A stretch of 32,550 nt of DNA. It comes from Micavibrio sp. TMED27. GTDB taxonomy: Bacteria > Pseudomonadota > Alphaproteobacteria > Micavibrionales > Micavibrionaceae. The DNA lies in contig NHCG01000006.1 of assembly GCA_002167715.1 (NCBI GenBank), forward strand, positions 1-32,550, written 5' to 3'. The notes under the pieces were generated by a model that saw nothing but the letters and a program-made list of their open reading frames with translations, had not been told where the DNA came from and ran no database searches. Positions 1 to 32,550 of the stretch are shown here, piece after piece. The position numbers were made by a program, and so were the translations under genes. Positions within the stretch are counted from its first letter, which is position 1; each line of letters starts with the position of its first letter.

Positions 1-1
1 G

Positions 2-766
2 GTCTGGGGTGAAAACTCGAACGGTCAATTAGGGCTTGGTGATACAACAGATCGTCAAACGCCTATTTTGCACAGCAGCCTCAGCAACGTTGTCAAAGCT
101 GTTGCTTCATGCGGTTATCGTACCGATGGCGCAAGTCCAACTGGGCATGGCTTAATCTTGTTGTCAGACGGATCAATATGGAGCGCTGGGTATAATGGCT
201 ATGGTCAACTCGGTCATGGTGACACCACCAATCGCACGAGCTTTTCACAAATAAGCCATAGCGAGAGCTTTACTGACATTTTTGCAGGTGATGGTCGCTA
301 TCCCGTATCTGGTGGAATAACTGATCAGAATGAAGTCTACCTATGGGGTAATAATGGCTATGGACAGCTTGGCACCGGCAACACGACGAACCAGCCATCC
401 CCATTTAAACCTAACGGCTCTTTTCAAGGCAATGTTTCCCGCGTGCGTATTGGCGGTGGGGCTAGTTATGATGGGTGCATTATCCAATCTGGTAATGAAC
501 TCTGGGCCGCTGGTTATTCCGGCAATGGCAATCTTGGAATTAATTCAACGGCAGGCACGAATAATACCTTCAAACGAGTGTTAGGCCAATCAGGTGTTAT
601 CGAAGACTGGAATTGTTATGGGCATGGCACGTCCCCTTGGGGGCTGGGTGTTTTATATGACGATGGGCGCGTCGATGCCTGCGGAGATAATAACTCCTAC
701 GGAGAAACCGGTACACAAACGGGCAATTTGCACGACGTTAAAACCCTCAAAAATGTAATCTTTTAA
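2..766 (+). CDS. RCC1-repeat (beta-propeller) protein, 5' truncated, probable tail fibre/adhesin
   Basis: The reading frame is already open at the window edge, so the N-terminus is missing. It carries RCC1-type repeats with the W-G-x-N-x-x-G-Q-L-G-x-G signature: VWGENSNGQLGLGDTT at the start, then SAGYNGYGQLGHGDTTN, LWGNNGYGQLGTGNTTN, AAGYSGNGNLG and a final degenerate ACGDNNSYGETGT. RCC1 repeats fold into a seven-bladed propeller used for protein or surface binding. Ten bases separate the stop from the next tail gene, and the following genes are all tail genes. A role as the receptor-binding tip or fibre protein is therefore inferred from position; no catalytic residues are visible. Alternative: a host surface RCC1 protein caught at the element edge, less likely given the spacing. 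Confidence 0.75.
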   Translation, partial: VWGENSNGQLGLGDTTDRQTPILHSSLSNVVKAVASCGYRTDGASPTGHGLILLSDGSIWSAGYNGYGQLGHGDTTNRTSFSQISHSESFTDIFAGDGRYPVSGGITDQNEVYLWGNNGYGQLGTGNTTNQPSPFKPNGSFQGNVSRVRIGGGASYDGCIIQSGNELWAAGYSGNGNLGINSTAGTNNTFKRVLGQSGVIEDWNCYGHGTSPWGLGVLYDDGRVDACGDNNSYGETGTQTGNLHDVKTLKNVIF

Positions 767-776
767 GGAGAAAATC

Positions 777-1235
777 ATGAAAGTTAAATCATATTTAATC
801 AGCAAAGCCCCCAGCTTTGCTGAAAGCGAAGTCGCGCCCATTCATTTAGGCGATTTAGATGATCGGCACTATTACGCTTTTGCTAAAGGGGTAAAACCCG
901 CCAAAGGTAGCAAGAATGTTGAAGACGGTGAGTTGGAGGATGTTATTAAATCTAGCCTGCTTATTCAGCAAATCAAGGAAGAAGCTGGTCGCCGTATTAA
1001 TGCTGTTGCACCAGCATGGAAACAACAAAATGCGCTGGCAGATTTGTATCTTTTGGACGGTAGAGACGATCTTAGCGATGATGAAAAACAAGACCTTATC
1101 GAAGCCCAAGACCTGCTTGCTCGTGTGAAAGAGATCCGCAAGCGTTCTGATGAGATTGAAAATTCATTCATCGATGGTGTGGCGCTGGATTATCTGAATG
1201 ACAAAGCGTGGGAGGATGTCAAAGATGCCGAATAG
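777..1235 (+). CDS. Putative phage tail accessory/assembly protein
   Basis: A 152-residue, acidic, largely helical soluble protein preceded by AAGGAG six bases before the ATG. No signal peptide or membrane segment is visible. The central stretch around residues 72-83 (RRINAVAPAWKQ) followed by a helical RKRSDEIENSF segment resembles the C-terminal part of tail-fibre assembly (chaperone) proteins, which typically contain an INxxAPxWKQ-like segment. It lies directly after the RCC1 protein and overlaps the next gene by 11 nt, as expected for a fibre chaperone. The function is inferred from that resemblance and position. Confidence 0.6.
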   Translation: MKVKSYLISKAPSFAESEVAPIHLGDLDDRHYYAFAKGVKPAKGSKNVEDGELEDVIKSSLLIQQIKEEAGRRINAVAPAWKQQNALADLYLLDGRDDLSDDEKQDLIEAQDLLARVKEIRKRSDEIENSFIDGVALDYLNDKAWEDVKDAE

Positions 1236-1767
1236 CGCATTATCGGAAGCCTTGCGTGAAGCTTACGCCTCTGCGCCCAGTGATGTCGTTATTCTTCATA
1301 CGCTGGAGCTTCGTCATCCGTCTTTTATTGATGATGAGAACCAGCCGATGGCCATTCGGGTGGTGCGCGATAACCAAGAGCTAACAGCACGGCTTGAAAC
1401 CTCTGCGCCTTTAGATGGTGGCGCGATGGTTAATTTTATTGCTATGGGTTTTGATTTGGAGCTTCCGCCTGTTGATACAGCGCCAGTGCCTGAAATCAGC
1501 ATTACGCTGGATAATGTCAGCCGTGAGATCGTCACGCATCTGGATCGCGCTGCGGAAAGTCAGGATAAAATTGAGATCACTTATCGCCCATATTTATCAG
1601 ATGATTTTGAAGGGCCACAAATGGACCCGCCATTTACGCTGGTATTAACTGAAGTGAGCGCGGATGCATCACGCGTGACCGGCAAAGCCCGTATGCTTGA
1701 TGTCGGGAATAAAGCCTTTCCATCAGAAACTTACAACGCATTACGTTTTGCGGGCTTAACAAGATAA
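1225..1767 (+). CDS. DUF1833 family phage tail protein
   Basis: A 180-residue protein beginning MPNSALSEALREAYAS. The ATG at 1225 is preferred over those at 1198 and 1216 because GGAGG (1211-1215) lies nine bases upstream of it. The early segment HTLELRHPSF with a following hydrophobic and acidic strand pattern, and the late TLVLTEVSADASRVTGKARMLD region, match my knowledge of the DUF1833 family, found in tail modules of alphaproteobacterial phages just upstream of an NlpC/P60 protein. The molecular role is not established; it is probably a structural component of the distal tail. The gene overlaps its upstream neighbour and ends nine bases before the next start. Confidence 0.8.
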   Translation: MPNSALSEALREAYASAPSDVVILHTLELRHPSFIDDENQPMAIRVVRDNQELTARLETSAPLDGGAMVNFIAMGFDLELPPVDTAPVPEISITLDNVSREIVTHLDRAAESQDKIEITYRPYLSDDFEGPQMDPPFTLVLTEVSADASRVTGKARMLDVGNKAFPSETYNALRFAGLTR

Positions 1768-1776
1768 GGAGGCGAG

Positions 1777-2211
1777 ATGACACATTGGGCAACAGATTAT
1801 ATTGGCAAACCTTGGAGGGTAGCATCAGATGGTCCTGAAGACTTTGATTGCTGGGGACTGGTTGTTGATATTCATCGTCGCTTTTATGGCCGTGAGCTGG
1901 AGATTATTCCCGTGGAAGAAAGCAATCTACGCCAACTGATCAAAACCTTTGATGCGCACCCTGAAAAGCAAAACTGGGATACTGTTAAAAATCCGATAGA
2001 GGGTGACATTGCTCTCATGCGTCAGAGCCGCCACCCCATTCATGTTGGCGTGTGGCTCGATGTTGATGGCGGTGGGCTACTTCACTGCATGCAAGGCGCT
2101 GGCGTGGTGTTTCAAAACCTCCAAAGCCTCAGCCTAACAGGTTGGAAAATTGAAAATTATTATCGTTACAAAGGAGAAATGAGCGATGGCTCAAATTGCC
2201 ATTCATCATAA
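1777..2211 (+). CDS. NlpC/P60-type tail-associated peptidoglycan hydrolase
   Basis: A 144-residue protein with an AAGGAG ribosome binding site. It shows the papain-like NlpC/P60 order: the catalytic Cys in DFDCWGLV (about residue 26), His in HPIHVGVWLD (about residue 89-91), and a third polar residue in the following strand (LLHCMQGAGV). In tailed phages this domain corresponds to the lambda K / GTA peptidase that opens the cell wall during DNA entry, with the TipJ/J protein as its neighbour, as here. The last 26 bases overlap the start of the next gene, suggesting coupled translation. Confidence 0.88.
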   Translation: MTHWATDYIGKPWRVASDGPEDFDCWGLVVDIHRRFYGRELEIIPVEESNLRQLIKTFDAHPEKQNWDTVKNPIEGDIALMRQSRHPIHVGVWLDVDGGGLLHCMQGAGVVFQNLQSLSLTGWKIENYYRYKGEMSDGSNCHSS

Positions 2212-4441
2212 CCCATTTCATTTGCACTTAAACGTTGATTTGTTCACGCCGAAACGCGGGCAAACAATACGTGGCTGGCTTGATGAACGAGGCATCGTAG
2301 AATTCACAAAGCCAACATTGTGCCTTGTCGATGGCGAGCCTGTGCTTAGAAAAGATTGGTCGCTGGTGGTGATTGCCAAAGATATGGTGGTGAGCTTTAT
2401 CACACTTCCTCAAGGTGGCGGTGGCGGCGGTAAAATCCTGCGCACCGTTTTAACCATTGCTGTAATGGTGGCTGCGCCTTATGCGGGTGCGGCGCTTGCA
2501 GGCACGCTGGGTGTAACGAGCGCGATTGGTACATCGCTTATCACCGCTGGGATTGCTTTGGCAGGATCGGCGCTGGTGAATGCACTTATTCCGCCGCCAA
2601 TGCCAAGCTCGGCGATTAGTAATTATAATGCCACCAGCCCCAGTCCGACATACTCCCTGCAGGCACAAGGTAACCAAGCCCGCCTTGGCGAGCCAATTCC
2701 TGTTGTTTACGGTCGGCATGTTGTGTATCCCGATTTTGGTGCAACGCCCTATGCCGAATTTGAGGGCAATGACCAATTCCTTTTCCAGCTCCATGTGATA
2801 GGACAAGGTGAATATGATATTGAACAGATCCGCATCGAAGATACGCCGATCAGTTCATTTGAAGAGATTGTATATGAGATTATTCAGCCCTATGGCACAG
2901 TCAGCTTGTTTGATACTGATGTTGTCACCGCGCCAGAGGTTGCAGGGCAAGAGCTTTTGAATGCTGCCGATGGTGGTGATTGGATTGGACCGTTTGTGGT
3001 GAACCCCGCTGAAACAACCACTGACCTTATAAGCCTAGATATTATCATGCCCAAGGGGCTGTATTACGCGAATGACAGCGGCTCTTTAAACAATCGAACG
3101 GTCACTTGGGAAGTTCAAGCTCGCCTTATCGATGATGATGGTGTGGCTTTAGGCTCTTGGATCACGCTGGGAACAGAAACACATACGGCAAACACCAATA
3201 CGGCCATTCGCAATACCTATAAGTATCCAGTGGCGGCTGGGCGTTATGAGGTTCAGGCTATCCGCACCAATGCCAAGGATAATTCTGCCAGATCTGGGAA
3301 TGATTTAAATTGGAATGCGCTGAAAGCCCATTTGATCCATACCCCTGATTTTGGGGATGTGACATTGCTGGCCATGAAAATGCGGGCGACGGATAATTTG
3401 TCGCAGCGCTCATCGCGGATGGTGAATTGTATCGTAACGCGCAAATTGTCAATTTGGCATGATCAAAATGGTTGGAGCAGTGTTCAAGCCACGCAATCTA
3501 TCGCATGGGCAATGGCAGATATTTTAAAAGCAAGCTATGGCGCGGATTTAGAAGATAGCAGGATTGATTTGCAGGCGCTGGTGGCGCTGGATACGATTTG
3601 GCAAGCGCGCGGCGACACCTTTAACGGTGTCTTTGATAGCAAGCGCACAGTATGGGATGCTTTAACGCAAGTGGCGCGATGTGGTCGCGCTATTCCGTTT
3701 TTACAAGGCGGTCTGGTTCGATTTGTGCGGGATGAGCCAAAATCGCTCCCTGTTGCCTTGTTCTCCCCGCGTAATATCGTGAAAAGCAGTTTTAAGATTG
3801 ACTATGTGATGCCAGGCGAAGATACGGCAGATAGCGTGACAGTCGAATTTTTCAATCAAAAGACATGGAAGCCCGATGAAGTAACCGCCAGCCTGCCAGA
3901 TAGCAATGCTGAGCAACCAGCCACTGTATCGCTTTTTGGCTGTACGAATAAAGATCATGCTATGCGCGAAGGTCTGTATATGGCGGCAGCTAATCGCTAT
4001 CGGCGACGCATGGTTAATTTTAGAACAGAGCTTGAAGGCTTGATCCCGACCTATGGTGATTTGATCGCTATCTCTCATGATATGCCACGCTGGGGAGAAG
4101 CTGGCGATGTGGTTGCGTACGAGCATCCTATTCTGACCTTGTCTGAGCCTGTGACCTTTGAGAATGGAAACAGCCATTACATCGCTTTGCGCAAGCGCGA
4201 TGGTTCAATCAGTGGGCCATGGGAAGTATTGCCCACCAGTAAGGATATGCAAGTCGAATTGCTCGATGAAATTGATTTCACGCCCTACACAGGCAGTGCA
4301 GAAGAACGTACGCACTTTTCCTTTGGTATTGGAGAGGATTGGGCTGTGCTAGCGCGTGTCACGACCATCAAACCGCGTGGTGATCTGATTGAGATCGCCT
4401 CTGTCGTTGAAAATCCGCTGGTGCATACCGCCGATATCTAA
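2186..4441 (+). CDS. TipJ/gpJ-like host-specificity tail tip protein
   Basis: A 751-residue protein in the right place for the central tail tip. The ribosome binding site AGGAG at 2171-2175 fits the ATG at 2186 rather than the out-of-frame ATG at 2179. Residues about 1-75 form a small N-terminal domain. A Gly-rich linker (QGGGGGGK) and hydrophobic Ala/Gly-rich helices (about 90-135) follow, then GNQARLGEPIPVVYGRHVV, the typical entry to the gpJ-like core. The middle holds fibronectin-like beta domains and the C-terminal third the Phage-tail_3-like region. In lambda and GTA relatives this protein closes the tail tube and contacts the receptor. The length is in the usual range for short TipJ proteins. 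Stop-to-start distance to the next gene is 28 nt. Confidence 0.85.
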   Translation: MAQIAIHHNPFHLHLNVDLFTPKRGQTIRGWLDERGIVEFTKPTLCLVDGEPVLRKDWSLVVIAKDMVVSFITLPQGGGGGGKILRTVLTIAVMVAAPYAGAALAGTLGVTSAIGTSLITAGIALAGSALVNALIPPPMPSSAISNYNATSPSPTYSLQAQGNQARLGEPIPVVYGRHVVYPDFGATPYAEFEGNDQFLFQLHVIGQGEYDIEQIRIEDTPISSFEEIVYEIIQPYGTVSLFDTDVVTAPEVAGQELLNAADGGDWIGPFVVNPAETTTDLISLDIIMPKGLYYANDSGSLNNRTVTWEVQARLIDDDGVALGSWITLGTETHTANTNTAIRNTYKYPVAAGRYEVQAIRTNAKDNSARSGNDLNWNALKAHLIHTPDFGDVTLLAMKMRATDNLSQRSSRMVNCIVTRKLSIWHDQNGWSSVQATQSIAWAMADILKASYGADLEDSRIDLQALVALDTIWQARGDTFNGVFDSKRTVWDALTQVARCGRAIPFLQGGLVRFVRDEPKSLPVALFSPRNIVKSSFKIDYVMPGEDTADSVTVEFFNQKTWKPDEVTASLPDSNAEQPATVSLFGCTNKDHAMREGLYMAAANRYRRRMVNFRTELEGLIPTYGDLIAISHDMPRWGEAGDVVAYEHPILTLSEPVTFENGNSHYIALRKRDGSISGPWEVLPTSKDMQVELLDEIDFTPYTGSAEERTHFSFGIGEDWAVLARVTTIKPRGDLIEIASVVENPLVHTADI

Positions 4442-4469
4442 AAAACAAAACTAACTAAGGAGAAAAAGC

Positions 4470-4730
4470 ATGACCCCTGCAGAATGGGGCTTGGCTGTGG
4501 GCATTATCGCTCACAGTCTAGCCATACTTGTTGCGCTCGTAAAGCTGACATCATGGATCAGCACACGCATCGCTGTTTTAAACGCCCGACTGAGTACCGT
4601 TGAAAACCAAGTCAATAATGACATCACTGGACGCAAAGTCGTTGGCGAAATGCGCGAAGATCTCGCTGCCATAAAAGTACAGATCATTGATATTCGCGAC
4701 GACCTCAAGTTTTTACGTACCCCTAAATAA
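4470..4730 (+). CDS. Small membrane protein with C-terminal coiled coil (lysis-module position)
   Basis: An 86-residue protein with AAGGAG upstream. Residues about 5-30 (WGLAVGIIAHSLAILVALVKL) form one transmembrane segment, followed by a heptad-like region (ARLSTVENQV, MREDLAAIKVQIIDIRDDL) that should form a coiled coil. This single-TM plus coiled-coil layout and its place between the tail tip and the holin suggest a lysis accessory such as an i-spanin or holin partner. No lipobox partner (o-spanin) is apparent. Family membership is not recognised with certainty. Confidence 0.65.
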   Translation: MTPAEWGLAVGIIAHSLAILVALVKLTSWISTRIAVLNARLSTVENQVNNDITGRKVVGEMREDLAAIKVQIIDIRDDLKFLRTPK

Positions 4731-4759
4731 ACCACCTCAAACCTAAAGGAGAAAATACT

Positions 4760-5218
4760 ATGCTTACATTACTTGGAAGCCTTATCGGCTTTATTTCATC
4801 TGCGTTCCCAGACTTTCTGAATATCTGGCAGGATCGTAGTGACAAAAAACATGAGCTTGCCATTCTTGATCGACAGATGGAGGCACAAAAGCAAGGGCAT
4901 AATCAGCGCTTGGAAGAGATTCATGTGCAGGCTGATATATCAGAAAGCCAAGCCCTTTATAAACACGCAAGCCAGCCTAGTGGTGTGCGCTGGGTTGAAG
5001 CTTTGAGAGCATCTGTCCGCCCGATTTTGACCTACGCATTCTTCGCTTTATTTGCGACTGTCAAAATATCAGCATTGCTCAATTTACTCGATAGTGGCGC
5101 ACCCATCACCGACAGCTTAATTGCCATTTGGGATATTGAAACACAGGCTCTTTTTGCTGCGGTTATGTCGTTTTGGTTTGGTCAGAGAGCGCTTTCAAAA
5201 TTCCGTTCAAATAGCTGA
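4760..5218 (+). CDS. Phage holin, GTA-type 3TM family
   Basis: A 152-residue protein preceded by AAGGAG. It has an N-terminal hydrophobic segment (LLGSLIGFISSAFPDFL), a charged helical middle rich in Gln/Glu/Lys, and then two closely spaced hydrophobic segments (PILTYAFFALFATVKISALL and ALFAAVMSFWFGQRAL). The motif SGVRWVEALRASVRPILTY followed by the terminal FWFGQRAL is characteristic, in my experience, of the 'holin of 3TMs' family linked to gene transfer agents and alphaproteobacterial phages. It would permeabilise the inner membrane so that the endolysin encoded 380 nt downstream can reach the wall. Confidence 0.85.
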   Translation: MLTLLGSLIGFISSAFPDFLNIWQDRSDKKHELAILDRQMEAQKQGHNQRLEEIHVQADISESQALYKHASQPSGVRWVEALRASVRPILTYAFFALFATVKISALLNLLDSGAPITDSLIAIWDIETQALFAAVMSFWFGQRALSKFRSNS

Positions 5219-5237
5219 ATAATAACATCTTATTCAG
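5215..5237 (+). other. Hairpin over the holin stop codon
   Basis: CTGAATAA (5215-5222) and TTATTCAG (5230-5237) form a perfect 8-bp stem with a 7-base loop; the left arm contains the holin stop codon. There is no T-tract, so it is more likely an mRNA-processing or stability hairpin than an intrinsic terminator. Confidence 0.4.
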
Positions 5238-5291
5238 TTGATTAAGTTCCAAAACGAAGCGTTACTGATGACACAAAAGAAAGGATGAACA

Positions 5292-5582
5292 ATGTCAAAA
5301 ATTTATTACAAAGCCATGATTGAGGATATGACGAGCGATCAATGTTCAGATCGTGAAATTGAATGTTTGCTCGATCATTATCAAGCAGTCGTGAAGCAAG
5401 TTGGATTAGCCAGAACAGCATTTTATGATCTAGCCGACTTTCCCTTAGCCATAAAATATAAGGTCGATAAATTTAAGCTGAAAATTGACCGCAAAATGGT
5501 CTTAGACCAAGAGCAGTTTTGGGGCGTATTTACGAGCGGCGATAAAAAACTAACGGTCATTGCAACGCTGGAGAAACATTAA
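5292..5582 (+). CDS. Small hypothetical phage protein
   Basis: A 96-residue soluble protein of unrecognised family, with GAAAGGATG upstream of the ATG. Nothing suggests a signal peptide or membrane segment. The first half is mixed charged and helical (CSDREIECLLDHYQAVVKQ). The second half is basic (YKVDKFKLKIDRK) and ends in a beta-like GDKKLTVIATLE. It sits between holin and endolysin on the same strand. Its leader shares GAAGCGTTACTG with the leader of the small gene at 26571. No function is assigned. Confidence 0.6.
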   Translation: MSKIYYKAMIEDMTSDQCSDREIECLLDHYQAVVKQVGLARTAFYDLADFPLAIKYKVDKFKLKIDRKMVLDQEQFWGVFTSGDKKLTVIATLEKH

Positions 5583-5600
5583 CATTTAAAGGAGGCTAAT

Positions 5601-6032
5601 ATGCGTCATATTACACAAGAAGGTATAGATTTAATCAAACGGTTCGAGGGCTTCTCTCCAACCGTTTATTTTTGTCCTGCTGGATACCCAACAATCGGCT
5701 ACGGCCACGTTGTCAAAAAGGGCGAGGATTTCTCTGGCGGGATCACTCAAGGCGAGGCTGAGGAATTACTGCGTCTAGATGCTCAAATTGCGGAACGTGC
5801 CGTCCTACGCTTGATTACAGTGCCATTAACGGATGGGCAATTTGATGCGCTTGTATCATTCACCTACAATTTAGGGTCAGGCGCACTACAACGCTCAACT
5901 CTGCGCCGCGTCATTAACCGTCAGAACCACCATAATGTTCCAGCTCAGCTTATGCGCTGGGTCTGGGCTGGTGGCCGTAAGTTAAGGGGGCTGATCCGGC
6001 GACGGGAGGCAGAGGCACGTCTGTATGCCTAG
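5601..6032 (+). CDS. GH24 phage lysozyme (endolysin)
   Basis: A 143-residue T4/P22/P21-type lysozyme with AGGAGG six bases before the ATG. The catalytic Glu16 (KRFEGF), Cys25 and Thr31 (YPTIGYGH) keep the E-8x-(D/C)-5x-T spacing. The Cys at the second position is an accepted variant. Later family landmarks are LTDGQFDALVSFTYNLG and the C-terminal GLIRRREAEARLY. It cleaves the glycan of peptidoglycan during lysis. The N-terminus has no SAR or signal segment, so export depends on the upstream holin. Full family length. Confidence 0.95.
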   Translation: MRHITQEGIDLIKRFEGFSPTVYFCPAGYPTIGYGHVVKKGEDFSGGITQGEAEELLRLDAQIAERAVLRLITVPLTDGQFDALVSFTYNLGSGALQRSTLRRVINRQNHHNVPAQLMRWVWAGGRKLRGLIRRREAEARLYA

Positions 6033-6039
6033 GTTTTAT

Positions 6040-9021
6040 TTACCTTTGCTCACCTTGAACTTCTCGCAAGGCGCGGCTAAAGAAGTGGCGCGTTGCTTGT
6101 TCTCTTGCCTGCGCATCGCTCATCACAATATTTTGTAATTGTTTATCTTTTTGGAAGAGTTTGATTGCCCCCTCAAAGAAAGCATGTGAGAAAGCGCCGA
6201 ACACGACATCTGGTGGATTGTTTTTCAACATTTCACGAAGATCTTCATCTCCTAAAATCTCTCTATTCACTTGTTCGAAGCGTAAGAAATCTTCTTTAGT
6301 AAATTCTGTCCCATGGCGCTGGTTAAAGTTATCGATAATCTCCGACAATGCCTTTTCTTCATCTTCGGTGTATGTTTTTGCGCCAAAGTCTTTAATGGAA
6401 GATAAAGCCGTTGTAGAGCCAGCTTGCAGAGATGCATTGCCATGTTCTTTTTCTTCGACGCGGAAGGCTTGTAGGCGAAGCATGTCTTCTGTGATTTCAA
6501 TCTCTGGAGGTACATCACGGCTCGGTAATAGCTTAATAAGCCACGCTGAGTAAGAGAATAGCTTCTCAAGGTTAGTGTCCTCTAATCGTACAACTTGCGC
6601 GACGAAAGAATAAAAGCGCATATAGCTTTTCAAAAGTTGGCGAAATTCTTCGCGCTTGCCTTCATCTTCTTCATACTCAAAGCGCTGGACAGCATTGCGT
6701 ACTAGTGCTTCCAGCTTAATACGGTCGTGTGGGTCTAAAATACCCTTATAATAGATTTCTGCGAAACGATTTACTTCTTCTTCATCAATAATTGAGAAGG
6801 CTTTAATGCGCCCCTCTAGTTCATAAATTTGATTGGGGTCTGAAATATCTTCGACAGATGTAGCTTCGAAAAATGGCTTAAAAGCATTTTGAATGTCTTC
6901 GATTGTATTTTGGAAGTCCAATACAAAAGTACGCTCTTTATTGGCGCATGTTCTATTAAGACGTGAGAGTGTTTGTACGGCCTGTAAGCCATCTAATTTA
7001 CGATCAACATACATGGCGCACAATTTAGGCTGATCAAATCCTGTTTGATATTTCTCGGCCACTATTAACAATTGATACTCCGAAGTTTCAAACTTCTTAG
7101 GCAGTTCAGTTTCTGCAAAGCCATTAACGTCGGCTTCGGTGTAGGTTTCCCCCTCAAAATCCATTTCACCGGAAAAGGCAACAAGCGCCTTTAAGTCCCC
7201 ATAGTGATGGCTTTCAATATATTTTTTGATGGCAAAGTAATATTTTAAGGCATGCTCTCGGCTTTGCGTAACGACCATAGCTTTAGCGGCCCCATGTATT
7301 TCTTTGGCCACATGGCGTCGGAAATGCTCAACGATAACTTCCACTTTTTGCGCGATAGCGGTGGGGTGGAGTGTTGCAAAGCGTGCAACTTTACGCTGGG
7401 CGCTTCGTCCTGAAAGGTCTGGGTCGTCCTCAATAACTTTCTCAAGCTGATAATACGCTTTATAAGTCATGTAGTTTTGCAAAACATCAAGGATAAAGCC
7501 TTCTTCGATGGCTTGGCGCATTGAGTAAAGGTGGAATGGATGCGGCAGTCCGTCAGCCCCCTTAATTCCAAAGCGTTCAAGCGTCACATTCCGTGGTGTG
7601 GCCGTAAAAGCAAAGTAGCTCACATTGGATTGTGGGCCGCGTTGGCGCTGGTAATCGGCAATCATATCCTCAATACCAGATGGCGCATCTTCTTCACTAT
7701 CCCGGGACAGTGTTTTTGCGAGGTTATCCGCATGCTTACCAGATTGTGATCCATGTGCCTCATCAATCAGTACCGCAAATTTACGGTCGCCTTGCCCTGA
7801 TATCTCTTTCAAGTGATCTGTAGAGAATTTGTGAATCGTCGTAATAATAATACGTGCGCCATTTTGGATGGCTTCTTTAAGCTGGCGCGATGTGCCGTCA
7901 ATCTTTTGCACAACACCCTTTGTTTGCTCAAATTGGGCAACGGTGTTTTGTAACTGGCGATCAAGCACAACACGGTCAGTCACGATAATAGCCGTATTGA
8001 ACACCGGCATATCATTATCATCATGGAGGGTAATCAGGCGGTGGGCAGTCCAGCCGATAGTGTTTGATTTACCAGAGCCAGCAGAGTGTTGAATGAGATA
8101 ATTATGACCTGCATCATTAACCTTGGCGTGTCCAATCATTTTCAAGACCGCATCTAATTGTTGAAAGCGCGGGAAGATCATCACTTCTTTGCCGTCGCTG
8201 GTGTCCAAATGCATAAAGCGACCGATAATATCGAGGAAGATATCACGGCTAAAAATGGCTTTGCCTTCGGGTTGATCGGCATATAGATAAGCGACGCGGA
8301 ATTCATCTTTGATATCCGCGTTACCGGCGCCACCATCGCGCCCACGGTTAAAGGGAAGGAAGCGTGTTTTACCGTTATTCAAACGGGTAGTCATGGATAT
8401 ATTGTCTTCGTCCAAAGCAAAATGCACCAAAGCGCCGCGCTTAAAGGCCAATAAAGGCTCACCCGCTGGGGAGCGGTCTTTTCTGTATTGGCTCTCAGCG
8501 TGTTTAAAAGTTGATCCTGTGCTGAGGTTTTTGCACTCCAGTGTCGCGAGCGGGATACCGTTCACGAACAAAGCTACATCGATGCGGTTGCCGTTTTTAT
8601 TGCTGTATTCCAGCTCATCAATAACACTCAGGATATTGGCGTTATAAAGGCGCAATAAATCATCGTTGAGGCCAGAGGCTGGCTTAAAAAAGCAGAGGGA
8701 GAATTTGATGCCTGGGATCAGTTTAATGCCTTGGCGCAACACATCTAGAGTGCCGCGTTGCTTTAACGCTTTCTCAAGCTGTTTTAAAAATTCTGTTTCG
8801 GCGGCGGTGGAGTATTGTTCTTCCAATCGCGACCATTCATCGGCTTGGGGGTCCTTAATGAATTGCAACACCAGCTCTTTATCAAGAGCTGTCTCAATAT
8901 CATAGTCAGTCTTTGTATTACGCTTAATATAGCCCTGAGAGCCGATAAGCTGCGCAATTAAATGATTTTGAAAGACGCGCTCTAAGTGAATACTGTCCTT
9001 GGTATAGGTTTGGTTTGTCAT
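6040..9021 (-). CDS. hsdR: Type I restriction enzyme, R (motor/nuclease) subunit
   Basis: A 993-residue HsdR of normal length. The N-terminal nuclease domain shows the PD-(D/E)xK residues Asp148 and Glu162-x-Lys164 (FVNGIPLATLECKN). Walker A is HSAGSGKSN at about 312-320, the DEAD-box-like motif II is LIDEAHGSQ (DEAH at about 420-423) and motif III FAFTATP at about 470-476. A later helicase lobe (YQTGFDQPKL, LSRLNR) and a helical C-terminus complete the subunit. It translocates DNA using ATP and cuts far from the unmethylated site when joined to HsdM and HsdS. The start overlaps the hsdS stop in ATGA, so translation is coupled. The stop lies 8 nt from the convergent endolysin stop. Confidence 0.97.
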   Translation of the reverse strand: MTNQTYTKDSIHLERVFQNHLIAQLIGSQGYIKRNTKTDYDIETALDKELVLQFIKDPQADEWSRLEEQYSTAAETEFLKQLEKALKQRGTLDVLRQGIKLIPGIKFSLCFFKPASGLNDDLLRLYNANILSVIDELEYSNKNGNRIDVALFVNGIPLATLECKNLSTGSTFKHAESQYRKDRSPAGEPLLAFKRGALVHFALDEDNISMTTRLNNGKTRFLPFNRGRDGGAGNADIKDEFRVAYLYADQPEGKAIFSRDIFLDIIGRFMHLDTSDGKEVMIFPRFQQLDAVLKMIGHAKVNDAGHNYLIQHSAGSGKSNTIGWTAHRLITLHDDNDMPVFNTAIIVTDRVVLDRQLQNTVAQFEQTKGVVQKIDGTSRQLKEAIQNGARIIITTIHKFSTDHLKEISGQGDRKFAVLIDEAHGSQSGKHADNLAKTLSRDSEEDAPSGIEDMIADYQRQRGPQSNVSYFAFTATPRNVTLERFGIKGADGLPHPFHLYSMRQAIEEGFILDVLQNYMTYKAYYQLEKVIEDDPDLSGRSAQRKVARFATLHPTAIAQKVEVIVEHFRRHVAKEIHGAAKAMVVTQSREHALKYYFAIKKYIESHHYGDLKALVAFSGEMDFEGETYTEADVNGFAETELPKKFETSEYQLLIVAEKYQTGFDQPKLCAMYVDRKLDGLQAVQTLSRLNRTCANKERTFVLDFQNTIEDIQNAFKPFFEATSVEDISDPNQIYELEGRIKAFSIIDEEEVNRFAEIYYKGILDPHDRIKLEALVRNAVQRFEYEEDEGKREEFRQLLKSYMRFYSFVAQVVRLEDTNLEKLFSYSAWLIKLLPSRDVPPEIEITEDMLRLQAFRVEEKEHGNASLQAGSTTALSSIKDFGAKTYTEDEEKALSEIIDNFNQRHGTEFTKEDFLRFEQVNREILGDEDLREMLKNNPPDVVFGAFSHAFFEGAIKLFQKDKQLQNIVMSDAQAREQATRHFFSRALREVQGEQR

Positions 9022-10361
9022 GACGCCATTTCCTCCTCAATTTTATCCAAACGGCGATCAACCGTATTTCTATTCTTCCATGCCTCAATATCCAGCTGGC
9101 CTGTAACAGCTTCGGTAATAAGGGAAGATTTCATTTCTATTAGTTTATCAATTGATCGATTTTCTTTTTCTATGATTTCGTCAATTATGGATGTTTTATT
9201 ATCTAAAAATTCAGCCAACTCTTTTTGTTCATTTAAAGGGGGCAACAGTACAGGTACATTTTTCAATAAATTTTGCCCCAAAGAAACGCGGGTAACCAAA
9301 TTCATTTCTTTAACAAAAAATAATCTAGGAATATCACTTCTAAAGTAATACTTTGAATACTCTGGATACAGAATGTTTTTATCTGGTCTGAACCTTATTA
9401 AAAAACCAGAAAATGTTGCTTTCTCAATAGTTTCTGTACATACAGATGAAATGCCTATTTCTTCCGCTGTTTCCGATGTACGAGTGAAAAATACATCTCC
9501 TCTTTTTACAGAAAATCTTCTCTGGTCATCCTCAGAAGACATTGCTAAACCATCAAGACTTCTCGGTAATAATGGATTTTTATATACGTCTCCATAACCT
9601 ATAAATGGATAACCAGAGCCAAAATATTCAGCACCTTGGCTAATACCATTTTGTAGCGTTCCTATGTGGCGCAACCTTTTTAATTTCCAATGTTTTGGGA
9701 ACTTATTTAGCCAAAACAAATCAGGTGTTTTCATTTCGGCCTCTGAAATACCCTCTCGTATAGTTCTGTCAATTATGTGCGATCTTTTTTCTTCAATCGC
9801 GTTAATCAATTTATTCTTTTTTTCAATAAGCTGATCAATTCGAGATGTTTCTATATCTAAAAAATTTGATATTTCCTCTTGTTTTTCTATATCTGGATAA
9901 ATAAGAGGTATATGTTCAAACTGCTGCTTATTAAAAGAATACCGCATACCAAAGCTAAGTTTCTCAAAATAATTAAATCCATACTTCAAACCATAAAAAT
10001 AATATTCAAGATATTTAGGCAGTAAAGTACCTTGAATATCAAAAACTATGTATAGGTTACTAATGCAACCGTCATACTCGCTCACACCACATAAAATTGG
10101 GGTGGCATCAAAGTCTCGTGGAGTAAAAACGAATTGACCTTTTGATACAATTTGGTGGCCAATATAGCTTTCAGTGGATTTACCGAAAGATAAATCAGTT
10201 TTAACTTTGATCCCTTTTTTTGTTAAGCTCAGGACCGTTGGGTTTTCATCTTTATTTTTATTTGCTTGATATCTTTTCACCGCCGCTTTCATTCGAGCAT
10301 GTGTCCATCCAAAAGGAATAGGTGACAATTCAGCTCTATGGTTATCTACAACACGCATCAT
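9018..10361 (-). CDS. hsdS: Type I restriction-modification specificity subunit
   Basis: A 447-residue HsdS with two target recognition domains. TRD1 is about residues 1-150. A central conserved helix follows (QEEISNFLDIETSRIDQLIE, about 152-171). TRD2 is about 205-370, and a second spacer helix (NEQKELAEFLDNKTSIIDEI) follows it. The two helices are near copies, as expected for a full bipartite specificity subunit. The start ATGATG overlaps the hsdM stop by 4 nt. The TRD-coding DNA is visibly richer in A/T than hsdM and hsdR, a common sign of exchanged TRDs. The recognised sequence cannot be predicted from this alone. Confidence 0.96.
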   Translation of the reverse strand: MMRVVDNHRAELSPIPFGWTHARMKAAVKRYQANKNKDENPTVLSLTKKGIKVKTDLSFGKSTESYIGHQIVSKGQFVFTPRDFDATPILCGVSEYDGCISNLYIVFDIQGTLLPKYLEYYFYGLKYGFNYFEKLSFGMRYSFNKQQFEHIPLIYPDIEKQEEISNFLDIETSRIDQLIEKKNKLINAIEEKRSHIIDRTIREGISEAEMKTPDLFWLNKFPKHWKLKRLRHIGTLQNGISQGAEYFGSGYPFIGYGDVYKNPLLPRSLDGLAMSSEDDQRRFSVKRGDVFFTRTSETAEEIGISSVCTETIEKATFSGFLIRFRPDKNILYPEYSKYYFRSDIPRLFFVKEMNLVTRVSLGQNLLKNVPVLLPPLNEQKELAEFLDNKTSIIDEIIEKENRSIDKLIEMKSSLITEAVTGQLDIEAWKNRNTVDRRLDKIEEEMAS

Positions 10362-12379
10362 GCGGCAACTCCCTTAAGTAAACTGGCAATTTCTGCTTCA
10401 AGCGTTTTAAGTTCGTCGTCAATTTCGGCGACAGGGCGTGGTGGCACATACTGATAGAAATAACGGTTAAAATTGATCTCATACCCGACACGACCGACTT
10501 CACCGTCAGTTGGGTCAGTGTGGCTTTCATCTACCCATGCATCTGGCACAAATGGCTCAACTTCGCGTGCGATATAATCTTTCCAATCTTCTTTAAGTGG
10601 CACAAGCTCGTGGTCGCGCAGATCGCTATCGGCTTCTATTGTGCCATTACTCTTTTTACAAACCTCCGCTGTTTCATCCTTTTCAGATAGTGCAGAAAGG
10701 ATTGCTTTTTTAAGAGGCGCTGGAATAGTGAAGTCAAGTGAGCTGAGCGCTTTCTTCAAGGCTTTCTCAAAAACATCACGGTTTTTAAATAGGTCCGTTG
10801 GCACATCCGTAGAAAGTGCCTCAAGCAGAGCGGTTTGTTCTTCATCTGATAGCCTTATAAAGGCTTTTTCTGCTTTCAAAAGCTCTAGGCGTTCAGCATT
10901 AAATTGGAAGTTCAGCTTTAGCGGACGCTCGACTCGTACTTCACGATACGCAAAGTCAGCAACATCAAAAATCTTTGAATACTCACCCCAGCCAGAATTA
11001 CCATTCAGCATTTGGCTATACATCTTCACAATTTCATTACGAGCGTCATCAGAGATTTCCCGGCGCTTGCTTCCTAAACTCTTTCTCATAGAATTCCAAA
11101 AGCGTTCACCGCTGGCATCAATCAATTGTACTTTGCCAAGGCGCGGGTCTTGCTTACGGTTTGTTAGCATCCATACGTATGTCTGAATTCCCGTGTTGTA
11201 GAACAAGTCGGTTGGTAGCGCGATTATGGCCTCAACCCAATCATTCTCCAGCATCCAACGGCGTATTTCACTCTCGCCAGAATTTGCGCCACCGGTAAAG
11301 AGCGGTGAGCCGTTCATAACAATACCAATACGAGAGCCAGCCTCATCATCACGCATTTTGGCAATCATGTGCTGTAAGAATAGTAACTGTCCATCTGATA
11401 CGCGTGGTAGGCCTGCACCAAAACGTCCGTTTGCGCCCATTTCTTTTGCCTCATCAATGATGGGGTCTTTGTACTTCTTCCAATCAACACCATATGGTGG
11501 GTTTGAAAGCATGTAATGAAATTTCTTATCTTTGTGCGCATCCTCCGTCAGCGTGTTGCCATAGGCAATCTGCTCAGGGTTATGGCCTGTCACCAGCATG
11601 TCTGATTTACAAATACCAAATGACTCACCGTTTAACTCTTGCCCATAAAGCTCAACACGAATTTTCTCATTATGTGCAATCATCGCTTCCTCTGTAAGGG
11701 CAAGCATACCGCCTGTACCGCATGCAGGGTCGTAAACTGTGCGAATAATTCCTGTGCCTGATAGGGCTTCAACATCATTGATCAGCAATAGATCCACAAT
11801 TAAGCGGATAACCTCACGTGGGGTGAAATGTTCCCCAGCTGTTTCATTAGAGATTTCAGAGAACTTGCGGATTAAGTCTTCGAAAAGATAGCCCATCTCA
11901 ATATTTGAAACTTTGTCTGGGTGTAAATCGATTTGAGCGAATTTTTCAAAGACCTGCCATAGTATGCCGCCATCTTTAAGGCGCTTTAGTTGGTCGGTGA
12001 AAAGGAATTTATCAAGGAAAATGTCGCGGATGCTGGTGTTAAAGTTTGTGATGTAATCCAGTAGGTTTTTATGAACATCGCCTGCATCCTGACTACGGAT
12101 TTTTTGGAAGGTGAGCTTACTCACGTTATAAAGCTTTAATCCGTTACCAACGGCGCTAAAAAGCATCATATCCTTAGTATGGTCATCCACGCCTTCTGGG
12201 AGGGCGTCATAAGCGCTGATCACTGCATCTTTTGATGATTCAAGGATACAATCCAAGCGTCTTAATACAACAAAGGGCAGAACCACTTTGCCATATTCGG
12301 ATTGCTTAAAATCTCCGCGCAAAATCTCTGCAATTGACCATGCGAGGGAGCTAAGGCTTTGTACTTTTGCTGTTGTCAT
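10358..12379 (-). CDS. hsdM: Type I DNA methyltransferase (N6-adenine) subunit
   Basis: A 673-residue M subunit. The N-terminal helical domain (SSLAWSIAEILRG) is followed by the SAM-binding motif DPACGTGGML at about 217-226 and the catalytic NPPY at 293-296, which identify an N6-adenine gamma-class methyltransferase. The C-terminus after about residue 560 is a helical extension ending RPVAEIDDELKTLEAEIASL, likely to contact HsdS. It methylates the host copy of the hsdS-defined site and also forms part of the restriction complex. Its ATG shares the final A of the TAA stop of the upstream HTH gene (TAATG). Confidence 0.97.
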   Translation of the reverse strand: MTTAKVQSLSSLAWSIAEILRGDFKQSEYGKVVLPFVVLRRLDCILESSKDAVISAYDALPEGVDDHTKDMMLFSAVGNGLKLYNVSKLTFQKIRSQDAGDVHKNLLDYITNFNTSIRDIFLDKFLFTDQLKRLKDGGILWQVFEKFAQIDLHPDKVSNIEMGYLFEDLIRKFSEISNETAGEHFTPREVIRLIVDLLLINDVEALSGTGIIRTVYDPACGTGGMLALTEEAMIAHNEKIRVELYGQELNGESFGICKSDMLVTGHNPEQIAYGNTLTEDAHKDKKFHYMLSNPPYGVDWKKYKDPIIDEAKEMGANGRFGAGLPRVSDGQLLFLQHMIAKMRDDEAGSRIGIVMNGSPLFTGGANSGESEIRRWMLENDWVEAIIALPTDLFYNTGIQTYVWMLTNRKQDPRLGKVQLIDASGERFWNSMRKSLGSKRREISDDARNEIVKMYSQMLNGNSGWGEYSKIFDVADFAYREVRVERPLKLNFQFNAERLELLKAEKAFIRLSDEEQTALLEALSTDVPTDLFKNRDVFEKALKKALSSLDFTIPAPLKKAILSALSEKDETAEVCKKSNGTIEADSDLRDHELVPLKEDWKDYIAREVEPFVPDAWVDESHTDPTDGEVGRVGYEINFNRYFYQYVPPRPVAEIDDELKTLEAEIASLLKGVAA

Positions 12380-12579
12380 TATTTCTTTCCTTGCTCTGTT
12401 GTATTACCTTCGGATTGGCGTTTTATCCACGCATCAATTTCTTCTTTTTTAAAACGCCATGCGCTGCCAACTTTAAAGCCCGGAACTTTGCCCTCAGAAG
12501 CAAAGCGATAGGCCGTCTTCTCCGCAATTTTCAGATAATCAGCAAGCTCTTTTACTGTCATGATATCGTCATTAGGCAT
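12379..12579 (-). CDS. Small winged-HTH (excisionase/MerR-like) DNA-binding protein leading the hsd operon
   Basis: A 66-residue protein starting MPNDDIMTVKELADYLK. The pattern ADYLKIAEKTAYRFASEGKV followed by GSAWRFKKEEIDAWI is the HTH_17/excisionase-type winged helix seen in small DNA-binding proteins. The ATG at 12579 is chosen over an in-frame upstream ATG at 12639 because AAAGGA lies about nine bases before it and because the upstream start would sit on a good promoter. It is translationally coupled (TAATG) to hsdM. A role as a transcriptional controller of the R-M operon is an inference from position. It could instead be a remnant excisionase of the island that brought the operon. Confidence 0.8.
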   Translation of the reverse strand: MPNDDIMTVKELADYLKIAEKTAYRFASEGKVPGFKVGSAWRFKKEEIDAWIKRQSEGNTTEQGKK

Positions 12580-12610
12580 AGTTTCATGTCCTTTAAAGTT
12601 ATGTTGATTG

Positions 12611-12639
12611 AAAATAGTTGAAAAAAAGAGAATTTGCAA
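12611..12639 (-). promoter_or_regulatory. Candidate sigma-70 promoter of the HTH-hsdMSR operon
   Basis: Read on the minus strand, TTGCAA (12639-12634), a 17-base spacer and TATTTT (12616-12611) make a reasonable -35/-10 pair. The distance to the chosen start at 12579 is about 30 nt. It overlaps the alternative upstream ATG, which supports the shorter protein. Confidence 0.45.
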
Positions 12640-12724
12640 GTAGGCTTCAAATTAGACAAAATAATTTTACCTAAAGTCTTTTAATCTCTTTCGGGCTTAA
12701 TTTCCCGCTGCTTTCAGCGTTTTT

Positions 12725-12830
12725 CATTGCGAGCGTAGCGAAGCAATCTAGGGCCAGTAAATACCGCTCTGGATTGCTTCAGCGCAAGGGCGATTCGCAA
12801 TGACGTTGATACCCCGTAGCTTGCTGCGGG
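12725..12830. repeat. MITE-like palindromic repeat with attached hairpin
   Basis: An imperfect inverted repeat runs from CATTGCGAGCGTAGCGAAGC (12725-12744) to a right arm at 12772-12802 starting GATTGCTTC and ending TTCGCAATG. A second hairpin follows, CCCGTAGC (12813-12820) against GCTGCGGG (12823-12830). Sequences of this CATTGCGAG...CGCAATG type are known to me as short dispersed intergenic repeats in several low-GC proteobacteria. It fills most of the gap between the hsd promoter and the UDG gene and may also act as a terminator or insulator. Confidence 0.6.
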
Positions 12831-12879
12831 ATTCTTCATTATACCTTAAAAAATAATTAGCCTTTAAGTGATCTAAATA

Positions 12880-13464
12880 TTATAGGCTTTTTATTATAGC
12901 GTTTCGTAATGTTGGTAAAACGTCATCTTCAAACCATTCGTTCTTTTTGAGCCAGATATTATTACGTGGGCTTGGATGTGGCAGTGGTAAGTTATCTGGC
13001 CAGTATTCTCGCCACGCTTTTACGGTTTCAGTAAGATTTTTTTTCTTTTGACCTTTGAGGTGCCAATCAAGAGCGTATTGTCCGATGACGAGCGTCAATT
13101 GAATATTCGGCATCAAATTTAAAAGTTGTTTACGCCACTTTTCGGCGCATTCTTTACGGGGAGGTAAATCACCGGATTTTCCTGTGCCAGGGTAACAAAA
13201 CCCCATTGGTAAAATTGCTATTTTTTTGGGGTTATAAAATGTTTCTTTATCAATACCCATCCAATCGCGTAGACGATCACCGCTAGGATCATCAAAAGGT
13301 ATGCCCGTCGCGTGGACTTTACTGCCTGGTGCTTGTCCTGCGATGAGAATTTTAGCTTTAGGGTGTATCTGAAATACTGGTCTTGGTCCTAAAGGAAGAT
13401 GAGGGGTACATAACGTGCACCCCTTCACCTCATTACTTATTTTATTATATGAGTTAGTAACCAT
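12880..13464 (-). CDS. Uracil-DNA glycosylase superfamily protein
   Basis: A 194-residue protein starting MVTNSYNKISNEV. The ATG shares its A with the TAA stop of the upstream MAPEG gene. Longer in-frame extensions would run back through that gene and are rejected. The N-terminal CTLCTPHLPLGPRPVFQ resembles the CxxC-containing start of family 4/5-like UDGs. The first catalytic loop is GQAPGSKVHATGIPFDDPSG, the middle GFCYPGTGKSGDLPPRKEC, and the C-terminal catalytic loop LPHPSPRNN (the HPSxRN motif). The loops support removal of uracil or a related base from DNA. The exact subclass and substrate are not clear, and a full four-Cys FeS set is not evident. Confidence 0.85.
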   Translation of the reverse strand: MVTNSYNKISNEVKGCTLCTPHLPLGPRPVFQIHPKAKILIAGQAPGSKVHATGIPFDDPSGDRLRDWMGIDKETFYNPKKIAILPMGFCYPGTGKSGDLPPRKECAEKWRKQLLNLMPNIQLTLVIGQYALDWHLKGQKKKNLTETVKAWREYWPDNLPLPHPSPRNNIWLKKNEWFEDDVLPTLRNAIIKSL

Positions 13465-13883
13465 TACAGTAAGGTTGTAGCCCCAATCATCAGAATTGCC
13501 AACCATGAAACCAGGTAAACAGGTGTTCTTAAGTAGGGTATACCTAGAATAAAGACAATGGGGTGCGCAAGACGGGCAAGAAAGAATATTTGAGCCCACA
13601 TTCCAACAGTTGCACCAGCTTCGACGTTACCTTGCAGTATGAATACAGCCGCTATAACAACAGCAATAAACGCTGGCATTGTTTCAACCATATTTAAGTG
13701 AGCACGTTGTGCGCGTTGCATCCAGACGGGCGGTTCAGGTTGTTCAGCTGGATAGTTATTATTTGGGTAGTTGCTTAAGAAAGCTGGTAAGCCCCAAAGA
13801 AAAAGACGACCTAAAATATAAGGTGTCCATAGTAAAATAGTTAAAACGCCACTTAAGGCTAAGTAGTAAATTGCAGTTTCCAT
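13464..13883 (-). CDS. MAPEG family membrane protein
   Basis: A 139-residue integral membrane protein with four hydrophobic segments (about 5-30, 65-85, 90-112 and 118-138). The motif RAQRAHLNMVETMPAF between helices 1 and 2 is the hallmark of the MAPEG superfamily (membrane-associated proteins in eicosanoid and glutathione metabolism). Bacterial members are thought to have glutathione-dependent transferase or peroxidase activity, but the substrate is unknown. It is the first gene of a two-gene unit with the UDG-like protein (TAATG overlap). Confidence 0.88.
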   Translation of the reverse strand: METAIYYLALSGVLTILLWTPYILGRLFLWGLPAFLSNYPNNNYPAEQPEPPVWMQRAQRAHLNMVETMPAFIAVVIAAVFILQGNVEAGATVGMWAQIFFLARLAHPIVFILGIPYLRTPVYLVSWLAILMIGATTLL

Positions 13884-13921
13884 TGTTTGGTCCCCTTTGT
13901 TTGTTGTGTTTAAAAATTAAA

Positions 13922-13953
13922 AGAAAACCCGCAAGGAAGGTTGCGGGTTTTCT
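13922..13953 (-). terminator. Intrinsic terminator of the YHS gene
   Basis: A perfect 13-bp stem, AGAAAACCCGCAA against TTGCGGGTTTTCT, with a six-base loop. On the minus strand it is followed by a T-rich run. It lies 12 nt after the stop of the YHS-domain gene and is close to bidirectional because the stem itself carries A/T ends. Confidence 0.9.
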
Positions 13954-13964
13954 AAGATAGTTAA

Positions 13965-14411
13965 TTAAAGCTCAGATGGAGCCTTATCTTTGATTTCTGG
14001 CCAGTTCGCATTAGCTTTTGAAATGTTTCCAGAAATATCTTTAGACCAAATGCCTTTGATTTTATTATCAAGGTTCAGGTAAAGCTTTCCGTTCACAACC
14101 TCATAAACATTGGGGTCAGCAATGAATTTTTTACCAACAGCTGTTCCATAGGCGCAGTAACCACCATAAGCAGGAAGGTATTTGCTGGGGTTCTTTTCAA
14201 AGGTTTTTTTATTTTCTTTGCTTGTGAACAGGTAATTGACGCCGTCATGTGTAACAACATGGTTGCCGTTTCCAGGCAAAGGTTTAGCGTCAGTTTGGTA
14301 TGATACAAGATCATAACCTTGTACACCAACTGTGCTATGAGCAACCTCAGCTTGCGCCAATGTTGGGATCATTAATGCAAGTGCAAAAAATGAGAGTAGT
14401 AGTTTTTTCAT
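13965..14411 (-). CDS. Secreted YHS domain protein
   Basis: A 148-residue protein with a clear Sec signal peptide (MKKLLLSFFALALMIPTLAQA, cleavage after about residue 21). The mature part begins with GVQGYDLVSYQTDAKPLPGN and includes HDGVNYLFTSKENKKTFEKN and PAYGGYCAYG. These form the YHS-type fold often annotated as a periplasmic metal-associated domain. The single Cys in GGYCAYG is typical of the family. The function is unproven and probably linked to metal or redox sensing. Preceded by AAGGAG and followed by a strong terminator. The AhpD-like gene 32 nt upstream may be cotranscribed. Confidence 0.87.
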   Translation of the reverse strand: MKKLLLSFFALALMIPTLAQAEVAHSTVGVQGYDLVSYQTDAKPLPGNGNHVVTHDGVNYLFTSKENKKTFEKNPSKYLPAYGGYCAYGTAVGKKFIADPNVYEVVNGKLYLNLDNKIKGIWSKDISGNISKANANWPEIKDKAPSEL

Positions 14412-14443
14412 CGTTTTCTCCTTTCTGATGAGTTGGGTTAAGT

Positions 14444-14998
14444 TTACGCAGCTTTGCGTGTTTCTTGCGTGCTTACCGCAGGAAAGTCATTTTCCGTTTG
14501 GAATGCTTCATTAAAGTAATTGGTAAATGTGTTCAAAGCAACGTGCGTCAAAATTTCAATAATTTCCTCATCGTTAAATCCGGCTTTACGGACTGTTTGC
14601 ACGTCATTTTCAGTCACACGACCGCGGTTTTCAATAAGCTGGCTTGCAAATATAAGTGCCGCATTATCTTTGGCGTCGATGGATTGACCTTTAAGATTAG
14701 AGGCTAGTTCATCTGCTTCAATTCCTGCTTTGTCACCCAAGAATGTGTGAGCAGAGGCGCAGTAATCACAGCCATTTTGGCCTGCTGTCACAAGAGCGAT
14801 CTTCTCACGTAGTTGTGGATTTAAAGCTCCGCCGCTTAAAGCACCATTGAGGCCAAGAAGACCTTCGAGAGCTGCTGGGGCATTAGCCATTGTTGTGAAG
14901 ATGTTTGGTGTTGCGCCCATAGCTTGCTTTACAGCGTCTAAAAGGTCTTTGGCTTTGCCCTCTGCTTGAGAGGGATCAACGGGGGTTAATCGTGACAT
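14444..14998 (-). CDS. Carboxymuconolactone decarboxylase / AhpD-like peroxidase family protein
   Basis: A 184-residue protein with the AhpD-like active site GCDYCASAHTFLG (Cys77, Cys80, His84), embedded in an all-helical CMD fold with a repeated helical pattern towards VALNTFTNYFNEAF. The CxxC-x3-H arrangement supports alkylhydroperoxidase or disulfide-reductase activity rather than true carboxymuconolactone decarboxylation. It starts with an AGGAG-type site and is divergently transcribed from the TetR gene, a common arrangement where the regulator controls the enzyme. No signal peptide. Confidence 0.9.
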   Translation of the reverse strand: MSRLTPVDPSQAEGKAKDLLDAVKQAMGATPNIFTTMANAPAALEGLLGLNGALSGGALNPQLREKIALVTAGQNGCDYCASAHTFLGDKAGIEADELASNLKGQSIDAKDNAALIFASQLIENRGRVTENDVQTVRKAGFNDEEIIEILTHVALNTFTNYFNEAFQTENDFPAVSTQETRKAA

Positions 14999-15044
14999 AT
15001 TTTTCTCCTTGTATTTGGTTGTAGCTTAATATTAAAACATAAAG

Positions 15045-15058
15045 AAACAGATTTGTTT
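15045..15058. promoter_or_regulatory. Candidate TetR operator in the divergent intergenic region
   Basis: AAACA-GATT-TGTTT (15045-15058) is an inverted repeat 47 nt upstream of the AhpD-like start. The motif TTGTTTAC recurs at about 15134. A GAAACAAAAC stretch near 15221 lies close to the tetR side. The site is short and the region is A/T-rich, so this is a weak call. Confidence 0.3.
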
Positions 15059-15188
15059 ACCTTATTTAGCTGATATTTAACGTTTTTGATTTTAAAGTCA
15101 AGAACTAAAAACGAAAAACTAAAAGGTGACTTCTTGTTTACTTATTGGTATATTTATAAAAAATAGGTTTTCTTGCATAATAAAAATT

Positions 15189-15217
15189 TTGAAATACTAT
15201 GATTTTTACTATGTATA
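15189..15217 (+). promoter_or_regulatory. Candidate tetR promoter
   Basis: TTGAAA (15189-15194), a 17-base spacer and TGTATA (15212-15217) lie 35 nt before the TetR start codon. The rest of the 253-nt divergent region is A/T-rich with no coding potential that I can support. Confidence 0.4.
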
Positions 15218-15251
15218 AAAGAAACAAAACAGTATATTTATTAAGTGTGAC

Positions 15252-15818
15252 ATGCCTAGACCAAGCAGAAGAGATCATCTAATAGAGACAGCCATCACAT
15301 TGTTTTGTGAGCATGGCTATCACGCTACAGGAATAGACAGGTTGCTTGCAACCGCAGGTGTTTCGAAGAAAACTATGTACCAACATTTTAGATCAAAAGA
15401 AGAATTGATCTACGCCGCACTTCAACAATATGACAGTGTCTTTAGAAATAATTTTATGAAAGCGGTCGAAGATATCGGGAAAACGCCTGAGGAAAAACTT
15501 TTAGCTATCTTTGATGTAGCTGAAACGTGGTTTAATGGTAATAAATTTTTTGGCTGTATGTTCATCAATGCTATTGGTGAATATTCAGAACAAGAATCAC
15601 CAATTCGTGATATCAGTAAGCAGTTTAAAAAACTAATGTGGGGATATGTTAATGGACTGGCAAAAGATGCCTGCGTGAAAAATCATAAAGCGCTCGCGGA
15701 TGAGCTTTGCCTTTTACTGGAAGGGTCAATTGTTACGGCGCAGGTTTCACAAAACCCCCAAGCGGCTTTCATTGCAAAGAAAATGGCACAAAGAGCTGTG
15801 CAAGAAGCGCTTGCTTAA
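15252..15818 (+). CDS. TetR/AcrR family transcriptional regulator
   Basis: A 188-residue one-component repressor. The N-terminal DNA-binding domain is complete: HLIETAITLFCEHGYHATGI, then LLATAGVSKKTMYQHFRSKE with the family's recognition helix. The C-terminal all-helical ligand domain includes WFNGNKFFGCMFINAIGEY. Its likely target is the divergent AhpD-like gene and itself, and the inducer is unknown. The ribosome binding site is weak. The 3' end overlaps the convergent NTF2-like gene by 4 nt. Confidence 0.92.
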   Translation: MPRPSRRDHLIETAITLFCEHGYHATGIDRLLATAGVSKKTMYQHFRSKEELIYAALQQYDSVFRNNFMKAVEDIGKTPEEKLLAIFDVAETWFNGNKFFGCMFINAIGEYSEQESPIRDISKQFKKLMWGYVNGLAKDACVKNHKALADELCLLLEGSIVTAQVSQNPQAAFIAKKMAQRAVQEALA

Positions 15819-16252
15819 AAATCAGGAAAATTCTTTGCGGACACCGTTTCCGGCAATAATGTTTCGTGCACATGAAACCATCGAAACGGATTACCCTGAG
15901 TCAACAAAGCCGTAGTAATGCGTCCATTTTTTGTGCCAATAATATTCGCTTTTCCGCGCTGCCATTCAACGTAGGAAATTAACATCTTATCGCCAATCTC
16001 ATGCAATATTTCAACGTCGGTAATCAAAATTTTGAAATCAGAATTACTTCCATAAGCTTGACGGAACCCCAATATCAGTTGGTCTTTATAGGTTGAGATT
16101 CCATCAGGCGATATAAAGCGCAAGGCATCATCAAAGCGCGGGATGAGCTGCGTTTCAATGTCATCTACGCTTGCTGTGCCATTAAACCAATCGACAAAGA
16201 AACCATGGATGTCTTCGACCTCACGACGGATATCGTTTAATAATGCACTCAT
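15815..16252 (-). CDS. NTF2/SnoaL-fold protein (DUF4440-like)
   Basis: A 145-residue protein with the cone-shaped alpha+beta NTF2-like pattern. An N-terminal helix (DIRREVEDIHGFFVDWFNG) is followed by alternating strands (DFKILITDVEILHEIGDKML) and FRWFHVHETLL at the C-terminus. Such folds serve as small-molecule binding or enzyme pockets; no family-specific catalytic set is recognisable. It is the last gene of the MarR-hydrolase operon, 9 nt after its upstream neighbour, and convergently overlaps tetR. Confidence 0.7.
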   Translation of the reverse strand: MSALLNDIRREVEDIHGFFVDWFNGTASVDDIETQLIPRFDDALRFISPDGISTYKDQLILGFRQAYGSNSDFKILITDVEILHEIGDKMLISYVEWQRGKANIIGTKNGRITTALLTQGNPFRWFHVHETLLPETVSAKNFPDF

Positions 16253-16261
16253 AATGGCCTC

Positions 16262-16657
16262 TTAATCCTGCATTCCTGGTAAACCAAGTGGACAATCAAT
16301 GAAGTAGCCCCAGCCACCATTATCGAGTTTTTTAACAACTTCAGTGGAATTGCCTTGCGCCACAACATTGCCCTCATCATCTTCGATACGCCAATCGGCT
16401 TGTAGTACGCCCGTATCGCCAACAATCATTTCATGCGTGACCGTGCTTATCAGATTGGGTTTGCTCTCCATAAACGGTTCAAACGCTTTGCGTGCACCTT
16501 CAAGTCCGCGCGCGGGCGGCTGATCAGGTGGAAAGCATATGACGCAATCAGGATGAAAAAATGTCACAATCGCATCAAGGTTCCCTTCTTTAAGATAATG
16601 GCCGATCGTGTTGGCAATATCGCGTGGGCGTTCAGCTTTTTTATATGGTGTAGTCAT
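16262..16657 (-). CDS. NTF2/SnoaL-fold protein (YybH/DUF4440-like)
   Basis: A 131-residue protein with the classical SnoaL-like opening HYLKEGNLDAIVTFFHPDCV and the terminal strand GGWGYFIDCPLGLPG. It belongs to the NTF2-like superfamily with a single central pocket. It is the second of three consecutive members, 27 nt after its upstream neighbour. The three are only distantly alike, so a recent tandem duplication is unlikely. The substrate is unknown. Confidence 0.78.
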   Translation of the reverse strand: MTTPYKKAERPRDIANTIGHYLKEGNLDAIVTFFHPDCVICFPPDQPPARGLEGARKAFEPFMESKPNLISTVTHEMIVGDTGVLQADWRIEDDEGNVVAQGNSTEVVKKLDNGGWGYFIDCPLGLPGMQD

Positions 16658-16684
16658 TGTTTTTTCCTTATATAAATAATGTAA

Positions 16685-17080
16685 TTAGTCGTTGGCAGGA
16701 ACATCGTTATTATCGACATCAAGTGCCATCTTCCATTCACCATTCTCATCGAGACGATAACCAAGCACCAAACGCCCTTTGCCGTTGCGCTTGTCTCCGG
16801 TTTTCTTATCCGTCATCTCAACGTTGAAATGTGTAACCATAACCGCGAAGTCACCAAAGATTTGCGTATCTTCAATTTCAACGGTTGATTTAAAATGTGC
16901 TGCGGCAATGCGTGGTTCATATTTATCACGAATGGCCTGAATACCCACGCTCATCGGTTGCTTTTCATTGCATGTAATGACATTGGGATCACAAGTGGCG
17001 ACCAGCCTTTCAATATCTCCTGCATCAAGGCTGTCATTCCATTCATTGACAGTTGCGTGTAGTTTTTCTAGTGTGCTCAT
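16685..17080 (-). CDS. NTF2/SnoaL-fold protein (DUF4440-like)
   Basis: A 131-residue protein: N-terminal helix VNEWNDSLDAGDIERLVATC, then PNVITCNEKQPMSVG, and strands IFGDFAVMVTHFNVEM and GRLVLGYRLDENGEWKMALD. This is a typical DUF4440/SnoaL-like arrangement. It lies 44 nt downstream of the alpha/beta hydrolase on the same strand and is probably cotranscribed. The pocket could bind the hydrolase substrate or product; this is inference from operon context. Confidence 0.78.
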   Translation of the reverse strand: MSTLEKLHATVNEWNDSLDAGDIERLVATCDPNVITCNEKQPMSVGIQAIRDKYEPRIAAAHFKSTVEIEDTQIFGDFAVMVTHFNVEMTDKKTGDKRNGKGRLVLGYRLDENGEWKMALDVDNNDVPAND

Positions 17081-17124
17081 TGTATTTTTCCTTATTTAGG
17101 TTGGTTGTAAATAGTTTGTTTAGC

Positions 17125-18078
17125 TTACTTCACTTTCGCATTCATAAAGCTGCGCATTTTATTGATGATAAACGGCGCGTCTTCTTCAAGGGCGAAGTGA
17201 CCAGTATCAAGGATGTTATAGTCAATATCCTTCACATCGCGCTTATAAGCCTCTGCGCCTGGCTCTGGGAAGAACGCATCATTCTTGCCCCAAACAATCA
17301 GCATTGGTGGCTGGTTATCGCGCAAATATTGCTGCCATTCAGGATATTTTTTCACATTATTCTGATAATCATAAAACATATCAAGCTGCATCTGATGCTG
17401 GCCTTCTCTTGACAGCTTCATGAAATCAAGATTCCAGCTGTCAGGGTTAATGCCCTCTGGGTTGCGTGTGCCGTGCGTGTACTGCCACTTCATATCTTCA
17501 AGGCCAAAGCTTTGCGCGGCGATTTGTTTTCCCAATTCAGGATCTTTTGTATCCCAATAGGTGAAGATCGGTCCCCAGCCTTCTTTGGCAAGGCCTTCTT
17601 CATAAGCGTTTCCGTTCATCACAACAAAGCCTGCAACTTTTTCAGGATGTTTGGTCGCAATGCGGAAGCCAATCGGTGCGCCGTAATCTTGAATCATCAA
17701 CACATAGTTATTGAGGCCGCGTTGCGTTAAAAATTTGTCCATTGTTTCGGCTATGTTATCAAAAGTGTAAGTATACTCTTCGATAGATGGAAATGAGCTG
17801 TTGCCAAAGCCCGGATAGTCAGGAGCGATCAAGTAAAACTCATCGCCCAGCTCAGCTAAGACCTCGCGGTACATATGCGAAGATGTTGGAAAACCATGCA
17901 GCAAAACCAAAGCTGGTTTATCCGTTGCAGGGTTTCCCGCTTCGCGATAGAATATATCTAATCCATCGACTTTTTCCGTACCGTAACGCACTCTTTCGAG
18001 ATTTTCATTTGCATGTGCCATTGTATTTGCTCCTATTAAAATTAAAGTTGTTGTTAGAATTGCCGCTAAAAATTTCAT
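17125..18078 (-). CDS. Periplasmic alpha/beta hydrolase with Asp nucleophile (epoxide hydrolase/dehalogenase-like)
   Basis: A 317-residue protein with a Sec signal peptide (MKFLAAILTTTLILIGANTM, cleavage near AHA-NE). The core shows HGFP (61-64), the oxyanion motif. The nucleophile elbow is MIQDYGAPIG with Asp131 in place of Ser, the general acid is Asp267 in WGKNDAFFP, and the base is His294 in DTGHFALEED. An Asp nucleophile points to epoxide hydrolase or dehalogenase chemistry through an ester intermediate. The residue after the nucleophile is Tyr, not the halide-binding Trp of haloalkane dehalogenases, which favours an epoxide-hydrolase-like activity. It overlaps the MarR stop in ATGA. Confidence 0.88.
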   Translation of the reverse strand: MKFLAAILTTTLILIGANTMAHANENLERVRYGTEKVDGLDIFYREAGNPATDKPALVLLHGFPTSSHMYREVLAELGDEFYLIAPDYPGFGNSSFPSIEEYTYTFDNIAETMDKFLTQRGLNNYVLMIQDYGAPIGFRIATKHPEKVAGFVVMNGNAYEEGLAKEGWGPIFTYWDTKDPELGKQIAAQSFGLEDMKWQYTHGTRNPEGINPDSWNLDFMKLSREGQHQMQLDMFYDYQNNVKKYPEWQQYLRDNQPPMLIVWGKNDAFFPEPGAEAYKRDVKDIDYNILDTGHFALEEDAPFIINKMRSFMNAKVK

Positions 18079-18494
18079 TGGTAAGCCTCTTGTAAGGTTT
18101 GTTTTGCAGCACGTAGCCCAGTGACAAAATTGCTAAAACTTCGCTTGCCAAATGTGGACTGCATATCGGCGTAAAGTCTGCCCATACGTTTATAAATTTG
18201 TTGTGAAAGAGCCTGCCCTTCAGGCGTGATTGTGTATCGCGCACCTTTACCAATTCCATTTTTTTCAATCAGCTTTTTATTCGCCAAGGCATCAATAAAG
18301 CGCGTGATTGTGGAAGCATCCAGCTCCATAATCTCGCTTAAAGCCTTTTGTGAAGCATCCGGGTTCTCGGTTAGAGCCGCCAGCACATAACCATGTGAAG
18401 GCGCAAGGCCCAGCACCGCAAATTCATCATTCCAGATCTTTGTAATCTGCCGCGACAGCGTTGCTAAATTAAAATAGATGCAATCATCAAACAT
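18075..18494 (-). CDS. MarR family transcriptional regulator
   Basis: A 139-residue winged-helix regulator. The helix-turn-helix is SQKALSEIMELDASTITRFI, followed by the wing GKGARYTITPEGQ, and dimerisation helices lie at both ends. MarR proteins usually repress their own operon and release DNA when a phenolic or other small ligand binds. It is the first gene of the operon with the hydrolase and NTF2 proteins. A 14-bp palindrome lies immediately upstream next to a promoter, consistent with autoregulation. Confidence 0.92.
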   Translation of the reverse strand: MFDDCIYFNLATLSRQITKIWNDEFAVLGLAPSHGYVLAALTENPDASQKALSEIMELDASTITRFIDALANKKLIEKNGIGKGARYTITPEGQALSQQIYKRMGRLYADMQSTFGKRSFSNFVTGLRAAKQTLQEAYQ

Positions 18495-18522
18495 TGTTTA
18501 CCTCATTATTCCTCAATAATTA

Positions 18523-18566
18523 TGTATGTACATACAACTATATATGATTATTACTCGATACGTCAA
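18523..18566 (-). promoter_or_regulatory. MarR operon promoter and palindromic operator
   Basis: On the minus strand TTGACG (18566-18561), a 16-base spacer and TATATA (18544-18539) form a strong promoter. Just downstream the perfect palindrome TGTATGTACATACA (18523-18536) covers the likely transcription start. A MarR dimer bound there would block the promoter. The rest of 18495-18832 holds no convincing gene. Confidence 0.65.
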
Positions 18567-18832
18567 CCAAAAAAGTTTCAATTAGAGCTTTTGAAGAGTA
18601 TTAAACAACTGCAAGCATCGCAAAATGCTTCGGACAAACTGGCAATGCCGCACGGAAAGAAGATTACAATGCCCCGGGCTAAGCTTCTTTTCACGAAAGA
18701 CAAAAATTTAGGTGCTCAATAGAGCAAAAAAATTATAGAGAAATTTTTTAATCTCTTTATTAGCTTGCTATAGTCCAGAGCCTATGGCGTTCATGGGTAA
18801 ATCACAGCATCCAAAAATATTCTTTATTCTCC

Positions 18833-18915
18833 ATCGTCGTTTTTGAAAGAGAACGCATACCAGTATTAGTGAGAGGGTCGAATTGTCCCTTATTACTAAA
18901 ACAAGGAGATAAAAT
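18833..18915 (+). promoter_or_regulatory. Early-gene leader, copy 1
   Basis: ATCGTCGTTTTTGAA (18833-18847), then ATACCAG and TATTAG, recall the better conserved leaders at 20014 and 23371. TTAGT and ACTAA plus AGGG/CCCT allow a weaker hairpin. The ribosome binding site AAGGAG is six bases before the ATG at 18916 and is outside the hairpin. The match is looser than between copies 2 and 3. Confidence 0.45.
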
Positions 18916-19467
18916 ATGCATCAAGCTAAACTGGAAAATACATACCGCACGCCATTACAAAGATGGGTCGAAACGCTCAACGTTTTTGATAACGACATCG
19001 AGCAGCTGGAGAAAGAAGACGACACATTGTTTTTGATAAAGCAATATGCACGATTGCAGCTTTCGTCAACCAAACAATTACGGACGGATTACAAACAGCA
19101 TTTGAAAACCAAATGTCCGATAGACCTCTTAAGAAATGAAATTATCTTGAGTATTATGAAGAAAATACAGGATGATTTATCAGAGACCTTAAATCCTGAC
19201 TTATTGCCAGCGGATGCTAACCCGATAGATTTTAACGAAGAAGTGCTTGGCAAGGCAACACGCGGCTCAATAACAAGGCTTGTTGATGGAACGGTTTTAG
19301 AGCGCACATACAACGGAAAAACATATGCCGTGTATTATCGCAATGGCCATTACGAATATAATCAGCAACGTTTCGACAGCCTGACAGAAGTTGCGCGAGA
19401 TATTACAGGCACATTATGTTCTGGCCCCACATTTTTTAGTCGAAAAGTTAAAATGTACATTTTGTAA
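18916..19467 (+). CDS. DUF2924-like protein with diverged C-terminus
   Basis: A 183-residue protein. Residues about 100-170 (GSITRLVDGTVLERTYNGKT, YEYNQQRFDSLTEVARDITGT) match the C-terminal half of the intact DUF2924 protein at 20294, which has YEYQGTKYKSLSGAAFAITG. The usual ending WNGxxFFGL is replaced by CSGPTFFSRKVKMYIL. The N-terminal half is unlike the other copy. It may be a repurposed or decaying paralogue of the recombinase-associated DUF2924 family. It has a strong ribosome binding site, its own leader and its own terminator, so it is probably expressed. The function of DUF2924 is not known. Confidence 0.75.
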   Translation: MHQAKLENTYRTPLQRWVETLNVFDNDIEQLEKEDDTLFLIKQYARLQLSSTKQLRTDYKQHLKTKCPIDLLRNEIILSIMKKIQDDLSETLNPDLLPADANPIDFNEEVLGKATRGSITRLVDGTVLERTYNGKTYAVYYRNGHYEYNQQRFDSLTEVARDITGTLCSGPTFFSRKVKMYIL

Positions 19468-19502
19468 AAAGACAGGTAAGTTTATTTTGTCTTGAAGATG
19501 AG

Positions 19503-19530
19503 AGAGTCTCCATTGCGAGGCTCTTTTTTT
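19503..19530 (+). terminator. Intrinsic terminator after the first DUF2924-like gene
   Basis: AGAGTCTC (19503-19510) pairs with GAGGCTCT (19517-19524) with one G-U pair and a six-base loop, followed by a T run. It lies 35 nt after the stop. Confidence 0.8.
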
Positions 19531-19718
19531 ATGCTCCCTCAAAATATATACAGTTCACGTGCATAAAGAAAATTGGCTTTTATTTACGTGCCGACCTGAC
19601 CTATACACAATAAATTGGGATTCGAACTGGCGTATAGGTAAAACTCTCTATATCGATAGACCATAAATTTTCTCTATTCTAAACCAATATGTTACGTTAT
19701 ATTTGAGAAGTTAGAAAC

Positions 19719-19775
19719 GTGGATTCGAATCCACCACCATTTAATTTAACAAACGCCCTTTATGGGTGTTTTTTT
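19719..19775 (+). other. tRNA-3'-end-like palindrome plus terminator; possible attachment site
   Basis: GTGGATTCGAATCCAC (19719-19734) is a perfect 16-bp palindrome that looks like a tRNA T-arm, followed by CACCA. AAACGCCC/GGGTGTTT and a T run (19751-19775) then form an intrinsic terminator. No complete tRNA can be folded: the distance from TTCGAA to CCA is too short and no matching 5' half is present. It may be a remnant of a tRNA used for integration. The surrounding 19531-20013 contains no gene that I can support. Confidence 0.35.
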
Positions 19776-20013
19776 GTGCCTAAATCCCCCAGTGTTTAGG
19801 CGGTTTAGCACTATTCTTTGAGTACTGTTAGAGCGTAAAAATCATTAAATTTCCTCTCAATTCTCACATTCTCTCACGCTTTTGAGCACTAAACGATTTT
19901 TTCGTACTCAATATAACACCTTGTTTTATAACGATTTCTGAAAATCTAATTTCGCATCCTATAAATGGTTGGTTTCATACCGCTTTTCGAACTAATCAAA
20001 AAATTTTGTGATC

Positions 20014-20078
20014 TCGTCGTCGTTTTTCAAGCCAATCCTGTACCAGCCTTATTAGGAACAATTAATAAGGAGAAAATT
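20014..20078 (+). promoter_or_regulatory. Early-gene leader, copy 2, with hairpin over the ribosome binding site
   Basis: TCGTCGTCGTTTTTCAAGCC starts the leader at 20014, followed by CTGTACCAGCC. CCTTATTA (20047-20054) and TAATAAGG (20063-20070) form a perfect 8-bp stem. The right arm contains most of the TAAGGAG ribosome binding site of the gene at 20079. The layout is shared with the leader at 23371. Confidence 0.65.
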
Positions 20079-20264
20079 ATGCGTACAAGTACGAAAAACC
20101 CATCTGAAATGACAAGCAAAGAGCGCATGGCTGAAATCGCCAGCATTCTAGCCCGAGGTCTCTCCCGATTTAAAAATAACCAGCAAAAGCAACGTATTGA
20201 GAGAAGTTCCGCTGGACTTCACGCCTCTTCGAAGCATTCATGCGATGAGCAAAAAAGCTCTTAA
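20079..20264 (+). CDS. Small recombinase-cassette protein
   Basis: A 61-residue basic protein starting MRTSTKNPSEMTSKERMAEI. The ATG at 20079 is chosen because AAGGAG lies seven bases upstream; a longer frame from 19965 would translate the conserved leader. The core ERMAEIASILARGLSRFKNN resembles small proteins that I know to sit upstream of DUF2924 and the large serine recombinase in many alphaproteobacterial elements. No function is established. It is 29 nt upstream of DUF2924. Confidence 0.75.
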   Translation: MRTSTKNPSEMTSKERMAEIASILARGLSRFKNNQQKQRIERSSAGLHASSKHSCDEQKSS

Positions 20265-20293
20265 AAAGAACCGTTAAAAAAAGAGGATATGAG

Positions 20294-20758
20294 ATGGAAA
20301 TTAACATACTACAAGAATATACGAGCCTTGAGGAAATGAGCGTTAAAGAGCTTCTCAAAGAATGGCCACGCTATTTTGATACGCCACCAAAAACAAAATC
20401 GAATAAAAAATATCTGGTTAATGAGCTGATCTACCGTGTGCAAGAATTGGCTTATGGAGGCCTCACCAAAAAGACCATTGATCGGCTGGAGGCGCTGGCT
20501 GAAAGCAAATCCTTGAACGAACGAAAATACGACAACACACGACTTGCCATTGGCACGCATCTTATTCGCGAGGTCAAAGGCGTGGAGCATCACGTTACGG
20601 TTTTAGAAGATGGTTATGAGTACCAAGGAACAAAATATAAAAGCCTTTCTGGTGCGGCTTTTGCTATTACCGGAACGCGCTGGAACGGCAACGCCTTCTT
20701 TGGACTGCTTAAAAATAAAGCCACCCGCCCATATCATAAATCAAGGGGGCGCAAATAA
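20294..20758 (+). CDS. DUF2924 family protein
   Basis: A 154-residue basic protein with the family's N-terminal region (EEMSVKELLKEWPRYFDTPP, LVNELIYRVQELAYGG) and C-terminal hallmark SLSGAAFAITGTRWNGNAFF. It is nearly always found directly upstream of a large serine recombinase in alphaproteobacterial mobile elements, as here, where its stop overlaps the recombinase ATG (TAATG). A role as a DNA-binding directionality or loading factor is plausible but unproven. Confidence 0.92.
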   Translation: MEINILQEYTSLEEMSVKELLKEWPRYFDTPPKTKSNKKYLVNELIYRVQELAYGGLTKKTIDRLEALAESKSLNERKYDNTRLAIGTHLIREVKGVEHHVTVLEDGYEYQGTKYKSLSGAAFAITGTRWNGNAFFGLLKNKATRPYHKSRGRK

Positions 20759-22110
20759 TGGCAGAAAAGAAGATTTTACGTTGCGCTGTGTATACGCGTA
20801 AATCCACCGAAGAAGGTCTGGATATGGATTACAATACGCTGGATGCACAGCGCGAGGCAGGTGAAAAATACATCGAAGCCATGCGCCATGAAGGTTGGCG
20901 TATCATACCAGAGCAATATAACGACGGTGGTTTTTCGGGTGGAAATATGGAACGCCCAGCTTTAAAAAAATTGCTGCGAGATATCGAGGCAGGACGTATA
21001 GATATTGTAGTAGTTTACAAAATTGACCGCTTATCACGCTCGCTGGCAGATTTTGCGAAGATGGTGGAAGTATTTGATAAGCATGACACCAGCTTTGTGT
21101 CTGTGACCCAGCATTTTAACACCAAGGATTCCATGGGGAGATTAACGCTCAATATTTTGTTGAGCTTTGCCCAATTTGAACGCGAGGTCACAGGCGAGCG
21201 CATCCGCGATAAATTTGCAGCATCAAAGAAAAAAGGTATGTGGATGGGTGGGCCGCCACCGCTAGGCTATGATGTGATTGAGCGCAAATTGCTCACGAAC
21301 CCCGCTGAAGCAAAACAAGTTAAGCATATTTATGAGCGGTTTATTGCGCTGGGATCTATCGCAATGCTGGCTAAGGAATTAAATAATCAAGGCTATCGCA
21401 CAAAATCATATGTAAGTCAGACAGGCAATAAGCAAGGCGGAAAAGTCTTTAGCTTGCAAGCTCTGCGCACCATTTTAAAGAACCGTCTATATCTTGCGGA
21501 AGTACATCACAAAGGAAAGCATTACCCTGGTCAGCATCAAGCTTTAATAGACCAGAATTTGTTTGACCAAGCGCAAGATATTTTTGCGGAAAATGCCGGT
21601 TCTAAACGCAAGCGAACCTATACAGCAAAATCAGATGCTCTACTTAAAGGCATTATTGTTTGCGGTGGTTGCGAAGGAGCGATGTCCCCCACTTATACAA
21701 AGAAGAAAAATAAACAATATCGTTATTATATCACCAACTCATACCGCCAACATACTTGTGGGGAATGCCCTGTTAGCAGAATTCCTGCAGGAGAGATTGA
21801 AGAATTAATCAAAAGCCAGCTCAAAGCTATTTTTGCCTCCCCCAAAATATTGGTCGAGGTTTGGCGGTCCATGCGCGAACACGATAAGAATTTTCAAGAA
21901 TATGAAATGCATGACGCTCTACAAAAACTTGGCTCATTTTGGGATCATCTTTTTCCAGCAGAGCAAAAACGTATTGCGCATTTGTTAATTGAGAGAGTGG
22001 TCGTGAAGTCGCAAGGTGTTGATATTGAATATCGCGCCAGCGGGTTAGAGAACATCATTCACGATCTACAACAAACCATCAATAAAAATATGAATGAAAG
22101 GAGCGCATAA
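20758..22110 (+). CDS. Large serine recombinase (integrase)
   Basis: A 450-residue serine recombinase. The catalytic domain has Ser16 in VYTRKSTEEG, the arginine motif KIDRLSRSLADF and FAQFEREVTGERIRDK. The recombinase domain follows (PPPLGYDV, then the helical ALRTILKNRLYLAEVHHKG) and a zinc-ribbon-like region with CGGCEG and CGECPVSR. The C-terminal part is short. It probably integrates and excises the element by att x att recombination. It is coupled to DUF2924 upstream and 1 nt apart from the next gene's start. Confidence 0.96.
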   Translation: MAEKKILRCAVYTRKSTEEGLDMDYNTLDAQREAGEKYIEAMRHEGWRIIPEQYNDGGFSGGNMERPALKKLLRDIEAGRIDIVVVYKIDRLSRSLADFAKMVEVFDKHDTSFVSVTQHFNTKDSMGRLTLNILLSFAQFEREVTGERIRDKFAASKKKGMWMGGPPPLGYDVIERKLLTNPAEAKQVKHIYERFIALGSIAMLAKELNNQGYRTKSYVSQTGNKQGGKVFSLQALRTILKNRLYLAEVHHKGKHYPGQHQALIDQNLFDQAQDIFAENAGSKRKRTYTAKSDALLKGIIVCGGCEGAMSPTYTKKKNKQYRYYITNSYRQHTCGECPVSRIPAGEIEELIKSQLKAIFASPKILVEVWRSMREHDKNFQEYEMHDALQKLGSFWDHLFPAEQKRIAHLLIERVVVKSQGVDIEYRASGLENIIHDLQQTINKNMNERSA

Positions 22111-22111
22111 T

Positions 22112-22516
22112 ATGGCTTTAAGCCAAGATAAGTCTGAGCAAAAAATTATTGTTCACGTGCCGATAAACTTAAGAAAATGGGGTGGAAAGAAAGTCGTAGT
22201 TGGTCCTGTTGGCCAAGATTTACAAAGATTGGATCGTCATATTCGTAAAGACGAAAAACTGCTCAAGGCGCTGGGGCGTGCTTATAGATGGCACAAATTA
22301 ATTGAAACTGGGCATTATAAAAACGCTCAAGCAATCAGCGATAATGAGAATATTAACCGATCATACGTGTTGCGCGTTATGCGCTTAATGCGTCTGTCTC
22401 CCAAGGTCATTCAATCTATTCTCGATGGAAATCAACCTGATGGATTTGGTTTGTCTTCAGTTGAAAAAAGCTTTCCTGCTCTATGGAGTGAGCAAGAACA
22501 ACTATTTGGTTTTTGA
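22112..22516 (+). CDS. Recombinase-linked HTH-like protein
   Basis: A 134-residue protein, MALSQDKSEQKIIV onward. The ATG at 22112 is used because AAGGAG lies nine bases upstream, inside the end of the recombinase. The middle contains a ParB/KorB-like helix-turn-helix pattern, AQAISDNENINRSYVLRVMR, followed by SPKVIQSILDGNQPDG. This family follows the serine recombinase in related elements. It may act with it in DNA binding; no biochemical role is known to me. Confidence 0.82.
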   Translation: MALSQDKSEQKIIVHVPINLRKWGGKKVVVGPVGQDLQRLDRHIRKDEKLLKALGRAYRWHKLIETGHYKNAQAISDNENINRSYVLRVMRLMRLSPKVIQSILDGNQPDGFGLSSVEKSFPALWSEQEQLFGF

Positions 22517-22547
22517 TAACCAAGTAAAGAATTACCCAAAACATCAT

Positions 22548-22574
22548 AGGAATGACGTTTTATATCATTCCTTT
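22548..22574 (+). terminator. Hairpin after the recombinase cassette
   Basis: AGGAATGA (22548-22555) pairs perfectly with TCATTCCT (22565-22572), with a nine-base loop and only a short T run. It probably ends the recombinase operon. No gene is seen from 22575 to 22716. Confidence 0.5.
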
Positions 22575-22716
22575 GTATGACCACTTTCCAGATGCCTAAA
22601 AAATATCATTCTAGCAACGGTTGTAGATGCCTGTTGGCTGGGGTTTTTGAGTACGTGCGTATTTGTGCATGCCAGTTTTGACCTGTAAGCGGCTGAAATA
22701 ATACTCAGATTTTGCA

Positions 22717-22764
22717 TTCTTTCCTCTGCGGAGACTTTTCTCCGCTGAACAAAAGAGGAAAGAA
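22717..22764 (+). promoter_or_regulatory. Long hairpin sequestering the ribosome binding site of the sigma-like gene
   Basis: TTCTTTCCTCT (22717-22727) pairs perfectly over 11 bp with AGAGGAAAGAA (22754-22764), which is the ribosome binding site. Stacked inside it, GCGGAGA (22728-22734) pairs with TCTCCGC (22739-22745) around a CTTT loop, leaving an eight-base bulge on the 3' side. Together 18 bp are paired and the structure ends two bases before the ATG at 22767. It should strongly inhibit translation until opened. Confidence 0.75.
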
Positions 22765-22766
22765 AA

Positions 22767-23339
22767 ATGTCGAACAATCGTTACGGCGGCGTAGATTCCT
22801 ACGCCGCTTTTTTTATTGGTTATAAAGCCAGAACACTTACAAAATCGCCGTTCTTTACGGCAGATGATTTTGAAGATCTGCAGCAAGAATTGATGCTGGC
22901 ATATCTTCATGCATGGCCCAGTTTCGATGAAAGCAAAGGTGATCGTCGAAGCTTTATTAAATCCGTGATTAACAACCATGCAATTAATCTCATTGCAGAG
23001 GCTGAAACTCAAAAACGCTGGACCGGTCAAAAGGAGCTGTCACTTTCCACAACTATGGGTGATGAAGAAAGTTCTATGGAGTTGCTGGATAGTATTGCCA
23101 GTGAACAAGCCCTCTGGGGAGATAGCTTTGCTTCAAATTCTTATCTGATGGCAGAGCATAATATGGATATGAGTAAGGTGCTTGCCGAGATGCCTGAAGA
23201 TATTCGTAGCACCTATGAGCTATTGAAGTATCAAAGCATCACTGAGGCATCTCATTCTACAGGAATTCCCCGCACGACGTTATCCAGCAGAGCAAAAAGA
23301 TTGCGCGAATATCTAGAAAAACTGGGGCTTAGAGAATGA
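22767..23339 (+). CDS. Sigma-70-like (ECF-type) RNA polymerase sigma factor
   Basis: A 190-residue protein. The segment DFEDLQQELMLAYLHAWPSF followed by SFIKSVINNHAINLI is a sigma region 2 pattern. After an acidic linker the C-terminal TEASHSTGIPRTTLSSRAKR is a region-4-like helix-turn-helix. The length is that of group 4 sigma factors. It could direct polymerase to element promoters, including the conserved leaders, but that target assignment is an inference. No anti-sigma partner is adjacent. Translation appears controlled by the hairpin at 22717. Confidence 0.8.
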   Translation: MSNNRYGGVDSYAAFFIGYKARTLTKSPFFTADDFEDLQQELMLAYLHAWPSFDESKGDRRSFIKSVINNHAINLIAEAETQKRWTGQKELSLSTTMGDEESSMELLDSIASEQALWGDSFASNSYLMAEHNMDMSKVLAEMPEDIRSTYELLKYQSITEASHSTGIPRTTLSSRAKRLREYLEKLGLRE

Positions 23340-23370
23340 TTTGAAAAATAATTGATTTTTTTTGCAGATG

Positions 23371-23442
23371 CCGTCGTCGTTTCTGAGGCCAAAACTGTAC
23401 CTGCTTATTAGGGACAACAAACTCTAATAAGGAAAAGGATAA
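23371..23442 (+). promoter_or_regulatory. Early-gene leader, copy 3, with hairpin over the ribosome binding site
   Basis: GTCGTCGTTTCTGAGGCC starts at about 23373, followed by CTGTACCTGC. CTTATTAG (23404-23411) and CTAATAAG (23424-23431) form a perfect 8-bp stem with a 12-base loop. The right arm abuts the GGAAAAGGA ribosome binding site. The order and wording parallel the leader at 20014. Confidence 0.65.
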
Positions 23443-23670
23443 ATGAACAAATCAATAGATGATCACATTGATGCTGGTGAGGCTGTTTTCAAGTGGGTGC
23501 AACATACGCCTGTAGGACAATTAAAAACGCTTGAGGATAGCAAACTATCTGAATTGCGAGAGGAGCTGATTAAAGAGGTCAGAAGTGTCGGTCGCGCCCT
23601 GCAATGGGTTGACGGCATTATTAAACTCAAAAACATTGAGCGTCATAAGACGAGCAATAAGAATGCATGA
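23443..23670 (+). CDS. Small hypothetical protein upstream of the primase-helicase
   Basis: A 75-residue helical, charged protein (LSELREELIKEVRSVGRALQ). No membrane segment, signal peptide or known motif is visible. The stop overlaps an ATG of the primase-helicase frame (ATGA at 23667). It is controlled by its own conserved leader, which suggests that the leader governs the whole replication module. Confidence 0.65.
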   Translation: MNKSIDDHIDAGEAVFKWVQHTPVGQLKTLEDSKLSELREELIKEVRSVGRALQWVDGIIKLKNIERHKTSNKNA

Positions 23671-23681
23671 GGGCATCATGC

Positions 23682-25814
23682 ATGGCAGATCATAGCAACC
23701 CAAACGTCATCGCGTTAAAGCCACCTGACGCGAAAGACATCAAACAGCGCTTATTACAAAGCCTACCATCAACGCTGCACGCCTTGTTGCCAAACGGTGT
23801 GCTTCGCGCTGGAAAGTTTATCGTGGGTGATATCAGCGGCGGTAAAGGCGAAAGCCTTGTTGTTGAAATGAATGGCTCAAAGGCTGGGCTATGGCATGAC
23901 TTTGCCACTGGCGATGGTGGTGACATTCTTGATCTTTGGGCTGGCGTGAAAGGGTTTGATCGCAAAAGCCAATTTAAAGAACTGATCACCGATATTCAAA
24001 GCTGGATTGGCGGCGGCATTCCCACATCACAGCCAAAGCAATGCAAACAAAGCAGCTATAAACAATCTCAAAAATTAGGCGAGCCGACAGCCAAATGGGA
24101 TTATACCGATGCACAAGGGGCGCTAATTGCCAGTGTGTATCGCTATGACCCCAAAGGCCAACGAAAGCAATTCCGTCCATGGGATGCTGTTAAAGGCGTA
24201 ATGAAGGCCCCTGATATTCGTCCGCTTTATAACCAGCCCAATATCGCCAAAGCAAAAACAATTATTCTTGTTGAGGGTGAAAAATGTGCCGATGCATTAA
24301 TCGGCTTAGGCATTTGTGCCACCACCGCCATGAACGGTGCAAAAGCACCGATTGATAAAACAGACTGGTCACCGCTTAAAGGCAAGCAGGTATTGATCTG
24401 GCCTGACCATGATGAGGCTGGATTGAGCTACGCTCGCAGGGCAGCAAGCGCTTCTGCCCGCGCTGGGGCGTTACAGGTCAAGATACTTAAAGTCCCGCCT
24501 GAGAAGCCCCCTAAATGGGATGTCGCCGATGCTGTCGCAGAAGGTTTAAATATCCACGATATATTGAAAAACTGGGATCGGGTTGTGGCAAAAGATAAGC
24601 CGATCAAGCCTGATACCATTCCGCTTTATAGCGTTGCAGATCTGCAGGCCGATCACAGCCCCATGCCCGAAGACTTAATATCCCCTCGCGTTCTAACACC
24701 GGGTGGCATGTTGGTGTTTGGCGGCGCACCCAAAGTGGGTAAAAGTGATTTTCTTATATCACTACTCGCCAACATGGCCGCAGGTCAGGATTTCCTTGGA
24801 TTATCTAGCAAGCGTCCGGTGCGCATCTTTTATCTGCAGGCGGAGGTTCAGTACCATTATCTGCGTGAGCGTATTCAAAAGCTAAACCTAGCAGATGAAA
24901 CGCTGGAGCGGTTAAGTCAGAACTTTGTGATGACGCCACAAATTCGGCTGATACTCAATGATGGAGGTATCGATAAGATTGTGCGCTCTGTTAAGGCACG
25001 TTTTGGTGAACGACCACCTGATATCATCGCCATTGATCCTATTCGTAATGTGTTTGATGGCGGTGGGATTGGCGGAGAAAATGATAATGATGCGATGATG
25101 TTCTTCCTCTCCCGGCGGGTGGAAGAATTGCGCAATCAGATTAATCCAAACGCTGGGTTAATTCTTGCGCACCACACAAAGAAAGTCTCCAAGAAATATG
25201 TTGAGGAAGATCCGTTCCAAGCGCTCAGTGGCGCTGGTTCGCTGCGATCTTATTACACATCGGGCATTATTCTTCACCGCCTTGATGAAATGCGCCCCGA
25301 GCGCAACCTCATCTTTGAGCTACGCAATGGGCCAGAGATTGTGCAAAAAACAATATTGCGAGATGCATCGGGCTGGCGTGAGGTCGATAGTCAGGCAGAA
25401 CGCCTTGCTATGCGTTCACAGGCAGTAAAACTTGATGCGCAACAACTGCGCAAAAAAGATGCCGTCATTGGTTTAATTTACTCTGAAGCCTCCCAAGGGC
25501 GCGTTTATACGGCGCGGCAGTTTTCCGACACGTTTGAGAATAAGTCAGGCTTGGGAAGTTCTCGTTCTTTACGCAATCGATTGAATGCACTCAGCACCAA
25601 GGGTCATATCAAATTCTTTAAGAATGCCGATATTTATGGCCTGCCTCAAGCGCAACGTAGTCGCCAAGGGTACATCTGTGTTGAGGGTATGGCGCTGGGT
25701 GACGGCACGCGTATTTTGCCAACGCACTTCAAGCACCCGAAAACAAATGAAGTCCTCCCTGTTGATGATCCTGAAAACTGGATCGTCGCTCTTAATAGTG
25801 GGGGGCTATCGTGA
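23682..25814 (+). CDS. Bifunctional primase-helicase (TOPRIM plus RepA/AAA ATPase)
   Basis: A 710-residue replication protein. An N-terminal domain ends in HDFATGDGGDILDLW (about 72-86). The TOPRIM motifs follow, ILVEGEKCADAL (about 195-206) and IWPDHDEAG (about 239-247). Then come Walker A GGAPKVGKS (347-355), Walker B DIIAIDPIRN (about 447-456) and LAHHTKK (about 495-501), characteristic of hexameric RepA/RecA-like helicases. The C-terminus has a winged-helix-like RSLRNRLNALSTKGHIKFF. The ATG at 23682 has GAGGG nearby, while 23667 is a coupled alternative. It would drive element replication, and a repeat cluster lies just downstream. Confidence 0.92.
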   Translation: MADHSNPNVIALKPPDAKDIKQRLLQSLPSTLHALLPNGVLRAGKFIVGDISGGKGESLVVEMNGSKAGLWHDFATGDGGDILDLWAGVKGFDRKSQFKELITDIQSWIGGGIPTSQPKQCKQSSYKQSQKLGEPTAKWDYTDAQGALIASVYRYDPKGQRKQFRPWDAVKGVMKAPDIRPLYNQPNIAKAKTIILVEGEKCADALIGLGICATTAMNGAKAPIDKTDWSPLKGKQVLIWPDHDEAGLSYARRAASASARAGALQVKILKVPPEKPPKWDVADAVAEGLNIHDILKNWDRVVAKDKPIKPDTIPLYSVADLQADHSPMPEDLISPRVLTPGGMLVFGGAPKVGKSDFLISLLANMAAGQDFLGLSSKRPVRIFYLQAEVQYHYLRERIQKLNLADETLERLSQNFVMTPQIRLILNDGGIDKIVRSVKARFGERPPDIIAIDPIRNVFDGGGIGGENDNDAMMFFLSRRVEELRNQINPNAGLILAHHTKKVSKKYVEEDPFQALSGAGSLRSYYTSGIILHRLDEMRPERNLIFELRNGPEIVQKTILRDASGWREVDSQAERLAMRSQAVKLDAQQLRKKDAVIGLIYSEASQGRVYTARQFSDTFENKSGLGSSRSLRNRLNALSTKGHIKFFKNADIYGLPQAQRSRQGYICVEGMALGDGTRILPTHFKHPKTNEVLPVDDPENWIVALNSGGLS

Positions 25815-25843
25815 TTCCCACTGCATCATATTTTATTGCCTAC

Positions 25844-26009
25844 TGCCCACTGCTGGTCACCAGTTTGCCCACTGGATTGAAACAAAAACAGCAGAAACAA
25901 AAGCATTGTCGCAATAATTCTAGTGGGCAACTGCCCACTGTCTTTGCCCACTTGCCTACTGCTCAAACGCTAGAACCAGCAACGGTTTCGTTCAGTGGGC
26001 AGTGGGCAA
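25844..26009. repeat. Cluster of seven TGCCCACT 8-mers in both orientations (iteron-like)
   Basis: Exact TGCCCACT occurs at 25844, 25866, 25932 and 25945, and its complement AGTGGGCA at 25922, 25994 and 26002. Degenerate copies TGCCTACT lie at 25838 and 25954. CTGGT-C-ACCAG (25853-25863) is an extra small palindrome. The block fills most of the 312-nt gap between the primase-helicase and DUF6362. A GTG-started frame from 25811 to 26119 crosses it but has no recognisable protein features. An origin, a partition site or a repressor array is possible. Confidence 0.7.
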
Positions 26010-26126
26010 GATTTCCCTTACTCCTACGGAGTAATGCTGATGCTTTCCCAATCAAGGGAAAAGCGATCAGCATTCAAGACCCTCAAAAACAATTTCAAGA
26101 ATTAACAACAAGGAGATGAAAACGCC

Positions 26127-26513
26127 ATGGCAGAAAACAAAACTATCACGGAGAGAGAAAAATATGTTGAAGAACGACTACGAGAAGCAGCGCGAACACT
26201 AAGACGGCTGCCTGATAAAAAGGTGCAAGGCTATATCAGCGCATGGCCAGCTATCGTTCGTGATGAAATGGAAATATTGCAGATGGAAGCACAACCCATG
26301 CGTATTCGTCCAAGCAGTGAAGATATCAGCGAGATGGAAGAAGTGATCTTTGTATGGCTTCGCTGGCTGGATGTGGAACAGCGCAAGCTGGTCTGGCTAC
26401 GTGCCGAGCGTGTGCGCTGGAAGCTCATTTGTGGGCGGTTTGGCGTGGGGCGCACCAAGGCGTGGGAGATGTATAAACACGCGCTGGCAACAATCGCAAA
26501 AAGGATTGATTAA
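26127..26513 (+). CDS. DUF6362 family protein (HTH-like phage regulator)
   Basis: A 128-residue protein. The motifs AARTLRRLPDKKVQGYISAW, IRPSSEDISEMEE and VWLRAERVRWKLICGRFGVG followed by KAWEMYKHAL match the DUF6362 family that I know from alphaproteobacterial phages. The C-terminal part is helix-turn-helix-like, suggestive of a late regulator or a small-terminase-like DNA-binding protein. It is preceded by AAGGAG and lies in the early-to-middle transcription unit. Confidence 0.9.
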   Translation: MAENKTITEREKYVEERLREAARTLRRLPDKKVQGYISAWPAIVRDEMEILQMEAQPMRIRPSSEDISEMEEVIFVWLRWLDVEQRKLVWLRAERVRWKLICGRFGVGRTKAWEMYKHALATIAKRID

Positions 26514-26570
26514 TAGCTTGATAAGCCTCGGGAATGAAGCGTTACTGGTGTTAACAAAGGAGCAAAAACA

Positions 26571-26804
26571 ATGACAAAACCACAAGAAAAAAGAACGGCG
26601 CTGGACGCTTTTATCGAACACAAAACCCGCATTGACGCGATGCTGGAGCGCTTACAGGCGGCAAGCGCAGATCACTTTGAAACCAACCCCGAAGAGATAC
26701 GCTGGGGCGACGCAGGCTTTTTAGCGGATATTGCGGGCGACCTGCAACACATCACCGACCGCGTTTTTAAGGAGGGTGAATATGCTCAGGAGGATTCACA
26801 ATGA
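26571..26804 (+). CDS. Small hypothetical protein
   Basis: A 77-residue acidic, helical protein (DAFIEHKTRIDAMLERLQAA, WGDAGFLADIAGDLQHITDR). Family not recognised. It is preceded by AAGGAG and followed by the metallophosphoesterase with an ATGA overlap, so the two are translationally coupled. Its leader contains GAAGCGTTACTG, as does that of the gene at 5292. Confidence 0.72.
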   Translation: MTKPQEKRTALDAFIEHKTRIDAMLERLQAASADHFETNPEEIRWGDAGFLADIAGDLQHITDRVFKEGEYAQEDSQ

Positions 26805-27574
26805 AGATTATTTGCTTTAGCGATCTGCACCTTGAATTTGAAGAGCCTTTTACACCACCTGCAGAAGATATTGCGAATATTATGATCCTAGCGGGTGATA
26901 TCATTACCTTTTCAGATTTCACGCCGTTTGAACAAATCGTTAAGGCTTGGCAAAAGCCTATTCTGTTCATTACAGGCAATCATGAATTTTACACGCGCAG
27001 GCCAATGCAAGAAGGCATTGATGCTTTCAAGCGCTGGGCGCAGGATTATCCGCAGCTCACGTTTTTAGAGGATGAAGCCATAACCATCAATGGCGTTCAT
27101 TTTTTTGGCGGCACGATGTGGACGGACTTTAACGGTGCGAACACATTTTCAATGCGGACCGCACATAAGAAAATGAATGATTACAGGATGATTAAAACAG
27201 GTGAAGGTAAGCATGATTTCCTAACCCCGCAGCAAACAATCACATTCCATGAGCGTTATAAAACAAGGCTTATTGATTGGTTCGAACAGGATTTACGCGG
27301 TCCACGCGTTGTGATTTCTCATCATATGCCCGTGCAATCACACAACCCCATTCACCGTGAAAGCCATATGCAGCCCGCATACGGTTCTCTGGATATAGAA
27401 AAAGTGATCAATGATTATCAGCCTCAGCTTTGGATATATGGGCACACGCACGAGCCTGACGACAGGATGTTTGGCGATACACGGGTGGTTTCCAATCCGC
27501 GTGGTTATCCCCTGCGAACAGGCATGTTCGAATGTAAAGGTTATGATGATCAGGGGATAATCATTGAGGTTTAA
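26801..27574 (+). CDS. Calcineurin-like metallophosphoesterase
   Basis: A 257-residue phosphoesterase. The metal-binding motifs are in order: FSDLHLEF (D-x-H), ILAGDII (GDxx), FITGNHEF (GNHE), ISHHMPV (H) and YGHTHEPDD (GHxH). This gives a two-metal centre for cleaving phosphomonoesters, phosphodiesters or nucleotides. The substrate is unknown. In phages such enzymes act in nucleic acid or cyclic-nucleotide processing, so an anti-defence role is possible but not shown. Full length for the family. Confidence 0.93.
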   Translation: MKIICFSDLHLEFEEPFTPPAEDIANIMILAGDIITFSDFTPFEQIVKAWQKPILFITGNHEFYTRRPMQEGIDAFKRWAQDYPQLTFLEDEAITINGVHFFGGTMWTDFNGANTFSMRTAHKKMNDYRMIKTGEGKHDFLTPQQTITFHERYKTRLIDWFEQDLRGPRVVISHHMPVQSHNPIHRESHMQPAYGSLDIEKVINDYQPQLWIYGHTHEPDDRMFGDTRVVSNPRGYPLRTGMFECKGYDDQGIIIEV

Positions 27575-27636
27575 TGTACATCATTATTAGCAATATCCGC
27601 TGTAATGATAAGAATAATAAACATTAGCGGTAAAAT

Positions 27637-27957
27637 ATGAGCAGAAAACTACATCTTCCTATCCCCGCCAGAAAGGCTTTGAAAAAGCTTGGAAAGGATA
27701 TTCGTGACGCACGCTTGCGTCGTCGTATTGGTACAGAGCTTATGGCTGAACGCGCTGGGTTTTCGCGTATTACACTCAACAAAATTGAACAAGGCGATTC
27801 CGGTGTTTCGGTGGGGGGTTATGTTTCCGCTTTGTTTGTTCTTGGGATGTTGGATCGTTTGAAAGATATCGCTGATGCTCGCCATGACTTAATAGGCTTA
27901 ATGCTGGAGGAAGAACGGTTGCCGAAGAGAATCCGTGCGCCAAAAGCAGAAAAATAA
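27637..27957 (+). CDS. XRE-family helix-turn-helix regulator
   Basis: A 106-residue protein with an XRE/HipB-like domain: LGKDIRDARLRRRIGTELMA then ERAGFSRITLNKIEQGDSGV. The C-terminal tail (EEERLPKRIRAPKAEK) is charged. HipB-type antitoxins have this shape, but no HipA kinase follows. It is either an orphan antitoxin, a regulator of the element, or a regulator of the AbiE pair. A repeat array starts at its 3' end. Confidence 0.88.
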   Translation: MSRKLHLPIPARKALKKLGKDIRDARLRRRIGTELMAERAGFSRITLNKIEQGDSGVSVGGYVSALFVLGMLDRLKDIADARHDLIGLMLEEERLPKRIRAPKAEK

Positions 27958-28105
27958 GTGTTTTTCACAAAACAGCCCAAATATAAGTGTTTTTCATGAG
28001 TTCTAAGCGTATTTCATAGAATTATTCTTCTCACAATTTACGCACGATTTTCATGAAAAAGACTATTTGCGCATGTTTTTCAGACGCTGCGCACTGTTTT
28101 TATGA
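27954..28105. repeat. Six TTTTTCA-type repeats with a duplicated spacing pattern
   Basis: Two exact copies of ATAAGTGTTTTTCA (27954-27967, 27983-27996) are followed by CTAAGCGTATTTCAT (28003), GCACGATTTTCATGAA (28042), GCGCATGTTTTTCA (28069) and GCGCACTGTTTTTATGA (28089). The conserved ends lie 29, 20, 37, 29 and 20 bases apart, so copies 1-3 and 4-6 repeat with an 86-base period. TTTTCATGAAAA (28048-28059) is a palindrome within copy 4. These could be binding sites for the XRE protein or iterons. The 307-nt gap has no gene. Confidence 0.6.
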
Positions 28106-28215
28106 ACTTTTCCATTGAAAACTCATAAATGTCAGTTATTTAAACTCGATAGTTATTAATAATTTGTATAAGACACTGTGATAGAATAATTAAAAGGCTT
28201 GAAAATTAACTAAAA

Positions 28216-28254
28216 ATGTCGTATATTTGTATTTATAGATGTCGTATTTTTGTA
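28216..28254 (+). promoter_or_regulatory. Direct repeats upstream of the AbiE antitoxin
   Basis: ATGTCGTATATTTGTA (28216-28231) and ATGTCGTATTTTTGTA (28239-28254) differ at one base and start 23 bases apart, about two helical turns. They end 10 nt before the antitoxin ATG. AbiEi antitoxins are known to repress their own promoter by binding paired sites, so this is the likely operator. Confidence 0.65.
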
Positions 28255-28264
28255 AGGATTAATT

Positions 28265-28678
28265 ATGGCGATTAAAAACACATTAGAAGGAAAAATTACT
28301 TACCGTGTTAAGCGTAGCGCGGTGAGCGTGTTTGTGCGTCAAGATTTTGAGGATATTGGCGGCTACGATCAAGTCGGTCGGATTATACGACAATTAGTAA
28401 AAAAGGGATTGCTGATTAATATCGGCTATGGTGTGTATGCACGTGCTAAGCAATCTGCCCTCAGTGGAAAAACCATTCCTGAAAAGCCTTTGCCTGAGTT
28501 GGCGCAAGAGGCTTTGAATAAACTCGGTATTAAAATTATGCCTACAAAGGCGCAAAAATTTTACAACGAAGGAAAATCAACTCAAGTTCCAACAGGGCGT
28601 GTGATTGGTGTGCAAGGCCGTATTTCTCGTAAAATTGGTTATAATGGGAAGTATGTATCCTTTGAACAATATGCTTAA
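28265..28678 (+). CDS. AbiEi/DUF6088-like antitoxin
   Basis: A 137-residue protein. The N-terminal winged-helix part is FVRQDFEDIGGYDQVGRIIR followed by LVKKGLLINIGYGVYARAK, the typical DUF6088/AbiEi DNA-binding domain. The C-terminal part (KLGIKIMPTKAQ, STQVPTGRVIGV) is the antitoxin domain. In AbiE systems this protein represses transcription and counteracts the nucleotidyltransferase toxin encoded next. The toxin start overlaps its end. Confidence 0.88.
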   Translation: MAIKNTLEGKITYRVKRSAVSVFVRQDFEDIGGYDQVGRIIRQLVKKGLLINIGYGVYARAKQSALSGKTIPEKPLPELAQEALNKLGIKIMPTKAQKFYNEGKSTQVPTGRVIGVQGRISRKIGYNGKYVSFEQYA

Positions 28679-29582
28679 TCGTGAAACCATTTTAGAAGCT
28701 GCCGCAGAAACTGGTATTGACCCAGCTTTCATCGAGAAAGACTGGTATGCTGTACAGCTATTAAAATCTCTAAATGAGTTTGAGAATGATCGTGGCGTAG
28801 AATTGGTTTTCTCCGGTGGCACGAGCCTATCAAAAGGCTTTGGTCTCATTAAACGCTTTTCCGAGGACTTAGATTTTATTTTATGCTCATCTGGCAATGT
28901 GTCTGTTGGAGGTAGGCGTTCATTTAGAAAGTCTGTGATTTCACACATTACATCCGATCTACGCTTTACAATTGAAGATGACAAAGTTCAGCGCGGTGAT
29001 AGTCACCGCTTTTTCAAAGCTCCTGTTGAATATGAGATGGGGTTTGAACAAGAATTCTTGCGTCCCTATCTACAATTGGAAATGACCTTTTCTGACCATC
29101 GACTGCCACTTTTAAAGCAAGACGTGCGCTCTATTGTCTCTGAGTTATCTGGTGGAGAAGCAGAAACAGAAATAACGTGTGTTTCTCCAATTGAAACAGC
29201 CTCTGATAAAGTGAGCGCGTTAACGTGGCGAGTAGTCGTGAGAGACAGGGATTCAGATAAAGATGACCCAACAATGATCCGCCACCTCCATGACCTAGCG
29301 GCGCTTAAAGCTTCAATCTGGGAAGCCAAGGATGTTTTTATTGGTTGCGCACAACAGTCATTGCAAAGCGATCAAGAACGCCGTGGCGGTGATGTTATTG
29401 CCAACATGAGCATCGCTGATCGTTTAACAAAAGCGTATGAAATGCTATCAACTGATGTTGTCTACCGTGAAGAATACAAACAGTTTGTGCAGAACATGTC
29501 TTATGCAGATGAAGACGAGAAAATCTCATTCGATGGGGCATTAGAAGCACTGAAAGAGATTATTGGTCTGATCACTTTGTAA
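28671..29582 (+). CDS. abiEii: AbiEii/AbiGii-type nucleotidyltransferase toxin
   Basis: A 303-residue protein, MLNRETILEAAAETGIDPAF onward. The start overlapping the antitoxin stop (28671) is preferred; 28653 is an in-frame alternative. The nucleotidyltransferase motif is FSGGTSLSKGFGLIKRFSED then LDF, giving the GGTS and D66-x-D68 pair of the DNA polymerase beta superfamily. IEKDWYAVQLL is the usual N-terminal landmark. It is the toxin of a type IV or type II-like abortive infection pair, thought to transfer nucleotides to tRNA. Confidence 0.93.
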   Translation: MLNRETILEAAAETGIDPAFIEKDWYAVQLLKSLNEFENDRGVELVFSGGTSLSKGFGLIKRFSEDLDFILCSSGNVSVGGRRSFRKSVISHITSDLRFTIEDDKVQRGDSHRFFKAPVEYEMGFEQEFLRPYLQLEMTFSDHRLPLLKQDVRSIVSELSGGEAETEITCVSPIETASDKVSALTWRVVVRDRDSDKDDPTMIRHLHDLAALKASIWEAKDVFIGCAQQSLQSDQERRGGDVIANMSIADRLTKAYEMLSTDVVYREEYKQFVQNMSYADEDEKISFDGALEALKEIIGLITL

Positions 29583-29599
29583 CTAATAGGCTAATAACT

Positions 29600-30100
29600 G
29601 TGTGTGACTTAATCAATTTGTTTTCAAATCTAGACAATATAAAGGCACAAGGGCGTCTGGAAGAAAAACTGATTCCTGCGTATCTTCATGCAGAAAATCT
29701 TCAAGGGGTATCGTTCGTAGATTTAAAAAAGCTATTTGATGCTTGTGACAAGACAGTATTGCAACAACAAGCAGAACAGCAAGGGCATCAACCTCCGACA
29801 AGAGATGTGTCACAAAAGTTAAATCCTTTTACTGTTTTTAGGGGATGTGTTGGAAATGAGTTTCGTGAAGGCATGTCATGGACAACAGATTTGTACCAAG
29901 CGATCAAATATCCTAAAAGAGCCAAGTCTTTCAACTGGCATGGTAACGATGCTGATCAGTCCTGCTCTGTTTGGTGTGCTTTAGTAGAATTGGATGAAAT
30001 CTATTGTTATCTAAACCATTATGAACCAGAGTTTATTGTCTGCCCCAAAGACTATTGGAGGGTAGATATTCCGCAGAAGTTTTTTGAACAACAATCATAA
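29600..30100 (+). CDS. Putative ADP-ribosyltransferase-like protein behind the AbiE pair
   Basis: A 166-residue protein with a GTG start at 29600, 17 nt after the toxin stop. The order FTVFRGCVG (Arg81), GMSWTTDLYQAIKY (Ser93) and LNHYEPEFIV (Glu142 and Glu144) matches the R-S-E layout of arginine-type ADP-ribosyltransferases, including an E-x-E pair. Hydrophobic strands lie around each motif. This is a pattern-based prediction; the fold has not been confirmed and a non-enzymatic relative is possible. Likely cotranscribed with the AbiE genes, as a third effector or modifier. Confidence 0.5.
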   Translation: MCDLINLFSNLDNIKAQGRLEEKLIPAYLHAENLQGVSFVDLKKLFDACDKTVLQQQAEQQGHQPPTRDVSQKLNPFTVFRGCVGNEFREGMSWTTDLYQAIKYPKRAKSFNWHGNDADQSCSVWCALVELDEIYCYLNHYEPEFIVCPKDYWRVDIPQKFFEQQS

Positions 30101-30103
30101 AAA

Positions 30104-30117
30104 ATGTTCGCGAACAT
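30104..30117. other. 14-bp palindrome after the ART-like gene
   Basis: ATGTTCGCGAACAT is a perfect palindrome three bases after the stop at 30100. It lacks a T run. It could be a protein-binding site or mark the flank of the IS110 insertion. Confidence 0.4.
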
Positions 30118-30184
30118 AATTGTTGCGGACAACACGAACAAAATCTCTTAGTGTTTTATATAAGATCGCAGGAATTGACCTCTC

Positions 30185-30209
30185 AAGCCACGGACACCCG
30201 TGGCTTTTT
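30185..30209 (+). terminator. Intrinsic terminator after the AbiE/ART-like unit
   Basis: AAGCCACGG (30185-30193) pairs perfectly with CCGTGGCTT (30198-30206) around an ACAC loop, followed by a T run. It ends plus-strand transcription before the oppositely oriented IS110 transposase. Confidence 0.85.
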
Positions 30210-30252
30210 GCGTTTCCCTTCCCTGATATGCAAAAAGCAACCGTGTTGCGTG

Positions 30253-31200
30253 TCAACTGGCGATTTGATAAAAGTCTCTCATCCGTGCGTTGAGAATGAT
30301 GATCATTTTTCTGATGCATGCGATGAGAGCGACTTTTGGTTTTTTACCACGAGCTATCATGGAGAGATAAAAATCACGAATGACACCATCATATCGCGTT
30401 GCCGTTAATGTCGCCAGATAAAGAGCCTGACGGACAGCACCGCGACCGCCTTGAATACAACGCTGGCCTCGCATTGTTCCGCTGTCGACATTGTGAGGAG
30501 CAACACCAACAAGGGAGCTAATGGCTTTGTTTCCAATGCGACCAAGTTCTGGCAAGTCAGCCAATAATGATGCCGCAGTGATTGGCCCAATGCCACACAT
30601 TTCTTGCAACATTTTGTACGCATCGTGGAATGTCTTGTTCGATTTTATCAGTGCACGAATTGCATTATCAAGAGCTTTGATTTCTTGTTTCAAGATTAAA
30701 ATCATGGCTTGAATCGAGTCAACCGCCATCGACGATTTGGCTTTCTCAAGCCGGTTATTTTCTTCCGCATGCATCTTGGTCACTTGCCTGCGGCGAATGA
30801 CCAAATCCTTTAGAGCGTTCTGATCTGCCGTGATGGGGATACTGGTTCGTGGCGACATGAGCATGCCATACTCTGCGATCACCTGTGCATCAATGGCATC
30901 TGTTTTTGCCAATCGCCCTTTGGCTCTGGCGAAGTCACGAATATATTTGGCGTTGACCTTCGCCAATAAAATATCGTTTCGTGATTGGATTTCTCGTTCC
31001 AAATCCCGTTCGTAACCACCACTGGGTTCGAGAACAATCAAGGGCTGTTTGCCTCGTGCCAACGCCCATTTTATGAGGCGTGCGATTCCGCCTCCATCAT
31101 TATTAAACCGCATGGCCGATTGGTCGTTCATGCAATAAACATCAAGGTGAGCCTTCGCTACATCAATGCCGATAGAAAGTATTTTATGTTTTTGAGTCAT
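30253..31200 (-). CDS. IS110-family transposase (DEDD recombinase)
   Basis: A 315-residue transposase. The N-terminal DEDD RuvC-like domain has SIGIDVAKAHLDV, VLEPSGGYERDL and the later TDAIDAQVIAEYG, supplying the four acidic residues. The C-terminal Tnp domain runs GIGPITAASLLADLPELG to GGRGAVRQALYLATLTA, including the conserved segment that holds the catalytic Ser region in this family. IS110 recombinases are guided by a bridge RNA made from the element's noncoding end. Full length, with no frameshift, so it may be active. Confidence 0.95.
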   Translation of the reverse strand: MTQKHKILSIGIDVAKAHLDVYCMNDQSAMRFNNDGGGIARLIKWALARGKQPLIVLEPSGGYERDLEREIQSRNDILLAKVNAKYIRDFARAKGRLAKTDAIDAQVIAEYGMLMSPRTSIPITADQNALKDLVIRRRQVTKMHAEENNRLEKAKSSMAVDSIQAMILILKQEIKALDNAIRALIKSNKTFHDAYKMLQEMCGIGPITAASLLADLPELGRIGNKAISSLVGVAPHNVDSGTMRGQRCIQGGRGAVRQALYLATLTATRYDGVIRDFYLSMIARGKKPKVALIACIRKMIIILNARMRDFYQIAS

Positions 31201-31262
31201 GGTGTATCATCCTTATATACGGGCGTCAAAAGCCCTATCAACCGTTCGAAATTGAACCAAAA

Positions 31263-31325
31263 TGGTCAGCAGATCTTGCTTTCTTACGAAGGTAACTTCG
31301 AGGTACTTCACGATCGTACTGACCA
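31263..31325 (-). ncRNA. Candidate IS110 bridge-RNA region
   Basis: Upstream of the transposase on its strand, TGGTCAG (31263-31269) pairs with CTGACCA (31319-31325) across 49 bases. Inside it CGAAG (31287-31291) pairs with CTTCG (31296-31300) around a GTAA loop. A stem closing a small internal hairpin in the transposase 5' region fits the position of the bridge RNA in IS110-group elements. RNA production and guide loops are not shown by the sequence alone. Confidence 0.4.
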
Positions 31326-31357
31326 GATGTGATTGGGGTGGCCACCCCAATCACATC
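31326..31357. other. Perfect 32-bp palindrome
   Basis: The left half, GATGTGATTGGGGTGG, is followed immediately by its exact complement with no spacer (centre between 31341 and 31342). It abuts the possible bridge-RNA stem and lies 126 nt upstream of the transposase start. From 31358 to 31513 I see no gene or other clear signal. Confidence 0.85.
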
Positions 31358-31513
31358 ATCACTACCTCATCATACGGCGGCGACCCAATCAACATATAAG
31401 GTACTTCCGGCGATCTTTCCCTATGCGGCGGGCTTAGGCGCAGTGTTTCTTTAGTCACACCTCAAAAATTTGAGTCCGCAGTCCGCACCTAAAAATACTT
31501 ATTAACCCAGCAG

Positions 31514-31540
31514 AAAACCTCGCTTTCGAGGTTTTTATTT
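31514..31540 (+). terminator. Intrinsic terminator upstream of the methyltransferase gene
   Basis: AAAACCTCG (31514-31522), a CTTT loop and CGAGGTTTT (31527-31535) form a 9-bp stem followed by T-rich sequence. Just after it GTGCGTAC occurs twice, flanking CCCAAAATATGGGG, a possible small regulatory hairpin. Confidence 0.75.
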
Positions 31541-31609
31541 TAGTGCGTACCCAAAATATGGGGTGCGTACTCGAATTCTGCTGACTTGAAAACCAAAGGA
31601 AGTTGTTTT

Positions 31610-32550
31610 GTGGATAGTCGTTCCCTCTCAGTTTTGTCGCTGTGCGCCGGCGTTGGCGGACTCGACCTTGGCATTAGAATGGCGCAGCCAAATGCTCGAA
31701 CAGTCTGTTTTGTCGAGATCGAAGCATTTGCGTGCGAAATCTTGGCAACGCGCATGGAAGACAAAACCATGGATGAAGCGCCTATTTGGACGGATTTACG
31801 CACCTTCGATGGCAAGCCATGGCGTGGCCTCGTGGATTGCATCACTGCGGGTTATCCGTGCCAACCCTTCAGCGTCGCTGGAAAACAAAAAGGAAAAGAC
31901 GACCCAAGACATCTCTGGCCAGATGTGTTTCGCGTGGTTCAAGAAATCTCTCCAAGGCTCTGTTTCTTTGAAAACGTACCCGGACATTTACGACTGGGGT
32001 TTGAGCAAGTCCATGATGACTTATCCAGCTTGGGTTACAGCGTTAAGGCAGGCTTGTTCTCAGCGGCGGAAGTCGGTGCATCTCATAAACGGGAGCGACT
32101 GTTCATTTTGGCGTACCGTGAAAGCGACAGAGCCGATGGGTGGTTGTCTCACTTACAAGAAATTCAAAGAACGATTGGATGCGGGCATGCCATTGAGCCT
32201 TCGGGATCAGGTGAAGCATATGTGGCCGACAGTCAGGGTATCCTCGGCGAATGGCCCATGCAGGAAGGAAATTCTGGCAAACAATCCCAAATGCCGTCTG
32301 GAAGTCTCGATTGTGAATTGGGCAACGCCGAATACATTGGATCATCTGCCATCACGCAGTCCCGAAGCAATGAAGAAACTGATGGGGCCGAATGGCCAGA
32401 GAGCAGGAAGAACACGCCCCAGCAATCTGAGAGAGCAGATCAACTGGCCAACACCAATGGCGTCGGAACAGAAGTATCGCCTAAAAGGCAATTCACAACA
32501 GAGCAAAGGCCTAACATCGACGGTAATCCAATCGCACCTTTCCCGCCCGG
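31610..32550 (+). CDS. DNA (cytosine-5) methyltransferase, 3' truncated
   Basis: A GTG start at 31610 with AAAGGA nine bases upstream opens a frame that runs off the window (313 codons visible). Motif I is LSLCAGVGGLDLG, motif IV the catalytic GYPCQPFSVAG and motif VI FFENVPGHL. Motif VIII-like GASHKRERLFILAY follows. The later part (VADSQGILGEWP, QLANTNGVG, PIAPFPPG) resembles the C-terminal region of phage 5mC methyltransferases. It is probably an orphan modification enzyme protecting phage DNA. The same DNA is also open in the +1 frame throughout. Confidence 0.92.
   Translation, partial: MDSRSLSVLSLCAGVGGLDLGIRMAQPNARTVCFVEIEAFACEILATRMEDKTMDEAPIWTDLRTFDGKPWRGLVDCITAGYPCQPFSVAGKQKGKDDPRHLWPDVFRVVQEISPRLCFFENVPGHLRLGFEQVHDDLSSLGYSVKAGLFSAAEVGASHKRERLFILAYRESDRADGWLSHLQEIQRTIGCGHAIEPSGSGEAYVADSQGILGEWPMQEGNSGKQSQMPSGSLDCELGNAEYIGSSAITQSRSNEETDGAEWPESRKNTPQQSERADQLANTNGVGTEVSPKRQFTTEQRPNIDGNPIAPFPP
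32013..32550 (+). CDS. Possible overprinted gene in the +1 frame of the methyltransferase (W-x-T-x repeats)
   Basis: The frame one base ahead of the methyltransferase has no stop from 31611 to the window end. An ATG at 32013 gives MMTYPAWVTALRQACSQRRK, then a Trp-rich series HMWPTVR, NWATPNTLDHLPS and INWPTPMAS separated by basic, Ser-rich linkers. W-(P/A)-T-(P/V) repeats occur, as far as I recall, in annotated phage proteins, and each here sits where the main frame reads VADSQG, LGNAE or LANTNG. It may be a real second gene, a frameshift product, or a by-product of conserved DNA. No good ribosome binding site is seen at 32013. Confidence 0.4.
   Translation, partial: MMTYPAWVTALRQACSQRRKSVHLINGSDCSFWRTVKATEPMGGCLTYKKFKERLDAGMPLSLRDQVKHMWPTVRVSSANGPCRKEILANNPKCRLEVSIVNWATPNTLDHLPSRSPEAMKKLMGPNGQRAGRTRPSNLREQINWPTPMASEQKYRLKGNSQQSKGLTSTVIQSHLSRP

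Follow-up and report, generated by a model that had tools for sequence, protein, structure and literature searches.

A leader hairpin over the ribosome binding site and a terminator-like element in the first codons of a phage sigma factor gene from Micavibrio

We identified two RNA elements at the beginning of an ECF-like sigma factor gene in Micavibrio: a leader hairpin (H1) that closes the ribosome binding site, and an intrinsic-terminator-like element (H2) that lies within the first codons of the same gene. The main interest of the locus is this pairing of a conserved ribosome binding site lock with an early-codon terminator. We propose that H1 and H2 may together constitute a translation-coupled two-step gate on a phage sigma gene, a reading to which we give a probability of roughly 0.5. 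The DNA analyzed here, referred to as the window, comprises the first 32,550 nucleotides of contig C15 in a genome of 2.5 Mb, and the sigma gene, its RNA elements and the promoter-like motifs described below are all on its plus strand.

H1 (22717-22764) is predicted by folding to comprise an outer stem of 11 pairs, UUCUUUCCUCU (22717-22727) with AGAGGAAAGAA (22754-22764), and an inner stem of 7 pairs, GCGGAGA (22728-22734) with UCUCCGC (22739-22745), closed by the loop CUUU. These are the 11- and 7-bp stems named in the original prediction, made from the window sequence, which placed a stacked hairpin over the ribosome binding site of the sigma-like gene at 22717-22769. The distance of two bases that it gave between stem and start codon is also correct, as only positions 22765-22766 separate H1 from the AUG at 22767. 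Its account of the stacking holds for both stems but omitted an 8-nt unpaired bulge on the 3' side (UGAACAAA, 22746-22753); only on the 5' side do the two stems run on without a break. The comparison with shuffled sequence that had been proposed as a check yielded a fold energy of -25.2 kcal/mol for 22717-22769 against a shuffle mean of -9.75 (z -6.06), with none of 200 shuffles as good. The 108-nt leader containing H1 and H2 combined gave a z of -6.86. Folding and the co-variation described below both place the SD in a leader helix, as in a lock of the T4 gene e type.

The hairpin is retained upstream of homologous sigma genes, where the original prediction had suggested looking for it, and its arms co-vary. 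Among 19 close leaders (near-duplicates included), 17 have folds with p<=0.05, and the unpaired fraction of the SD region ranges from 0.03 to 0.38. The arms diverge while pairing is retained, as illustrated by CTACTCCTG/CAGGAGTAG (L008), CTCCGAG/CTCGGAG (L013) and CTGCTGT/ACAGCAG (L042). RNAalifold on an automatic alignment (A4) recovered H2 only and no sequence-plus-structure consensus of H1, because the H1 arms vary in length, and we therefore used an alignment-free arm-swap test, in which the pairing of each right arm with its own left arm is compared with its pairing to the left arms of relatives over 20,000 permutations. In the 13 of 19 close rows left after removal of near-duplicates (L002, L018, L008, L014, L025 and L028), cognate arms paired at -14.05 kcal/mol versus -9.45 for swapped arms, and no permutation reached the observed mean. 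The distant set, reduced from 35 to 27 rows by removal of L057, L061, L070, L074, L076, L077, L090 and L094, gave -13.53 versus -10.21 kcal/mol, again with 0 of 20,000 permutations at the observed mean. The own arm is outpaired by the arms of others in two close relatives (L015, ranked 10th of 13, and L004, 9th of 13) and in three distant ones (L040, L044 and L049, ranked 27th, 18th and 17th of 27); in L044 and L049 the hairpin is short and spans the point at which the arms were separated. Applied to seven other genes of the element, the test revealed no advantage of cognate arms in five and a weaker one in two, namely the 75-aa gene downstream of sigma (permutation value 0.0008) and the DUF2924 gene (0.0016). 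Several loci are duplicates, one DNA being present in two collections (L006/L020, L007/L022, L010/L023 and L018/L024), and L043 is without upstream sequence.

The statement that this hairpin is far stronger than the leaders nearby proved true across the clade. The mean unpaired fraction of the SD is 0.13 for sigma (n=13) versus 0.36-0.65 for seven neighbor genes (n=5-13 each), and the mean leader fold is -18.7 versus -5.0 to -12.2 kcal/mol, making sigma the most closed leader of the eight genes compared. The distant set has p<=0.05 folds in 17 of 35 leaders and an SD unpaired fraction of at most 0.38, the upper end of the close set, in 20 of 35. Distant sigma leaders have a mean z of -2.02 (n=29), versus -0.21 for 248 other ORFs of the same contigs (Mann-Whitney 1e-10, which is not a strict probability as the rows are related), and their SD accessibility differs from that of control ORFs by a small margin (0.36 versus 0.43, p 0.004). 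These 29 were drawn from 71 loci, two of which (L038 and L043) belong to the close set; starts were inspected for 51 of the other 69, and duplicates and matches starting only from residue 10 were excluded.

Conservation with arm co-variation supports, at the sequence level, a role of H1 in gating production of the regulator, which is the part of the original prediction that we retain; the heat trigger suggested alongside it is disfavored. Pairing of the SD is the usual anatomy of RNA thermometers, but in the folding model the SD region of all 13 close relatives stays mostly paired between 15 and 60 C, with little change over that range, and no thermometer family occurs among the Rfam matches, even those below threshold. 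We consider a thermometer extremely improbable and rejected it. A search of Rfam 15 found no family at gathering score: the best sub-threshold matches, both far below it, were to the ylbH leader (opposite strand, E 0.0015, 25 of 50 bits) and to ncS025 (this strand, E 0.037, 23 of 46 bits). Opening of H1 on the full leader by a phage or host RNA-binding protein or a small RNA, with H2 responding through translation, would fit the unpaired stretch beside the SD arm, which is often rich in A and C (GAACAAAA, CAAAACAA, ACCACCAA) and resembles loops in other leaders of the element, downstream of the motif P2 described below (ACCAACAAAA). Such loops could be a shared recognition site, but they may merely reflect freedom from pairing, and we regard this route as decidedly unlikely.

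H2, which the original prediction missed and which is probably half of the device, occupies codons 7-17 (22785-22818). It consists of a stem (22785-22794/22799-22808), the loop ATTC and a T-run (22808-22814), and the sequence from codon 7 reads GGCGGCGTAG ATTC CTACGCCGC TTTTTTT. By sequence, an intrinsic terminator overlaps a translated ORF here, as in ribosome-mediated transcription attenuators. Its start corresponds to ORF position +19, and an initiating ribosome is expected to cover the RNA to about +15 to +17. H2 thus lies just beyond this cover, so translation would have to proceed, not merely start, to block it.

Evidence for H2 comes from terminator scans, a synonymous-codon test, Phe codon usage and a pattern search. 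A scan of 10 kb gave 20 terminator-like sites, where shuffled sequence would give 10.7, and H2 has more G-C pairs than any other of them. A strict rule applied to 191 kb with 295 ORFs of at least 100 aa returned 17 terminators, nine of them inside an ORF in the sense orientation, and H2, in eight elements, accounts for eight of these nine. The ninth is a terminator-like hairpin at 5637-5667 of the window, at the start of an ORF (5601-6032) that, from inspection by eye, we take to be lysozyme-like. A search of 135 genomes of the order with a degenerate H2 pattern gave 17 sites, every one at a sigma gene, and these correspond to all 17 order-level sigma matches that begin at residue 1; as the pattern was built from known members, their recovery follows by construction, and the informative part is its occurrence nowhere else in the 135 genomes.

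Relative to synonymous recodings, the H2 fold has a mean z of -3.55 across the 19 close rows, near-duplicates retained, with p<=0.03 in 18 of 19 and no significance in L012 (p 0.122). In 13 of the sigma genes, Phe15 and Phe16 are encoded by TTT in 26 of 26 cases; at their other Phe codons the figure is 51 of 81 (Fisher 8e-5). Across 13 rows 99.2% of H2 pairs are formed, with both sides changed at two pairs; two-sided changes are seen in L042 (GGCAGC..GCTGC) and in L015/L028 (GTG..CAC), and L019 has one mismatch in the stem. Covariation in H2 is modest, as 13-28 of 500 shuffles reach the observed values. The 35 distant relatives have a mean z of +0.69 at the same site, with L050 a single case at p 0.006. 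We therefore rejected H2 as a family-wide feature and, judging from sequence, consider it a property of the close clade.

The arms of H2 also form an inverted repeat at the DNA level, and the residues that it encodes do not vary across the close set at positions 8-10 (apart from position 8 in L042) and 13-16, so that a DNA operator, or mere conservation of the protein, might be invoked in place of an RNA element. We consider this very unlikely, as the fold is stronger than synonymous codons give and the T-run is maintained at synonymous sites. In addition, G-U replaces the commonest A-U at one pair in 3 of 13 rows and is itself the commonest combination at another pair, and distant relatives carry other residues (IVKQ, VVSQ and others) in place of AAFF (residues 13-16), which the right arm and T-run encode in the close set. 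Leader-peptide attenuation was also rejected, as SD-preceded upstream ORFs were found in only 3 of 13 leaders and none is conserved.

The sigma gene itself (22767-23339) encodes a protein of 190 aa that matches Pfam Sigma70_r2 (6.9e-8) and the sigma factor family PHROG 1740 (6.5e-12), and residues 34-185 match solved sigma-H in a profile search. Region 2 is recognized by Pfam, and regions 2 and 4 are both covered by longer sigma family and structure matches. The predicted structure has helical domains joined by a low-confidence linker (88-125) with a mean pLDDT of 74.7, and the best Foldseek matches are to ECF sigma H at a TM of about 0.3; the model supports the domains but not their arrangement. 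A search of plasmid proteins found no match to sigma, and a plasmid DNA search found nine records with partial matches only. Matches in phage records came from four Wolbachia phage WO records, in which a homologous sigma with at most 26.5% identity is followed by AAA/primase-related genes. Weak SD-covering hairpins occur in two of three WO leaders (L039 and L041), with leader z values of -0.45 to -2.45. Unlike the window element, the WO loci are without H2 and their upstream genes point the other way (3 of 3 records).

Some members of the family are rearranged or shortened. In two MAG contigs (L021 at about 5001 and L022 at about 1148), sigma residues from about 51 onward are fused in frame to other ORFs, the partners being a recombinase cut at about residue 330 and an unrelated long ORF. 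Both fusions lie near the same residue, and either a chimeric element or an assembly join may explain them. In the genome that holds the window, a second element (L115, contig C15 70931-71329) has a sigma gene shortened to 132 aa; H2 is retained there, along with a hairpin that weakly resembles H1 (z -1.31).

The sigma gene is embedded in a conserved gene order. Upstream are genes for DUF2924, a serine recombinase and a small recombinase-associated protein (20294-22516), and downstream are the 75-aa gene and a primase/helicase gene (23443-25814). Of 12 stretches around close relatives, 11 share one arrangement, which runs from DUF2924 through the serine recombinase, the small gene and sigma to the 75-aa gene and then to primase/helicase and/or DUF6362; the exception is L115, which is also the only one in which sigma does not lie downstream of the recombinase cassette. 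The gap between cassette and sigma is about 2.8 kb in L120 and 3.1 kb in L019, the latter from another collection. This organization permits read-through transcripts into sigma. The window also encodes tail protein J, a gene with N-6 DNA methylase/HsdM domains and two neighbors that may form a type I restriction system (6040-12379), an AbiEii-like toxin gene (28605-29582) and an IS110-type transposase (30253-31200). A second near-identical copy of the cassette (92-100% by gene) is located at the end of contig C8 (L128) and ends inside the sigma gene.

A promoter-like motif, CGTCGTTT-N16-ACCWG, recurs around the sigma gene. One copy (P1, 20018-20046) precedes the DUF2924/recombinase cassette upstream of sigma, another (P2, CGTCGTTT-N16-ACCTG, 23375-23403) precedes the gene after sigma, and a third (18835-18863) lies before another DUF2924 gene. 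All motif matches in the loci are exactly 29 nt long, even though gaps of 10-24 were allowed. Copies before the recombinase cassette and before the post-sigma gene are both present in 8 of 12 stretches around close relatives, and no exact match was found in the remaining L115, L121, L123 and L124. The genome studied here has four matches, all in copies of the element, and the reversed control has none. We also searched 20 chosen genomes, comprising 12 of the 16 other genomes with sigma matches (G102, G051, G071 and G086 omitted) and 8 without: the motif was present in 10 of 12 sigma genomes versus 0 of 8 genomes without sigma, and 20 of the 22 matches were beside the sigma cassette and 2 elsewhere, against 5 in the control. 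This co-occurrence suggests that the motif is likely the promoter of this sigma.

The leaders that follow motif sites are short, and often a hairpin covers or adjoins the SD. Directly after P2, before the SD of the 75-aa gene at 23443, lies the predicted hairpin CTTATTAGGG/CTCTAATAAG (23404-23431), and many leaders behind the motif carry AGGA(A/C)CAA together with hairpins near the SD. The SD after P2 is exposed in L116-L120, indicating that such a lock is not a uniform rule across the regulon.

Immediately upstream of H1, and abutting its left arm, we found a tentative -10-like element, TTTTGCAT (22710-22717). In an ungapped alignment of 10 relatives, with rows anchored by eye, it is exact in five, near in four and replaced by AATTCGTT in L019; among the 13 dereplicated close relatives it is missing in four (L011, L004, L013 and L042). 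Several relatives also have a TTCWAAT-like element further upstream, which is not clear in the window, and of 10 stretches only L117 and L118, not the window, fit a stricter two-part promoter pattern before H1. If functional, TTTTGCAT would tentatively place a transcription start near 22723-22725, within the left arm. Folding predicts that, in each of the 10 aligned leaders, the SD becomes more accessible when the RNA begins at the seventh nucleotide after GCAT; for window RNA ending at +30, accessibility rises from 0.17 to 0.78 (seventh nucleotide) or 0.88 (eighth). The increase is limited in L012, L015 and L026, where values reach only 0.35-0.42 (seventh) and 0.41-0.50 (eighth). When H2 and the U-run are included in the window transcript, accessibility is only 0.46, because the SD arm pairs with the U-run.

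By analogy with T4, a start inside the left arm would alter the mechanism and not abolish it. Leader hairpins of T4 gene e and of I-TevI silence read-through RNA; gene e has late promoters within the DNA for the 5' strand of its ribosome binding site hairpin, transcripts from the I-TevI late promoter cannot form the hairpin, and soc and 49 have further sequestering structures (PMC3014915 and PMC2988022). As in the gene e and I-TevI cases described there, the SD is buried in a leader helix, and silence of a phage gene on read-through RNA is what we propose; in most aligned close relatives a tentative promoter-like motif adjoins the 5' strand. Unlike them, the locked gene here is a sigma factor with an added in-gene terminator, and its transcription start is predicted from sequence.

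We suggest that the gate would work as follows. Polymerase arriving from the upstream recombinase cassette would transcribe the whole left arm, and H1 would then hide the ribosome binding site. With no ribosome following, H2 would fold and transcription would stop about 100 nt past the start of H1, so that neither sigma nor the genes behind it would be made from read-through RNA. Opening is less certain: a transcript begun inside the left arm would be without the 5' strand of H1 and might be translated immediately, and a ribosome passing codons 7-17 would prevent formation of H2. Should the gate exist, we lean modestly towards a start in the left arm as the way in which it opens. The cassette upstream and the gene downstream both carry the likely sigma promoter, so ungated read-through from P1, which is upstream of sigma and in its probable own regulon, would create a self-amplifying loop. 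A more specific version, which we find doubtful, is that the device checks the provenance of its RNA: correct transcripts would lose the 5' strand of H1, the early-codon terminator would kill untranslated RNA, a self-amplifying sigma would be kept silent in the lysogen, and residues 13-16 (AAFF) would have been reshaped to carry the terminator.

The two elements may instead be uncoupled, with H1 a T4-type lock against read-through and H2 simply serving the upstream recombinase operon as its terminator, from a position inside the following gene. The distant family has H1 without H2, which suggests that they were acquired separately, and the available text of PMC3014915 and PMC2988022 reports no in-gene terminator for the gene e and I-TevI locks. 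A terminator inside a gene that needs expression must nonetheless be overridden, for which translation is the obvious means, and the position of H2 within the gene is identical in all 17 genes. We judge an uncoupled arrangement unlikely.

Coupling of termination to translation has well-known counterparts in the translation-coupled attenuator of pyrBI and in translation-dependent termination in P4 immunity. The terminator proposed here would likewise be overridable by translation, but no conserved leader ORF was found in 13 leaders, and the overriding ORF would be the regulated gene itself, through its first 17 codons. A prophage parallel is IsrK of Gifsy-1 (PMC4825925), a terminator-bearing RNA that exists in a short form and in a read-through form inactive in translation, much as proposed for the RNA considered here; its short form acts in trans on the long form in a circuit that works via an antiterminator, and neither feature was found here. 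IsrK is also a precedent for a prophage RNA with two uses, and the predicted terminated leader, with its two hairpins and U-tail, is shaped like a small RNA, so that the product could be a stable trans-acting RNA in its own right. This is highly improbable, given that H1 arm and loop sequences diverge with pairing kept, unlike a trans-acting seed, and that the leader RNA has no Rfam family at gathering level. Among the matches listed in a search of open-licence literature, nothing concerned this element, which is weak evidence of absence given that scope, and the available portions of PMC12558409, PMC7397232 and PMC10783043 likewise contain nothing on it.

It is unusual for a regulator gene to hold, within its first codons, an intrinsic terminator that is conserved as RNA. 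Combined with a ribosome binding site lock, such a terminator would form a compact, portable switch by which a gene is transcribed in dependence on being translated itself. The translation-coupled gate offers a testable explanation for how a sigma factor that probably amplifies its own expression may be silenced in phages of Micavibrio-type bacteria; the phage WO family may share the lock alone.
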